Under the pieces are notes generated by a model. That model was not told the origin of the DNA, did no database searches, and worked only from the letters and a program-made list of their open reading frames with translations. From Candidatus Roseilinea sp. (GTDB lineage: Bacteria > Chloroflexota > Anaerolineae > J036 > Brachytrichaceae), in contig BPHV01000002.1 in the NCBI GenBank assembly GCA_026003755.1, positions 248,001-312,000 on the forward strand: a stretch of DNA of 64,000 bases, given 5' to 3'. The position numbers and the translations under genes were made by a program. This document shows positions 1 through 64,000 of the stretch, one piece after another. Each line of letters opens with the position of its first letter. The stretch's first letter is position 1.

Positions 1-2
1 CA

Positions 3-551
3 CACTGGCAAGCGTTGGCGCAATGCGAACGCACGCTATCGGCGTTGCTCCCCGGCGCCGAGCGTGAGCCGGTATATGACACCGCCGGAAGCGTGAAGAT
101 GCTGGCCGAATCGCGGCGCCGCGATACGGCCGCCATCGCCGGCCGACGCGCGCAGGCGCTCTACGGGCTGCCGATCTTGCGCGAAGGCGTGGAGGATGAT
201 CCGACCAATTACACGCGGTTCGTGGTGATTTCGCGCAGCGCCGACCTGCCGCTCGCTGCGCAGGTCGAAGCCGCCGACGAACGCCAGTTCAAGACCTCCA
301 TCGTCTTTGCCATGCGCAATCAGCCGGGCGCGCTCTTCCGCGCGCTGGCTGCCTTTGCGCTGCGCGATATTGACCTGACCAAGATCGAATCGCGCCCGCT
401 GCAAGGGTCGCCCTGGGAGTATCTGTTCTATCTCGACTTTGCCGGCCATGCCGAAGAGGCGCATTGCCGGCGCGCGCTCGATCATCTGCGCGAACTCACC
501 ACCATGCTGCGCGTGTTGGGTAGCTACCCACGGGCTAGAATGCCCGAATGA
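3..551 (+). CDS. pheA: Prephenate dehydratase, C-terminal part (5' end outside window)
   Basis: Converts prephenate to phenylpyruvate in phenylalanine synthesis. The frame is open to the left edge and already reads HWQALAQCE, which matches the family's conserved SHPQALAQC region, so the true start lies upstream. Visible are the DTAGS segment, the NYTRF motif that carries the conserved catalytic Thr-Arg, and a C-terminal ACT domain beginning at KTSIVFAMRNQPGALF and containing the ESRP motif used for phenylalanine feedback binding. The first part of the catalytic domain is missing only because of the window edge. Next gene starts about 60 bases downstream on the same strand. Confidence 0.93.
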   Translation, partial: HWQALAQCERTLSALLPGAEREPVYDTAGSVKMLAESRRRDTAAIAGRRAQALYGLPILREGVEDDPTNYTRFVVISRSADLPLAAQVEAADERQFKTSIVFAMRNQPGALFRALAAFALRDIDLTKIESRPLQGSPWEYLFYLDFAGHAEEAHCRRALDHLRELTTMLRVLGSYPRARMPE

Positions 552-611
552 ACAAACGGAGACGGAGAAGCCGGCTTTCTCGCACGGATTTTTATCAGGG
601 AGGTGACCAAG

Positions 612-932
612 ATGAAGATGATTCTTGCGGTGGTGCAGGCCGACGACGCGTCCAAAGTCACTCAGGCGTTGATCGAGGCCGGCCATCGCGTGACGCGCAT
701 CGCCACCCAGGGGGCATGGCTGCGCCGCGAGAACGCCACCTTGCTGCTCGGCGTGAACGACGAACAGGTGGACGATGTGCTGCGCATCCTGAAACAGACG
801 GCCCGGCGTCGCACGTCCTACATCAGCTTGCCGCGCGAGGTGCCCGGCGCGTTGAACGCCCAGGTCATTGACGTGGAGGTCGGCGGCGCGACGGTCTTTG
901 TGCTCAACGTCGAGCGGTTCGAGCAGATTTGA
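612..932 (+). CDS. Cyclic-di-AMP receptor (DarA/PstA, PII-like)
   Basis: Small cytoplasmic PII-like protein of the CdAMP_rec family, which binds c-di-AMP; its downstream partner is unknown in the family. Seen here: MKMILAVVQADDASKVTQAL, then RVTRIATQGAWLRRENATLLLGV, which matches the family's [22 protein letters not shown] signature, then DEQVDDVL. Length of 106 residues is typical. A GTG at 603 would add three residues, but a strong GGGAGGTGA at 598-606 overlaps that codon and is ideally spaced for the ATG at 612, so 612 is preferred. The presence of this receptor implies c-di-AMP signalling in this organism. Confidence 0.9.
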   Translation: MKMILAVVQADDASKVTQALIEAGHRVTRIATQGAWLRRENATLLLGVNDEQVDDVLRILKQTARRRTSYISLPREVPGALNAQVIDVEVGGATVFVLNVERFEQI

Positions 933-968
933 CGGCGTTGAAGCACGATGGGCGGCGCTAGGCCAACG

Positions 969-1427
969 TCAATCGTTCGCCGCCCGTCTCAGCCGGTCGT
1001 ACTCTTCCCGCAGGCGCAGCGGCAAGCGGTGCACGACCGATGACGGCGCGCGCAGGTTGAAGTGAAAGATGTCGCGATTGATCTCTTCGACTTCGCGTTC
1101 AAACTTTGCGCGCGCGCGTTCCCATTCGCGCTCGATGCGGCTGCGCTCGCTGGCCTGTGTGGCCTGCGCCAGCCGAAGGCGCCGCCAAGCATAGGCCCGG
1201 TAGAGCGCGCCGCGCGCTGCGGCGAGCTTCTCGCGCAACGCTTTGTCCTCCTCGATCCACGCCGGCAGGACGTCATTCGACTTAAGCAGATGCATCGCCA
1301 GCCGCTCGTCTTCTTGCACGCCATCGTCTTCGCCCAGATCGAGTCGTCCCTTTTGCGGCAGGTTGTCGAACTGGCCCGCCTCGCGCGCTTCCTTTAACTT
1401 CTGCTCGATCAATCGGCTGAAGTTCAT
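969..1427 (-). CDS. DnaJC28-like conserved protein (DUF1992)
   Basis: Matches the DUF1992 / DnaJ homologue subfamily C member 28 conserved domain, function unknown. The family hallmark is visible: LIEQKLKEAREAGQFDNLPQKGRLDL, followed by AMHLLKSNDVLPAWIEEDKAL. The rest is a charged helical segment, probably coiled coil (residues 60-130), rich in Arg and Glu. It carries no J domain. The start at 1427 gives the usual N terminus MNFSRLIEQKL; ten more in-frame codons exist upstream but do not resemble the family. It is divergent from the LacI gene, sharing a 112-base intergenic region that holds a palindrome. Confidence 0.85.
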   Translation of the reverse strand: MNFSRLIEQKLKEAREAGQFDNLPQKGRLDLGEDDGVQEDERLAMHLLKSNDVLPAWIEEDKALREKLAAARGALYRAYAWRRLRLAQATQASERSRIEREWERARAKFEREVEEINRDIFHFNLRAPSSVVHRLPLRLREEYDRLRRAAND

Positions 1428-1470
1428 GCTCGCATTGTAAAGCCTTGTATCACGCAAATCCGGCTGCGGT

Positions 1471-1485
1471 GTTAAACTGTTTAAC
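1471..1485. promoter_or_regulatory. Perfect palindrome, probable LacI-family operator
   Basis: GTTAAAC-T-GTTTAAC is a perfect 7-base inverted repeat around a single central base, lying 55 bases before the lacI-type start codon and 44 bases before the divergent DUF1992 start. AT-rich palindromes placed like this near a LacI-family gene are commonly autoregulatory operators. Assignment to this regulator is inference from position only. Confidence 0.55.
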
Positions 1486-1539
1486 GCTCAGCGCTATCAC
1501 TGTGCGAGTCCAGCATACGGTTTTGAATGTGAGGGTTGA

Positions 1540-2661
1540 ATGACAGAACGAAGTCTGGCCGCCGAAGAGTTGCCCGATCGCGCTCATCAGTCAGGCTCTC
1601 GCGCGCGTCGGCGGTCTATCCACAGCCACAAGGTCACGATTGGCGACATCGCCCGACACGCCGGCGTATCGAAGACGGCCGTTTCATTCGCCTTCAACAA
1701 GCCCGGCCGGTTGTCGGCCGAGACCACGCGCCACATCCTCGACGTGGCCCGCGAGCTGGGCTATACGCCCAATCCGGTCGCCCGTAGCCTAAACACGCGC
1801 CGCACCCATGCGCTGGGCGTGATCGTGCCGCAGGATATCCCCACCGTGCTGAGCAACCCCTTCTTCGCCGAGCTGATGAGCGGGATCGGCGAGGTGTGCA
1901 AAGTCGAGGGGATGTCGCTGGTGATCGTACCACCCATGCGCGGATCGTTGGTGGAGGCGACCTATGCGGCTTTGGTGGACGGCTGCATCGTCACCGGCCT
2001 GAGCGCCGAGGATAAGGTCGTTCGCGCATTGCGCATGCGCCGCATCCCATTCGTCATGCTGGACGCGGATGCGCCGGATGACATCGCATCGGTTCAGGTG
2101 GATGATTATCGCGGCGCTTATCTGGCCATGAAGCACGTGCTCGAGCTGGGACACCGGCGCATCGCCATAGCCACGTTCGAGCCGTTCACCGGCCGCGTCG
2201 AGGACTATACCGGCACGCTGCGGCATCGCTTCTCGGGCTATCGGGCGGCGCTGGCCGAAGCCGGCATGTCGCTGTGCTCCCCTTGCATCCACGTCATCGA
2301 GTGCTCCTGCGACGTGGCAGGCGGCAAACGCGCCTTTCAGCTTTTGTCGAAGCTGCGACCGCAGCCGACGGCTGTCATCGCGTTGAGCGACGTGATCGCA
2401 TTCGGCGTGATCGAAGCGGCGCGCTGCGCAGGCGTGCGCGTGGCGGAGGAGCTGTCGGTGGTGGGTTTCGACGACATCGAGGCCAGTCATCTGCTGCGGC
2501 CGGCGCTCACCACGGTGCGTCAGCCGACGCGCGAAAAGGGCCGCCAGGCTGCCGAGATGTTCGTCCAGATGCTGCGCGCCGAGGAGCTGGCCGAGCCTCG
2601 GCACGTCATGTTGCCGGTGGAGCTGGTCGTGCGCGAGAGCAGCGCCCGTGCCACCAGGTGA
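1540..2661 (+). CDS. LacI/GalR family transcriptional regulator
   Basis: DNA-binding repressor with a sugar-type sensor domain. After a basic 29-residue extension comes the LacI helix-turn-helix and hinge helix: VTIGDIARHAGVSKTAVSFAF, then RHILDVARELGYTPNPVARSL (about residues 30-80). A periplasmic-binding-like effector domain follows, with the family's GVIVP, FFAELMSGI, DDYRGAYLAMKHVLELGHRRIAI and VVGFDDIEASHLLRPALTTVRQP segments. Length of 373 residues is slightly long because of the N-terminal extension. There is no sugar transporter or catabolic gene beside it, so the regulon cannot be read from context. The palindrome at 1471-1485 suggests autoregulation. Confidence 0.92.
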   Translation: MTERSLAAEELPDRAHQSGSRARRRSIHSHKVTIGDIARHAGVSKTAVSFAFNKPGRLSAETTRHILDVARELGYTPNPVARSLNTRRTHALGVIVPQDIPTVLSNPFFAELMSGIGEVCKVEGMSLVIVPPMRGSLVEATYAALVDGCIVTGLSAEDKVVRALRMRRIPFVMLDADAPDDIASVQVDDYRGAYLAMKHVLELGHRRIAIATFEPFTGRVEDYTGTLRHRFSGYRAALAEAGMSLCSPCIHVIECSCDVAGGKRAFQLLSKLRPQPTAVIALSDVIAFGVIEAARCAGVRVAEELSVVGFDDIEASHLLRPALTTVRQPTREKGRQAAEMFVQMLRAEELAEPRHVMLPVELVVRESSARATR

Positions 2662-2668
2662 GAGCCGA

Positions 2669-3013
2669 ATGCACTATCGCGTCGTCGCCGATCACGTTCG
2701 CTCGCACGACAATGCGATTTGTTTTGAGCGGGGCGAGTCCATCCGGGTTGAGCAGCCGGACGCGCGCTATCCGGGCTGGTGGTGGTGCACCGACCGGCGC
2801 GGTCGCAGCGGCCGGGTGCACGAGAGTTACTTCGAGGAAGAGGACTACCGCTTTGTGGCGCGCGAAGACTATGATGCGCGTGAGCTAACCGTGTGCGCCG
2901 GCGAAGTGGTGGAAGCGCTCGACGTGCGGGGCGATTGGGCGCTTTGCCGCAATAGCGCGCGCGAAACGGGTTGGGTGCCGCTGGCCAAGCTGGCGCCGGT
3001 CGCCAATTGTTAG
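2669..3013 (+). CDS. Tandem SH3-like domain protein
   Basis: A 114-residue protein made almost entirely of two SH3-type beta barrels. Domain 1 (about 15-55) has the ERGESIRVEQPDARYPGWWWC and GRSGRVHESYF pattern. Domain 2 (about 65-110) reads AREDYDARELTVCAGEVVEAL, GDWALCRN and ETGWVPLAKL, closely resembling the ALYDY...GDW...GWVP signature of eukaryotic-type SH3 domains. No signal peptide or membrane segment, so it is probably cytoplasmic, unlike most bacterial SH3b proteins. It begins 7 bases after the lacI stop codon and is probably co-transcribed. Binding partner unknown. Confidence 0.7.
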   Translation: MHYRVVADHVRSHDNAICFERGESIRVEQPDARYPGWWWCTDRRGRSGRVHESYFEEEDYRFVAREDYDARELTVCAGEVVEALDVRGDWALCRNSARETGWVPLAKLAPVANC

Positions 3014-3040
3014 CAGCCGGCTGCCGGTCATCAATCCCGC

Positions 3041-4054
3041 TTATGCGCACAGCGCCGCCACGAGCATGTCGAGCGCAGTCACGTCGTCCATGCGCCCGGT
3101 CTTGATGGCGAAGTCAGCTTCTAACAGCGCGGCGTGCGCTTGCTCCAGCTCGCCCAGCGAAAAGCGGCCGGCCTGTTGAGACGCCTTCTTCGCCACGAAC
3201 GGATGCACGCCGACCACGCGCGCCAGTTGTTCGGGGCTGAGATCGGCGTTCTCCTTCGCCTGGATGAGCAAGCGCGTTTGCCGGGCAAGGTGGGCAAGCA
3301 CAACCAACGGCGATTCGCCGCGCGCCAGCAGGCCCCGCATGGCGCGATAGGCGGCCTCGGCATCGCGCGCGCCCATTGCATCAACGAACTTGAAAACATC
3401 GGCCACGTCTTCGTCCTGCACTAACAACTCGACGTCTTGGCTTTCGATGCGCCGGCCCAGGGCGTAGCTCACCAGCTTGTTCAGCTCGTTGTCCAGCTTG
3501 AGCAAATAGGCCCGGCTGTCGGATTCAAAATGATCGCGGTCGTTGGCGTTGCCGCGATTGATCTTGAGCGAGAGCAACTGCGCCGCCTGAGTGGAGATGT
3601 CCCCGCCTTTCGCCTTCGCCCGCTCGATGATCCAGCGCACAGGGTCAGCGGGCAGCTCATACCGTCTGACGATGCCGCCGGTCTTGTCCGCCGCCAGTTT
3701 GACGAGCGGATGCGCGTCATCCAGCGTGGCGTCTTCGGCAAACACCAGGCGCGTGGTTTCCGGCATGGTCGGCAAATAGCCGAGCAGCGCCTGAAGCGGG
3801 CCGACGCTTTCCACCGGCTTCGCCTTGGCTTTCGACGCGCCGAGGCCGGCCAGCCAGCCGTAGGCAATGACCAGGCGCTTGTCGGTGAGGAAGGGCAGCG
3901 CGTCGCAAGCTGCGATCAAGTCGCGCAACGGCGCGCCGCGCTCGATCACCGTCGTGTTGAGCGACGCCATCTCCGGCTCGCCCAACTTCGCCTTCATGCG
4001 GGCGATTTCCTCATCCCGCGCCAAGATGTTGGGGCCATGGAAGAGATACCACAT
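3041..4054 (-). CDS. holA: DNA polymerase III, delta subunit
   Basis: Clamp-loader subunit that opens the beta sliding clamp. The 337-residue length fits the family. Recognisable segments are the N-terminal MWYLFHGPNILARDEEIARMK, the ALPFLTDKRLVIAYG core strand and helix, the EDATLDDAHPLVKLA region, LLKLDNELNKLVSYA, and the C-terminal collar ending DDVTALDMLVAALC. The frame extends further upstream but the extra residues are compositionally biased and overlap the next gene, so the ATG at 4054 is taken as start. It lies downstream of, and is probably co-transcribed with, the epimerase that ends at 4083. Confidence 0.9.
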   Translation of the reverse strand: MWYLFHGPNILARDEEIARMKAKLGEPEMASLNTTVIERGAPLRDLIAACDALPFLTDKRLVIAYGWLAGLGASKAKAKPVESVGPLQALLGYLPTMPETTRLVFAEDATLDDAHPLVKLAADKTGGIVRRYELPADPVRWIIERAKAKGGDISTQAAQLLSLKINRGNANDRDHFESDSRAYLLKLDNELNKLVSYALGRRIESQDVELLVQDEDVADVFKFVDAMGARDAEAAYRAMRGLLARGESPLVVLAHLARQTRLLIQAKENADLSPEQLARVVGVHPFVAKKASQQAGRFSLGELEQAHAALLEADFAIKTGRMDDVTALDMLVAALCA

Positions 4055-4082
4055 GGTGCAATCCGTCAGCGCTGGAGTAATA

Positions 4083-5084
4083 CTAGCGTGTTGCGGCGTT
4101 GCCCGCCAGGTAGCCGTGCGCAACGTACCACCGATGCGTGCGGGCGACCGTCTCGGCAACGGGGCGCGTCGCGAGTCCCAGTTCGCGCCGCGCTTTGCTT
4201 GGGTCGAACCAGAAGGTCTCGACGGCGAAGCGCACCTGCTCGCTGCTGACCGGCAGCTTCCGGCCCAGTCGGCGATGCAGGAGATCAACGAGCCGGGCGG
4301 CGGCCCTGAAAACGACGGGCGGCAAGACCAGGCGGGGCCGCGGCCGACCCACGACATCGGCCACGATGCTGAACAGTTGTCGGTAAGTGAGATTCTCGCC
4401 GGTCAGGATGTAACGTTCGCCCGTGGCTCCGCGCTCGGCGGCGGCGATGTGCCCGGCGCACACGTCGGCGACGTCCACAACGCTCACGCCGCCGGGCGGG
4501 ACGAACGGAAGCGTGCGCCGCGCCGCTTCGACGATCAGGCTGCTGCTGATCACGTTCACGTCGCGCGGGCCGAACACCACCGCCGGGTTGACGATGACCA
4601 CGTCCAACCCGCGCGCGATGAATTCGCGACACACCTGCTCGGCCAGGTGCTTGCTATAGCCGTAGGGGAACTCGTGCGGCTGCAGGTTGAACTGCGCGCG
4701 TTCGTCGAGCATTTGGCCGAACGGCGGCCGGCCGAGCGCGGCGCAACTGCTGGTGAACACGACGCGTCGCGCGCCAGCGTCAAGCGCCGCCTGGAGCACA
4801 TGGCGCGTGCCGTCCACGTTCACCCGCATCATGCTGCCGACGTCGCTGCGCCAGTAGTCGGCGACAGCCGCGACGTGGAAGACGACATCCACGCCGGCCA
4901 TCGCCGCGCCGAGCGACGACGGCTCGGTCACATCGCCGATGGCCGATTCGTAGCGCAAGCCGGCCAACGCTTTGAGCGAAGAGGCTGGGCGGCGCAACGC
5001 GCGCACCGTCCAGCCGCGCTCCGTCAACATTTCGACGAGGTTGGCACCGATGAAGCCCGTTGCGCCGGTGACGAGTGCAAGCAT
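4083..5084 (-). CDS. NAD-dependent epimerase/dehydratase (hopanoid-type SDR)
   Basis: Extended short-chain dehydrogenase of 333 residues. The Rossmann motif GATGFIGANL opens the protein, the active site shows FTSSCAALG and YGYSKHLAEQ (Tyr-x3-Lys), and the NPAVVFGPRD segment is typical of the dihydroflavonol reductase / HpnA-like branch. HpnA members sit in hopanoid loci, but no other hopanoid gene is visible here, so substrate is undetermined. Start at 5084 places the Rossmann motif at the usual position. Divergent from uppP with 56 bases between them. Confidence 0.82.
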   Translation of the reverse strand: MLALVTGATGFIGANLVEMLTERGWTVRALRRPASSLKALAGLRYESAIGDVTEPSSLGAAMAGVDVVFHVAAVADYWRSDVGSMMRVNVDGTRHVLQAALDAGARRVVFTSSCAALGRPPFGQMLDERAQFNLQPHEFPYGYSKHLAEQVCREFIARGLDVVIVNPAVVFGPRDVNVISSSLIVEAARRTLPFVPPGGVSVVDVADVCAGHIAAAERGATGERYILTGENLTYRQLFSIVADVVGRPRPRLVLPPVVFRAAARLVDLLHRRLGRKLPVSSEQVRFAVETFWFDPSKARRELGLATRPVAETVARTHRWYVAHGYLAGNAATR

Positions 5085-5126
5085 AGCGCTGCAAAAGTCT
5101 ACAAGACCGGCGCAGTGCGCACCTGT

Positions 5127-5132
5127 TACGAT
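5127..5132 (+). promoter_or_regulatory. -10 box of uppP, near-leaderless
   Basis: TACGAT lies 8 bases before the uppP ATG, with no Shine-Dalgarno between. This geometry recurs upstream of other genes in the window and suggests transcription starting at or next to the start codon. Confidence 0.4.
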
Positions 5133-5140
5133 TCGTCTCC

Positions 5141-5953
5141 ATGGATTTATCACTGCTGTTCAAAGCGCTCGTCATGGGCATCGTCGAGGGCCTCACCGAA
5201 TTCCTTCCCATCTCTTCCACCGGCCACCTCATCGTCGCCGGCGCGTTGATCGGGTTCCCCGAAGCGATCGCTGCCACGTTCGAGATCTTCATCCAGCTCG
5301 GCGCCATCCTGGCCGTCGTCGTTTACTTCGCGCGCGACTTGCTCGATCTGCTGCGGCGGGCGACGCGCGACCTGCGCGCGCGGCGGGCGGTGGTCAACGT
5401 GGCAATCGCGTTCATTCCGGCGGCGGTCGTCGGCGCGCTGTTCAGCCGCTCCATCAAAGACTACTTGTTCAATCCGCTCACGGTCGCGTTGGCGCTGATC
5501 GTCGGGGGCGTCATGATGTTGATCGTGGAGTGGCGGCCGCGTCGGGCGACGACGCATGAGGTAGAGGACGCGCACTGGCGACAAGCGCTGGCCGTCGGCC
5601 TCGCGCAAGTCGCCTCGCTTTGGCCGGGCTTCTCGCGGTCGGCGTCTACCATCATTGGCGGTTTGCTGACCGGCATGGATCGGCCCACGGCGCTGCGCTT
5701 TTCGTTCTATCTTTCTATTCCCACGATGCTGGCCGCGACTACGTTCGACTTCGCGCGCAACCTGGACGCCATTCATCCGACCGAGCTGCCGGCCTTCATC
5801 GTTGGACTGGTCACCGCTTTCCTCGTCGCGCTTGTCGTCATCCGGTTCTTTCTCAGCTACGTCGCCCAGCACGACCTGAAACCCTTCGCCGGGTATCGTA
5901 TCGTCGCCGGCGTTATGTTGATAGCGCTGGCTGCTGCTGGCTTCTTTGAGTGA
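5141..5953 (+). CDS. uppP: Undecaprenyl-diphosphatase (BacA type)
   Basis: Integral membrane enzyme that dephosphorylates undecaprenyl pyrophosphate to recycle the peptidoglycan lipid carrier. The 270 residues form about eight hydrophobic segments. Family motifs are clear: GIVEGLTEFLPISSTGHLI near the N terminus (the Glu-rich catalytic motif with PISSTGH), and LWPGFSRSASTIIGGL in the second half (the PGxSRSG-like motif). C-terminal FLSYVAQHDLKPFAGYRI is also typical. The start is ATG 5141, 8 bases behind a TACGAT box. Confidence 0.96.
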   Translation: MDLSLLFKALVMGIVEGLTEFLPISSTGHLIVAGALIGFPEAIAATFEIFIQLGAILAVVVYFARDLLDLLRRATRDLRARRAVVNVAIAFIPAAVVGALFSRSIKDYLFNPLTVALALIVGGVMMLIVEWRPRRATTHEVEDAHWRQALAVGLAQVASLWPGFSRSASTIIGGLLTGMDRPTALRFSFYLSIPTMLAATTFDFARNLDAIHPTELPAFIVGLVTAFLVALVVIRFFLSYVAQHDLKPFAGYRIVAGVMLIALAAAGFFE

Positions 5954-5969
5954 CGTTGTGTTGGACGAA

Positions 5970-5989
5970 TGTCATACCTACCTATGACA
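5970..5989. promoter_or_regulatory. Inverted repeat TGTCATA-N6-TATGACA, putative operator
   Basis: A perfect 7+7 dyad with a 6-base spacer, 20 bases in all, ends 8 bases upstream of the proposed -35 box of the Rieske/cytochrome b operon. Size and spacer resemble binding sites of CRP/FNR-superfamily regulators. It is also flanked by TGACGTT (5951-5957) and AACGTCA (5991-5997), another matching pair, so an RNA hairpin ending uppP is an alternative reading, although no T tract follows. Confidence 0.5.
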
Positions 5990-5997
5990 AAACGTCA

Positions 5998-6026
5998 CTG
6001 ACGGGACGAATATCTCGTGATATATT
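5998..6026 (+). promoter_or_regulatory. Sigma70-like promoter of the cytochrome bc operon
   Basis: CTGACG (5998-6003), a 17-base spacer, and TATATT (6021-6026). Predicted transcription start is near 6033, giving a leader of roughly 135 bases before the Rieske start codon. Spacing is optimal and the operator-like dyad sits directly upstream. Confidence 0.55.
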
Positions 6027-6168
6027 GCGCATCGGTCCGAGACTGCCCTGGCGCATGCGAGCGCAGCCTGGCGAGGGACCTGCGCGAGGTGAGACGATAG
6101 CGTCCGAGCATAGCGCTTGGCGAGTCGCCAGGTTACACAGCGCAAACGACGACTTTGAAGGAGTGTCC

Positions 6169-6975
6169 ATGACAGAGACAACGGAACCTAAGGGAGTAAC
6201 GGCTTCTCAACCCACCGGCGGCGCTCAGCCTGCAGCCGAACAGGTGACCGGCAAGGTTGCGGACAAAGCGACCCATGCCGTTGAGAGCACGGCGAAAGCA
6301 GCGGCTCCTAATCCTGCGCAGCCGGCTACGGGCGCCGTACAGTCGGCAACGGCATCAGCGGCTGCAAAGCCGGCGGCAGCCAAGCCCGCAGCGGCAAGCG
6401 CAGCGCCAAAACCGGCCGCCGCTCCGAAGGAGAAAGAAGCGGAAGCGCCGGCGGCTGCGCCGAAAGGCGTGACGCGGCGGGAGTTCCTCAACTACGTGTG
6501 GGGCGCGTCTATGGCGCTCTTCTTGGCACAATTCGGCGGCATCACATTCTTCTTTGCCATGCCGCGCTTCCGCGCCGGCGAATTCGGCGGCAAGATCGCC
6601 GTGCGCGCCGATGAATTCCCGCAGCCCAACCAAGCGCCGGTCTCGAACAACGCCGGCAAGTTCTGGTTGGTGCACACCGACGCCGGCATTAACGCGCTGT
6701 ATAAAATCTGCACCCATCTCGGCTGCATCTTCCCGTGGAGCGACGCAGCGAAAATTTTCGCTTGCCCGTGTCACGGTTCGCAGTTCAAGCTCGACGGCAC
6801 TTACATCGCCGGGCCTGCGCCGCGCGATCTGGATCGTTTCACCTTCGAGGTGCTCGACGCCAACGGCAACGTCATCGCCGCATCTACGGATGGTCAACCC
6901 ATCCCAATGCCGCCGGGCGCCGACACCGTGGTCGTCAACACCGGACAGAAAATCTTGGGCAAATCGCATTTTTAA
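6169..6975 (+). CDS. Rieske [2Fe-2S] subunit of a cytochrome bc/b6f-type complex
   Basis: Electron-transfer subunit oxidising quinol at the Qo site. The first ~100 residues are an unusual Ala/Pro/Lys-rich cytoplasmic tail. Then come TRREFLNYVWGASMALFLAQ, a single membrane anchor, and the periplasmic Rieske domain. Cluster ligands are visible: CTHLGC (Cys181, His183, disulfide Cys186) and CPCHGS (Cys199, disulfide Cys201, His202). The ATG at 6169 follows GAAGGAG at 6157-6163; the frame is open further upstream, but that part lies in the promoter region. First gene of a three-gene operon with cytochrome b and cytochrome c. Confidence 0.93.
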   Translation: MTETTEPKGVTASQPTGGAQPAAEQVTGKVADKATHAVESTAKAAAPNPAQPATGAVQSATASAAAKPAAAKPAAASAAPKPAAAPKEKEAEAPAAAPKGVTRREFLNYVWGASMALFLAQFGGITFFFAMPRFRAGEFGGKIAVRADEFPQPNQAPVSNNAGKFWLVHTDAGINALYKICTHLGCIFPWSDAAKIFACPCHGSQFKLDGTYIAGPAPRDLDRFTFEVLDANGNVIAASTDGQPIPMPPGADTVVVNTGQKILGKSHF

Positions 6976-7023
6976 TAAATAGGGACTGAGATCGTGTTGT
7001 GTTAACGAGGAGGTAAAACCGAT

Positions 7024-8709
7024 ATGGCCATTGTTGGACAGAAACTGGTCAAGCAGATTCAGGCCACCGGCCTGAAGGCGACGATGGCGCAGCGCCTGGA
7101 TGACGCGTTCACCCGTTTCACGGCAGGTTTGTCGTGGAACGACGTGCGCGGCGTTTTGCGCGGCGACCCGCCGGCCAAACCGAACCCGCGTGTGAAGCCG
7201 CACACCGAGGGGTTCTGGTTCCACATCCGCCCGACGTTCTATCACGAAGCCGTCACCACACTGTATCCCACCTTCCGCCTAGGCCTGCTCTCGGCGCTGT
7301 TCTTCACCTTCGAGATCATCACCGGCATCTTCCTGATGATCTTCTACACGCCGTCGCCCACCTACGCCTACGGCAACATGCTTGACATCCTCACCAACGT
7401 GCCGTTTGGCAAATTCGTGCGCGACTTGCACCGCCTGGGCGCGGAAGCCATGGTGATCATCGTCACGCTCCACATGGTGCGCACCTTCGTCACCGGTTCA
7501 TACAAGAAGCCGCGCCAGTTCACCTGGTTCACCGGCGTGGTGCTGCTCGTCGTCACGCTGTTCTTGTCGTTCAGCGGCTACTTGCTGCCGTGGGATCAGC
7601 TCGCGTTCTGGGCGGTGACGATCGGCACCTCGATGGCGGATGCTGTGCCCGGCATTGGCCCACAGCTCAACCTGCTGCTTCGCGGCGCGCCCGACATCGG
7701 CGCCGGCGGCTTGCTGCGCTTCTACCTCTTCCACGTCGTGCTGTTCCCGCTGATCGGCGTGATCTTCGTCGCAGTGCACTACTACAAGGTCGTGCGTTTC
7801 GGCATCAGCCTGCCGCCGGAGATGGAAGCCATCGGTGAGGACACCGCCCGCAAAGTGCCTCCGGAGAAGCGCGTGAACTTCCTGCCGGACATCCTCACCA
7901 ACGAACTGATGTACGCCGGCGTGGCGTTCGCCGTTCTGGCCGTCTCCTGCGCAACGTGGTACTCCGCCCCGCTGGAGCATCACGCCGACCCGCTGGTGAC
8001 GCCGAACCACACCGTGGCGCCGTGGTATTTCTACTGGTTGCAGGGTCTGCTCAAGATCCCACACATGATTCCGTTCCTACCCAGCGGCATTGCCGGTGAG
8101 GTGGATCGCTTCTTCGCCAACGTCTTCGGCCTGACGCCGAAGGTGTTCTGGGGCGTGATCGTCGGCCCGTTGATGTTTGCCCTGCTGTTCGTCCTGCCTT
8201 ACATCGATCCCAACCCCAGCCGCCGCTACGGGGATCGGAAGGTGATGCTCACCTTCGGCGCGCTCTTCGCCGCTGCGATCATCTACCTATCGCTGGCCGG
8301 CATTCCCACCGGCGTGCCGATCACCGGCTTTGGCTATGTGGGCGGCGACCCTGCCTCAGAGGTCGGACAGGCCTTCATCCCCGATGAAGGCGTTGGCCCT
8401 GTGCGCCGGTTGCCTTATGAGGAGTATGTGGTCGGCAAGTTCACCATCAACGCCCAGCCCAACACCGGCTCGGCAGGTCTGGATCGGCTCATCCGCGACA
8501 TCCACAACGATATGGAGGCGCGCAAAGCCCGACCCGATCCGTTGGGCAAGACGCTCTCTGCTGACGCGACCGGTTCGCTGGAAGTGAAGCAGATTCAGGC
8601 CAACCTCAAGCAGGTGATCATCACTTTGGACTACACCGACGTGAACGGCGCACCGGCGCAATTCAAGAAGTACACCTTCCTGCATGCCGGCTCAGGGTAT
8701 GCAAATTAA
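7024..8709 (+). CDS. Cytochrome b, b6 and subunit-IV parts fused, with C-terminal extension
   Basis: Membrane core of the quinol-oxidising complex, 561 residues. Heme ligands appear as His136/His150 (13 residues between) and His237/His252 (14 between, as in b6-type proteins). The Qo motif, usually PEWY, reads APWY at residues 332-335 (TVAPWYFYW), a variant seen in menaquinone-using lineages. After the last helix (about residue 440) follow about 115 hydrophilic residues of unrecognised function. A strong GAGGAGGT precedes the ATG. It sits 48 bases behind the Rieske gene and 12 bases ahead of the cytochrome c gene. Confidence 0.92.
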   Translation: MAIVGQKLVKQIQATGLKATMAQRLDDAFTRFTAGLSWNDVRGVLRGDPPAKPNPRVKPHTEGFWFHIRPTFYHEAVTTLYPTFRLGLLSALFFTFEIITGIFLMIFYTPSPTYAYGNMLDILTNVPFGKFVRDLHRLGAEAMVIIVTLHMVRTFVTGSYKKPRQFTWFTGVVLLVVTLFLSFSGYLLPWDQLAFWAVTIGTSMADAVPGIGPQLNLLLRGAPDIGAGGLLRFYLFHVVLFPLIGVIFVAVHYYKVVRFGISLPPEMEAIGEDTARKVPPEKRVNFLPDILTNELMYAGVAFAVLAVSCATWYSAPLEHHADPLVTPNHTVAPWYFYWLQGLLKIPHMIPFLPSGIAGEVDRFFANVFGLTPKVFWGVIVGPLMFALLFVLPYIDPNPSRRYGDRKVMLTFGALFAAAIIYLSLAGIPTGVPITGFGYVGGDPASEVGQAFIPDEGVGPVRRLPYEEYVVGKFTINAQPNTGSAGLDRLIRDIHNDMEARKARPDPLGKTLSADATGSLEVKQIQANLKQVIITLDYTDVNGAPAQFKKYTFLHAGSGYAN

Positions 8710-8721
8710 GGATGGCGTTTG

Positions 8722-9682
8722 ATGAGCATCGTTAAGAAGATCATCACATTTCGTCCCAGCTTTACCGTACGCATCCTGACCGGCCTGATCAGCATGCTCA
8801 TTCTGCTGAGCGTGTGCACGTTCATCGGCCTGGCCGACCAGACGCGCCTGAACGTGCGGGCAGCGCAGTTTGATAGCCGCGCGGTTGAGGCCGGCGCGAA
8901 GGTGTACTTCGATCAATGCGCGCGCTGTCACGGGGTCAACGGCGAAGGCGTGGAGGGCCTGGGTCCGGCCTTGGCCAGCGAGCACTTCGTCGGGCGCATC
9001 GAACTCGTGACCGACGCCATGCAGCAGCAATCTATCCGGGTGATCAAGCCCAGCGAGCGCCTCAAGCAGATCGAATGGTCGGGCACGCTGGAGAGCTACA
9101 TCGAGAGCGTCACCGCCGCCGGCCTGCCGGTCAAGACCAGCAACATGTGGGACGTCACGCATCCGACGTTCAGCGAGCGCTTCGGTGGGCCGCTGCGCGA
9201 AGACCAGATCCGCGACGTGACGCGCTTCATCATCAACTACGGCCTCGACCCGCTGCCCAACGATCAGGCGCTCCTGCCACCCGCGCCAGGCGAAGGCATG
9301 GCGCCCCGCCCCACCCCTGTGCCGCTCACCCCCTGCGCAAGAGGCCGGCAAGCAGGTCTATGTGGCCAAAGGCTGCACAGCCTGCCATGCCATTCGCGGC
9401 GTAGGTGCGCAAGGCGCCATCGGCCCCAACCTGAGCAAGATGGGGGCAGTAGCGGAGGAACGCATCGCCAGCGAGAGCTACAAGACCAACCTGAAGGATC
9501 AACCTCCTGCCACCACCGGCGCGGAGTACATCCGCCAATCCATCCTGTATCCCAATGCCTACATTGTGGCGCAATGTCCGCAAGGGCCTTGTCCGGCCGG
9601 CGTGATGCCGCAGAACTATGCGCAACAGTTGACGCCGGAAGAGCTGGACAACCTGGTGGACTATCTGAACTCGCTCAGGTAA
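8722..9682 (+). pseudogene. Diheme cytochrome c of the bc complex, interrupted by a +1 frameshift
   Basis: Membrane-anchored c-type cytochrome that would carry electrons from the Rieske/cytochrome b pair. The N-terminal part has a signal anchor (VRILTGLISMLILLSVCTFI) and heme site CARCH. The frame then breaks in a run of five C at 9329-9333. Dropping one C joins it smoothly to PAQEAGKQVYVAKG and a second heme site CTACH, ending TPEELDNLVDYLNSLR at 9682. Without the correction, the first frame runs to 9813 as nonsense. This may be a sequencing error in a homopolymer or a real mutation. The start ATG 8722 follows AAGGA; the alternative TTG at 8719 is unlikely. Confidence 0.85.
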
Positions 9683-9704
9683 GCGTTGTCCTCAGGCGTG
9701 AGCG

Positions 9705-9739
9705 AAAGGGCGGGCCTTCAACCCGCCCTTTCCGTTTTT
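9705..9739 (+). terminator. Rho-independent terminator after the cytochrome bc operon
   Basis: A perfect 10-base stem, AAAGGGCGGG (9705-9714) with CCCGCCCTTT (9722-9731), closes a 7-base loop and is followed by CCG and five T. It lies 23 bases after the cytochrome c stop, which supports that stop as the true operon end. Confidence 0.9.
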
Positions 9740-9750
9740 CCAACCGGCTG

Positions 9751-9756
9751 GATAAT
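9751..9756 (+). promoter_or_regulatory. -10 box of the MFS gene, near-leaderless
   Basis: GATAAT ends 8 bases before the ATG at 9765, with no ribosome-binding sequence between them. The upstream terminator makes an independent promoter necessary here. Confidence 0.4.
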
Positions 9757-9764
9757 GCGCGATC

Positions 9765-11027
9765 ATGTCCTCCGTTCACCCGGCTTCCTTGCTGCGTGTC
9801 ACGATCGGGCTAATGCTGGCGCAGAGCCTGGCGCAGGCCGCTTACTCTACTGCTGTCACGGTGAATACGCTCGCCGCCGTGCAATTGAGCGGCCAGAAAG
9901 CGCTGGCCGGCCTGGCCGGCATGGCGGTCCTGGGCGGCTCGGCCTTAGCAGCCTATCCAGTCGGCCGCCTGATGGCGCGCTTGGGGCGTCGCTACGGTTT
10001 GGTGCTTGGTGCAGCCACGGCATCGCTGGGCGCGGGCCTGGCCGGCTTCGGCATCGTGCGCGCCAGCTTCTTCGCCTTCCTGTGGGGATTGTTCGTCATC
10101 GGCATGGGGCGCGCTGCGCTCGACCAGAGCCGCTTCGCCGCAGCCGAGGTCACGCCGCAGGAACGTCGCGCACGCGCGATGAGCTTGGTGATCTGGGGGG
10201 CGACAACCGGCGCCGTGTCGGGGCCGCTCTTGGCGGCGCCGGCGGGCAACTGGGCGCTGGCGCTCGGCATGAACACCTACGCTGGCCCGCTGCTGCTCAC
10301 CGCTGCCGGCTATGCGGTGGTTGCCATGGTGCTGCTCGTGGCGCTCGCCGTGGACTGGCAGGCGTTGGTGAACCGTGCCGCCGAGCCGGCGATGCGCGCG
10401 ACACCGACGCCGCCGATCATCCCCCGCTCCCAGCAGCGTTCTTTCCGCGAGGCCTTGCGTCAGCCGGCGATGCTCGCTGCGGTAGTCGCCATGGCGTGTG
10501 GTCAGGCGGCGATGGTGCTCCTGATGGCTAGTGTGAGCGTGCACATGAGCGACCACGGCCACGACCTGGGCGACATCTCGGCTGTCATCAGCATCCATGT
10601 GTTGGGCATGTTTGCCCTCTCGCCGCTGGTGGGCCAGTTGGCCGACCGGTTGGGCCGGCGCGCGGTGATTTTTGCCGGCGCCGTGGTGCTGATGGCCGGC
10701 TGCGTCATCGCGCCGTTATCGCTGGATACACCGTGGATCGCGCTGGGGCAGTTCCTCGTCGGCCTGGGATGGAGCGGGTGTTACGTGGCCGGCTCGGCGC
10801 TGCTGGCCGATACATTGGGCGCTGCTGAGCGCGCCCGACTGCAGGGCGCCAACGACGCCATCGTCAACGTCGCCTCGGCGGCCGGCAGCCTGGGCAGCGG
10901 TCTCTTGCTGGCGGGGGCGGGGTTCACTGCGTTGGCGGCCGTCGGCTTTGCCGTGGCGCTGCTGCCGTTGTTGGGAGTAAGCTTCACATCGTCAAGGCGA
11001 GCCCCTGATGCGCTCCGCACGCATTAG
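9765..11027 (+). CDS. MFS transporter, drug-efflux-like
   Basis: Major facilitator superfamily protein of 420 residues with about 12 hydrophobic segments. The cytoplasmic loop 2-3 motif is recognisable as YPVGRLMARLGRRYGLVLG, and its second-half counterpart as LVGQLADRLGRRAVIFAG. A charged central loop (residues 205-225, RATPTPPIIPRSQQRSFREAL) separates the two halves. Substrate cannot be deduced; neighbours give no hint. It is transcribed separately from the cytochrome operon, behind a terminator and its own -10 box. Confidence 0.85.
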   Translation: MSSVHPASLLRVTIGLMLAQSLAQAAYSTAVTVNTLAAVQLSGQKALAGLAGMAVLGGSALAAYPVGRLMARLGRRYGLVLGAATASLGAGLAGFGIVRASFFAFLWGLFVIGMGRAALDQSRFAAAEVTPQERRARAMSLVIWGATTGAVSGPLLAAPAGNWALALGMNTYAGPLLLTAAGYAVVAMVLLVALAVDWQALVNRAAEPAMRATPTPPIIPRSQQRSFREALRQPAMLAAVVAMACGQAAMVLLMASVSVHMSDHGHDLGDISAVISIHVLGMFALSPLVGQLADRLGRRAVIFAGAVVLMAGCVIAPLSLDTPWIALGQFLVGLGWSGCYVAGSALLADTLGAAERARLQGANDAIVNVASAAGSLGSGLLLAGAGFTALAAVGFAVALLPLLGVSFTSSRRAPDALRTH

Positions 11028-11049
11028 GCCGTTGCCATCCGCCGTCTCA

Positions 11050-11055
11050 TACAAT
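11050..11055 (+). promoter_or_regulatory. -10 box of the UbiD-family gene, near-leaderless
   Basis: TACAAT lies 8 bases upstream of the ATG at 11064 with no Shine-Dalgarno. Another ATG at 11057 is out of frame. Confidence 0.4.
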
Positions 11056-11063
11056 CATGCACC

Positions 11064-12476
11064 ATGCACGACATTTGCGACCTGCGTTCCTATATCGCCC
11101 TGCTTGACCGGTGCGGCCAACTGATGCGCATCACCCAGCCGGTGAACATCATCCACGAAGCCGCCGACATCGGCGCCACCTGCGAGCGGGTGGGTGGGCC
11201 GGCGCCTTTGTTCGAGTCCATCTACGAAAACAGCGCCGCAACAGGCGCAGATCAGCCCCCGGCAACTCCGGCGCACGTGTTCAAAGGCTGGCGGCTGTTC
11301 AGCAGCGCCGTGGCCAATCAAACGCGTGTCGCGCTGGCGCTGGGCTGCGAGAAGAGCGAGGTGACGGCGACCATGGCGCGCGCGCTTGAGCCGGCCAACG
11401 CCATCCCGCCGGTTCGCGTGGCCGACGCGCCGTGGAAGAAGAACCTCATCACCGACCCGGATGCGATTGACGTTCGCCGCTTGCCCATCCCTAAACATGC
11501 GGTCGGCGACGGCGGGCGCTTCATCACCGGCGGCGTCGTCGTCAGCAAGCACCCCGAGACGGGCGTGGGCAACCTGGGCTATAACCGCATGGAGATCCTC
11601 GGCCCGCGCACCTTCGGCATGAACATCAACCAGTGGCGCGATGTGCAACGCGCGCATGCCGCTGCCGAGGCGCAGGGCAAACCGCTCGGCATCGCCGTCG
11701 CCATCGGTCTAGACCCAGCGCTGATGATCGCCGCCGGCTGCAAATATGAAGGCGACGAGAACAACATCGCCGGCGCGATCCGCGGTCGGCCGGTTGAGGT
11801 GACGCGCGGCGTCACGGTGGATGTGGATACGATCCCCGCACACGCCGAGCTGGTGCTGGAAGGGCACGTGCTGCCCGGCGTGCGCCGCAGCGAAGGCCCG
11901 CTGGCCGAGTTCCACGGCTACTACGGCGAGCCGTGGGAATCGCCGGTGTTCGAGGTGACGGCGATCGGCTATCGCGACGATCCCATCTTCCAGACCATCG
12001 TGCCCGGCTGGAACGAGCATATCTACATCGGCAATGTGCTGCCGCGCGAGCCGTTGCTCATGCGCTTCGTCCGCCATGCCAGCAAGAATGTGCGCGCGGT
12101 GCACATCCCGCCCTATACCAACGGCTTCCTGGTCGTGGTGCAACTCGACAAAAAGACGAACATGGGCGAGCCGCGCAACGTGGCGCTGGCCGCCTTCGCC
12201 GCACACCCCAACTTCCGCGTGTGCGTGGTGGTCGAGGGCGATGTGAACATCTATGACCCGAGCGATTTGCTCTGGGCGTTGACCACGCGGGTGGACTGGG
12301 GACAGGACGTGTTCACCGTGCCGCGCGCGCAAGGTCACGAGATGGATCCGGCCAACGACAGCAAAGGCATTGGCACGAAGATCGGCATTGATGCGACCTT
12401 CGACAAAGGCCGCCGGCCCTATGGCCAGCGCGTGAGTTATCCGATGGTGGAACTGGCGAAGTATCTGGCGGCATAG
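11064..12476 (+). CDS. UbiD family prenylated-FMN-dependent decarboxylase
   Basis: Full-length UbiD-type decarboxylase of 470 residues. Recognised segments are DLRSYIALLDRCGQLMRI at the start, the metal/prFMN-binding NINQWRDVQRAHAAA and GIAVAIGLDPALMIAA, the catalytic-loop Glu region RSEGPLAEFHGYYG, VVVEGDVNIYDPSDLLWALTTRV, and the C-terminal IGIDAT. UbiD enzymes act on aromatic or unsaturated acids with prFMN made by UbiX; no ubiX is visible in the window. Because this lineage probably uses menaquinone, a role in menaquinone (futalosine-type) synthesis or aromatic acid metabolism is possible but not shown. Confidence 0.88.
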   Translation: MHDICDLRSYIALLDRCGQLMRITQPVNIIHEAADIGATCERVGGPAPLFESIYENSAATGADQPPATPAHVFKGWRLFSSAVANQTRVALALGCEKSEVTATMARALEPANAIPPVRVADAPWKKNLITDPDAIDVRRLPIPKHAVGDGGRFITGGVVVSKHPETGVGNLGYNRMEILGPRTFGMNINQWRDVQRAHAAAEAQGKPLGIAVAIGLDPALMIAAGCKYEGDENNIAGAIRGRPVEVTRGVTVDVDTIPAHAELVLEGHVLPGVRRSEGPLAEFHGYYGEPWESPVFEVTAIGYRDDPIFQTIVPGWNEHIYIGNVLPREPLLMRFVRHASKNVRAVHIPPYTNGFLVVVQLDKKTNMGEPRNVALAAFAAHPNFRVCVVVEGDVNIYDPSDLLWALTTRVDWGQDVFTVPRAQGHEMDPANDSKGIGTKIGIDATFDKGRRPYGQRVSYPMVELAKYLAA

Positions 12477-12580
12477 CCCCAGCGCTGCTGATTAGCGCGC
12501 AAATCGAATCTGGGGGCGTCCGCCGCGCCATCGCCCACTTTTTAACAAGCGATACACCTGCGCGCCGCGCAGCAGGGCTC

Positions 12581-12613
12581 GACATGGTAGAATCCCCCCC
12601 GGCGCGAAGCCGG
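12581..12613 (+). promoter_or_regulatory. Extended -10 promoter and leader hairpin of rpsB
   Basis: TGGTAGAAT (12585-12593) is an extended -10 element (TGn plus TAGAAT) with no clear -35. Just after it CCGGC-GCGAA-GCCGG (12599-12613) forms a small hairpin at the start of the transcript. About 100 bases of leader then precede rpsB. The rest of 12477-12580 shows no feature I recognise. Confidence 0.4.
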
Positions 12614-12712
12614 AAAGATCACATCATGCGCTTCGATGGTTGAGGCCTGTTCCACTTGCGGAATCCGAAAACCGCGTGAGAGGCGCAGAGGAATCCAAGG
12701 AGAAAACCGCAT

Positions 12713-13540
12713 ATGCCCGTTGTCCCCATGAAGGCGCTCCTCGAAACGGGAGTGCACTTCGGCCATCGCACCAAGCGATGGCATCCCAAGATGAAGCCGT
12801 ATATCTTCACCGAGAGAAACGGCGTGCATATCATTGACCTACAACAAACGATCGTCGCCATTGACGAAGCCGCGGCGCTGATTCGCGACATCGTTGCACG
12901 CGGCGGCACAGTCCTTTTCATCGGCACCAAGCGCCAGGCGCAAGAGCCGATCATGACTCAAGCGCAACGCGCCGGCCAGCCTTACATTACCGAACGCTTC
13001 CTCGGCGGCACGCTGACCAACTGGCGCACCATCAAATCCCGCCTGGATCGCCTGGCCGAGCTGGAAGCGATGCGAGAGCGCGGCGAGTTGGAGCGCTTCA
13101 CCAAGAAGGAAGCGTTGTTGATCACGCGCGAGATCGAACGGCTGAATCGGCGCATGGGCGGCATCAAAAATATGCGCCGCTTGCCCGATGCGCTGTTCGT
13201 TGTAGATGTTGGCCGCGAAGCGAACGCAGTCAAAGAGGCCAACCGGCTGGGTATCCCTGTCATCGCCATGGTGGACACCAACTGCAACCCAGAGGGCGTG
13301 GACTACGTGATCCCCGCGAACGATGACGCCATCCGCGCCATCAAGTTGATCGTCGAGGCGATGGCCAATGCAGCGCTGGAAGGCCTGGCCCTGCGCAAGA
13401 GTGCGGATGAGGTTGCGGCCGTTGCCGGCATCGAGGAGAAGGCCGCCGCTGGCGAAGACGCCCGCGCCGGTGAATCGGCGCTGGACGACGAAATGTTGTT
13501 GCGCTCGTTCGCCCCTGACCTGGAAGAGGATGAAGAATAA
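12713..13540 (+). CDS. rpsB: 30S ribosomal protein S2
   Basis: Small-subunit ribosomal protein bound between head and body of the 30S subunit. Unmistakable family sequence: [23 protein letters not shown], the central coiled coil around residues 110-160, [37 protein letters not shown] and the [17 protein letters not shown] segment. The acidic C-terminal tail ([18 protein letters not shown]) extends it to 275 residues. AAGGAG at 12697-12702 fixes the ATG at 12713. The tsf gene follows 18 bases later, the order found in most bacteria. Confidence 0.98.
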
Positions 13541-13558
13541 AGACCGGAGTGAACGAAG

Positions 13559-14158
13559 ATGGCAATCACAGCAGAAATGGTGAAACAACTGCGCGAACAG
13601 ACCGGCGCAGGCATGATGGACAGCAAGAAGGCCCTCGAGCAATTCGGCGGCGACATGGCGAAGGCGGCTGCCTGGTTGAAGGAGAAGGGCCTGGCCGCTG
13701 CGGCGAAGAAGGCGTCGCGCGAAGCCAAAGAGGGGATGATCGAGGTGTACTCGCACATGGGCGGCCGGCTGGCCGTGATGGTCGAGGTCAACTGCGAGAC
13801 CGACTTTGTGGCGCGCATGTCCGAGTTCCGCGAATTAGCGCACAACCTGGCGCTGCAAATTGCGTCAGCCGCGCCAACCTATGTGAAGAAGGAAGACGTG
13901 CCCGCCGAGGTCATCGCGGCGCAGACGGCCAAATTCAAGGAGGACGCAATCGCCGAGGGCAAAAAGCCCGAGATCGCTGAGCGCATCGCCGCCGGGCGCA
14001 TGGAGAAGTTCTATCAAGACCACGTGCTCATGGAACAGGCCTTCGTCAAAGATGACAAGGTCAAAGTGAAAGACCTGATCGCCGCCGCCATCGCAAAATG
14101 TGGCGAAAACATCCAAGTGCGCAGGTTCGTCCGGTATCAGCTCGGCGAAGAGAGTTGA
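13559..14158 (+). CDS. tsf: Translation elongation factor Ts, short form
   Basis: Guanine-nucleotide exchange factor for EF-Tu. It begins with the family motif [23 protein letters not shown], followed by the exchange loop [10 protein letters not shown] (Thr-Asp-Phe contacts EF-Tu). At 199 residues it lacks the second half of the long proteobacterial core and resembles the short EF-Ts of Thermus and cyanobacteria. Residues [19 protein letters not shown] and [10 protein letters not shown] form the C-terminal module. Co-transcribed with rpsB and followed directly by a terminator. Confidence 0.97.
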
Positions 14159-14165
14159 ACGATTG

Positions 14166-14195
14166 AAAAGGGCATTTGAAATGCCCTTTTTATTT
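14166..14195 (+). terminator. Rho-independent terminator after tsf
   Basis: AAAAGGGCAT (14166-14175) pairs with ATGCCCTTTT (14181-14190) around a 5-base loop and runs into a T-rich tail. It begins 7 bases after the tsf stop codon, separating rpsB-tsf from pyrH. Since pyrH starts only about 60 bases later, either read-through or a promoter in that gap must serve it. Confidence 0.88.
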
Positions 14196-14253
14196 GCAAC
14201 GCGGCCGGCGCATGCGACGCGCAGCGGCCTATGTGAGAAAGGGAGCAAGCGCT

Positions 14254-14991
14254 GTGAACGTCCCCAAATACAAACGCGTATTGTTGAAGATCGGTGGTGA
14301 AGCCTTCGCCGGGCCGGGCGGCATGGGCATCGTGCCGCAATTGGCCGAGCAGGTGGCCGCGAAAGTCCGCGCCGTGCGACAACTCGGTGTGCAAGTGGTG
14401 ATCGTGCTCGGGGCAGGCAATTTCTGGCGCGGCAAAGACGGCATCGCACACGGCATGGACCGTACTACGGCCGATCATATCGGCATGCTCGCTACGGTCA
14501 TGAACGCGCTCGCCCTACGCGATGCGTTTGAACGGCTGGGCACAGAAGCGCGCGTGCAGACGGCGATCGAGATACGCTCTGTAGCCGAGCCTTACATCCG
14601 TCTGCGCGCCATCCGGCACCTGGAGAAGGGACGCGTGGTGATCATCGGCGCCGGCACCGGCAACCCCTACTTCACGACCGACACCGCCGGCGCACTGCGC
14701 GCCGCCGAGACCAACTGCGACATCCTGATCAAGGCCACGAAGGTGGACGGCGTTTACAGCGCCGACCCCCGCAAGGATGATGCAGCGCAGCGCTATGAAT
14801 TCATGACCTACCTTGAGGCGCTGAACCAAAAAGTCGGCGTGATGGATAGCACCGCTCTAACTTTATGCATGGAAAACAACTTGCCCATCCTCGTCCTCAA
14901 TCTCTGGCAGCCAAACAGCCTGGAGCGCGCTGTTCTGGGCGAGAAGATCGGCACACTGATCACTTCAGGAAATGAGCCGGGGTGGTCATAA
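14254..14991 (+). CDS. pyrH: UMP kinase
   Basis: Phosphorylates UMP to UDP; hexameric bacterial enzyme of the amino-acid kinase fold. Clear family features are [15 protein letters not shown], the [11 protein letters not shown] nucleotide-binding loop, [20 protein letters not shown], and [19 protein letters not shown]. The GTG at 14254 is chosen because AAAGGGAG stands upstream at the right distance and the protein then starts just before [11 protein letters not shown]. The frame is open further upstream but would run into the tsf terminator. 245 residues, as expected. Confidence 0.96.
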
Positions 14992-14996
14992 CCAGA

Positions 14997-15038
14997 CTAT
15001 CAAAAGCTACAAATGAATCTGTGATAGCATTTTGTAGC
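14997..15038 (+). ncRNA. Interlocking inverted repeats in the pyrH-frr spacer (possible pseudoknot or switch)
   Basis: CTATCA (14997-15002) pairs with TGATAG (15022-15027), and GCTACAAATG (15006-15015) pairs with CATTTTGTAGC (15028-15038) with one bulge. The arms alternate, so the two helices could form an H-type pseudoknot or exclude each other. The 100-base spacer is AT-rich compared with its surroundings. No known riboswitch class is recognised. Confidence 0.35.
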
Positions 15039-15092
15039 GCTTCTGCGGATGTGTGCAGGGATATTCTACTAGAAACGATGGGGTAATCTGAA

Positions 15093-15659
15093 ATGGCCGA
15101 CGAAATAAAAAGCGTCATCAAAGAGATCGAGAAGGAAATGGAACGCGCGATCCAGGCAATGGAAGTTGACTTTCAAGCGATTCGCACGGGGCGAGCATCG
15201 CCGGCCCTGGTCGAGCGGATCCCTGTCGAGTACTACGGCGCCCAAGTGCCACTCCAGCAACTGGCTACGATCACGGTACCGGAGGCCCAGGTGATTATGA
15301 TCAAGCCGTTCGATCCAACGACGCTGAAGACGATCGAGAAAGCGATCAGCGCTTCCGATGTCAAGCTCGTGCCCAACAACGATGGCAAAGTCATCCGCTT
15401 AAACATCCCGCCGCTGACCGAGGAGCGGCGGCGCGACATCGTCAAGTTGGTGCACAAGCGCGTGGAAGAAGCTAAGGTTGCCATTCGCAACCACCGACGC
15501 GAAGGCATGGAGATGCTGAAAGCGTTCGAAGCGGAAGAGCGGATTACCGAAGACGAGCACAAACGTGGCAAACAGGAGTTGGAGAACCTAACCCATCGCT
15601 TCACTGCGCGGGCCGATGAACTCGGCGCGCGCAAGGAGCGCGAAATCATGGAGATGTGA
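15093..15659 (+). CDS. frr: Ribosome recycling factor
   Basis: Dissociates the post-termination ribosome with EF-G. The sequence is collinear with the family: MERAIQAMEVDFQAIRTGRASPALVERIPVEYYG (shown here by its key RTGRASP and YYG positions), ATITVPEAQVIMIKPFD, and the second helix region LTEERRRDIVKLVHKRVEEAKVAIRN. Length of 188 residues is normal. It lies between pyrH and uppS, the usual bacterial arrangement, after a 100-base spacer with unusual symmetry. Confidence 0.97.
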   Translation: MADEIKSVIKEIEKEMERAIQAMEVDFQAIRTGRASPALVERIPVEYYGAQVPLQQLATITVPEAQVIMIKPFDPTTLKTIEKAISASDVKLVPNNDGKVIRLNIPPLTEERRRDIVKLVHKRVEEAKVAIRNHRREGMEMLKAFEAEERITEDEHKRGKQELENLTHRFTARADELGARKEREIMEM

Positions 15660-15668
15660 CGCGCGTCT

Positions 15669-16457
15669 ATGGCCCTATCCGTTGCAACCCTCAAGCGGCC
15701 CTTCGCACAGGACACGCCGGATGTCGCTACGCCCCAGACCAACGGGCAAACCGCAGCCGCGTCGCACGGCATCAGGCACCTCGCCATCATCATGGACGGC
15801 AATGGCCGATGGGCCAAGCGCCGCAACTTGCCACGCCTGGCCGGGCACAAAGCCGGCACCGATAATCTGCATCGCATCCTGCGGGCATGTAAGAATCACG
15901 GCATCAAGATCGTGACTTTATATGCCTTCTCCACCGAGAACTGGCGCCGCCCCGAGGAGGAAGTGAACGGCTTGATGAAGCTCCTCGAAGTCTCGATCGA
16001 GAAAGAGCTGGACGCGCTGCATCAAGAGGGCGTGCAGATCCGGCACATTGGTCGCACCGACCGCATTCCTCCAGCGCTGTGCGAAAAGATCCGCTACGCC
16101 ACCGCGTATACGCGCAACAACACGGAGCTGATCCTGAACGTGGCGATGAACTACGGCGGACGGGCCGAGATCGTAGACGCGGTGAAGCACATGCTGGCCG
16201 ATGGTCTCGATCCTGATTGCGTGGACGAGGCCACGGTCGGCCGCTATCTCTACACGCGCGATCTGCCCGACCCTGATCTGATTATCCGCACCAGCGGTGA
16301 GTATCGCGTCAGCAATTTTCTGATCTGGCAGGGCGCGTATTCTGAGTATTACGTGACCGATGTGCTGTGGCCCGACTTCGACGAGAAGGAGCTCCAGAAG
16401 GCCATTGAGCACTACCGCAAGCGCGAACGCCGTTTTGGTGGGCTTGCCGGTAAGTAG
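15669..16457 (+). CDS. uppS: Isoprenyl transferase (undecaprenyl diphosphate synthase)
   Basis: cis-Prenyltransferase that builds the C55 lipid carrier for peptidoglycan; functionally paired with uppP at 5.1 kb. Signature motifs: HLAIIMDGNGRWAKRR with catalytic Asp, LPRLAGHKAGTDNL, LYAFSTENWRRP, and the C-terminal DLPDPDLIIRTSGEYRVSNFL plus VLWPDF. An N-terminal extension of about 35 residues precedes the conserved core. Start ATG 15669 lies 9 bases after the frr stop. Confidence 0.96.
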   Translation: MALSVATLKRPFAQDTPDVATPQTNGQTAAASHGIRHLAIIMDGNGRWAKRRNLPRLAGHKAGTDNLHRILRACKNHGIKIVTLYAFSTENWRRPEEEVNGLMKLLEVSIEKELDALHQEGVQIRHIGRTDRIPPALCEKIRYATAYTRNNTELILNVAMNYGGRAEIVDAVKHMLADGLDPDCVDEATVGRYLYTRDLPDPDLIIRTSGEYRVSNFLIWQGAYSEYYVTDVLWPDFDEKELQKAIEHYRKRERRFGGLAGK

Positions 16458-16500
16458 CACGCGCGCCTGGCTTTGGACGCAGCCGTATAGGATCGCCTCG

Positions 16501-17322
16501 TTGCAAACATCGTCCAACGATCTCGTCGCGCGCCTGATCGGTGGCGCGGCCACCGTCATCGTCGCCGGCGTCTTCGGCGCGCTGGGAGGATGGTGGTTCA
16601 CGCTGTTCATCGCGGCTGCCATCGCCCGCGCAACGTTTGAGCTGTGGCGATTGCTCAGGCGCGCTGGTTATCATCCGTCGCTGGCTGTAGCGCTGGGGGC
16701 GGCAGCGGCAGCCTTCGCCGGCGTTCGCCTGCCCAATTTATTCGTCCTCATCCCGGCGCTTACGCTGGTGTTGCTCGCATCGCTGGCCTGGCAATTGCAC
16801 CGCGCCCAAACGCGCAACTTTGGCGATTGGGCGGTGAGCTTCGCCGGCGGGTTCTACCTCGGCTGGACGGGCGGCCACTTGGCCGAACTGATCGTCCTGC
16901 CTCCCGATGGACGCTGGTGGCTGGCGCTGGCGCTGGCCACCCTCTGGTCGGCCGACAGCATGGCCTATGTGTTTGGGCGCCTGCTCGGCAAGTACAAACT
17001 TGCGCCGACCATCAGTCCTAGCAAAACCTGGGAGGGTTATATCGCCGGCCTGATCGCCAGCACACTCGCCGGCGTCATCCTCGGCCTGTTTGCGCCCTTT
17101 GGCGCGCCCGTCGGGGCGGTGGCGGGCATTCTGGTCGGCGCGCTGAGCCCCCTGGGTGACTTAATCGAGTCCATGATCAAGCGCCAGGCGCACGCAAAGG
17201 ACTCCGGCAATTTGATACCCGGCCATGGCGGCGTGTTCGACCGGATAGATTCGTTACTCTGGGCCAGCGTCGTGGTGACCTATGTGGCGGTCGTTGCTTC
17301 GGGAGCCTCCCATCTGCCCTGA
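16501..17322 (+). CDS. cdsA: Phosphatidate cytidylyltransferase
   Basis: Makes CDP-diacylglycerol from phosphatidate and CTP at the membrane. About seven hydrophobic segments precede the diagnostic C-terminal signature: SPSKTWEGYIAGLIAS and GDLIESMIKRQAHAKDSG then IPGHGGVFDRIDSL. Start choice is uncertain. The TTG at 16501 has AGGAT just upstream and gives 273 residues, a normal length. GTG 16438 or TTG 16444 would overlap uppS and add hydrophilic residues that do not resemble the family. Last gene of the pyrH-cdsA run. Confidence 0.92.
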   Translation: MQTSSNDLVARLIGGAATVIVAGVFGALGGWWFTLFIAAAIARATFELWRLLRRAGYHPSLAVALGAAAAAFAGVRLPNLFVLIPALTLVLLASLAWQLHRAQTRNFGDWAVSFAGGFYLGWTGGHLAELIVLPPDGRWWLALALATLWSADSMAYVFGRLLGKYKLAPTISPSKTWEGYIAGLIASTLAGVILGLFAPFGAPVGAVAGILVGALSPLGDLIESMIKRQAHAKDSGNLIPGHGGVFDRIDSLLWASVVVTYVAVVASGASHLP

Positions 17323-17340
17323 TTCGGCCCTGCCAGGCGC

Positions 17341-17346
17341 TACAAT
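17341..17346 (+). promoter_or_regulatory. -10 box TACAAT six bases before a start codon
   Basis: TACAAT is followed by six bases and then the ATG at 17353, so transcription would start at the A of ATG. No Shine-Dalgarno is present. Confidence 0.4.
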
Positions 17347-17352
17347 CGTGGC

Positions 17353-17670
17353 ATGTGGACGCTGCTGGTGTTGCTGGGCATCTACGCAGGCACCTCGGCT
17401 TTGGGCACGAGCATTCGGTTGGGTTGGGTGAGCACGCGCGGCTGGCGATGGGTGCATCATGCGCTCTTTGCCCTGATCTGGCTTGCACTGGGCGGCGCGG
17501 CCGCCTGGGGATTTGTGTTCGGCGCGCCCTGGCGATGGGGGCTGTTCATCGTCGCACCGTTCCTGATGCTGTTGCCGCGCTTCCGTCCGGGGTCATCGGC
17601 GCACTGCTGGACGGCGACCGGCGGACTGGCTGTGCTGGCCGGCCTGGTCGTTTGGGCGGCTGCCACCTAG
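17353..17670 (+). CDS. Small four-helix membrane protein, unknown
   Basis: A 105-residue protein with about four hydrophobic helices (residues 2-20, 36-55, 60-75, 85-103), separated by short Arg/Trp-containing loops such as RLGWVSTRGWRWVHH. I do not recognise the family. Coding is supported by the helix pattern, by Trp/Arg placement at helix ends, and by a TACAAT box at leaderless distance. It lies 30 bases after cdsA. Confidence 0.6.
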   Translation: MWTLLVLLGIYAGTSALGTSIRLGWVSTRGWRWVHHALFALIWLALGGAAAWGFVFGAPWRWGLFIVAPFLMLLPRFRPGSSAHCWTATGGLAVLAGLVVWAAAT

Positions 17671-17748
17671 AGGCGCATCGCACATCGCGTGACCATGACG
17701 CGGGAGCGTAGGGCGCGAACCACAAACCTACAAACAAATCTTATACCG

Positions 17749-18588
17749 ATGGATCTTCTCGAAGCCATTCGCAAGCGCAAGACGACCAACACGCCCTTCC
17801 GGCCGGAGCGCATCAGCGATGAGCACAAGCGGCTGTTGATCGAAGCCGCCTCGCGCGCGCCCTCGCACTTCAACAGCCAGCCCTGGCGCTTCATCGTGAT
17901 CGAGGATCGCGAGCGCATCGCGCAAATCGCCGACATCGCCGGCGATTCGATGAAGCGGCTGATGGACGACGGCGCATTCGTGGCGCGCTACCGACGCTAC
18001 TTCCGCTTCGATGCCCAAGAGTCCATGGCCGCCGGCAGCGGCATCTATGTGGACAATGTGCCGGCGGCGCTTCGGCCGATGGTCAAACTCATCTTCTCCG
18101 AACAAGTGGGATCGCTGCTCAGCAAACTCGGCGTGTCCGCCATCTTAGGCAACGACCAGCGCAACATTGTGCGCAGCGCGCCGATGCTGCTTGCGATCAC
18201 GCTGGACAGGCAAGAATATCGCCCCGGCGAGCTCAGCGGGCTTTATGCTTCGATCACCCTCGGCGCAGTGATTCAGACGCTGTGGCTGGTCACGACAGCG
18301 CTGGAGATCGGCATGCAGTTCATCAGCACACCGCTGGAGGTGGCGGCGAACAAAGCGCGCATCGTCGCGCTGCTCAAGATTCCCGACACGCATGAGCTTG
18401 TGGCGATATTCCGCATGGGCTACAAGGACCCGAACGTCGCCCGCAACACGATTGACTGGACGAGCAACCAGCGCAAGCCGTTCACCGAGTTGGCGCACTA
18501 CAACGACTGGGAGACGCCGCTGCCTGAGCCGTTGGCCTCGGCGCGCAGTCTGCTTTGGGGGGATGGGGAGGTGCCGACGGCACCCTAG
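17749..18588 (+). CDS. Nitroreductase family protein
   Basis: FMN-dependent oxidoreductase of the nitroreductase fold. The N terminus MDLLEAIRKRKTTNTPFRPERIS and the flavin-binding segment EAASRAPSHFNSQPWRFIVIED (with the conserved S-x-x-N-x-Q-PW pattern) are characteristic, as are SITLGAVIQTLWLVTTALEIG-type residues further on and the MGYKDP near the end. At 279 residues it is longer than the usual 200; residues 65-140 look like an insert. Physiological substrate unknown. The ATG at 17749 gives the standard family start. Confidence 0.86.
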   Translation: MDLLEAIRKRKTTNTPFRPERISDEHKRLLIEAASRAPSHFNSQPWRFIVIEDRERIAQIADIAGDSMKRLMDDGAFVARYRRYFRFDAQESMAAGSGIYVDNVPAALRPMVKLIFSEQVGSLLSKLGVSAILGNDQRNIVRSAPMLLAITLDRQEYRPGELSGLYASITLGAVIQTLWLVTTALEIGMQFISTPLEVAANKARIVALLKIPDTHELVAIFRMGYKDPNVARNTIDWTSNQRKPFTELAHYNDWETPLPEPLASARSLLWGDGEVPTAP

Positions 18589-18639
18589 CGCGGCGCTCTA
18601 ATCTGATGTTTATAGATCGCCGGTAGATTTGAATCCCAA

Positions 18640-19314
18640 ATGGAACACATCCTCGTCATTGAAGACGACCCTGCCATTCGCGACCTACTGCGGCGCGGGT
18701 TGACCTATGAAAACTACAAAGTGACGACGGCCAACGACGGCGCAAGCGGACTGGCCGCGGCCCGCGATAATCCACCGGACCTCGTCATCCTCGACTGGAT
18801 GATGCCCGGTTTAGATGGACTGGAGGTGTGCATGCGCCTGCGCGCGGCCAGCAACGTCCCGATTCTGATGCTGACGGCGAAGGATTCGGTGCCGGATCGT
18901 GTGCTTGGCCTGGAGAGCGGCGCGGATGATTATCTGGTCAAGCCGTTTGCCTTCCCCGAGCTGCTGGCGCGCGTGCATGCGTTGCTGCGTCGCACGCAAC
19001 CGAGCAGCAAGCCGGAGATCTTGAAGTATGCCGACCTACAACTCGACACCGGCACGCGCCTGGCCAAGCGCGGCGACCGGCAGTTCGAGCTGACGGCCAA
19101 AGAGTACGACCTGCTGGAATACCTGATGCGTAACCCCCGCCAAGTATTGACGCGCGAGCAAATCCTAGACCGAGTGTGGGGCTACGACTTTGGCGGCGAG
19201 AGCAACGTGCTGGAGGTATACATCCGCTACTTACGCCAAAAGACCGAAGCCAACGGCGAGCCGCGGCTGATCCACACCGTGCGCAGCGTCGGCTACGTGC
19301 TCCGGGAAGAGTAA
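18640..19314 (+). CDS. OmpR/PhoB-family response regulator, orphan
   Basis: Two-component regulator of 224 residues. Receiver domain: acidic pair Asp9/Asp10, phosphoacceptor Asp52 in [10 protein letters not shown], Thr79 in MLTAKD and Lys101 in LVKPFAF. The C-terminal winged helix shows [34 protein letters not shown] and [12 protein letters not shown]. The sequence is most like the MprA/MtrA branch. No histidine kinase gene adjoins it; the next gene is citrate synthase on the opposite strand. A TAGATT box sits 10 bases upstream of the ATG. Confidence 0.95.
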
Positions 19315-19332
19315 GCGCGACCGCCCCGCGAT

Positions 19333-20505
19333 TCACTTCCGCTGATCCAGCGGCACGTAGTGCACGTCCAGCGGGCCGATGTATTCGGACTGTGGGCGGA
19401 TGAGCACGTTGTCCTTGTATTGCTCGATCACATGCGCGGCCCAGCCGGCAATGCGCGCGCAGGCGAACATCGGCGTGAACAGGTCTATCGGGATGCCCGC
19501 GTAGTACAGCATGGAGGCGCTGTAGAAGTCCACGTTCGGATACAGTTCGCGATGACGGCGGACAGCCTCGACCACCTTGAGCGAAATCTCGTAATACTTG
19601 GGTTGGCCAACTTTTTGCCCGAGCTTCTGTGCCCACTTGTTCAGATGTTCTGAACGCGGGTCGCCGCTTTTGTAGATGCGATGGCCGAAGCCCATGATCT
19701 TGCGCTTGGCGGCGAACATGGCGTCAATGTAGGCGTCAACGTTATCCGGTGCGCCGATTTCCAGCAGCATGCGCATCGTTGCCTCGTTTGCGCCGCCGTG
19801 CAGCGGCCCCTTGAGCGAGGCGAACGCGCTCGATACGGCCGAGTGCAGATCGGCCTGCGTGCTGGCCACCACGCGCGCGGTGAATGTGCTGGCGTTCATG
19901 CCGTGATCGGCCAGCAAGATGAAATACATGTTGATCGCTTGCACGAAGTCGGGATCAATATCCGACCCCAACATGTAGAGCGTGTTGGCCGCGTGGCTCA
20001 AGCGTGGGTTGGGCGCGATCGGCTCTTTGCCTTCGCGCAAGCGCTGATAGGCGGCGCACAGCGTGGGGAGTTGAGCGATCAGGCGCACCGCCTTGCGCTG
20101 CGTAGCCTCGATGCTGATGTCTTCGATTTCGGGGTCGTAGAACGACAGGGCGGACACGGCGACCCGCAGCGCCTCCATAGGCACGGAATCGCGCGGTAGG
20201 CTGCGCAGCAAGTCGTATACCGGCGCCGGCAACCACCGGTTGGCCACCAGACGCGCGTTGAAGTCGGCCAGCTCCGCGCGGTTGGGCAGGTGGCCGTTCA
20301 ACAACAGGAAGGCCACCTCCTCATAACTTGCCTGCTCGGCTAATTCGTGGATGTTGATGCCGCGGTACAGCAATGTGCTGTTCGGGCCATCTACGGCGCT
20401 GATTTCCGTTTGCACAGCGATCACGCCGTCCAGCCCCTTCACGAAAGGGGGCTTAGTTACCGTTGGGCTGCCGTTGGTCGCGGCAGCAGAGGATACATTT
20501 GTCAT
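19333..20505 (-). CDS. gltA: Citrate synthase
   Basis: Condenses oxaloacetate and acetyl-CoA at the entry of the TCA cycle. The 390-residue length and sequence fit the short Gram-positive/archaeal-type citrate synthase. Motifs include GLDGVIAVQTEISAVDG and LLYRGINIHELAE, LLADHGMNASTFTARV, SLKGPLHGGANEATM and GFGHRIYKSGDPRSE, the last three carrying the catalytic His and Arg residues. A Shine-Dalgarno AGGAG stands 7 bases before the ATG. The methylcitrate synthase branch is similar and cannot be excluded. It follows the pseudouridine synthase gene by 9 bases. Confidence 0.92.
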   Translation of the reverse strand: MTNVSSAAATNGSPTVTKPPFVKGLDGVIAVQTEISAVDGPNSTLLYRGINIHELAEQASYEEVAFLLLNGHLPNRAELADFNARLVANRWLPAPVYDLLRSLPRDSVPMEALRVAVSALSFYDPEIEDISIEATQRKAVRLIAQLPTLCAAYQRLREGKEPIAPNPRLSHAANTLYMLGSDIDPDFVQAINMYFILLADHGMNASTFTARVVASTQADLHSAVSSAFASLKGPLHGGANEATMRMLLEIGAPDNVDAYIDAMFAAKRKIMGFGHRIYKSGDPRSEHLNKWAQKLGQKVGQPKYYEISLKVVEAVRRHRELYPNVDFYSASMLYYAGIPIDLFTPMFACARIAGWAAHVIEQYKDNVLIRPQSEYIGPLDVHYVPLDQRK

Positions 20506-20514
20506 ACTCAGCTC

Positions 20515-21175
20515 CTAGTTCTGCTTAGCATTTGGCTTTCTGCGTCGCGCCGGCATCGGCGACTGGGGGTTCCATAGACGGATTATAGAATCGAGTTCGG
20601 ACGCATCGAGATCACGCCATTGGCCGGGCGCCAGTCCGGCGATCGTAACCGGGCCGATGGCGACGCGCACCAGCCGCAACGTCGGCAAGCCGACGGCCGC
20701 GGTCATGTGGCGCACCTGGCGCTTCTTCCCTTCGCGCAGCACGATCTCGAGCCAGGCTGTTGGCCCATGCGGGGTGACCGGTTTGCCGCGCGGCGGAAGA
20801 TCCGGCTCGGCGTCCAACACGCGCGCTTGACAGGGCAAGGTGCGATAGCCCTTGATTACCACACCTCGCCTCAGTTGCTGTAGGGCAGCTTCGGTAGGCA
20901 CACCTTCGACCTGCACGTAGTAGGTCTTCGGCAGCTTGTAGCGCGGATCGGTGAGGCGATGGATGAGCGCGCCGTCGTCGCTTAGGATGAGCAGCCCCCT
21001 CGCTGTCGTAATCGAGCCGGCCGGCTGCATACACCCCTTTGGGCAGACCGAACTCACTCAGCGTGCGCTTCGGCGGCAAGTCGTTCGCTGCGCCAACGGT
21101 GCGCTGAGGTTGCAGCTCGTGCGTGAATGACGACAAGACGCCGAAAGGTTTGAAGAAAGCGATGGCGCGCGACAT
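20515..21175 (-). pseudogene. RsuA/RluE-type pseudouridine synthase, interrupted by a frameshift
   Basis: RNA pseudouridine synthase in two frames. The first part reads MSRAIAFFKPFGVLSSFT and AAGRLDYDSEG (the catalytic Asp motif). The correct continuation LLILSDDGALIHRLTDPRYKLPKTYYVQVEG lies in another frame, through KKRQVRHMTAAVGLPTLRLVR to the stop at 20515. Removing one base from the five-C run at 20995-20999 joins them exactly. As written the protein is cut just after its catalytic motif. Either a homopolymer sequencing error or a recent mutation. It lies upstream of citrate synthase and diverges from the 79-residue gene at 21199. Confidence 0.85.
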
Positions 21176-21181
21176 GCGTTT

Positions 21182-21189
21182 GGTATCAT
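21182..21189. promoter_or_regulatory. Symmetrical -10 region shared by divergent genes
   Basis: In the 23-base gap between the divergent starts at 21175 and 21199, GGTATCAT reads as TATCAT on the plus strand (9 bases before its ATG) and GATACC on the minus strand (6 bases before its ATG). A bidirectional promoter with nearly leaderless transcripts is possible; the minus-strand box is weak. Confidence 0.3.
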
Positions 21190-21198
21190 CCGCGTTAT

Positions 21199-21438
21199 AT
21201 GTCGGAAGTCAAGACGGCTACCTCATCCTCCCCAAGCACGCACGCGCCAAAAGTCATCGCCAAGTTCTTCGTGGATGGGCAAGAAGTCGGCATGCTGGTT
21301 TTGAGTCCGAAGCGATTCAGCACCGGCAGCACGGGTTTCTTCGCCAATGGCAAAGTGTCGCTTGGCGATGACGCCGAGAAGGGCTACCAAGCGCAGGTGC
21401 AACTGGTGCGCATCGGCAGCAAAGCGGCAGCAAGCTGA
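21199..21438 (+). CDS. Small conserved-looking protein, unknown
   Basis: A 79-residue protein with a low-complexity N terminus (Ser/Thr-rich, residues 1-17) and a compact core, [20 protein letters not shown], then [19 protein letters not shown] and [14 protein letters not shown]. The alternation of hydrophobic and polar residues suggests a small all-beta fold. I do not recognise the family. It has a TATCAT box 9 bases upstream and lies 28 bases before the nucleotide-sugar gene. Confidence 0.6.
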
Positions 21439-21466
21439 AGTCGCAATCGAGAGGAGCAGGCTGAGC

Positions 21467-22426
21467 ATGAGAATACTGGTCACCGGCGGAGCCGGGTTCA
21501 TCGGCTCACATGTGTGCGATCGGCTGATTGCCGATGGCCACCAGGTGATTGCGATGGACAACTTTATCACCGGCTCGCGCAACAACATCGCGCATCTGAT
21601 CGGCCATCCGCAATTTGAATTTATCGAGTGCGACATCATCGAGTCGTGTTGGGTGCAGGGGCCGCTGGATGCAGTGCTGAACCTCGCCTCGCCCGCCAGT
21701 CCGGTCGGTTACCTTGATCATCCCATCGAAACGATGCTGGTGGGTTCGCACGGCACCCACAACGCCTTGGAACTGGCGCGCCGGAAGGGCGCACGCTTCC
21801 TCCAGGCAAGCACGAGCGAAGTCTATGGCGACCCGTTGGAGCACCCGCAGCGCGAGAGTTACTGGGGCAACGTCAACCCGATCGGTGTGCGCTCGGTATA
21901 CGACGAAGCCAAGCGCTTCGCCGAGGCATTGACCATGGCCTACCATCGAAAGTTCGGCGTGGCAACGCGCATCGCACGCATCTTCAACACCTACGGGCCG
22001 CGGATGGACATCGGCGATGGCCGCGTGGTGCCTAACTTCGTCGCTCAGGCCGTGCGCAACCAGCCGTTGACGGTGTACGGCGATGGCAGCGCGACGCGCG
22101 CGTTTTGCTACGTCAGCGATCTGGTGGATGGCCTGTTGCGCCTGCTGTGGAGCGATGAAGTGATGCCGGTGAACATCGGCAGCCCACATGAGATGACCAT
22201 CCTCGAATTCGCCCAAGCAGTGAAGGCAGCAGCCGGCCCGGAGTGCGCCAGTGAGATCGTGTTCTATCAGCCGCGGCAAGAGCGCATCGCCGATGATCCG
22301 CAGCGCCGCCAACCGGATATCACGCGCGCCCGCACCATCTTGGGGTGGGCGCCCAAAGTCTCGCTGGAAGAGGGCTTGCGCAGGACGATTGACTACTTCC
22401 GGGCGCTCGCGCAGCAGCCGGCATGA
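21467..22426 (+). CDS. UDP-glucuronate decarboxylase-like SDR epimerase
   Basis: Nucleotide-sugar modifying enzyme, 319 residues. Rossmann motif [14 protein letters not shown], then [14 protein letters not shown], the [18 protein letters not shown] segment and [23 protein letters not shown], all strongly typical of UDP-xylose synthase (UXS). The catalytic Tyr-x3-Lys is YDEAKRF and [14 protein letters not shown] is the substrate loop. Product would be UDP-xylose for cell-surface polysaccharide, but closely related epimerases are not excluded. ATG 21467 follows GAGGAG at 21451-21456. Confidence 0.88.
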
Positions 22427-22496
22427 GGGGCCGCGGTGGCCGAGCTGATTAAAGCCGTTGGCCGTCGTCGCCTTCACAGGCGATGGGCGGGGAGAA

Positions 22497-23297
22497 TTAT
22501 TCACCCGGATCTATCCCCACCTCGCGAATCTGCTCCTTCCCGCGCACGGCGTCCCAGATGCGGTTGATGCTCCACGCGCCTTGAATGAGCGGCGCGAATG
22601 ACGCAAGGCGATAGGCCACCACGTCGCCCCGCAGTCGGTCTAGCTCCTCGGTCAACGCCTGCTCCATGCGCGCGGTGATCCGCCGGGGATCGAGTGCATC
22701 CGCGCTGTCCGCCTTGCGCACCACAAAAGGCTGCGCAACGCTGATAAAAGCGTCGGGCTTTTGCTCGCCGATGAATTCGCAGCGCAGGGCGATGGGATAC
22801 AGCGCGCACGCGCCAACCTGCTGCGCTGTCTTGCTCGCGATGCGGCCGGCACCCTGGTAGAACGCCAGCGGCCGCACGTCGTTGGCGCGGATCTTGCCCT
22901 GCGGGAAGATGAGCAGCGCGCGGGGCGGCGCGCCGCGACGCGATGCGGCGGTCAGGAGGTTGACGGCGTAGTTCATGCTCTCCACCGCGCGTCGCGGGTC
23001 GCGCCGGTTGACGGAGAATGCGCCGCACCAGCGGAAGAAACTATAACGCACAAGCTGGGTATCCTCAACGATCACGTAGCCGTCCGTATGCCAGCACTCC
23101 TCGTTCAAAGCCATCATCAGGTGCGCATCCCACCAGGTGCTGTGATTACCGAACATGATGAGTGGCGGTGAATCCAACCCCGGCGGCGGCGCGGCTTGCC
23201 GCAAGTAGACGCGGTGAAACGACGACCTCAGTTGCACCTTGATTAAGAAGGTGTAAATCAGCCGGTTGAGCAGGGGATTCTTGCGAGCTGTGAGCAC
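22497..23297 (-). CDS. Lysophospholipid acyltransferase family protein (PlsC-like)
   Basis: Membrane-associated acyltransferase of the 1-acylglycerol-3-phosphate family. Motif I is NHSTWWDAHL, a proper H-x4-D, and motif III is FPQGKI instead of the canonical FPEGTR. A hydrophobic segment LLNRLIYTFLI lies near the N terminus. The frame is open far upstream, but that part overlaps the divergent transporter operon and looks like shadow sequence, so GTG 23297 (266 residues) is preferred. The last ~60 residues are unrelated to the core. Substrate unknown; the Gln-for-Glu change in motif III is unusual. Confidence 0.8.
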   Translation of the reverse strand: MLTARKNPLLNRLIYTFLIKVQLRSSFHRVYLRQAAPPPGLDSPPLIMFGNHSTWWDAHLMMALNEECWHTDGYVIVEDTQLVRYSFFRWCGAFSVNRRDPRRAVESMNYAVNLLTAASRRGAPPRALLIFPQGKIRANDVRPLAFYQGAGRIASKTAQQVGACALYPIALRCEFIGEQKPDAFISVAQPFVVRKADSADALDPRRITARMEQALTEELDRLRGDVVAYRLASFAPLIQGAWSINRIWDAVRGKEQIREVGIDPGE

Positions 23298-23392
23298 GTC
23301 TGAAGTGGATGGTACACGATTTGGGTGAGCGCCGGTTGATGGGTGGTCAGCAGTCGCGCAGCGCAGAGTCGGCGCGCTCACCGATGCTGCGC

Positions 23393-23398
23393 TAGAAT
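23393..23398 (+). promoter_or_regulatory. Candidate -10 box of the amino-acid ABC operon
   Basis: TAGAAT at 23393-23398, about 120 bases upstream of the binding-protein gene, in the 220-base divergent region shared with the acyltransferase gene. No convincing -35 is seen. Confidence 0.3.
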
Positions 23399-23517
23399 CT
23401 GCAGCGATGTAGCGAATTGCATTATGCAGCGCGTGCGTGAAAGCCTGCGTGCCATCGTTGGCAGCTACCTCACGCGAGTTGCAAACATCCCGTGCCAGAA
23501 GAGAGGAGAGCCCAAAT

Positions 23518-24393
23518 ATGAACAGACTACGCACAATCGAATTGTCCATCGCAGCAGCGATCGCCCTAGCCGCCTGTGCGGCCCCGCCGGCTGCGCCGGC
23601 GACGCAGCCACCGGCTGCGACGTCCGGCTTGCCCGATCTGGGCGGCCGCGAGATCGTCATCGCCGTCGAAAACGCTTATATCCCATTCAACTACATCCGA
23701 TTGGACAACGGCAAGGCGGAGGGCTGGGACTACGACGCCATCGCAGAGATTTGCAAGCGGCTGAATTGCAAGCCCGTGTTCCGAGAAATCGCCTGGGACG
23801 GCATGATCGCCGCGGTCGCTGCCGGCCAGTTCGATATGGCGGCCGACGGCATCACCATCACCGAAGAGCGCAAACAAAGCGTGGATTTCTCCGACGGCTA
23901 CATCAAGGTGGATCAGCGCCTGGTCGTCCGCGTGGATGAAACTCGCTTCAAGAGCGTCGAAGAGTTCAAGAACGGCAACTTCAAGCTGGCGACGCAGAAA
24001 GGCACAACCAACTACGCCGAGGGCGTCAAACTGGTCGGCGAAGCGCGTGTGATCGCGTTCGACGACTTCGGCTCGGCGGTGCAGGCGGTGATCTCTCAGG
24101 ACGCCGACGCGGTCATCATTGACGACGTGGCGGGCCAAGGCTACGTGGGGGTGAATGCCGACAAGCTCAAGCTGCTCGACGGCATCGTCAGTGAAGGCCA
24201 AGAGCTGGGCTTCATCTTCCCCAAGGGCAGCGACCTGGTTGGGCCAATCAACGCTGCGCTGAGGGCCATGCGCGAAGATGGCACCTTGCAGCGTTTGCAG
24301 GATAAGTGGTTCCCGAAGGGTCGCCAAGTGATTGGATATGATCAGATCGGCCCGGGCGCCTATGGCGACCCAACGCCCACGCCGCAGCCATAG
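23518..24393 (+). CDS. Amino-acid ABC transporter, substrate-binding lipoprotein
   Basis: Extracytoplasmic family-3 solute-binding protein. A short signal peptide ends in lipobox LAAC, followed by an Ala/Pro/Thr linker and the mature fold: [73 protein letters not shown], then the second lobe with [13 protein letters not shown] and a C-terminal [12 protein letters not shown]. It ends with [20 protein letters not shown] stretch precedes the ATG at 23518. First gene of a complete binding protein / permease / ATPase operon. The exact amino acid is not readable. Confidence 0.93.
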
Positions 24394-24437
24394 CGACCAG
24401 AGGCCGCTTGCGTTATTGCTCACATTGAGTACAACAG

Positions 24438-24469
24438 GCGCGCAACCGAGCAAGAAGCCGGTTGCGCGC
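24438..24469 (+). terminator. Intercistronic hairpin between binding protein and permease genes
   Basis: A perfect 11-base stem, GCGCGCAACCG (24438-24448) with CGGTTGCGCGC (24459-24469), loop of 10. No T tract follows. In ABC operons such hairpins often protect the binding-protein mRNA or attenuate transcription, so the binding protein is made in excess; that role is inferred. Confidence 0.65.
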
Positions 24470-24479
24470 TGCTTTCATC

Positions 24480-25373
24480 ATGTCGTTGACTACCACGCCG
24501 CAGCCTGAGGCCATTCCACGTGATTCGGCAGCGGATCGCTCAGCGCAGGGCCGGTTCGTTGACCGCATGGCACGTTGGCCGTGGTGGCTGCTGATCATCG
24601 TGTTCTTCGGTGCGCTGATCGCGTGGAACGCGATGACCAGCGAGCTTTATTCCGCGATCTTCAACCGGCTGTTGCTGGGCATTGGCGTCACGATCTTCAC
24701 CACGCTGGTCGCCTATGGCCTGGCCATCGCCATTGGGCTGATCGCCGGCCTGGGGCGAGTATCGCAGAACCCCGTCATCTACAACATCGCCACGCTTTAC
24801 GTGCAGGTCATCCGTGGCGTGCCGATCCTGGTGCAGTTGCTGGTGATCGCGTTCGTCATCGTGCCCATCGTCATGGACGGCGTCAACCTGCTGGGCAATG
24901 CCCTGGCGCCGATTTGGGGCGCCGATAATCTCCTCGTGCGCGCCAAGCCGCAGGATGTGCCATTCTTGACCCGCAGCATCATCGCGCTGGCCATTGCCTA
25001 CGGCGGCTTCCAGGCCGAGACTTTCCGCGCCGGCATTCAGTCCATCAGCAAAGGGCAGATGGAGGCAGCGCGTTCGCTGGGCATGAGCTACTGGCAGGCG
25101 ATGCGCTACGTCATCCTGCCGCAGGCCATCCGGCGCGTGCTGCCGCCGCTGGGCAACGACTTCATCGCCATGCTGAAGGATTCGTCGCTGGTGTCGGTGC
25201 TCGGCGTGCGTGACATTACTCAAGAGGCGCGCCTGTATGCCGCCGCTTCGTTTCGCTTTTTGGAAACCTACACGTCGCTGGCCTTCTTGTATCTGGCTAT
25301 GACCATCGTGCTGTCGTTGGGCGTCAAATGGCTGGAGAACCGCTTGAACAGCGAAGGCCGCGCGCAAGGCTGA
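24480..25373 (+). CDS. Amino-acid ABC transporter, permease
   Basis: His/Glu/Gln/Arg-type inner-membrane permease of 297 residues. The family topology is visible: an N-terminal helix ([15 protein letters not shown]), the [23 protein letters not shown] segment, [17 protein letters not shown], and the cytoplasmic EAA loop [22 protein letters not shown]. An insert of about 35 residues between helices ([19 protein letters not shown]) is larger than usual. Start ATG 24480 lies 10 bases behind the intercistronic hairpin. Confidence 0.92.
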
Positions 25374-25387
25374 GGAGGATGAGCGCG

Positions 25388-26131
25388 ATGCAACGCGACG
25401 AACCGATGATCGTCATTAAGCACCTGGTCAAGCAGTTCGGCAACCTGCGCGCGGTGGACGACGTCAGTCTGACGGTGGGGCGGGGCAGCGTGACCGTGAT
25501 CATCGGCCCCAGCGGCAGCGGCAAGAGCACCGTGCTGCGCTGCATCAACCACTTGGAGACCCCGACCAGCGGCGAGATTTGGGTGGACGGCATTCACCTC
25601 ACCCACGACGCGAAGCACATCAACGCCGTGCGGGCCGAGGTGGGCATGGTGTTCCAGCAGTTCAACCTTTTCCCGCATCTGACGGTGTTGGAAAACGTGA
25701 CGCTGGCGCAGCGCGTGGTGCGCAAGCGCAGCGAAGGCGAAGCGCGCGACATCGCGATGCAACAGCTCACCCGCGTCGGCATTCCGGAGAAAGCCAACGC
25801 TTATCCCAGTCAACTGAGCGGCGGCCAACAGCAGCGCTTGGCCATCGCGCGCGCCCTGGCCATGAATCCGAAGATCATGTTGTTCGACGAGCCAACCAGC
25901 GCGCTGGATCCGGAAATGATCAAGGAGGTGCTGGACGTGATGCTGGAGTTGGCGCGCAGCGGCATGACGATGGTCGTCGTGACCCATGAGATGGGCTTTG
26001 CGCGCAAGGCCGCCGACGAGATCGTGTTTATGGATCGCGGACGGATCGTCGAGCAGGGCCCGCCAGAAGTGTTCTTCGCCAACCCGCGCGAGGAACGCGC
26101 GCGGGCGTTCCTCAATCAGATCCTGCGCTGA
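25388..26131 (+). CDS. Amino-acid ABC transporter, ATP-binding protein
   Basis: GlnQ-type ATPase, 247 residues. Walker [11 protein letters not shown]-loop [11 protein letters not shown], signature LSGGQQQR, Walker [15 protein letters not shown] and switch His in [10 protein letters not shown] second ATG at 25379 is in frame, but GAGGAGG abuts it and is correctly spaced (9 bases) for the ATG at 25388. Closely related to the ATPase at 37513-38277, so the two systems are paralogous. Last gene of this operon, converging with herA by one base. Confidence 0.94.
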
Positions 26132-26132
26132 A

Positions 26133-27836
26133 TTACATCAGGCCTTCGTCCAACGAGCGGCGGCCGAGTTTCTTGCGGTTGGCCTCGGCGCGCACCTCGG
26201 CCGGCGCCTCGGCCAGCGGATCGGCAAACTGCCGGTAAATTGCCTCACCGTATTCGGTCGTGCGCACCACGACCGGCATGGGCACAGCGTGACCCATGAT
26301 CAACGCCTGCTGCTTGCTCTCCAGCGCTGCCAGCACGCTCCGCAACTGCTGTGCACCGCTCATGCCGGTGAAGACCGCCGCAATGTCGCGTTCGTCGCTC
26401 AGCGCGCAGGTGATGCGTGTGCCGATCTGGCTCATCACCTCGGCGTCAATTTGGCTGGGGCGTTGATCCACGATGAGCAGGGTCACGTTGTATTTGCGCA
26501 GCTCGCGCGCAATCGTGCCGAAGATGGTCAAGTCGGCCACGCCCGGCTGCAGGAACTTGTGCGCCTCTTCCACTGCGATGACGAGCTTCCTGGGCTCTTT
26601 GCCGCACTCGCCCTCCGCCGCTTCCTTCATCTCGACGTAGCGGCGGTGGATGCGCCGGGTGAGGAAGTTGGCGACGAAGACGTAGGCCGGCAGGTCGTTG
26701 CCGTAACGCCCGAATTCCACCACCACGCTCTCGCCGCGCGTGAGATGGTTGAGCACCCGTTCGGCGAAATCTTCGCTCACCTCGCGGCGCAGGAAGTCGA
26801 ACTTCAACAGCCGGCTGAGCTTGCGCTGCATGGCGAAGTAGGTGCCCTCGGCGATCTTGTTGCCGTCGAACAGCTCCTGCACTTTCGGCGGGATATCGTC
26901 GCTGAGCAATTGGTGCACCCAGGCATGCGCGAAGCGGCGCTTGAGCGCGTGCAATGCATTCACCTGCACGTCGCTCAGGCCGAGCACGCCGCGCAGCATC
27001 TCGATGTCTTCCGGCTCAATCTGGTCGTAGCCGATGTGCAAGGCGAACTCCGGCCGCGAGCCGCGCACGCTGGACGACGCCTCGTCCAGCGTAACGATGA
27101 TGACCTTATGGCAGATGGCGTCGAGCCGTTTTAGCCCCTTCAACTGACGTCCGCCGTCGCCTTTGAGCGTGTAGCCATAGTCGTTGTGCATGTCGAAGAT
27201 CAACACGCTGGCCAGGTCGCGCCGGATGATGTTGGCGAGCAACGGCAGGGTGAGGAAGGTCTTCCCCGTGCCGCTGCGGCCGAACACGGCGCTGCTGCGC
27301 TCTACGAAGCGCTCCAGATCCAGCTTGATCTCGATGGTCTCGTCTTCAACCGAGGCGCCGATGCGATACGCGGTGCGCTCGTCGGCGGCGAAGATCTCCT
27401 GCACCTCTTCGGGCGTGGCGCGGCGGACGACGGTGAAATGCGCAGGCACGCTCTTCACCGGCTTTACTTCGCCCCGGCCTTCCTGCACCAACATCGGCTT
27501 GACGTGCAGCGTGCCATAGGCCACCGTGCCGCGGTAGATCTCCAAGCGCGGGTCGTCATCGGCCGGCGGCGATTGCGCCAGGGCAGCATCGGTCATGTCG
27601 AGCCGAATATCGGTGACCAGGCCGAAGAACTTACGATCGGTCTGACCTTTGATGATGACGTAGGAGCCGACGGCCACGCCCTCAACGATCACGTCGCCGT
27701 CCAGTTTGACGAGCACGCCGTCGTTGAGCGACCCACCAATGACTACGCCCAGGCGCGCGGGTAATTCATCGCGCTGTAGCCGCGCCCGATCGCTGGGCGC
27801 GAAGGGGTTGAGTGTCGAGAGCAGATTAGCAGTCAC
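26133..27836 (-). CDS. herA: HerA-type helicase / DNA translocase ATPase
   Basis: Hexameric HerA/FtsK-superfamily ATPase used in DNA end processing. N-terminal HAS-barrel (residues 10-80, RLGVVIGGSLNDGVLVKLDG), then Walker A FGRSGTGKT at about residues 185-193, LIFDMHNDYGY, a helical insert, Walker B LVIAVEEAHKF and LLIVDQRPSQI sensor region. GTG 27836 is chosen because GGAGG lies just upstream. Classical partner NurA is not found; instead a small HAS-barrel-like gene precedes it. Both lie under a LexA-type palindrome, suggesting a DNA-damage role. Confidence 0.85.
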   Translation of the reverse strand: MTANLLSTLNPFAPSDRARLQRDELPARLGVVIGGSLNDGVLVKLDGDVIVEGVAVGSYVIIKGQTDRKFFGLVTDIRLDMTDAALAQSPPADDDPRLEIYRGTVAYGTLHVKPMLVQEGRGEVKPVKSVPAHFTVVRRATPEEVQEIFAADERTAYRIGASVEDETIEIKLDLERFVERSSAVFGRSGTGKTFLTLPLLANIIRRDLASVLIFDMHNDYGYTLKGDGGRQLKGLKRLDAICHKVIIVTLDEASSSVRGSRPEFALHIGYDQIEPEDIEMLRGVLGLSDVQVNALHALKRRFAHAWVHQLLSDDIPPKVQELFDGNKIAEGTYFAMQRKLSRLLKFDFLRREVSEDFAERVLNHLTRGESVVVEFGRYGNDLPAYVFVANFLTRRIHRRYVEMKEAAEGECGKEPRKLVIAVEEAHKFLQPGVADLTIFGTIARELRKYNVTLLIVDQRPSQIDAEVMSQIGTRITCALSDERDIAAVFTGMSGAQQLRSVLAALESKQQALIMGHAVPMPVVVRTTEYGEAIYRQFADPLAEAPAEVRAEANRKKLGRRSLDEGLM

Positions 27837-28461
27837 CGTGCATCCTCCAAAGGATAGCGCCACCTCGCGTTATACCAACCGGCGCAACAATCCATCCAGC
27901 CGTGCGCCGTCGCCGGCCAGCAGCCGGGCCAGCTCGCAGCCACACCGGCGGAGGAAGCCGCGCGGATTCGCGATGCGTCTGGGAGGCGAGCCGCAGGCTG
28001 GCGGCCAACAGCTCGTCGCATGGCGCATCGTGCGCGTCCAGCACCAGGCGGAAGAAATCCAACTGCTGCGTGAATTGCTGCACTTCCTCCGGGGTGCAAC
28101 TGACGACCTCATCGAGCGTGAGCGGCGGCTGTGGTGGAAGGACCTGTCGAATCGCTTGGCCGGCTGCGTCGCCGTCGCGGTAGCCGACGCATAACACGCT
28201 GACCTCGATCGGCACGCGCCGGCTGCGCTGCCACTCGATCTCCTCGGGCTTCACCAGGCCATCTTCGGCGACCGACAGCATGCGCGTCACGCCGTCATCC
28301 TCAACAGCGATATCGTAGATCAGCCCGAACACCGTGGCGTTTTTGTGTTGAATACACGTCTTGACGAACGCGCCGAAGACCGGCACGTCTTCCTTCGGCA
28401 CGCGCGTGCCGAAGACGAAGGAGCGCGTGTTGGCGCGCAGGACTCTGCCGTTGACGTTCAT
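27826..28461 (-). CDS. HAS-barrel-like protein upstream of herA, possibly frameshifted near its end
   Basis: A 211-residue protein as read. Its start, MNVNGRVLRANTRSFVFGTRV, resembles the beta-barrel domain found at the N terminus of HerA. The middle (CTPEEVQQFTQQLDFFRLVLDA) is helical. Beyond about 27985 the reading becomes Pro/Arg-rich and overlaps the herA start. One base fewer in the CCC near 28006 would continue instead as FLRRCGCELARLLAGDGAR and LLRRLV, stopping at 27870, which leaves a normal gap with a ribosome-binding site before herA. I consider that the likely true end. Function unknown; probable HerA partner. Confidence 0.65.
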   Translation of the reverse strand: MNVNGRVLRANTRSFVFGTRVPKEDVPVFGAFVKTCIQHKNATVFGLIYDIAVEDDGVTRMLSVAEDGLVKPEEIEWQRSRRVPIEVSVLCVGYRDGDAAGQAIRQVLPPQPPLTLDEVVSCTPEEVQQFTQQLDFFRLVLDAHDAPCDELLAASLRLASQTHRESARLPPPVWLRAGPAAGRRRRTAGWIVAPVGITRGGAILWRMHGDC

Positions 28462-28467
28462 ATCGGG

Positions 28468-28483
28468 TCGAACAATTGTTCGA
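28468..28483. promoter_or_regulatory. Perfect 16-base palindrome matching the LexA (Cheo-type) SOS box
   Basis: TCGAACAATTGTTCGA contains CGAAC-N4-GTTCG, the consensus LexA box of Bacillus and Actinobacteria. It overlaps the predicted transcription start and adjoins the -10 box of the HAS-barrel/herA transcript. It lies 45 bases before the divergent amine-oxidase gene. No lexA gene is in the window, so identity of the regulator is inferred. Confidence 0.6.
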
Positions 28484-28489
28484 ATTATA
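28484..28489 (-). promoter_or_regulatory. Consensus -10 box TATAAT for the HAS-barrel/herA genes
   Basis: TATAAT on the minus strand, 22 bases before the ATG at 28461 and touching the LexA-type palindrome, so a bound repressor would block RNA polymerase. No clear -35. Confidence 0.5.
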
Positions 28490-28527
28490 GCCGAGCGCGG
28501 CGCACCGGCCGGAGCGAAAATACGGGC

Positions 28528-29679
28528 ATGACGGAATGCTACGACGTAATCGTGATCGGCGCCGGCGTGATGGGCAGCGCTGCCGCCTATCACCTCGCTA
28601 AAGATGGCCAGCGCACGCTGCTCATCGAGCGCTTCGAGATCGCCCACACCTTTGGCAGCTCACACGGCGAATCGCGCATCTTTCGCTTCGCCTACAACAA
28701 TCCCGACTACGCGCGGTTGGCCATGCAGAGTTACCCGCACTGGCGCGCGCTCGAAGCCGACAGCGGCGAGCCATTGTTGGAAGTCATCGGCGGCCTCGAC
28801 CTCGCGCACGAGCCGGCGCATTACCCCAACGTGGACGCCGTGGCCGACGCGCTGACTCAGGTGGGCGGGCGGTTCGAGCGCCTGGATGCTGCGCAAATCC
28901 GCGCGCGCTACCCGCAGTGGCGCCTGGGCGACGCGGCGATCGCGGTGTTCTCGCCCGACTCCGGCTTCTTGCGCGCCACGCGCTGCGTGCAGGCCATGGT
29001 CGCGCAAGCCGCCAAACACGGCGCAACGGTGCGCGAGCGCGAGGCGGTCAACCGGATCGTCCCCGGGCGGCCGGTCGAAGTCGTCACCGACGCCGGCCGT
29101 TATCGCGCCGACAAGTTGATCATCACGGGCGGCGCCTGGATCAACGAATTGATCCGATACGTCGGCCTGCAGTTGCCGGTGCGCATCGAGCAAGAGCAGG
29201 TGACGTATTTCGCGCCGCTGCGCGACGCCGAGCGCTTTCAGCGTGGCCGCTTCCCGATCTTCATCCACTGGCGCAGCCCGATCCCTGCTTACGGCTTCCC
29301 GATGATTGATAAGCCGGGGATCAAAGTCGGCTTTCACCACGAGGGATATTTGATTGACCCCAACGGGCCGCGCGTGCCGCGCGATGAAACTACCCGGCGG
29401 GTGCTCGACTACGTCCGCGCGCATCTGCCCGATGCGGCCGGCGCGCCGTTCGAGCCGACGGCCTGCCTCTACACCACGACGCCCGACGAGGACTTTGTGA
29501 TTGACTTTGCGCCGGACTTTGACAACATCGTGATCTGCTCGGCGTGCAGCGGCCATGGCTTCAAGTTCGGCGCCGGCATCGGCCGCGCGCTGGCCGACTT
29601 GGTGGAACACGGCGCCACCGAGATGAACATCGGCCATGTGCGGCTGCGCCCATTCGCTATGGGATCCCCCGCTCAATGA
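28528..29679 (+). CDS. Monomeric sarcosine oxidase / N-methyltryptophan oxidase family protein
   Basis: FAD-dependent amine oxidase of 383 residues. N-terminal dinucleotide fold GAGVMGSAAAYHLA, then SSHGESRIFRFAY (flavin-contacting loop), DSGFLRATRC, and the C-terminal ACLYTTTPDEDFVID with the cysteine that covalently binds FAD in MSOX, followed by CSGHGFKF. Catalyses oxidative demethylation of N-methyl amino acids in characterised members. Its 3' end overlaps the convergent DinB gene by 23 bases. Neighbours do not fix the substrate. Confidence 0.88.
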   Translation: MTECYDVIVIGAGVMGSAAAYHLAKDGQRTLLIERFEIAHTFGSSHGESRIFRFAYNNPDYARLAMQSYPHWRALEADSGEPLLEVIGGLDLAHEPAHYPNVDAVADALTQVGGRFERLDAAQIRARYPQWRLGDAAIAVFSPDSGFLRATRCVQAMVAQAAKHGATVREREAVNRIVPGRPVEVVTDAGRYRADKLIITGGAWINELIRYVGLQLPVRIEQEQVTYFAPLRDAERFQRGRFPIFIHWRSPIPAYGFPMIDKPGIKVGFHHEGYLIDPNGPRVPRDETTRRVLDYVRAHLPDAAGAPFEPTACLYTTTPDEDFVIDFAPDFDNIVICSACSGHGFKFGAGIGRALADLVEHGATEMNIGHVRLRPFAMGSPAQ

Positions 29680-30169
29680 GGTAGTAGATCAGGTCAATGT
29701 TGCCCGGCGAGTGGCCGAAATTGGTCAGGATTGCGGCGGCTTCGCTGCGGTGTTGCATGCCGTGAAAGACCATGTGCGTCAGGCAATGCTCCACGGTGTG
29801 TTGTCGCGTCTGTGGATTGACGATCGTCGTGTACGTCACGACGCGCGCGAGGTCGTCGTCGTTCAGGCCGGCGGCGTATTCGCGCATGCGCTGTTCTTCC
29901 GTTTGCCAGCGGGTGAGCAGCGCTGACAGGTTGGGGAACTCAACCGGCTTCAGCGCCGCAGCGGGGGAAATGCCATGCTGCAGCCGCATGCGCCAGGCCC
30001 ATTCGGAATTCAAGATGTGAACGAGCGTGCCGTGCAAACTGCCGGCGCTGAAGCCAGGCGGTTGAGGCGCAACCAACTGCTCGCCGCTCAACTGAGCCGC
30101 TCGGTCGAGGATGCGCCGGTTGGCCCAGTAGTTGTAATCGAGCAATAGCGCGAGGTCTTTTGTGTTCAT
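29657..30169 (-). CDS. DinB family metal-binding four-helix protein
   Basis: A 170-residue DinB/DfsB-type four-helix bundle. Metal-ligand histidines are seen in LHGTLVHILNSEWAW (helix 2) and in the HTVEHCLTHMVFHGMQHRSE segment (helix 4, His-x3-His spacing). N-terminal LLLDYNYWANRRILD is typical. Family members include bacillithiol- or mycothiol-linked transferases and damage-inducible proteins of unknown function. The ATG at 30169 gives the canonical start. Converges with the amine-oxidase gene and diverges from metH. Confidence 0.85.
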   Translation of the reverse strand: MNTKDLALLLDYNYWANRRILDRAAQLSGEQLVAPQPPGFSAGSLHGTLVHILNSEWAWRMRLQHGISPAAALKPVEFPNLSALLTRWQTEEQRMREYAAGLNDDDLARVVTYTTIVNPQTRQHTVEHCLTHMVFHGMQHRSEAAAILTNFGHSPGNIDLIYYLIERGIP

Positions 30170-30260
30170 GCCGCTAACTCTATCACTCGTCTGAACGCGC
30201 ACAACGCCTTTGCCAACGCCCCGGCGGGCAGATCGCCCAGCGCTGCGCCCCGGATGCCGA

Positions 30261-30266
30261 TAGAAT
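30261..30266 (+). promoter_or_regulatory. -10 box TAGAAT six bases before metH
   Basis: TAGAAT, six bases, then ATG at 30273. Spacing places the transcription start on the start codon. No Shine-Dalgarno and no room for a riboswitch. Confidence 0.45.
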
Positions 30267-30272
30267 GCGCTC

Positions 30273-34178
<3,906 letters not shown>

Positions 34179-34229
34179 ACCGGCAAAGCGCAGCGAAGGC
34201 CGCAGCTCGCAGCGTTGAGGCGGGCTGGC

Positions 34230-35399
34230 TCAGATGCGCCGGCCCGAACCCAATAATCGGGCGTGCTCGGCAAGGGCAAACCGGTCGGTCATGCCCGCGA
34301 TGTAATCGCACACGGCCCGGCTGAGCGACAGACGCTCCATCTGCCGGCGCGCGCTCTCGGGCATGATGTGCGGCTCCCTCGTGTATGCCTGGAAGAGGTC
34401 GTTGACGATGTGCTCCGCTTGCCTGGCCATGCGCACGACATGCGGGTGGGCGTACACGCGCTCGTTTAGAAAGCGCTTCAGCTCTTGGTTCATCCGCTCC
34501 GCCTCGTCCGGGTAGGCCACCAGCAGCGTCGGCCAACGACGCACGTCATCCACGCCGGCCTGTGAGCCGCGCTGCGCCAGCAACGCCTCGATGCGGCGCG
34601 CACTTTCCACCAGCAGCTCGGTCGCGACGAGGTCAATCAACCTGCGGATGATGCGATGGCGCTTGACGTCGGTGAAGGCAGCCTCGTCGTCCACCTGCGC
34701 TGCTTCGCTGGCGCGTTGCCACCAGGCCAGCGCCTTCACGTCGGCCTCGCCGACCAGTCCGGCGCGCAGCGCGTCGTCCAGGTCGTGCGCGTTGTAGGCC
34801 AGCTCGTCCACCACGGCGGCGATCTGCGCTTCGAGCGTGCCGTGCAGTTCCGGCCAGTAGTCCGGCGGCGCCTCGATGGGCAAGACATCTGCATTGTGTT
34901 TGAGGATGCCTTCGCGAAATTCATGCGTGAGGTTCAGGCCGGGGAAATCGGGATAGCGGCGCTCCAGCTCGGTGATGATGCGGAAACTTTGCCGGTTGTG
35001 GTCAAACCCACCTTCCGAAGCCATCAGCGCATTCAACGCGCGCTCGCCGGAATGGCCGAAGGGGGGATGGCCCAGATCGTGCGCCAGACAAATGCCCTCC
35101 ACCAGGTCTTCGTTCGCGCCGAGCGCGCGCGCGATGGTGCGGCCGATCTGCGCCACTTCCAACGTGTGCGTGATGCGGGTGCGGTAGTAATCGCCTTCGG
35201 TCGTCACGAAGACCTGCGTCTTGCCCTGCAGTCGGCGGAACGCGGTGGTGTGCAGAACGCGTTCGCGATCGCGCTGAAACGCCGTGCGGTATGCCGCTTC
35301 CGGCTCAGGGTGTTGTCGCCCGCGCGATGCCGCGCTTTTCATCGCATACGGTGCGAGCGTCAACGCCTCGATCCGTTCGAGTTCTTCGCGCGTGCGCAT
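34230..35399 (-). CDS. dgt: Deoxyguanosinetriphosphate triphosphohydrolase-like protein
   Basis: HD-domain dNTP triphosphohydrolase, 389 residues. Canonical start MRTREELERIEALTLAPYA and SRGRQHPEPEAAYRTAFQRD; metal site in RITHTLEVAQIGRTIARAL and EGICLAHDLGHPPFGHSGE (H...HD...D), plus DELAYNAHDLDDALRAG. The start codon lies only 5 bases beyond the T tract of the dnaK terminator and has no Shine-Dalgarno, so its own expression signal is unclear. Confidence 0.92.
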   Translation of the reverse strand: MRTREELERIEALTLAPYAMKSAASRGRQHPEPEAAYRTAFQRDRERVLHTTAFRRLQGKTQVFVTTEGDYYRTRITHTLEVAQIGRTIARALGANEDLVEGICLAHDLGHPPFGHSGERALNALMASEGGFDHNRQSFRIITELERRYPDFPGLNLTHEFREGILKHNADVLPIEAPPDYWPELHGTLEAQIAAVVDELAYNAHDLDDALRAGLVGEADVKALAWWQRASEAAQVDDEAAFTDVKRHRIIRRLIDLVATELLVESARRIEALLAQRGSQAGVDDVRRWPTLLVAYPDEAERMNQELKRFLNERVYAHPHVVRMARQAEHIVNDLFQAYTREPHIMPESARRQMERLSLSRAVCDYIAGMTDRFALAEHARLLGSGRRI

Positions 35400-35403
35400 G
35401 GGG

Positions 35404-35446
35404 ATAAAAACAAAAACCCTCGCAGGTCGCGCGACCTGCGAGGGTT
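35404..35446 (-). terminator. Rho-independent terminator after dnaK
   Basis: A perfect palindrome at 35415-35446 folds into a long GC-rich hairpin (half-site AACCCTCGCAGGTCGC), followed on the minus strand by TTTTTGTTTTTA. It starts 8 bases after the dnaK stop and ends 5 bases before the dgt start codon. Confidence 0.93.
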
Positions 35447-35454
35447 GCAGTGGC

Positions 35455-37341
<1,887 letters not shown>

Positions 37342-37512
37342 CTTGTCTTCCTCCACATTTTTACTGCACACGACGATTCCGTCGAAAGTTGCTCCGCCTA
37401 AGACGCCCTCAACCTTACGGCCAGGTCGTTAGAGGTATAACGGCGTTGCGTTAGTGTTGTGTTAGCAACCAGGGGACGGCTCGGAGGGCGGCTCGCGGCC
37501 CGCCGCCACCGC

Positions 37513-38277
<765 letters not shown>

Positions 38278-38344
38278 GGAGAGCGATCGGTTCTAAATCA
38301 TCTGGCGTCGCATATCTGAAGCTGCGCAGGATGTGAACGCCGGG

Positions 38345-39553
38345 TCACCTTGCAGCGTTCAACCGCGCTTCCAGGCGCTGGCTGAAGGCGGACATCAAAT
38401 AGCAGAACACGCCGTAGACCAGCGCGACGAACAGATACACCTCGGCTTGCAGCCCCAGGAAGTCCGGCTGGGCAAGCACAGCCTTGGCGATGCCCATCAA
38501 GTCGAGCAGGCCGACGATGACCACGAGCGAGGTGTCCTTGAATAGGGCGATGAACTGGCCGACCAGGATCGGGATGACCGCCCTGAGCGCCTGGGGCAGG
38601 ATGATGAGCAGCATCATCTTCCAGGTGTTCAGGCCCAGCGCGCGCGCCGCTTCATACTGCCCGCGGGGGATGGCTTGCAGGCCGCCGCGCACATTCTCGG
38701 CCAGGTAGGCCGCGCTGAACAAGACGATGCCGGCCATCGCCCGCACCACGCGGTCAATGGTCACGCCGGGCAAGAAGAGCGGCAGCATGAGCTGGGCCAT
38801 GAATAACACGGTAATAAGCGGCACGCCGCGAATGACCTCGATGTAGATCACGCAGAGCGCGCGCACGATGGGCAGGCTGGACTGTCGGCCCAGCGCGAGC
38901 GCCACCCCCAGCGGAAAGGAGAATACGATGCCCACCACGGTGAGCAGCAGGGTGAGCAGCAAGCCGCCCCATAAATTCGTGGTCACCAAGGACAACGGCC
39001 CGTCCGCGCCGCCGAGGCCGCTGATCAGCAGGATGACGAGCGGGAAGTAGATCACCCAGCCGAGGATGCTGATGCGCTGCAGTTGCGCGCTGCGCCAGCG
39101 GCTGAGCACGAAGCCGATTGCGCCGGCGACGCCCACGATAAGCAGCGCGGCGCGCGCTTCGCCCTGCGCGAGGATGGCCAGGAGAAACGGCAGCGCGCCA
39201 AACGTGATCGCGCCGGCGCGCTGGTTGCGCCCCCAGATACCCCACGAAAGCCCAATCAGCAGGGCCAGCAACACCACACAGGCCCAAGCGCGCCAGGTGG
39301 CGGCTGCTGGGTATTGCCCGACCATGAACAGTCGCAGGTTGGCTGTGATCACCTCCCAGCGCGCCTGCGTCAACGCCCACTCCAGCGCGCTGCGCAGCAG
39401 CAAGATGACGACGACGCCAAAGATCACCGTCAACAGTGCGTTGTACCAGGTGCTGAATAGGTTCTTGTGCAGCCAGCCCAGCACCGTATAGCGCTCGGTG
39501 GGCGGCGGCAGCGCCTCGGCGCGCGAAGGGAGCGAAGTTGTGGTCGTGCTCAT
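38345..39553 (-). CDS. General amino-acid ABC transporter, permease (AapM-like)
   Basis: Large permease of 402 residues, as typical for the AapQM/BztBC family with extra N-terminal helices. N-terminal YTVLGWLHKNLFSTWYNALLT matches the AapM start. The permease core includes WGGLLLTLLLTVVGIVFSFPLG, YIEVIRGVPLITVLFMA, and the EAA loop EAARALGLNTWKMMLLIILPQALR. ATG 39553 begins 2 bases after the upstream permease stop, indicating translational coupling. The frame is open far upstream, but that stretch is the shadow of the neighbouring gene. Confidence 0.9.
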   Translation of the reverse strand: MSTTTTSLPSRAEALPPPTERYTVLGWLHKNLFSTWYNALLTVIFGVVVILLLRSALEWALTQARWEVITANLRLFMVGQYPAAATWRAWACVVLLALLIGLSWGIWGRNQRAGAITFGALPFLLAILAQGEARAALLIVGVAGAIGFVLSRWRSAQLQRISILGWVIYFPLVILLISGLGGADGPLSLVTTNLWGGLLLTLLLTVVGIVFSFPLGVALALGRQSSLPIVRALCVIYIEVIRGVPLITVLFMAQLMLPLFLPGVTIDRVVRAMAGIVLFSAAYLAENVRGGLQAIPRGQYEAARALGLNTWKMMLLIILPQALRAVIPILVGQFIALFKDTSLVVIVGLLDLMGIAKAVLAQPDFLGLQAEVYLFVALVYGVFCYLMSAFSQRLEARLNAAR

Positions 39554-39555
39554 CT

Positions 39556-40752
39556 TCACCGCTCCACCAACCGCACGCGGCGGTTGTACCAGTTCATCAA
39601 TAACGAAGTGAGCAGGCTGACCGACAAATATACGCCCATGACGACAGCGATCATCTCTACGGCCCGCCCCGTCTGGTTGATGATGGTGCCCGATACGGCA
39701 AACAGATCCGGATAGCCAATCGCCACCGCCAGCGAGGAGTTCTTGGTCAGGTTCAGATACTGGCTGGTGAGCGGGGGGATGATGACCCGCAACGCCTGAG
39801 GGAACACCACCAACTGCAAAGTGCGCCGGCCGTTCAGCCCCAACGCGCGCGCTGCCTCTACCTGCCCCTTTGGCACCGATTGGATGCCGGCACGCACGAC
39901 TTCGCCGATGAAGGCCGCAGTGTAGATCACCAGGCCGATCAGCAGCGCCATAAACTCCGGCGTCAACACCAGACCGCCGCGAAAGTTGAACGCGGCGATC
40001 TGCGGTGTGGTGATCGTGAGCGGCGGCTGCGGCAGGACGAGCCACCCGACTGCGGCCATGGTTGCAAACGTGCCCAGCGCTGGCAACGCGATCGGCTTGG
40101 GCCGACCACTGCGCTCCTGCCACAGGCGCAGCCCGGTTGCGACCAAGACCGCCGAGCCTACGGCAGCGATGATGATGTAGAGGTAGATCGGCCAGGTCTC
40201 TGTCGGCTCGCCCCAGGGCATGGCCACGCCGCGATTGCTCAGGTAGATCGGCCCCAAGCGGATGGCTTGTCGCGCGCGCGGCAATTTGAGGAAGAAGGCC
40301 GTGTAAATGAAGATGAGCAATACCAGCAACGGCACGTTGCGCATCAGCTCGATGAACAACCAAGCCAGCCGGTTGACCAGCCAATTGCCGGAGAGCCGGG
40401 CGATGCCGACGATGACGCCGAGCACCGTCGCCAGGATGATGCCCAGCACGCTGACGAGCAGCGTGTTGAGCAAACCGACGAGCAAGGCGCGGGCGAACGT
40501 GTCGGTGTTGGTGTAGCGGATGAGCGATTCGCCGATGTCGAAGCCGGCGGCGTTGTCGAGGAAACCGAAGCCCAGGGCGATGCCCTGGCGCTGCAGCGAG
40601 GCGGCCATGTTTTGCACCAGGACGAAGGCCAGGCCGGCGACGATGGCCAGGACGAAGAGCTGCGCGGCGAGCTGGACGAAGCGATCGTCGCGCCAAAACG
40701 CGCGGCTCATCCGGGGCGGCGAATCGGGAGGTGGAAGCGGAACATTCGCCAT
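39556..40752 (-). CDS. General amino-acid ABC transporter, permease (AapQ-like)
   Basis: First permease of the pair, 398 residues. It has the AapQ/BztB layout: GIALGFGFLDNAAGFDIGESLI, LLVGLLNTLLVSVLGIILATVLG, FIELMRNVPLLVLLIFIYT, a periplasmic/hydrophobic insert of about 100 residues, and EAARALGLNGRRTLQLVVFPQALRVIIPPLTSQYLNLTKNSSL-type C-terminal core. The expected substrate-binding gene (aapJ/bztA) is absent upstream: 40753-40999 holds no credible gene. The system may borrow a binding protein encoded elsewhere. Confidence 0.9.
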   Translation of the reverse strand: MANVPLPPPDSPPRMSRAFWRDDRFVQLAAQLFVLAIVAGLAFVLVQNMAASLQRQGIALGFGFLDNAAGFDIGESLIRYTNTDTFARALLVGLLNTLLVSVLGIILATVLGVIVGIARLSGNWLVNRLAWLFIELMRNVPLLVLLIFIYTAFFLKLPRARQAIRLGPIYLSNRGVAMPWGEPTETWPIYLYIIIAAVGSAVLVATGLRLWQERSGRPKPIALPALGTFATMAAVGWLVLPQPPLTITTPQIAAFNFRGGLVLTPEFMALLIGLVIYTAAFIGEVVRAGIQSVPKGQVEAARALGLNGRRTLQLVVFPQALRVIIPPLTSQYLNLTKNSSLAVAIGYPDLFAVSGTIINQTGRAVEMIAVVMGVYLSVSLLTSLLMNWYNRRVRLVER

Positions 40753-40999
40753 GCCTTGGGGGGAAGTTATAGCCAGTTTCGGCAAATTCGCAACGTCATC
40801 GCCCCCCTGCCGTTGAAAAGCGCGGCAGGCCGGCACCGCCTTTGCGCCACGTTTGCGCCTGAACAGGCATGCCGTTCCGTTCGCCTGCGAAATTCCTTTG
40901 CGCGGGTGCGGTGGGCAGCGCATCGCGCGCTCGCCACCAGCCTAAGCGTGGCGATGGTCAGCGCAAAGCGGTTGTGGCAGGGTGACCCGCAGCGATGTT

Positions 41000-43186
41000 T
41001 CAGTCTGCGTCTGCTTTGTCTTCGACCGGCGTCGCCGGTTTGTCGCCCGCACCGCCTCGTGCGCTGAACGCCGCGATCAACTCGCGCCACCGCTCGTCTA
41101 GGCCGTCGTCGGTGACGCCGTAGAACACCACGACTTTGCCGCTGGCGTCGCGTATGGCTAGGTCGGAGCGCATTTTGCCGGCGCGCATCTCGCGCGTGAG
41201 CACGGCGCGGTCGCCCTGCCATTCGATCTCCTCCGGCCCGCTGGGATGATCGGCAAACTGGGTGATGGCGTAATGCCACAGGTCGCGCGCGCTCTTCATC
41301 GTCACGTTGCGGATAATCGAATTGTTGCGCAGGTCGCGCACGGTGAAATAGACCACGCCGTTGCGCTCCTCCATGGAGAGCACCTGGACGCCAGTCTTGG
41401 GCATGCCGGGGAGCGCCAACGCGCCGTTGTTCTCTGCCAGCAGCGGCTGCGCGGCAATCGTCACGCTGGCCGGCTCGTTGGGTTGCGATTTGTCTCGACG
41501 CTCACGCTGGGCCGGCGGCTGCTGTGGCTTGGCCGTTGGCCGGCTCGGTTGGGGCGGGCGCGGTTTGTGCTGCTGTTGGAGTGCCGGCTGGGGTTTGCGC
41601 GGCTCGGGTTGGCGTCGCTCGGGCGGGGGCGGCGATGGCTGCTGTGGGCGACGATCGGGTTGCGGTTGCGGAGCGGGCGGGCGCGGTTCTTGGGGCCTCA
41701 GCTTCTCATAGCCGCGCCGGGCGATGGTCACGATCTCATCGCGCGTCGCCGGGCGGCTCTCCGCATCCGCGCGCACGAAGAAATGCGCGCCGTCCAGCAC
41801 GTAGGGCGCGTCCTCGCCGCGCGGCACTTGAATATGCAGCACGTTAGCGCCGTCCAGCGTGCGAACCTGAACCGGAGCCAGGAGCTTCGGCGTGATGCGC
41901 TTCTCCATCTCGAGCGACAGCTTCTGCAGGGCGTCGCGCGCATCGGATATGCCGGTCGCCTGCTTGCCGGGCTTGGCATCGCAGCCGATGATGATGTGGC
42001 CACCTTCGCTGTTGGCCATCGCGCAAATGTCGCGCAGCACGGCGGCGAACCGATCGCCGCGTTTAGGCAGAGACGCATAAAAGGCGACCGAGGCGCTTGG
42101 GCCGCGCTCGCGCGCCTTCACCAGATCGTCTTCGGGCAGGTCCAGCACGTCGAATACCGGCCGCACGCGGCTGAAGTCTTGGCTGAGGAACACGTTGCGC
42201 AGCGCCTCGAAGCTGACTTCGTCGAGTTGGATCTCCGTGGCGCGTTCGCCCACGCCCAGCCGCTTGGCGTTCTCCGCGGAGGCGGTCAGCCGGTGCGCGT
42301 CGCTGCCCTGGATGACAAACATGCGACGTGGATACTCCGGCTTGATGCCGGTGAACAGGTGCGCGCTCGAGTAACGTCCTCGGTCGAGGTCAGTAAATTC
42401 AATGGCGTGCAAATGCGGGTCTTGCGTGAAAGCGATGCGCGTCTGGCCGCCGAGATCTCGCCCGCGCATGGCGATGCCGTTCGACGAGTTGGCATGTGCA
42501 GCGATTGCAATGCCGCCGGCCTCGTCAATCGCCTCGTAGGCCTGTAGCACATCGCTGGTGGCGCCGGCTTCGCTCAAGCCCTTATCCAACGCCTGGCCCG
42601 GCACGCGCAGGTCCATCAAGATGTGCTCGATGTCGCGCAGCGGCTTATCGGGCGAGAAGATGCCCAGGATGTGAAACCCAAACGTGGCCGTGAATTCAAA
42701 CCCCGGCAGCACGAGGATCTTCTTGAGCAGGCGGCGGTATTCGTTCAGGCGCGCCAGCTCATCTGGACGGATGCGGTCGAGCTTCTCCAGATATTCGAGA
42801 TGCTCGATCTCATTCATCATGTTGCGGTATCCGTTCACCGTGTTGTGATCGGTGAAGGCGATGATGCTGAGGCCGCGCCGCTCGGCTTGCTTCAGGATGT
42901 CGAGGTATGTGGCGCTCGGCTCTTCGTAGTCGTGCGAGGCCGGCGTGTGAATATGCAGATCAACGCGCTTCCACGAACCGTCGGCTGGTGATGCCGATGG
43001 TGGAGCGTTTGCCTCGGATGCGCTTGCTGCGGCTTTGCTCGCGCGGTTGTTGCGGCGCGACGACGCGCTGCGTGCGGATTGGCGCTTCGGCTTCTGCGAT
43101 TCCTCGTCTGTCGTCTGGGTCGTCTTGTTGCTTTGCGATTCGTCCGATGTTGCCGTGGTGGCTTCTTTCTTCTTCTTTCTAGACAT
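41000..43186 (-). CDS. PHP phosphoesterase - AlbA_2 fusion protein, role unknown
   Basis: A 728-residue multidomain protein. Residues 1-70: Lys/Ser/Thr-rich disordered head. Residues 72-300: PHP domain with metal residues Asp76-x-His78-x-His80, Asp113-His114, Glu164, His172, His231 and Asp296-x-His298, all present. Residues 365-495: Schlafen-like AlbA_2 domain (ICAMANSEGGHIIIGCD). Residues 500-590: Pro/Gln/Arg-rich linker. Residues 600-728: an unrecognised C-terminal domain with VYFTVRDLRNNSIIRNVTMKSA and KVVVFYGVTDDGLDERWRELI. Predicted to bind and hydrolyse a phosphoester, possibly nucleic acid. It stands alone between the amino-acid transporter and pyruvate kinase. Confidence 0.7.
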   Translation of the reverse strand: MSRKKKKEATTATSDESQSNKTTQTTDEESQKPKRQSARSASSRRNNRASKAAASASEANAPPSASPADGSWKRVDLHIHTPASHDYEEPSATYLDILKQAERRGLSIIAFTDHNTVNGYRNMMNEIEHLEYLEKLDRIRPDELARLNEYRRLLKKILVLPGFEFTATFGFHILGIFSPDKPLRDIEHILMDLRVPGQALDKGLSEAGATSDVLQAYEAIDEAGGIAIAAHANSSNGIAMRGRDLGGQTRIAFTQDPHLHAIEFTDLDRGRYSSAHLFTGIKPEYPRRMFVIQGSDAHRLTASAENAKRLGVGERATEIQLDEVSFEALRNVFLSQDFSRVRPVFDVLDLPEDDLVKARERGPSASVAFYASLPKRGDRFAAVLRDICAMANSEGGHIIIGCDAKPGKQATGISDARDALQKLSLEMEKRITPKLLAPVQVRTLDGANVLHIQVPRGEDAPYVLDGAHFFVRADAESRPATRDEIVTIARRGYEKLRPQEPRPPAPQPQPDRRPQQPSPPPPERRQPEPRKPQPALQQQHKPRPPQPSRPTAKPQQPPAQRERRDKSQPNEPASVTIAAQPLLAENNGALALPGMPKTGVQVLSMEERNGVVYFTVRDLRNNSIIRNVTMKSARDLWHYAITQFADHPSGPEEIEWQGDRAVLTREMRAGKMRSDLAIRDASGKVVVFYGVTDDGLDERWRELIAAFSARGGAGDKPATPVEDKADAD

Positions 43187-43441
43187 ATACAGCGGTCGCG
43201 ATGTTCAGCTCAACATACAGGCGCCGGCAGCGTTTCGCAGGGGATACCACCCAAAATCAAAATAGGCCGGTGAGCCTGAAATCTTCCGCTGCATTCGACC
43301 TCAATGAGATGAGCAAACGCTGAGTGAACGAAAGCAGCCTTCTGGGGGAGCATTATACAGATCGCGCGTATGCCGGCCGTTGATCGAACTGAGCCACACG
43401 CTGATGAGTCGCCCAGCTCATGTAGCATAGGGGAAAGACGC

Positions 43442-44878
43442 ATGCGCACCAAAATCGTTTGCACCCTCGGGCCGGCCAGTGAGGACGAAACCGTCCTGCG
43501 CGGCATGATCCGTGCGGGCATGGACATCGCGCGGTTGAATTTCTCACACGGCAGCCGGGCCGACCATGAGCGGCGCATTCGCCTGGTGCGTCGGATAGCC
43601 GCCGAGGAACACGTCAGCGTCACCCTGATGGGCGACTTGCAAGGGCCGAAGTTTCGCATTGGGCGGTTGACCGACCCGGGCGTTGCCTTACAGCGCGATC
43701 AGCAGGTCATCTTCAGCGATCAACCGGATGGTGAAGCTATCCCCCTGCCTCACCCCGACTTGTTGGCCGCCATCCAGGTGGGCCAGCGCATCCTCATTGA
43801 CGATGGGGCGATCGCGCTGACCGTCGTGCGTCGCATCGAGGCGACCAAGATCGCGTGCCGTGTGCTGAACGGCGGCGTGGTGATGTCGAACAAGGGCGTG
43901 AGTGTGCCCGGCCTGAAGATCGCCACGTCGGCGCTCACACCCAAAGACCGCGACGATGTGCAGTTCGCCATCGCGCAGCGAATGGATGCGCTGGCCATGT
44001 CGTTCGTGCGCAGCGCGGAAGATGTGCATGAGCTGCGCCGGCTCATCCAGGATTACGGCGGAGATCAACTCGTCGTCGCCAAGATCGAAAAGCCCGAAGC
44101 GCTGGACGACTTGCCCAACATTGTGCGCGCAAGCGATGCCGTCATGGTGGCTCGCGGCGACTTGGGCGTGGAAGCAGCGCCGGAGGAAGTGCCGTTCTAC
44201 CAGAAGCGCATCATCCTGACCTGTCTGCGCGTCGGCAAGCCCGTCATCACCGCTACGCAGATGCTCCAAAGCATGATCGCTTCGCCGCAGCCCACGCGCG
44301 CTGAAGCCAGTGACGTCGCCAACGCGGTGCTCGACGGCACCGACGCGCTGATGCTCAGCGGCGAGACGGCGGTGGGCGCCTTTCCCGTACAAGCGGTGGA
44401 GGCCATGGCGCGCATCGCCGCGCGCGCCGAGGCCAGCGTCATCTATCGGCCTCGCGCGCTTCTGTCGGAGCTGCACGAGACGCTGGCTGACGACGATGGC
44501 GCTGACCATAAGACCGACGCCATCACGACCGCGGCAGTGCACATCGCCGAGACGATCGGCGCGAAGGCGATCGCGTGCGCTTCGGCGTCTGGTTTCACGG
44601 CGCGCATGATCGCGCGTCATCGCCCGGCAGTGCCTATCGTGTGCCTGACGCCGCATGAGCGCACTAAACGTTACGCATCGTTCATGTGGGGCGTAGCGGC
44701 GGTGATCGCGGAGACGCGCAAGGCGGATGCCGATACGTTGTTCGCGGCAGCGTGCGACGCGGCGCAACGGCTGGGTTGTGCCAGGCCCGGCGATACGATC
44801 GTCGTCACGGCCGGCTTGCCGCTGGGCAGCGGCTCCGGCCACACGAACGTCATCCGATTGATGGAAGTCCGCGCGTGA
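43442..44878 (+). CDS. pyk: Pyruvate kinase
   Basis: Last step of glycolysis, 478 residues. Begins MRTKIVCTLGPASEDE; substrate and metal motifs are ARLNFSHG, MGDLQGPKFRIG, VAKIEKPEAL, VMVARGDLGVEA, and ATQMLQSMI. The Lys of VAKIEKPEAL is the acid-base residue. No C-terminal PEP-utiliser domain. GGGGAAAG before ATG 43442 supports this start; an in-frame ATG at 43370 would add 24 residues unlike the family. The following MFS gene overlaps its stop. Confidence 0.95.
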   Translation: MRTKIVCTLGPASEDETVLRGMIRAGMDIARLNFSHGSRADHERRIRLVRRIAAEEHVSVTLMGDLQGPKFRIGRLTDPGVALQRDQQVIFSDQPDGEAIPLPHPDLLAAIQVGQRILIDDGAIALTVVRRIEATKIACRVLNGGVVMSNKGVSVPGLKIATSALTPKDRDDVQFAIAQRMDALAMSFVRSAEDVHELRRLIQDYGGDQLVVAKIEKPEALDDLPNIVRASDAVMVARGDLGVEAAPEEVPFYQKRIILTCLRVGKPVITATQMLQSMIASPQPTRAEASDVANAVLDGTDALMLSGETAVGAFPVQAVEAMARIAARAEASVIYRPRALLSELHETLADDDGADHKTDAITTAAVHIAETIGAKAIACASASGFTARMIARHRPAVPIVCLTPHERTKRYASFMWGVAAVIAETRKADADTLFAAACDAAQRLGCARPGDTIVVTAGLPLGSGSGHTNVIRLMEVRA

Positions 44879-46116
44879 GCACCCCCACGACAATGGCGCG
44901 ATCCGCCAGGCGCACTCCTTCCCCGCTCTTCATTCTCGGATGCTATGCCTTCGTCAGCCTCGGCGTGAGCGCAGCGTTGCTTGGGCCAGCGCTACCCACA
45001 CTGGCTGCCAAGGCGAATACCAGCCTCGACCGTATCGGTTTGATCTTCGGCGCGATGTCGCTGGGCTATCTCACATCCGCGCCGCTCATCAATACGATAG
45101 GCGCGCGCATGGGCGCGCGCGCCATGCTCATCGTCAGCCCGCTGGTGGTCATCGTCGGCATGGCGCTGCTGGCGCTCAGCACGCATCTGAATACCTGCTT
45201 CGGGGCAGCCTATCTGCTCGGCTTGGGCCAATCCGGCACGCAGGTGGCTTACAACGCCATGTTTGGCTTGCAGGCAGAGGGGGGACGCGCCTCGGCAGTG
45301 CTCAATCGGCTCAATGCATTCTTCGGCGTCGGCGCGCTCATTGGGCCGCTGTTTGTTGCAGCAAGTTACGCGCTCATCAACGAGGCGACGTTGGCGTTCT
45401 GGATTGCGGCTGCGATGGCGCTGCCGCTCACACTGGGCGCGCTGCAGGCGCGGGAGGGACTGCGCCATTCGTCACCCCCGCGCATCGCATCGTCGGACGG
45501 CAGCGCCGCGCGCCGCTTGTTGACCTCGCCGGCAGCGTGGGGATTATGCTTCGTCATGGGGTTGTATGTCGGCTGCGAAGTGGCCTTCAGTAGCTGGGCG
45601 ACCGAGTTCACCCGCCGCATGACGGGCGCAAGCACGGCGCAAGCTGCGGTTGTGGTGAGCATCTTCTGGGCGGCGCTGGCGCTCAGCCGTTATTTCACCC
45701 CCACCCTCGCGCGCCGTATTCCGTCCGTAGCGTTGATCGGGTTGCTCTTTGCGTTGGCCATCCTCGGGTTGATGGTGATGCTGATGGCCGGACAGATGAG
45801 CGCCGCAGCGTGGGTAGGGGCATTTGGGGTCGGCACCGGCTTCGGCCCAGTTTATCCTACGCTCATCGCCATCGGCATCCAGCGCTTCCCGTTCGCTGCG
45901 CGGATGATCGCCAGCGTGCTCACCAGCACCGGCGCGCTCGGCGCGCTCTTCTTACCGACGTTGGTGGGCTTCGTGATGGATGCGTCGGCGCTTGGCGCAG
46001 TGAGCGCATGGGTGATGCTGGCCGGATTGCTGGCGCTGGTCATCGGCCTATGGCAACTCACGCGCCGCGCCTTAAGGCGCGAGGATGCCACAGCGTCGCC
46101 AGCGCGAGCCGCGTAG
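44875..46116 (+). CDS. MFS transporter, FucP/YfkF-like
   Basis: Major facilitator protein of 413 residues with about 12 helices. Features include LFILGCYAFVSLGVSAALLGPALPTLA in helix 1, GLIFGAMSLGYLTSAPLINTIGARMGARAML (loop 2-3), and the helix-11 region GTGFGPVYPTLIAIG, which is typical of the sugar/FucP-like and YfkF-like group. GTG 44875 overlaps the pyk stop as GTGA, implying translational coupling; ATG 44893 is an alternative. Substrate unknown; the pyk linkage hints at carbon metabolism. Confidence 0.82.
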   Translation: MSTPTTMARSARRTPSPLFILGCYAFVSLGVSAALLGPALPTLAAKANTSLDRIGLIFGAMSLGYLTSAPLINTIGARMGARAMLIVSPLVVIVGMALLALSTHLNTCFGAAYLLGLGQSGTQVAYNAMFGLQAEGGRASAVLNRLNAFFGVGALIGPLFVAASYALINEATLAFWIAAAMALPLTLGALQAREGLRHSSPPRIASSDGSAARRLLTSPAAWGLCFVMGLYVGCEVAFSSWATEFTRRMTGASTAQAAVVVSIFWAALALSRYFTPTLARRIPSVALIGLLFALAILGLMVMLMAGQMSAAAWVGAFGVGTGFGPVYPTLIAIGIQRFPFAARMIASVLTSTGALGALFLPTLVGFVMDASALGAVSAWVMLAGLLALVIGLWQLTRRALRREDATASPARAA

Positions 46117-46200
46117 CGCGTTGCATCGCCATGCGCCGAATTTGCCGGCTCGCGTGCGACTCCCGCCCCCTGTCTGGCTCAGCAACGCCTCACCCGCCCC

Positions 46201-46209
46201 TGTTACAAT
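46201..46209 (+). promoter_or_regulatory. Extended -10 promoter before the Mrp gene
   Basis: TGTTACAAT fits an extended -10 (TGn plus TACAAT), about 72 bases upstream of ATG 46282. No -35 recognised. The remainder of the 165-base gap shows no other feature. Confidence 0.4.
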
Positions 46210-46281
46210 CCGCCTGTCGGTTTGTGACTATGGCGCGTGCGCGGTGCCGCACACTGCGCTTGAGCTGCCCGGGGAGATGAA

Positions 46282-47391
46282 ATGGCTGTCACCGAAAAGG
46301 AAGTGATGTCCGCGCTGTCGCGCGTGATCGAACCTGAGTTGCAGCGAGACCTGGTCTCGCTGAACATGATCAAGGATCTACAGATCCTCGGGAACGATGT
46401 CTCATTCAAAATTGAGCTGACCACGCCGGCCTGCCCGTTGAAGGACGTGATGGACAAGGCAGCGCGGGCCGAGCTGAGCAAAATCTCCGGCATCGGCAAA
46501 ATCGAGATCGGCTGGACGAGCAACGTTGCCGCCAATGCGCGGATGCGCAGCGCGCTCAACCTGCCGATTAAGAACATCATCGCCGTCGCCAGCGGCAAAG
46601 GGGGCGTGGGCAAGACCACCGTCGCGGTGAACCTGGCGGTCGCGCTTGGCCAGACCGGCGCCAAGGTGGGTTTGCTCGACAACGACGTGTACGGCCCGAA
46701 CGTGCCGCTGATGGTTGGCCTGCCGACCGCTGAGCTGTTGCCGGACGGGCGCGCCATGCCCAGCGTGGCCCAGCACAACGGCAAGCTCATCCCTGCGGAG
46801 AAATTCGGGATCAAGATCTTCAGCATCGGGTTCATCTATCCCGCCGAGTCGCCCCTGGTGTGGCGTGGGCCGATGCTACACAGCGCGATTCGCCAGTTCC
46901 TTCAGGACGTGGACTGGGGCGACCTGGACTACCTGATCGTGGATATGCCGCCCGGCACGGGCGACGCGCAGCTCTCGCTGGCGCAGACGGCGCAGGGCGT
47001 GATGGGCCTCATCGTCACCACGCCCCAAGCAGTCTCCCTGGGCGACGCGCTCAAGGGCTTGGCGGCGTTCGAGCAGCTCAAGATCCCGATCATCGGCGTG
47101 GTCGAGAACATGGGGCCGTATACCGACCCGACCACCGGCAGAAAAGTCGCGATGTTCGGCGAGGGCGGCGGCGAGCGCCTGGCCGCGATGAAGCAAACGC
47201 CCTTCCTGGGCAGCGTGCCGCTCGATCCGGCCATCCGCGTCGGCGGCGACAGCGGCCGACCGATCGTCGCGGCGCATCCCGAGAGCGAAGCGGCCAAGCG
47301 ACTGACCGAGATCGCCAAGCAGGTGGCGGCGCGCGTCAGCGTGCTGAATTTCCAGCAAAACAACGTCATCCCGATCTCGATCATCGGGTGA
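46282..47391 (+). CDS. Mrp/NBP35-family P-loop ATPase with N-terminal MIP18 domain
   Basis: Iron-sulfur-carrier type ATPase, 369 residues. Residues 1-85 are the DUF59/MIP18 domain with TTPACPLKD. The P-loop domain has AVASGKGGVGKTTVAVNLA, LDNDVYGPNVPLMVG, LIVDMPPGTGDAQLSLAQT, and GVVENMGPYTDPTTGRKVAMFGEGGG. The CPxC motif normally present after ENM, which bridges an Fe-S cluster in ApbC/Nbp35, is missing. Cluster carriage is therefore doubtful, though ATPase motifs are intact. Followed 72 bases later by the RicT-like gene. Confidence 0.9.
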   Translation: MAVTEKEVMSALSRVIEPELQRDLVSLNMIKDLQILGNDVSFKIELTTPACPLKDVMDKAARAELSKISGIGKIEIGWTSNVAANARMRSALNLPIKNIIAVASGKGGVGKTTVAVNLAVALGQTGAKVGLLDNDVYGPNVPLMVGLPTAELLPDGRAMPSVAQHNGKLIPAEKFGIKIFSIGFIYPAESPLVWRGPMLHSAIRQFLQDVDWGDLDYLIVDMPPGTGDAQLSLAQTAQGVMGLIVTTPQAVSLGDALKGLAAFEQLKIPIIGVVENMGPYTDPTTGRKVAMFGEGGGERLAAMKQTPFLGSVPLDPAIRVGGDSGRPIVAAHPESEAAKRLTEIAKQVAARVSVLNFQQNNVIPISIIG

Positions 47392-47463
47392 GACAGCGCG
47401 ACCGGCCCATGGCCGATTCGCTGCTGCGCGCCGCGCTGGCGTCCCTCGCGAATCAACGGTTAA

Positions 47464-48714
47464 ATGTCTGGCATGGACGCTACGGTCAAAGAGCCTTCGA
47501 TGTTCGACCTGCCGGAATGGACGGGCGCATATCCACCGGAGAAGACGCCGACCGAACCCAAACCGCGCTTGGTCGGCGTGCGCTTCCAACGGGCCGGCAA
47601 GGTCTATCACTACAGCGCAGAGGGCTTCGATGATTTGAAGATCGGCGATTGGGTGATCGTGGATACCGCGCGCGGCAAGCAGATGGGGCAGATTGCCACG
47701 CTGAAGCCACCCAAGGACAAAGGCGGCCCCTACAAGCGCATCGAACGCCGCGCGACGGGTCGCGATATGGCCATGCGCCACTATTACGAGAGCAAGGAAC
47801 TCGAAGCGATGATCGCTTGTCGCGCCGAGAGCGCCGCGCTCAACTTGCCGATCAAAATCGTGCGCGCCGAATACAGCTTCGACGGTCAGACGCTCACCTT
47901 CCTCTATTCGTCCGATCAGGAGGGGCGCGTCGAGGTGGGCGCGCTGCGCGAGGCGATGAGCCGGCTCTATCGCGCGCGCATCGAGACGCGCCAGATCAGC
48001 CCGCGCGAAGTGGCCAAGATCCTGGGCGGCATGGGCGCATGCGGCATCGAGGAACGTTGTTGCTCGCGCTTCCTGACCGAGTTCAGCCCAATCTCGATCA
48101 AGCATGCCAAGGAGCAAAACCTCAGCCTGAATCCACACGACATCACCGGCATGTGCGGCCGGCTGCGCTGCTGTCTCATCTATGAGTATGAGCAATATGT
48201 GGAGGCGCGTCGCCACCTGCCCAAGCTCAAGTCCATGGTCGGCACGCCGATGGGACAGGGCAAGGTGGTTGAGATCTTGCACCTGCGCGACGCGGTGCGC
48301 GTGAAGATCGGTGAAGGGCCGGAGGCGCGCGAGGTGGAGTTCCATCGCGAACAACTCGTCCCGTTGGAGGAGTGGAAGCGATTGCAGGAAAAGGCGGCCA
48401 GCGGGACGTGCGACCGCCACGCGCATGGCGAGTGTGATTGCGGCCGGGGCGAGCCGAGCAAAGCCGAGGCGTCGCCACCAACCCAGTCCGATGCACTCCC
48501 GCCGGCCGCCAAGGCGTTCATCGCGGCCAACGAAGCGCAGCAGGAACAGGAGCGCACGCGCCCGAACCGCGCGAAGCAGCAAGAGCGCAAGCAGCGCCGT
48601 GAACGCCGGCCGACCGACATCGGACGCCATCAACCGCGCGCCACGGATGCCGACGGCGAAGGCAGCGCGCAGCGAAAACGCCGGCCGCTGCTACGCCGCA
48701 AGCCGGGCAAATAG
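47464..48714 (+). CDS. PSP1-domain protein, RicT-like
   Basis: Member of the PSP1/YaaT (RicT) family; in Bacillus RicT acts with RicA and RicF, binds Fe-S clusters and promotes RNase Y-dependent mRNA maturation. Core residues 30-300 contain GKVYHYSAEGFDDLKIGDWVIVDT, RAEYSFDGQTLTFLYSSDQ, and the cysteine sets GACGIEERCCSRFL and MCGRLRCCLIYEYE. The last ~110 residues are a basic, Arg/Lys/Gln-rich tail that probably binds RNA; it is longer than in Bacillus. Start at 47464 or the ATG at 47473. Confidence 0.9.
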   Translation: MSGMDATVKEPSMFDLPEWTGAYPPEKTPTEPKPRLVGVRFQRAGKVYHYSAEGFDDLKIGDWVIVDTARGKQMGQIATLKPPKDKGGPYKRIERRATGRDMAMRHYYESKELEAMIACRAESAALNLPIKIVRAEYSFDGQTLTFLYSSDQEGRVEVGALREAMSRLYRARIETRQISPREVAKILGGMGACGIEERCCSRFLTEFSPISIKHAKEQNLSLNPHDITGMCGRLRCCLIYEYEQYVEARRHLPKLKSMVGTPMGQGKVVEILHLRDAVRVKIGEGPEAREVEFHREQLVPLEEWKRLQEKAASGTCDRHAHGECDCGRGEPSKAEASPPTQSDALPPAAKAFIAANEAQQEQERTRPNRAKQQERKQRRERRPTDIGRHQPRATDADGEGSAQRKRRPLLRRKPGK

Positions 48715-48755
48715 CCGCTCGTCTCCCCGCATCATCCCAACTCGGCCCGCGAACC

Positions 48756-49442
48756 GTGAACGTCCTCGTCATCATCGCCCACCCTGACGACCCCGAGTTC
48801 TTCGCAGGCGGCACGATCGCCCGCTGGCGCCACGACGGCCACGATGTGCGCTACGTCGTCGTCACCGGCGGCGACAAGGGCAGCGACCAGCCCGATATGA
48901 CGCCGGCTCGACTCGCGGCCATCCGCCGCGACGAGCAATGCCGCGCCGCCGCCGTTCTGGGTGTGCATGACGTCACCTTTCTCGGCCACGTGGACGGCGA
49001 GCTGCTGAACGCGCGAGACGTCCGGCGCGACCTGGCGCGCGAAATCCGACGGGCGCGTCCGGATGTCGTCCTGACGACCGACCCGCAGACGCTGCACTAC
49101 GGCGCGACGCGCATCAACCACACCGATCACCGCGCCGTCGGCCTGGCGGTTTGCGACGCCATCTTCCCGGCGGCGGGCAATCGCATGTACTTCCCCGAAC
49201 TGCTGGCGGAGGGCTTCGAGCCGCATACGCCGAAGGAGATCTACTTTGCCGGCCCGGCCTGCCCGAATACGCTGGTGGATGTCACAGATTTCATCCAGAC
49301 CAAGATCGCGGCGATCCGCATGCATGCTTCGCAGGTGAAAGCGCCGGACGAGCTTGAGTCGCGCATCCGGCAGGGGCTGTTGCGCATCACCGCCGACGGC
49401 CGCGTCTTCTTTGCGGAAGCATTCCGGCGCATCTGGCTATAA
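48756..49442 (+). CDS. PIG-L family N-acetylglucosaminyl-type deacetylase
   Basis: Zn-dependent deacetylase of 228 residues. Zn/catalytic motif AHPDDPEFFAGGTIA near the N terminus and second motif INHTDHRAVG at about residues 125-135; EIYFAGPACPNTLVDVTDFIQTKIAAI is typical for the LmbE-like branch. Members deacetylate GlcNAc-malate in bacillithiol synthesis, GlcNAc-inositol in mycothiol synthesis, or other substrates; the DinB protein at 29.7 kb is compatible with a low-molecular-weight thiol, but that is speculation. GTG start 48756. Confidence 0.9.
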   Translation: MNVLVIIAHPDDPEFFAGGTIARWRHDGHDVRYVVVTGGDKGSDQPDMTPARLAAIRRDEQCRAAAVLGVHDVTFLGHVDGELLNARDVRRDLAREIRRARPDVVLTTDPQTLHYGATRINHTDHRAVGLAVCDAIFPAAGNRMYFPELLAEGFEPHTPKEIYFAGPACPNTLVDVTDFIQTKIAAIRMHASQVKAPDELESRIRQGLLRITADGRVFFAEAFRRIWL

Positions 49443-49464
49443 ACTTCACAGAACGTTGCGTTTG

Positions 49465-49493
49465 CGACGGCCGGACGGCGCATCCGGCCGTCG
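49465..49493 (+). terminator. Strong hairpin after the PIG-L gene
   Basis: CGACGGCCGGA (49465-49475) pairs with TCCGGCCGTCG (49483-49493), 11 perfect bases, 7-base loop, no T tract. Probably ends or stabilises the PIG-L transcript. Confidence 0.5.
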
Positions 49494-49530
49494 GCGTCGC
49501 CCGCGCGGGGACGGATGAGGCGCGGATGCC

Positions 49531-49597
49531 GTGCTAGAATGCGCAAATGAAAATTATCCTAGAATCGAAATCTAGCACGACAAATTCGATGAAATGA
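49531..49597 (+). other. AT-rich island: extended -10, inverted repeat and 16-codon reading frame
   Basis: TGCTAGAAT (49532-49540) is an extended -10 followed six bases later by ATG 49547, the same geometry as metH. A 16-residue frame (MKIILESKSSTTNSMK) ends with TGA at 49595-49597. GTGCTAGA (49531-49538) and TCTAGCAC (49571-49578) form an inverted repeat across it. It may be a leader peptide, a small protein, or simply the promoter of the glycosidase operon. The rest of 49443-49741 shows nothing else I can assign. Confidence 0.3.
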
Positions 49598-49741
49598 ACC
49601 GGTCGGTTACCGCCGCGCGCTAAGGCGAGGACGACTCATCCCACTGCACCTAGGCCGATCGCGTTGCGCCAGCGTATGGCCTGCGCCGCATCAGGCGCTG
49701 TGAGTTCATAGAGGGTAACACTTTCACACGAGGCGCATAAC

Positions 49742-52654
49742 ATGAATGGGCCTTCTATGCGTCGAGAATCTGGTTCGAACGCCTCGGGCGCTTCAGATCC
49801 CGGTTTGTCAGGCTTTACCGAGACGCCGGTCATTGACCGTATTCCCAAGCTAACCAACAGAAGGCAGCGCAAGCCGCCGCGCCCAACCCGTGAAACCCCA
49901 CGCACGCAGTTCTTGCTGCCGACGACGCGCGCGGGCTGGCTCAAAGCGATGGGCATTGCGCTGGGCGCGGTCCTGGCTGTGGGCGCCGCGCTCGTAGGCC
50001 TGCACCGAATCGGCGCCAATGGCTGCAGCGAATTCACCACCGAGCGGACGGCGGTGGCTGCCGAAGGCTTTCAGATTCGCGTGATGCCGAGCGACTTGAC
50101 CGGCAGCTTCGGCGTGAAATTGGGCGTCTTGTCGTTGGCCGACTTCACCGCTGCGTCCCGCGACGCCGAGCTTCAGGCTGCCGCTTCCAGCTTGCCATCT
50201 GGGTTAACGCTCGTGCGCGACCCGATCAGGGTCACAACCTGCAGCGCCGACCCCCGACTGGCGACGCTGCGCATGAGCATCCCGCCCGAGGTGGAAGCGG
50301 ACGCGAGTTTGGATTTGTATGGCTGGGACAGCCGAGCGCGCACATGGGCGTGGCTCGGCGGCGATTTGGATGCAGCGTCGCGATCCGTTGTGGCGCAGGT
50401 GTCCCGCGTGCCTTCGCTGGTGGCGCTGATGAAAGTGGCCCCCATTCCGCCTTCGCTCAGCATCGAACTGCCGCCGGCGCCCCGTGATCCGGCAGCGATG
50501 GTCCGGTCTAGCCCGCCCGGCGCCCAGATCGTCTATGCCGCCGGCCTCTATCTGGGCGACCGCAGCAGCATCGTCGGCGACCCAGGCAGGTTGCTGCGGC
50601 CGAGCGACGCGCCCCGGAGGGTCATCCCCGCCGTGCGCAACTGGGGCGCACAAGGCGAAGTCAACCGCACGCTGCTGCGCACGATGCTGGCCAGCCAAGC
50701 AAGCCGCACCGCGCATGTGAAAGCGCTGCTGCGCCTGGTCGAGGCCGGCGGCTTTGAAGGTGTGCAGATAGACTACCGCGGCGTAGAAGCGGCGCAGCGC
50801 GACGCCTTCTCGCAATTGATCGAGCAGCTCAGCGCACGTTTGGCTGAGCGCGGCAAGACCCTCCACGTCGCCATCCCCGCCCCTGCGCTCACCGACTCGA
50901 GCGGTGTGTTTGACTCATCGGGCTATGACCTGCATCGGATCGGCCAAGCCGCTGCGTGGGTGCAGCTCGATTTGAGCACCAACCCCGAGGTGGGGTACAC
51001 CGACCGGTTGGATCCGTTGATGGCGTGGGCGGTGGGCCGCGTGGATCGCCGCAAACTGCAGGTGATCCTCCCGACCCTGGGTGTTCAGAAGGACGCCAAC
51101 GGGCGGGTGAGGCTGATCGGCCTGGAGGAGGCGCTCGCCGGTTTGGGTGGGCTGCGGACTGTAGCGCCGGCCGTCGCGCCTGGGGCCAGCGTCCGGGTGT
51201 GGTGGAGCGGCGATGTTGAACCCGCGGATGTGCGCTACGACCCGATCAGTCAGGTCTACTCCTACAGCTACGTGGACGAACGCGGCATTCAGCAGACGGT
51301 GTGGCTGAGCACCGCTGCCAGCTTGAAGCGCGCGCTGGAGCGCCTCAGTCGGCACAATATTCGCGGCGTCACGCTGCGCGGGTTGATGCACCCCGGCAAC
51401 GACGACGGCGTGATGCAGATTGTGGACGGCTTCGCGCGCGGCGATCTGGCATCGGTGCAGGCGCCAGAACCAGTGCTCAAGCTGGCGTTCGGCGCCGGCA
51501 CGCCGTTTAGCTTTCCCCTCGGCCAGAGCCCAGACGCGATGATCGTGCAAGCCCCCGGCGGCGAGGGGCAGTATGAGATCGCTTCTGTGTTTCAAAGCGC
51601 GCGGACCGTCACGTTGAACCCGATGCGCGTGTCGGTCTCTCGAGATGCGCCCGCTGCCGCAGGCGGCGCGGAGGCGGCATCTGTGGCGTCTCAGGATGCT
51701 GCGCCCCCCATGCCTGGCGTGAACGCCGAGCGATTCGAGCTGGGCGGCCACGTCAACGACCTCATTCACGCCGCGCAGATGAAGACCGCGGGCATGACCT
51801 GGGCGCGCACAGAGGTGCGCGGCGAAGCATGGCCCGAAGCGTTCATCGCCGAAGCTAAGGCCAAAGGGTTGAAAGTGCTCGTCACCGCTATCGGCGACCG
51901 CAACCGCGTGATGGATATTGCTTACCGCGATCAATGGGCGCAATACCTGGGCAAAATCGCTGCTGCCGGCGCGGACGCGATCGAGGTATGGAGCGAGCCG
52001 AACTATAAGGCGGAATGGCCGGCCGGTCAGATCAACGGCGCGTCTTACGCCGACCTGTTGAAGCGCGCTTACTTTGCCATCAAACAGGCCAACCCCAACA
52101 CGCTGGTGATCAGCGCCGGACTGGCGCAGACATCGGGCGTGTTTGCCGGCGGGTGCGCGGAGGACGGCTGCGATGAACTGGCCTTCCTCAACCAGATGGC
52201 CGCCGAGCAAGCTCAGGATTACATGGACTGTGTGGGCATCCACTACACCTCCGGCTTTCAGTCGCCCAGCACCGTAGGCCCGCTCCATTACTCTCAGTAC
52301 TATGAGCCGTTGCGCAACGCGCACTATGGCGCGTTCAACGGCGCCAAGCCGGTGTGCTTTACGGCGCTGGGCTACGTGACGGGCGAGGGGTTCCCCTCGG
52401 GCATGCCGGCCAAGTATTCGTTTGCCGCAGGCACGACATTGGCCGATCATGCGGCATGGTTGGCCGAAGCGGCGAAGCTCTCCAAAGCAAGCGGCAAGGT
52501 GCGTTTGATGATCGTGTGGAACGTGGACGCGACCGAGTGGACCGCGGATGATCCTTCCCGAAACATCGAAGGGGATCCTCAGGCAGGCTACGCCATGATT
52601 CGACCCGATGGCACGTGCCCGGCTTGCGAAACATTGCGCAGCGTCATGAAATGA
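49742..52654 (+). CDS. Membrane-anchored double glycosidase-like protein, probably catalytically inactive
   Basis: A 970-residue protein. Residues 1-66 basic cytoplasmic region, 67-87 membrane anchor, about 260-565 a GH18-like (YaaH-type) barrel, 660-970 a clan GH-A-type barrel. In the GH18-like part GVQIDYRGV (340-348) has Arg345 where the catalytic Glu is expected. In the GH-A-like part acid/base Glu752 is kept (VWSEPN), but the nucleophile site reads FTALGY, Ala875 replacing the Glu found in its two downstream paralogues (VTEFGW, VLEFGW). It may bind glycans rather than cleave them. Its stop overlaps the next start as ATGA. Confidence 0.72.
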   Translation: MNGPSMRRESGSNASGASDPGLSGFTETPVIDRIPKLTNRRQRKPPRPTRETPRTQFLLPTTRAGWLKAMGIALGAVLAVGAALVGLHRIGANGCSEFTTERTAVAAEGFQIRVMPSDLTGSFGVKLGVLSLADFTAASRDAELQAAASSLPSGLTLVRDPIRVTTCSADPRLATLRMSIPPEVEADASLDLYGWDSRARTWAWLGGDLDAASRSVVAQVSRVPSLVALMKVAPIPPSLSIELPPAPRDPAAMVRSSPPGAQIVYAAGLYLGDRSSIVGDPGRLLRPSDAPRRVIPAVRNWGAQGEVNRTLLRTMLASQASRTAHVKALLRLVEAGGFEGVQIDYRGVEAAQRDAFSQLIEQLSARLAERGKTLHVAIPAPALTDSSGVFDSSGYDLHRIGQAAAWVQLDLSTNPEVGYTDRLDPLMAWAVGRVDRRKLQVILPTLGVQKDANGRVRLIGLEEALAGLGGLRTVAPAVAPGASVRVWWSGDVEPADVRYDPISQVYSYSYVDERGIQQTVWLSTAASLKRALERLSRHNIRGVTLRGLMHPGNDDGVMQIVDGFARGDLASVQAPEPVLKLAFGAGTPFSFPLGQSPDAMIVQAPGGEGQYEIASVFQSARTVTLNPMRVSVSRDAPAAAGGAEAASVASQDAAPPMPGVNAERFELGGHVNDLIHAAQMKTAGMTWARTEVRGEAWPEAFIAEAKAKGLKVLVTAIGDRNRVMDIAYRDQWAQYLGKIAAAGADAIEVWSEPNYKAEWPAGQINGASYADLLKRAYFAIKQANPNTLVISAGLAQTSGVFAGGCAEDGCDELAFLNQMAAEQAQDYMDCVGIHYTSGFQSPSTVGPLHYSQYYEPLRNAHYGAFNGAKPVCFTALGYVTGEGFPSGMPAKYSFAAGTTLADHAAWLAEAAKLSKASGKVRLMIVWNVDATEWTADDPSRNIEGDPQAGYAMIRPDGTCPACETLRSVMK

Positions 52655-54090
52655 GCCGATACACCTTCAACTCCAAGCTCGACCCCAGCCGGGAACGCAA
52701 TCGCCGTTTGCTCATCAGCATGATAGCATTAGGCATGGCCGCATTGTTCGCCCTGGCGCTGCTTGGCTTCGGCATCTGCCTGTTGACCGGCGGATGCGCG
52801 ATCGGCGGCGCGCAGGTGGCCGAGGAACCCACGCCGTTCGTCCCAGAGGTGACCATCTTTGCGCCGCAGGTCACACCGCCGACGGGCGCAGTTCCGGCCA
52901 ACGCGGCGCCGCCGCTCACCGCAACCATGGACCCGCGCGGGAAGATCGAAGGCATTGACGACTTCGTTTGCCCCAACCCGCGCCCAGCGCCGGCTCGGTT
53001 CGGTTACGGCATCCAGAGCAACTGGCCGGTGGGCGACATCGGCCTGTTCAACTCCATCATGGCTGAGCAACTGAAGATGGACTGGACGAAGGCGCAGATT
53101 CGCTGGACGGACTTTGAGCCCAACGGCCGCGGTCAATACGCGCTATACAAGTGGCAATTGCTGGATGCCTTTACTGCCGACGCCAACAAGAAAGGCTTGC
53201 ACATCTTGTTCGGCGTGCTCGATGCGCCGGCATGGTCGCGCCCCCAAAACGCCAACCCCGCGCGTCCGGACCTGCTCGGCCCACCGGATAACTACGAGGA
53301 CGCGCGCATCTTCATCGAGAAGCTGCTTGCTCGCTACAAGGGCTGTGTGCAGGCCGTCGAGGTATGGAACGAGATGAACCTTGACCGCGAGTGGACAGTC
53401 GCCTCTCGGCAGATCAAGGCCAGCGATTATGTTGCCTTCCTGGATGCAGTCGTGCCTACCATCCGCGCCATTGACCCGAGCATCATCGTGCTGATGGGCG
53501 CGCTCTCGCCAACCGGCGCGAACATCACTCAAGATGGCGTGATGCAGGTGGTGGACGATCTGACCTACATGGATCAGTTCGTCGCTGCCGGCGGCCCGGC
53601 TCGCGTGGACTGCATCGGCGTGCACTTGAACGGCTACAACCTGCCGCCCGACAAAGAGTGGAACGAAGGCTACAACGATCCCACGGCGACCTTCCGCGGC
53701 CCGTTCGACTCGCCTCACCCGTCGTGGTCATTCAAGAGCACGATGCGTTTGTATCACGAGAAAACGCAAAAACCACTGTGTGTGACCGAATTCGGCTGGG
53801 CTTCGATGGAGAACCTCAGGCGCTCTGATGGGTCGCCGGTGCAAGGCGCGCCGCCCGGGTTCGGCTTCGCGCTCGACAATACCGAGCAAGAGCAAGCTGA
53901 CTGGATCGTGCAAGGCTTCCAGATCATGCGCGATAGCGGCTACGTCAAGTTCGCCATCGTCTTCAACCTAGACTACATTCAGAAAGTGGGCGGTGAGCCG
54001 GATCAAGAGAACGTCGCGCCGTATAGCATTACGCGGCGTGATGGGTCGCCGCGCCCGGCTTTTGAGGCGCTGAAGGCCATGCCGCGCTAG
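52651..54090 (+). CDS. Clan GH-A glycoside hydrolase-like protein, membrane anchored
   Basis: 479 residues. A single membrane segment (20-47) is followed by a Pro/Thr-rich stalk (55-105) and a (beta/alpha)8-type domain resembling GH39/GH5-like cellulase-fold proteins. Catalytic candidates are both present: acid/base Glu241 in VEVWNEMNL and nucleophile Glu380 in LCVTEFGW. FNLDYIQ and the C-terminal RPAFEALKAMPR match its paralogue at 54127. Translationally coupled to the preceding gene by an ATGA overlap. Substrate unknown; likely an outside-facing polysaccharide enzyme. Confidence 0.8.
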   Translation: MSRYTFNSKLDPSRERNRRLLISMIALGMAALFALALLGFGICLLTGGCAIGGAQVAEEPTPFVPEVTIFAPQVTPPTGAVPANAAPPLTATMDPRGKIEGIDDFVCPNPRPAPARFGYGIQSNWPVGDIGLFNSIMAEQLKMDWTKAQIRWTDFEPNGRGQYALYKWQLLDAFTADANKKGLHILFGVLDAPAWSRPQNANPARPDLLGPPDNYEDARIFIEKLLARYKGCVQAVEVWNEMNLDREWTVASRQIKASDYVAFLDAVVPTIRAIDPSIIVLMGALSPTGANITQDGVMQVVDDLTYMDQFVAAGGPARVDCIGVHLNGYNLPPDKEWNEGYNDPTATFRGPFDSPHPSWSFKSTMRLYHEKTQKPLCVTEFGWASMENLRRSDGSPVQGAPPGFGFALDNTEQEQADWIVQGFQIMRDSGYVKFAIVFNLDYIQKVGGEPDQENVAPYSITRRDGSPRPAFEALKAMPR

Positions 54091-54126
54091 CCCGCCGGCT
54101 TATCTTCAGACCGGCTGACAACAACG

Positions 54127-55281
54127 ATGAGACGAGCACGCCGGGCTGCCTGGATGGCCGTTGTGGCGCTGGCAACCGCATGCGCAGCGCCGAATGCCAT
54201 GCGCCCGCCGCAGCAAGCCGAGTCGGCCCGGCCTGTCACGCCGCCGCGCCGGGTCGAGTCGCCCGGCTATGGCTTTGAAGCCTATCTGTGGTGGAAGCCG
54301 GAGATCGCCACGCGCGACTTGGGGCTGATTCGCGAGGCCGGCTTTCAGTGGGTCAAACAGACCTTCGCCTGGCGGGACATCGAGATCAGGAAAGGCGCAT
54401 ACGACTGGAGCCGCGCCGATCAGGTTGTGTTCCTGGTGACGGAGGTCTTCACGCGCAATTTGATCGCACGGCTGGATCGCGAGCCGTACTGGGACCGTCA
54501 CGACTACCCGCTTCATCAGGGCATTGCCGCCGGACCGCCGCGCAACCTTCAGCACTTCTTCGACTTCTGCGCCGCCATCGCCGCGCGCTACAAGGGCAAG
54601 ATTGCCGCGTATCAGGTCTGGAACGAGCCGAACTTGGCGCGCGAGTGGGGCGGCATGCCCCCCGATCCGCGCGCCTATGTCGAGATGTTGAAGGGATGCT
54701 ACCTCGCCATTAAGCGAGCCGACCCCGATGCGCTCGTGATCAGCGCCGGCCTAGCCCCCACCGGCAATGGCCCACCATCGGCCATGCCGGACGATCAGTT
54801 CCTCATCGCGATGTACAAAGCCGGCGCGGCGCCCTACTTCGACCTGTTGGGCGTGCACGCGCCCGGCTTCCGCGCTGCGCCGGAGACGCCGCCTGGCATG
54901 GCCGTCAGCATCCCCGAACTGGGCGGGCAGCGTTTCTTCGCCTTTCGCCGCGTCGAGGACTTGCGGGCGATCATGGAGCGTTTCGGCGATGGCGACAAGC
55001 AAGTGGCCGTGCTCGAGTTCGGCTGGACCACCGATCCGGTCAACATCAACTACGCCTGGTTCGCCATAGACGAGCAGTTGAAGGCGGATTACATGGTGCG
55101 CGCCTTTCGCTGGGCCAAGCACAATTGGCAGCCATGGATCGGCCCGATGATCGCCCTCTCCATCCCACAGTTCGACTGGACGCCGCAGAACGAGCAGTAT
55201 TGGTGGGCCGTCGTGGATCCACACTACCCGGAGACTCGCACGCGCCCAGCTTACGAGGCGTTGAAGGCGATGGAGAAGTGA
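54127..55281 (+). CDS. Clan GH-A glycoside hydrolase-like lipoprotein
   Basis: 384 residues, third member of the tandem family. A short signal peptide with lipobox LATAC (Cys19) predicts lipid anchoring. The catalytic fold follows: QVWNEPNL with acid/base Glu167 and AVLEFGWTT with nucleophile Glu297. GVHAPGF and the end RPAYEALKAMEK match the other two. The three proteins differ in anchoring (two transmembrane, one lipoprotein) but share a domain, so duplication followed by specialisation is likely. Ends 6 bases before the methyltransferase gene. Confidence 0.8.
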   Translation: MRRARRAAWMAVVALATACAAPNAMRPPQQAESARPVTPPRRVESPGYGFEAYLWWKPEIATRDLGLIREAGFQWVKQTFAWRDIEIRKGAYDWSRADQVVFLVTEVFTRNLIARLDREPYWDRHDYPLHQGIAAGPPRNLQHFFDFCAAIAARYKGKIAAYQVWNEPNLAREWGGMPPDPRAYVEMLKGCYLAIKRADPDALVISAGLAPTGNGPPSAMPDDQFLIAMYKAGAAPYFDLLGVHAPGFRAAPETPPGMAVSIPELGGQRFFAFRRVEDLRAIMERFGDGDKQVAVLEFGWTTDPVNINYAWFAIDEQLKADYMVRAFRWAKHNWQPWIGPMIALSIPQFDWTPQNEQYWWAVVDPHYPETRTRPAYEALKAMEK

Positions 55282-55287
55282 TCTGCT

Positions 55288-56487
55288 ATGCTGGCGCGCG
55301 TGTTCGAAGTTCTGGACGGTGCGCCATCGCGCGAGGCATTCCGCCTGGCCGGTCGCGCCATCCCGCGCATCGTCGGCGAGTTCTGGACGGCCCGGCAGCG
55401 GCAGGCCTGTTCGCTCCATGAAATCTCGTATCGCGCCTGCTTCAAGCCACAGCTTCCGCGCTATTTCATCGAGCGACTGACCCGACCCGGCGACATCGTG
55501 TATGACCCGTTCAGCGGGCGTGGGACGACGGCGGTGGAGGCGGCCCTGTTGGGCCGGCGCGTCATCGCCAACGACGTGAACCCGCTCAGCGTCATCCTGA
55601 CCGCGCCGCGTTTGCGCCCGCCGACGCTTGAAGCGGCGGCCGACCGGCTGGCGCGCATCCCAAACGCCTTGCAGCGCGCCGAGGTTGACCTCTCGATGTT
55701 CTTCCATCCGGATACCGAGCGTGAGATCGTCGGTCTGCGCAGCTACCTGTCGGCGCGCTGCCAGGCCGGCGAGGAAGACGACGTAGACGCCTGGATCCGC
55801 ATGGTGGCGACCAACCGGCTGACCGGTCACTCGCGCGGCTTCTTCTCGGTCTACACGCTGCCGCCTAATCAGGCCGCCACTCCCGAGCGCCAGCGCCGCC
55901 TCAACGCTCGCTTGAATCAACAGCCCGAATACCGCGACACGCGGGCGATCATCTTGCGCAAGACGGCAAGCCTACTGCGGGGGCTGACCGAGGCGCAGCG
56001 CGCGAACCTGCGCGCTGCGGCCGAATCGGCGTTGCTGCTGACCTGCGACGCGCGCAACACGCCGGCCATACCGGACGGCAGTGTGCAGCTCACGGTGACT
56101 TCGCCGCCGTTTTTAGACGTGGTGCAATATGCCGCGGACAATTGGCTGCGCTGTTGGTTCAACGGCATCGTCGCCGATGAAATTGCGCGACGCATCACCC
56201 TGACGCGCACGCCCGAAGCCTGGGCTGCCGTGATGCAGGAGGTCTTCAAGGAGCTGTATCGCGTCACGCGACCGGGCGGCTGGGTGGCGTTCGAGGTAGG
56301 CGAGGTGCGCCGGGGGCGCGTGCGCTTGGATGAACACGTCGCCCCGCTCGGCGAAGCGGCCGGCTTCACCTGTGCGGCGATCCTGGTCAACCAGCAGCGC
56401 TTTACCAAGACCGCCCACATCTGGGGCGTGGCCAACAATGCCTGCGGCACGAACACCAACCGCATCGTAGTCTTTCGCAAGGCGTGA
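55288..56487 (+). CDS. DNA methyltransferase, candidate restriction-modification component
   Basis: 399-residue SAM-dependent DNA methyltransferase of the N4-cytosine/N6-adenine type. Motif I is DPFSGRGTT (residues 73-81); motif IV is TSPPFLD (271-277), the SPPF form common in N4-cytosine enzymes. The order I before IV, with about 190 residues between them, suggests a target-recognition region in the middle. Further core segments are VIANDVNPLS (motif II-like) and RPGGWVAFEVGE. The gene is followed after 3 bases by a PD-(D/E)XK nuclease, the layout of a type II system. Recognition sequence unknown. Confidence 0.8.
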   Translation: MLARVFEVLDGAPSREAFRLAGRAIPRIVGEFWTARQRQACSLHEISYRACFKPQLPRYFIERLTRPGDIVYDPFSGRGTTAVEAALLGRRVIANDVNPLSVILTAPRLRPPTLEAAADRLARIPNALQRAEVDLSMFFHPDTEREIVGLRSYLSARCQAGEEDDVDAWIRMVATNRLTGHSRGFFSVYTLPPNQAATPERQRRLNARLNQQPEYRDTRAIILRKTASLLRGLTEAQRANLRAAAESALLLTCDARNTPAIPDGSVQLTVTSPPFLDVVQYAADNWLRCWFNGIVADEIARRITLTRTPEAWAAVMQEVFKELYRVTRPGGWVAFEVGEVRRGRVRLDEHVAPLGEAAGFTCAAILVNQQRFTKTAHIWGVANNACGTNTNRIVVFRKA

Positions 56488-56490
56488 GCG

Positions 56491-57021
56491 ATGCCGAAGG
56501 CGGAAGCTTTCGTTCAGGTCGTGATTGACGCTGAGATGCGCGAACGTGCCCGGCGTATAGCTGCTGAGCGCCAGATTCAGCGCACCCGCGCCTCGCCGGT
56601 GGATGCGTATGTTGGCGCGTTAGGTGAATTGGTGTGGGCTAAGCTGCGCTATGGAGAAGTCGGCCGGCGTTGTGTCTTGCTGGGCGCCAAAGGCCAGGTG
56701 GACGACATTAGCCCCAAAGCTCAGATCGAGATCAAGACGTCCAAGACCGCAGTTCATGAGGGCGCTCACTTGATGGTGCGCGAAGGCTACGCGCGCGCTC
56801 GGCAACCGACCGCGTACGTTCTGGTGTTGATCCCCGAAGGGCAAGCTGATTTCGAAGAGAAAGTTGCGTTCGTGTGCGGTTGGGCGACGCACGAGGAGGT
56901 GCTGGCCGGCCAGCTAAAGGAGCGGCGATCACACAAGACCGGCAGCGCGCAAGGTTACCGGTGCTATGAGATTGCCGCGCGCGACTTGCACCCGATCAAG
57001 AAGCTGCTCGCAGCGCTGTGA
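56491..57021 (+). CDS. PD-(D/E)XK nuclease-like protein, putative restriction endonuclease
   Basis: 176 residues, no overall family recognised. It shows a plausible nuclease core: Glu46 in ALGELVWAKL, Asp71/Asp72 in QVDDISPKA, and Glu80-x-Lys82 in IEIKTSK, i.e. the E...D...ExK arrangement. The region RARQPTAYVLVLIP is the expected following strand. The N-terminal helix DAEMRERARRIAAERQIQRTRAS may bind DNA. Start ATG 56491 is 3 bases after the methyltransferase stop. Small size and pairing fit a type II restriction enzyme; activity is not shown. Confidence 0.65.
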   Translation: MPKAEAFVQVVIDAEMRERARRIAAERQIQRTRASPVDAYVGALGELVWAKLRYGEVGRRCVLLGAKGQVDDISPKAQIEIKTSKTAVHEGAHLMVREGYARARQPTAYVLVLIPEGQADFEEKVAFVCGWATHEEVLAGQLKERRSHKTGSAQGYRCYEIAARDLHPIKKLLAAL

Positions 57022-57053
57022 TGCGCGGGCAGTAGATGCCGTCGCCTGGCGAG

Positions 57054-57608
57054 CTAGCGCAACTTCTTAATCTCCTCATCGAGTTGAGCCATGCGGCCTT
57101 CAACGCTGTCTTTGAAGCGGGCTAGCGCCTCGGAGAAGGCATCGGTCGCCGCCAGCAGCTCGTTGGCCATTTGGCCGGGCGACTTGAGGTTGAGCGGGTT
57201 GGCGAGGTCGGGCAGCGGGTCGAAACCGACAAATGCGCCGTCGGCGTCGCGCGTAGCCAAGCGCACGCCGACGATGGCGTCGCGGTTGATCGGCCCGTAG
57301 ATGTGCGGGAAGCGCGGCGCACCGTCCGGCGCGGTGTCGCTGACGGCTGCTTCTGGTGGGAGCGGATTGCCGCCCTGGGGTGGGGCCGGGGCTTCCCAGC
57401 GCACCTCGCTGGTTAGGCGCGCCTCATCAATTTCCAAGACGACGAATGCGCCTGGCTGGTCCTTGTAGAAGGCGTTGGCGATGCGCAGCAGGAGATCGTC
57501 ACCTTGCGTCGCATGGATGAAGCCCTCGCGCGCCAAACCGCGGGCGCGGTAGGGTTGGTCGGCGGGTGTGGCTTCCCAATCGGCGCGCGGGGCGAGGTGC
57601 AGAATCAT
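57054..57608 (-). CDS. DUF952 family protein with C-terminal coiled extension
   Basis: 184 residues. The DUF952 core (1-125) is clear: MILHLAPRADWEAT, YRARGLAREGFIHATQGDDLLLRIANAFY, VVLEIDEARLTSEVRWE and FPHIYGPINRDAIVGV. Characterised function is lacking for this family. The last ~45 residues (ELLAATDAFSEALARFKDSVE and following) add a helical, probably coiled-coil tail not found in most members. Its ATG overlaps the tatC stop by four bases (ATGA). Confidence 0.85.
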   Translation of the reverse strand: MILHLAPRADWEATPADQPYRARGLAREGFIHATQGDDLLLRIANAFYKDQPGAFVVLEIDEARLTSEVRWEAPAPPQGGNPLPPEAAVSDTAPDGAPRFPHIYGPINRDAIVGVRLATRDADGAFVGFDPLPDLANPLNLKSPGQMANELLAATDAFSEALARFKDSVEGRMAQLDEEIKKLR

Positions 57609-58396
57609 GTGGCGTCCCTCAGCTTTTCTTCTGGGTCGAGCATGGCCGGCACGGTGGCATTCCGGCGGGCGAGATAGGCCATCACGATGCTGAGCCCGTA
57701 AAGCAGCAACAACGGCACCATGACGATGCTCATGTTGATGGGATCGGGCGTCGGCGTGATGAGCGCGGCCAGCACGGCGACGATCACCACCGCCCAGCGC
57801 CAATGCCGCTTGAGCACCTTGGCGTTGATCACGTTGGCCTTGGCCAAAATGAAGATGATCAACGGCATCTCGAACGCGACCCCCATCCAGAACATCACGC
57901 CGGCGACGAAGGGAATGTAGTCGTCCGGCGTCAGTGCGACGTTGAAGACGCTGGGGAAGATGCCGGTGAGGAAGCCCACCGCCGCCGGCAGCATGACGAA
58001 AAACGCGAACGTCGCGCCCATGATGAACAGGCCAAATCCGAACGGCAGGCCGATGAGAATCCAGCGTTTCTCGTGGGGCAGCAAGCCGGGGAAGACGAAG
58101 GCCAGGATCTGATACAAGATGACCGGCAGGGCCAGGATGGCGCCGGCGGTCACCGACACGGTGAACACGTTGGTCAGCGGCGAGGTCGGGCTGGTCACCA
58201 GAAGCTGCTTAGCCGGGCCGTAGGGCGCGAGCAGGACTTTCAAAATCTGCTCCGCGAAGGCCAGCCCGACCGCCGTGCCCACGGCCAGGGCGATCACCGA
58301 CTTGAGCAGCCGATCGCGCAGTTCGCGCACGTGCTCGAGGAGGGTCATGCCCTCTTCTTCTTGGAGTTCACCCATCGGTTGAACGTTTTGCGCCAT
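57605..58396 (-). CDS. tatC: Sec-independent protein translocase TatC
   Basis: Core receptor of the twin-arginine translocase, six transmembrane helices, 263 residues. Family signatures: MTLLEHVRELRDRLLKSVIAL (signal-peptide binding, with conserved Glu and Arg), LALPVILYQILAFVFPGLLPHEKR, FGVAFEMP-like MGVAFEMPLIIF, and ITPTPDPINMSIVMVPLLLLYG. Its likely substrates include the Rieske protein of this window in some bacteria, but that is general knowledge. Between tatA/B and the DUF952 gene on the same strand. Confidence 0.97.
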   Translation of the reverse strand: MAQNVQPMGELQEEEGMTLLEHVRELRDRLLKSVIALAVGTAVGLAFAEQILKVLLAPYGPAKQLLVTSPTSPLTNVFTVSVTAGAILALPVILYQILAFVFPGLLPHEKRWILIGLPFGFGLFIMGATFAFFVMLPAAVGFLTGIFPSVFNVALTPDDYIPFVAGVMFWMGVAFEMPLIIFILAKANVINAKVLKRHWRWAVVIVAVLAALITPTPDPINMSIVMVPLLLLYGLSIVMAYLARRNATVPAMLDPEEKLRDAT

Positions 58397-58426
58397 GCGC
58401 CTGCCTCAAGCCGTAGTTATACACGA

Positions 58427-59038
58427 TCACCCGCGCCAGGGGTTGTCGTCGTCCAGGCGATCGGTGCGGATCGTCGCGCCGACCGAGGCCCAGGGATTGT
58501 CATCCGGCAGTTCGATCGCGATCGGGTTCTCGGAGGTGGGCGGGGGCGGCAGCACAGTGCGCGCGCCATTCGAGATGTTGGCGGGTCGCTCGGTCGGGTC
58601 GGCGTGGGACGCCGAGGGCTGCATTGCAAAGTGCGTTGGCGCAGGCAGCGGAGTGGGTGTGTTCGAGGGGGCGGCGGCGCTGTTCGGGCCGTTGGTCGCT
58701 ACCGGCAGGGACGGCGCGCTCGGCGGTGGGTTCAGGCTGGCGGCCCTGCTGATGTCGTCGGCGTAAGGCTGCAGGATGGCGCGCAGGTCGGCTGCTTCGC
58801 GGATGGCCGCCACCTCGCGGCGGATTTCACGGGTTACCTCATCAAGGTCCTGGGCGATGGGTTGCAGTTCGCCTTTGAACTCCTGGGTGAAGGCGATGTA
58901 CGCCTCGCGCAGGCGGCGCAGGGCAGCGCCCAGGCCGCGCGTAAACTCCGGCAAGCGCTCCGGCCCGAACACGAGGAGGATCAGGATCAAGATGAACAGC
59001 ACCTCCAGCGGGCCGATGCCGAGAATCGTTCCGTTCAT
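58427..59038 (-). CDS. Twin-arginine translocase TatA/TatB-type subunit
   Basis: 203 residues. One N-terminal helix (ILGIGPLEVLFILILILLVFGPERLPEF), the hinge FGPERLP and an amphipathic helix define the TatA/B family. The long acidic/helical stretch (RREVAAIREAADLRAIL) and a Pro/Ala/Ser-rich tail ending in DDDNPWRG resemble TatB more than TatA. Two DNPW repeats close the protein. ATG overlaps the nusB stop as ATGA. No separate second TatA/B gene is seen nearby, so this may serve both roles. Confidence 0.88.
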   Translation of the reverse strand: MNGTILGIGPLEVLFILILILLVFGPERLPEFTRGLGAALRRLREAYIAFTQEFKGELQPIAQDLDEVTREIRREVAAIREAADLRAILQPYADDISRAASLNPPPSAPSLPVATNGPNSAAAPSNTPTPLPAPTHFAMQPSASHADPTERPANISNGARTVLPPPPTSENPIAIELPDDNPWASVGATIRTDRLDDDNPWRG

Positions 59039-59427
59039 AGATTTGCCGCGGCGCCCAGCACGCCGTTCACGAATCGAGCGCTGGTCTCGCTGCCGAACTC
59101 TTTTGCGATGTTTACCGCTTCGCTGATCGCCACCTCCAGCGGCACCGCGCCTTCCCGCATCTCGTAGAGCGCAATGCGCAGGATGTTGCGATCAATGGCT
59201 GAGAGTTGATCGGCCGGGAATTTGGGGGCTAGCGCGCCGATCATCTGATCGAGGGTCGTGGCCTCGCGCATCACGCCTTGCACCAGCGCGATGGCATATT
59301 GGCGCACCGCCGCCGGCCATGCCACCTGTGCGAGGTGACGATTCAGCACCTCGTCGGCGGGATGGCGCGCCGTGTCGGCTTCGTAGAGCGTCTGCAAGGC
59401 AAGCACGCGCGCCTCGCGCCGTGACAT
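59035..59427 (-). CDS. nusB: Transcription antitermination factor NusB
   Basis: Binds boxA RNA with NusE for antitermination in rRNA operons; 130 residues. Typical segments: MSRREARVLALQTLYEAD, VMREATTLDQMIGALAPKFPADQLSAIDRNILRIALYEM and EVAISEAVNIAKEFGSETSARFVNGVLGA. Start at 59427 gives the canonical N terminus; ATG 59457 would add ten residues and overlap the end of the asp23 gene. The two ATGs lie in a duplicated 15-base sequence. Confidence 0.93.
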   Translation of the reverse strand: MSRREARVLALQTLYEADTARHPADEVLNRHLAQVAWPAAVRQYAIALVQGVMREATTLDQMIGALAPKFPADQLSAIDRNILRIALYEMREGAVPLEVAISEAVNIAKEFGSETSARFVNGVLGAAANL

Positions 59428-59465
59428 CCTCGAAACACGCGCGTCATGCTGTGACATCCTCGAAA
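59421..59465. repeat. 15-base direct repeat at the asp23/nusB junction
   Basis: GTGACATCCTCGAAA occurs at 59421-59435 and again at 59451-59465. On the minus strand each copy carries GAGGATG. The upstream copy encodes the end of the Asp23 protein (FEDVT) and the downstream copy supplies the nusB start codon, so the duplication probably created the second start. Confidence 0.85.
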
Positions 59466-59758
59466 TATACGTCCACCGCCGATACGCGCAGCCCAAGGAT
59501 TTCCCGAACTGCCTGTTGCACCTCCGACTGGATTGCCCGGCCCAGCTCGACCAGCGAGACGTCCTGCGCTGCGGTGAGATGCAGCTTCACGCGCACGTCG
59601 TCGCCGTCCATGCTGATCTCAATGCCTCTGTAACTGTCGCGCGGGCGCAGCGTGCGTGTGTGATCCACCAGCCCGCGCACGCTGGGCATGGCGAGCACGG
59701 TGTTGCGCACGATCGTGCGCACGACATCGGGCGAGATCGTCACCGAAGACTGGGCCAT
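59444..59758 (-). CDS. Asp23/Gls24 family envelope stress protein
   Basis: 104 residues. Family features: VTISPDVVRTIVRNTVLAMPSVRGL, VRVKLHLTAAQDVSLVELGRAIQSEVQQAVREI and GLRVSAVDVYFEDV. In Firmicutes Asp23 is a membrane-associated envelope-stress protein; short copies next to nusB, as here, are widespread in Terrabacteria. Starts 4 bases after fabG ends. Confidence 0.9.
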   Translation of the reverse strand: MAQSSVTISPDVVRTIVRNTVLAMPSVRGLVDHTRTLRPRDSYRGIEISMDGDDVRVKLHLTAAQDVSLVELGRAIQSEVQQAVREILGLRVSAVDVYFEDVTA

Positions 59759-59762
59759 CGCG

Positions 59763-60512
59763 TCATTGCATGACCAGGCCGCCGTCCACGCTCAAGACTG
59801 CGCCGGTGATGAAAGCGGCCTCATCGCTGGCAAGGAATGATACCGCATAGGCGACTTCTTCGGGCGCGCCGAACCGGCCCAGCGGCGTAGCCTTGAGGAT
59901 GGCGTGTTTTTGTTCCTCGGTGAGCGCGTCGGTGAGCGCGGTGGGGATGAAGCCCGGCGCCACGGCGTTCACGGTGATGTTGCGCGAGCCGAGTTCTTTG
60001 GCCAGCGCCTTGGTGAAACCGATCACCCCGGCCTTGGCCGCTGCGTAATTGGTCTGGCCGGCCTGGCCGGCCAACCCAACGACCGAGCTGATGTTGATGA
60101 TGCGCCCGCTGCGCGCGCGGATCATCGGCCGTATGGCCGCCTTGCAACAGTTGAACACGCTCTTCAGGTCGGTGTTCATCACCGCGTCCCAGTCTTCTTC
60201 GCTCATCGTCATGAGCAGCGTGTCGCGGGTGGCGCCGGCGTTGTTCACCAAAATGTCGAGCTTGCCGAATGCGTCCAGCGCGGCTTTCACCAGCGCGGCC
60301 GCCTCGTCCAGTTTGCTCACGTCGGCCTTAAAGGCGATGGCCGTGCCCCCCGCATCGGTGATGGCTTTGACCACGTCGCGCGCGGCGGCTTCGCTGGCGT
60401 TGTAGTTCACGACCACCGAAGCGCCGCGGCGGGCCAGTTCAACGGCAATCGCGCGCCCGATGCCGCGCGATGCGCCGGTAACGATGGCGGATTTGCTTTG
60501 CAGTTGTCCCAT
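59763..60512 (-). CDS. fabG: 3-oxoacyl-ACP reductase
   Basis: NADPH-dependent reductase of fatty-acid elongation, 249 residues. Classical SDR motifs: TGASRGIGRAI, LVNNAGATRD, catalytic Ser in INISSVVGLAG and Tyr-x3-Lys in YAAAKAG; VNAVAPGFIPT and FITGAVLSVDGG close the fold. ATG 60512 gives the standard length; seven more codons upstream are not family-like. Located between fabD and asp23. Confidence 0.95.
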   Translation of the reverse strand: MGQLQSKSAIVTGASRGIGRAIAVELARRGASVVVNYNASEAAARDVVKAITDAGGTAIAFKADVSKLDEAAALVKAALDAFGKLDILVNNAGATRDTLLMTMSEEDWDAVMNTDLKSVFNCCKAAIRPMIRARSGRIINISSVVGLAGQAGQTNYAAAKAGVIGFTKALAKELGSRNITVNAVAPGFIPTALTDALTEEQKHAILKATPLGRFGAPEEVAYAVSFLASDEAAFITGAVLSVDGGLVMQ

Positions 60513-60551
60513 GTTATGCTTGTTTGTGCGCACGCCCCCGCGCGCTGTGCG

Positions 60552-61454
60552 TCATCCGATTGCGCGCGTCTCTGCCTCTGCAGCGATGCGGCGGATCAGC
60601 CCGCACAAAACGTCTTTGGGGCCTAGCTCAACGAAGCGCGTCACACCTTGCTCGCACATGAATCGCACGCTCTCCACCCAGCGCACCGGCGCGGTGAGCT
60701 GTGCGGCCAACTCAGCGCGAATGTCGTCGGGATGGGTGATCGGCCGCGCCGACGTGTTGGCCACCACCGGCACAGCCGCCGGCGCGATCGGCATCCTCTC
60801 GACCAGTCGCGCGAACTCGTCGGCGATTTCGGCCATCAGCGGCGAGTGCGAGGCGACGCTGACGTTGAGCGGCACGACGCGTTTAGCCCCTCTGGCTTTG
60901 GCCAGGGCCGAAGCCGCTTCGACGGCCGTTTTGCCGCCCGAGATGACAATCTGACCGGGCGCGTTGTCGTTGGCAACGACGACGCCCGGCGCGTGCTGCT
61001 GGGAGGCTTCCTGGCATACCGCGCGTAGCGCGTCAGCGTCCAGGCCGATCACCGCAGCCATGCCGCCCGGGGTGCGTTCGCCCGCTTCCTTCATGAGTCG
61101 GCCACGCTCACGCGTCAACTTCACGCCGTCCTCGAACGCCAACGCACCCGCGGCGCACAACGCGCTCAGTTCGCCCAGGCTATGACCAGCGACGAAGGTC
61201 GGCGCTTCAATCTCGCCGGACAGCCGCACCATCTCGTACATTGCGACGCTATGGGTGAAGATGGCCGGCTGGGCGTGGAGCGTATCGTTGAGTTCGGCTT
61301 CCGGCCCGTGCCAGCACAGGTGAGACAGCGCAAAGCTCAGCACGGCATCGGCGCGCGCAAAGATGCCTTTGACAATCGGCCGATGTTGCGCTTGTTCCAG
61401 CCCCATCCCCACGAATTGCGACCCCTGGCCGGGAAAGACGTATGCGGTCGTCAC
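60552..61454 (-). CDS. fabD: Malonyl-CoA:ACP transacylase
   Basis: Loads malonyl groups on acyl carrier protein, 300 residues. Motifs: YVFPGQGSQFVGMG, QPAIFTHSVAMYE, nucleophile Ser in GHSLGELSAL, Arg in KLTRERGRLMKEA and His in SVASHSPLM. FVELGPKDVLCGLIRR at the end is typical. Begins 30 bases after rpmF and precedes fabG. acpP, fabF and fabH are not in the window. Confidence 0.96.
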   Translation of the reverse strand: MTTAYVFPGQGSQFVGMGLEQAQHRPIVKGIFARADAVLSFALSHLCWHGPEAELNDTLHAQPAIFTHSVAMYEMVRLSGEIEAPTFVAGHSLGELSALCAAGALAFEDGVKLTRERGRLMKEAGERTPGGMAAVIGLDADALRAVCQEASQQHAPGVVVANDNAPGQIVISGGKTAVEAASALAKARGAKRVVPLNVSVASHSPLMAEIADEFARLVERMPIAPAAVPVVANTSARPITHPDDIRAELAAQLTAPVRWVESVRFMCEQGVTRFVELGPKDVLCGLIRRIAAEAETRAIG

Positions 61455-61484
61455 GTGTTCGACTGAGGGTGCTCCGGAGCGCGA

Positions 61485-61688
61485 TTACTTCTTGTCGTCT
61501 TTGGCGTCGTCGCCGATGCGGACGACCATGCGGCCCTTGTAGTAGCCACAAGCCGGACACACGATATGGGGCGGCTTCATCTCGCCGCAGTTGTCGCAGG
61601 CGATTAGTTGTACGGGCGTGAGATGGTCGTGCGCGCGTCGCCGATGCGTCCGACCCCATGAAAGCTTACGCTTTGGCAGTGGACCCAT
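61485..61688 (-). CDS. rpmF: 50S ribosomal protein L32
   Basis: Zinc-ribbon large-subunit protein of 67 residues. N-terminal GPLPKRKLSWGRTHRRRAH corresponds to the family's PKRKTSKSRRDKRRAH start; Zn ligands are CDNCGEMK and CPACGYYKGR. A good GAAGGAG lies upstream of ATG 61688. The rpmF-fab linkage is common in bacteria. Upstream, 61689-61870 contains a TAGAAT on the minus strand at 61770-61775 that could be its -10; nothing else is recognised there. Confidence 0.95.
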   Translation of the reverse strand: MGPLPKRKLSWGRTHRRRAHDHLTPVQLIACDNCGEMKPPHIVCPACGYYKGRMVVRIGDDAKDDKK

Positions 61689-61870
61689 GTCTCAAAAAAG
61701 CTCCTTCTACATATCAGGCGGCGCGCCCATAGGACGGCCGCCCGTCCGTCTGGTTACAAAAAGCACGGTATTCTAACGCACGCCGTCGCCGTTGCGGATG
61801 ATCATCTCGGCTTGAGTCGCTCGCTTCGGGATTAGCCGGCCCGTCGGCTGGTCCAGGCAATCCGTTTGAC

Positions 61871-62329
61871 CTATGAGGCATAGGGAGCCGCCGGTGGGCC
61901 GTCTGCGGCGGTCGCGCGGGCTTCTGGGTCTGCAGCGGCAGCCTGCTGGGCTTCGGACGCTGCGACGTCCGGCGCAGGTTCAGCCGCAGGGGGAGCTTGC
62001 GAAGCGCGCGCCGTCTCGAATGGGTCTTCGCCCCATACCTCGGCGAACATCAGCGATACGATGTCGCGGGCAAACATCATGAGATCGGCGCCGGCGGCGC
62101 GCCCTTGCGCCGAATTCAGCGCATAGTTCAGCGCCGCCATGTCGGCGAAGTACACATCGTGGATGAGATAGTAGGGCGGCTCGCCGCGCGGCGCGCCCAG
62201 CGCGCGAGAGACCGACGTGCGCGCGACGCCTGGCATGGCGGCGATCAGCGGCACGTGACGGTGCGCAAAGTGATCCTCGAAGGCCGAGACGTCCGCCGGC
62301 CGGCGAAAGAAGATGGTGAGCTTGACCAT
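61871..62329 (-). CDS. EthD-domain protein
   Basis: 152 residues. The first ~100 form a dimeric alpha/beta-barrel of the EthD type: MVKLTIFFRRPADVSAFEDHF, HVPLIAAMPGVARTSVSRAL, YYLIHDVYFADMAALNYALNS. The last ~50 are an Ala/Pro/Glu-rich tail of low complexity. EthD was first described in ether-degradation loci but the domain is widespread and its role here is unknown. Last gene of a run with the PIMT-like and phosphodiesterase genes. Confidence 0.8.
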   Translation of the reverse strand: MVKLTIFFRRPADVSAFEDHFAHRHVPLIAAMPGVARTSVSRALGAPRGEPPYYLIHDVYFADMAALNYALNSAQGRAAGADLMMFARDIVSLMFAEVWGEDPFETARASQAPPAAEPAPDVAASEAQQAAAADPEARATAADGPPAAPYAS

Positions 62330-62376
62330 GGCTAACGCTTAAGTGTAACCCCGAGCCGGCGCACTGCGACCCATAC

Positions 62377-63318
62377 TCACCCGCCCGACACCCATCCAAT
62401 TACGAAGCGAGTCCAGCGTGTGTCGTGCACAGTCTCCCCTTCTTTCTGCATGTAGTTTGCCTCACGGGGATAGGCGCGCAGTTGCAACCCGTCGAGTGTG
62501 GGGCGGCCGAATGCCTGGCGGTTCATCCGTCGCCACCATAACTGCTCGCCGACCCTGGGCATCACTTGCGAGACGGTCGCCAGGATCGCCATTCCCACCG
62601 TTGCGCCTGGCTCTGGAGCGGAACGCTGCGCTGGCTGTTCCTGAGCCAGCGCGCCACGCAGGCGAATGAATCCACACGGCTCGAACGAGCGCGCAATCAG
62701 ATGGTCACCTGCTGCGTCGAAGGCGATGGAGAACTGTGCGCCGGTGTTGCGGAAATCGAGCGGCAGCACCAGGCGTCCGTCCGGCTGCAGTTGCGCGCGC
62801 CAGGCAGGCGCGATGTCCGTCGCGCCAACGGTGAGGATGATGCGATCGTATGGCGCGCCGTCCGGCCAGCCGTCCGCGCCGTCGCCGCAGATCACCTGCA
62901 CGCGCCCGGCGCCGTCCGCCGCCAGATTCGCCTGCGCGCCGGCGACCAGGTCTTCGTCTATGTCTATCGTGACGACGCGGCCGCTCTCTCCTACGATGTG
63001 CGCCATCAGCGCCGCGGTGTAGCCGGTGCCCGCACCGATTTCAAGCACGCGCTGGCCAGGCTGCAGCGCGAGCTGCTCAAGCATGACGGCGATCATCGCC
63101 GGCTGGGAGATCGAACTCAGCGGCCGGCCCTTGGCCTGCTTGGTCACGATGGCCCGGTCGGCGTAGGCTGCGCGGAGCGGGATCCTCGGCACGAAGCGAT
63201 GGCGCGGCGTGGCGCGAAAAGCTGCTTCGACGCCGGCATGGCGCACGTATCCATCGCGCACCAACCGGTCCACCATCGCATTGCGCAGGCGAATCGCCTC
63301 CGGGCTGTCTATGCTCAT
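62377..63318 (-). CDS. Protein-L-isoaspartate O-methyltransferase-like protein
   Basis: 313 residues, versus about 210 for typical PIMT. N-terminal core matches the family: ATPRHRFVP, YADRAIVTKQAKGRPLSSISQPAMIAVML, VLEIGAGTGYTAALMA (SAM motif I) and YDRIILTVGATDIAPAW, LQPDGRLVLPL. About 100 extra C-terminal residues (from about 205) have no clear match; similar long forms exist. It would methylate damaged isoaspartyl residues. Start ATG 63318. Confidence 0.85.
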   Translation of the reverse strand: MSIDSPEAIRLRNAMVDRLVRDGYVRHAGVEAAFRATPRHRFVPRIPLRAAYADRAIVTKQAKGRPLSSISQPAMIAVMLEQLALQPGQRVLEIGAGTGYTAALMAHIVGESGRVVTIDIDEDLVAGAQANLAADGAGRVQVICGDGADGWPDGAPYDRIILTVGATDIAPAWRAQLQPDGRLVLPLDFRNTGAQFSIAFDAAGDHLIARSFEPCGFIRLRGALAQEQPAQRSAPEPGATVGMAILATVSQVMPRVGEQLWWRRMNRQAFGRPTLDGLQLRAYPREANYMQKEGETVHDTRWTRFVIGWVSGG

Positions 63319-63339
63319 GGCGCAGCGAAGGACGGCAGG

Positions 63340-64000
63340 CTATAGCGCAGCCATCAGCAACGGGATCTCCATCTCCTCGCGCGTCAGGCCGCCGTGATGG
63401 CCATAGTAGCGATTCTCGAATTTCTCGCGCGCGTAGTAGTAGACCGACTCGCCTTTGAAGGGCAATACGACCAGGTTGCCGACGCGCGCCAGGAAGCGCG
63501 TCGAGGGTGACGCGCCGAAGAAACCCTCGGCGATGAGCGTCTCGGTCTTCACGACGATCGCTTTGCCTTGCAGGTGCTCACCGATGACAGCATGAGCTTC
63601 GTCCAGCCGTTCCGGCTTGATGTGCAAGAAGAAGTCGCGCGGCGAGCCGGCCGGCACGAGCGGCTCGCCGCGCCGGTTGGTCGCCAGGTAATCCTGAAAG
63701 CGCGGCACAGTCTGGTTCAGGTATATCGTGGTCTTGGGGCTGATCTCGACCATGCCGTGGTCGGCGGTGATGATGAGCAGCACGTCCGTGCTGCGCAGCC
63801 CGTTGAGGAACACGCGCTCCATCGCGACACAAAACTGGTCGAGTTCGGCCTCGACCTGCTCCGAGGTTGGGCCGTATTCATGGCCGATGCCATCTATCGC
63901 GCCGTAGTACATCAGGAAGTAGGCCGGCCCGTGGCGCTCGGCGATGGCGCGGCGCAGGTTCACCAGCGCCTCGGGCAACGTCTTGTAAGTCAGCGATTGA
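63340..64000 (-). CDS. Type I phosphodiesterase / alkaline-phosphatase-superfamily protein (5' end outside window)
   Basis: The frame is open to the right edge (it reads QSLTYKTLPEALVNLRRA from 63999), so only the C-terminal ~220 residues are seen. Metal-site segments of the superfamily are present: YYGAIDGIGHEYGP, VLLIITADHGMVEISP and GHHGGLTREEMEIPLL. The TTG at 63978 is unlikely to be the start. Substrate unknown. Upstream of, and probably co-transcribed with, the PIMT-like gene 21 bases away. Confidence 0.85.
   Translation of the reverse strand, partial: QSLTYKTLPEALVNLRRAIAERHGPAYFLMYYGAIDGIGHEYGPTSEQVEAELDQFCVAMERVFLNGLRSTDVLLIITADHGMVEISPKTTIYLNQTVPRFQDYLATNRRGEPLVPAGSPRDFFLHIKPERLDEAHAVIGEHLQGKAIVVKTETLIAEGFFGASPSTRFLARVGNLVVLPFKGESVYYYAREKFENRYYGHHGGLTREEMEIPLLMAAL

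Follow-up and report, generated by a model that had tools for sequence, protein, structure and literature searches.

The Gram-positive-type SOS box, known from Bacillus and the Actinobacteria, has the consensus GAAC-N4-GTTC and has also been reported for Dehalococcoides, a member of the Chloroflexota. The HerA ATPase is known from the NurA–HerA complex of archaea and Deinococcus–Thermus, and from defence systems of the SIR2–HerA and HerA–DUF4297 kind. The herA operon of thermophilic archaea has been described as inducible by UV (PMC5448004). The cellular role of bacterial NurA–HerA has been described as controversial (PMC9960219).

The locus analysed here is part of the window, i.e., a 64,000-nt stretch of a Candidatus Roseilinea genome of 3.34 Mb in 5 contigs, and over 8.6 kb the region shares 95.9% identity with that of Candidatus Roseilinea sp. 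NK_OTU-006 (Chloroflexota). It consists of a small gene, termed has, and the herA gene, with a palindrome before the start of has. The locus resembles a Gram-positive-type LexA regulon in the GAAC-N4-GTTC motif, in the presence of lexA and recA among the putative targets and in the position of the operator at the core promoter, but differs in its predicted target, which is a has–herA or nurA–has–herA operon. Similar to the NurA–HerA complex of archaea and Deinococcus–Thermus, HerA has HAS-barrel and DUF87 domains, NurA is present, and nurA precedes herA in most relatives. Different from that complex are an extra small HAS-barrel-like gene between nurA and herA, the displacement of nurA in this genus, and the predicted LexA control. 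For a herA–nurA operon induced by damage, the UV-induced archaeal operon is a precedent, although the archaeal case is without a LexA box.

The reading favoured here, which is considered probable, is that LexA represses a has–herA transcript, which contributes two of the three components of a NurA–HerA machine for end resection. The type of box itself is known. In a literature search that covered few subscription journals, no paper reporting that LexA controls herA or nurA was found, nor one that describes a small HAS protein as regularly accompanying NurA–HerA, and a search on LexA in Chloroflexota returned nothing of use.

The small gene has and its partners

The has gene is on the minus strand at 27870..28461 and encodes a protein of ~196 aa in relatives, with a HAS-barrel-like N-terminal part and a C-terminal helical domain. 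Relative to three related sequences (L082, L083 and L085), the window copy contains an additional A at 27967/27968, and its frame is shifted there. The open reading frame as written thus runs to 27826, the gene end given in the initial annotation, and has an unrelated tail; the frame of the three relatives ends at 27870 in window coordinates, and the true stop is likely to be there. The extra A is either an assembly error or a real mutation. In one congener, the small gene and herA are ~860 nt apart (L086:4589-5448).

Relatives of the small protein have N-terminal glycines and prolines that do not vary, and the C-terminal sequence GRELARLL...RLDGLLRRL is conserved among them. No Pfam, NCBIfam, PADLOC or PHROGs family is matched at threshold. 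The HAS-barrel model PF09378 gives sub-threshold matches in 6 of 25 relatives, with a best E of 0.0033, and none with the window copy. An AlphaFold2 model of moderate confidence, built from 17 sequences, displays strands followed by helices (pLDDT 75, pTM 0.73, residues 1-19 poor). When this model was used in a Foldseek search, the first 33 rows were HerA chains, the best being 7wrx with E 2.1e-3 and none reaching E<=0.001. VIA-align comparisons with HerA N-termini gave Z values of 6-8.3, the highest of these with an rmsd of 3.2 over 99 residues. A profile comparison of the small protein with HerA by hhalign was not significant (E 0.043, probability 1%), and a PDB sequence search with the small-protein alignment gave no matches. 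The HAS-barrel identity first proposed for the small protein is thus suggested by the predicted fold, but the family match stays below threshold; the designation HAS-barrel-like is well motivated but not proven.

Downstream of has, herA (26133..27836, minus strand) encodes a HerA-type hexameric ATPase/translocase with HAS-barrel and DUF87 domains (PF01935, 1.7e-26; PF09378, 2.1e-8) and the Walker A motif GRSGTGKT. A ribosome-binding site, GGAGG, is at 27844..27848 on the same strand, 7 nt before the GTG start codon of herA. The PADLOC HerA models also match (best E 5.3e-34), and the structure matches include defence HerA complexes, whose HAS-barrels are among the fold matches of the small protein. 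Even so, a role in a damage-induced anti-phage defence system of the HerA–SIR2 or HerA–DUF4297 kind is improbable. The NCBIfam HerA equivalogs NF040937, NF040819, NF042943 and NF042944 score 67-84 bits against cut-offs of 800-970, so that the anti-phage HerA cut-offs are far off (84 vs 800 bits). Judged by their translations, the genes next to has–herA in the window encode an oxidase, in divergent orientation, and an ABC transporter; neither a SIR2 or DUF4297 gene nor another effector partner was recognised beside the pair. In addition, the small gene is scattered across the phylum and tied to NurA, as expected for a housekeeping repair module.

The initial annotation described the pair as lacking NurA, with the small HAS-barrel protein taking the place of NurA as the partner of HerA. 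The nurA gene is indeed not adjacent to has–herA in this genus; it is away from the pair in the window genome and in the congeners with a close small-gene ortholog. However, a gene whose product of ~395 aa matches the NurA domain (PF09376, E 1.6e-17) is found at G000:C2:144791-145618, ~103 kb from the window start, and nurA is present in all eight congeneric genomes. In most other genera nurA is adjacent to herA with the small gene between them, in the order nurA–has–herA. Among 400 Chloroflexota genomes, the small gene was found in 150, NurA in 236 and both in 149 (hypergeometric P ~1e-45, phylogeny not corrected), and in 48 of the 80 genomes for which both places are listed, nurA is followed immediately by the small gene in the same orientation. 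With nurA elsewhere in the genome, and NurA in 149 of the 150 genomes that have the small gene, replacement is contradicted and very improbable. The predicted fold, barrel-like with helices and with best matches to HerA rather than NurA, also speaks against it. By gene order and co-occurrence, the small protein is a companion of NurA. This unnamed protein would be a concrete component to purify together with HerA and NurA.

The palindrome at the has promoter

A perfect 16-bp palindrome, TCGAACAATTGTTCGA, is at 28468..28483 and carries the motif CGAAC-N4-GTTCG. Directly adjoining it is a -10 hexamer, TATAAT, which reads on the minus strand from 28489 to 28484; the minus strand of the small-gene promoter is GGCTATAATTCGAACAATTGTTCGACCCGATATGAACGTC. 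The 14-mer box is 7 nt from the has ATG at 28461. These details agree with those first given for the site. A -35 consensus to pair with the has TATAAT was not found. The has leader would be ~16 nt long and the start of transcription would fall within the palindrome; thus a protein bound there would be expected to block initiation.

Important is the similarity between this box and those of the SOS genes proper. The single lexA of the window genome has two boxes upstream of its start, AGAACGCTTGTTCG and AGAACAAAAGTTCG, and recA has one, AGAACAGTTGTTCG; all share their consensus with the has–herA site, so the possibility that lexA and recA carry a different box does not apply. With the window genome counted, 28 of 30 lexA loci have an exact GAAC-N4-GTTC no more than 250 nt from the match to the LexA domain. 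Upstream of recA it is present in 15 of 30 loci, and it precedes every recA examined from the family of the window genome for which there is enough upstream sequence. In several other families of the class, the sole near-match before recA is a one-mismatch variant ending in GTGCT (L142, L146, L151 and L154; for example AGAACAAATGTGCT), perhaps a drifted operator.

The box is also conserved upstream of orthologous pairs. Eight congeneric genomes were compared, seven of which (G001-G007) have a close ortholog of the small gene, and in all seven a TATAAT and HGAAC-N4-GTTCG box are found 20-22 nt before the small-gene ATG (L014-L020). Two of these loci, L019 and L020, have a different sequence further upstream but the box is still present, and in L020 (genome G004) the neighbouring gene seems to differ as well. 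The eighth genome, G008, has a divergent small-gene copy at a contig end, with no box in the few bases available. Outside the genus, the box is found on nurA where nurA heads the operon. In two genera of the family that have the nurA–has–herA operon, the core of the box begins 24 nt upstream of the nurA start codon and overlaps a TACAAT or TAGAAT (L091-L094). In another genus, represented by G017, AGAACAGACGTTCG closely precedes the small gene, and in two other families TATAAT and then TGAACACGTGTTCG or TGAACAGACGTTCG precede nurA (L207, L208). In 30 loci taken with up to 1.5 kb of upstream sequence each, every exact box was in the promoter of the first gene. The putative operator therefore overlaps or abuts the core promoter and is kept in orthologs. 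No box was found at the operon in several genera of the window's family, nor upstream of nurA in a phylum-wide sample of 18 regions; thus SOS control would be a trait of some lineages only.

The palindrome is within the 66-nt gap between has and the divergent oxidase gene, which starts at 28528, and could in principle serve the oxidase gene. This assignment was rejected and has very little to recommend it, as the box abuts the -10 hexamer of has, is kept in G004 despite the changed upstream sequence and neighbour, and is found on nurA promoters. A chance match, also rejected, is scarcely credible: perfect 16-bp palindromes by themselves are not unusual in the window (7 found vs ~3 expected by Markov simulation), but an exact CGAAC-N4-GTTCG is unusual (1 found, in a promoter, vs 0.05-0.07 expected per 64 kb), and the same position is kept in seven orthologs, two of which have a changed flank. 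The LexA/SOS-box identity originally suggested is thus strongly supported; on sequence grounds the palindrome is very likely a LexA operator, and LexA control of has–herA is likewise very likely. The predicted operator, by its presence on the operon in several Chloroflexota lineages, would tie NurA–HerA to the DNA-damage response.

Proposed control of has–herA

The box, its identity with the lexA and recA boxes, the conservation at the core promoter, the gene order and the co-occurrence with NurA come from sequence comparison. From these we infer LexA binding, damage induction and a role in end resection. The putative operator overlies the beginning of the promoter of has–herA. As long as the DNA is undamaged, LexA would be bound downstream of the -10 hexamer, ahead of the start codon, and block RNA polymerase. 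Upon DNA damage, self-cleavage of LexA, stimulated by RecA, would free the promoter, and the has and herA products would be made, i.e., two thirds of a NurA–HAS–HerA machine. In this machine HerA would act as the DNA-translocating hexamer and NurA as the nuclease, and its likely job would be the resection of broken DNA ends for recombination.

The small protein is apparently built like the NurA-binding HAS-barrel of HerA. In D. radiodurans HerA makes contact with NurA through its HAS-barrel (PMC9960219), which suggests that the small protein may have an adaptor role. Its most likely function is that of an adaptor or a regulator where HerA and NurA meet, although as a claim of its own the adaptor role is tentative, with the odds somewhat against it.

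Upstream of nurA in the window genome no box was found, even with one mismatch allowed; thus the whole machine would not be induced together. In the congener G006, nurA has its own TATAAT and box, TATAATTGAACAAATGTTCG (L074:1100-1111; TGAACAAATGTTCG), and the corresponding sequence in the alignment is degenerate in the window genome (G000), G002 and G003, which may represent either a loss of the box in these three genomes or a gain in G006. A more speculative proposal, doubtful as it stands, is that the free-standing HAS-barrel protein belongs to NurA–HerA in the Chloroflexota as a regular third subunit and forms a ring or cap with the HAS-barrels of HerA that gates the access of NurA. SOS induction of has–herA without nurA in Roseilinea-like bacteria would then change the ratio of motor and adaptor to nuclease. 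If so, DNA damage in these bacteria would shift the amounts of motor and adaptor relative to that of the nuclease.

Other box sites in the genome

There are 29 MGAAC-N4-GTTCK sites genome-wide. Most of these seem to be within coding frames, and such sites were not counted as regulon members. Two LexA-type boxes, AGAACGCATGTTCT and AGAACATTAGTTCT, are found at L099:2224-2267 (G000:C3:83223-83266), flanked on one side by a gene for a membrane dipeptidase and on the other by a gene whose product has an FtsK/SpoIIIE ATPase domain (PF01580, 5.8e-25). The latter is possibly a second DNA translocase under SOS control. Another site, AGAACAGAAGTTCG at G000:C1:1305281 (L046), is 16 nt upstream of the gene for cytochrome c oxidase subunit III. 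This is an unexpected place for an SOS box, and the box there is perhaps due to chance.
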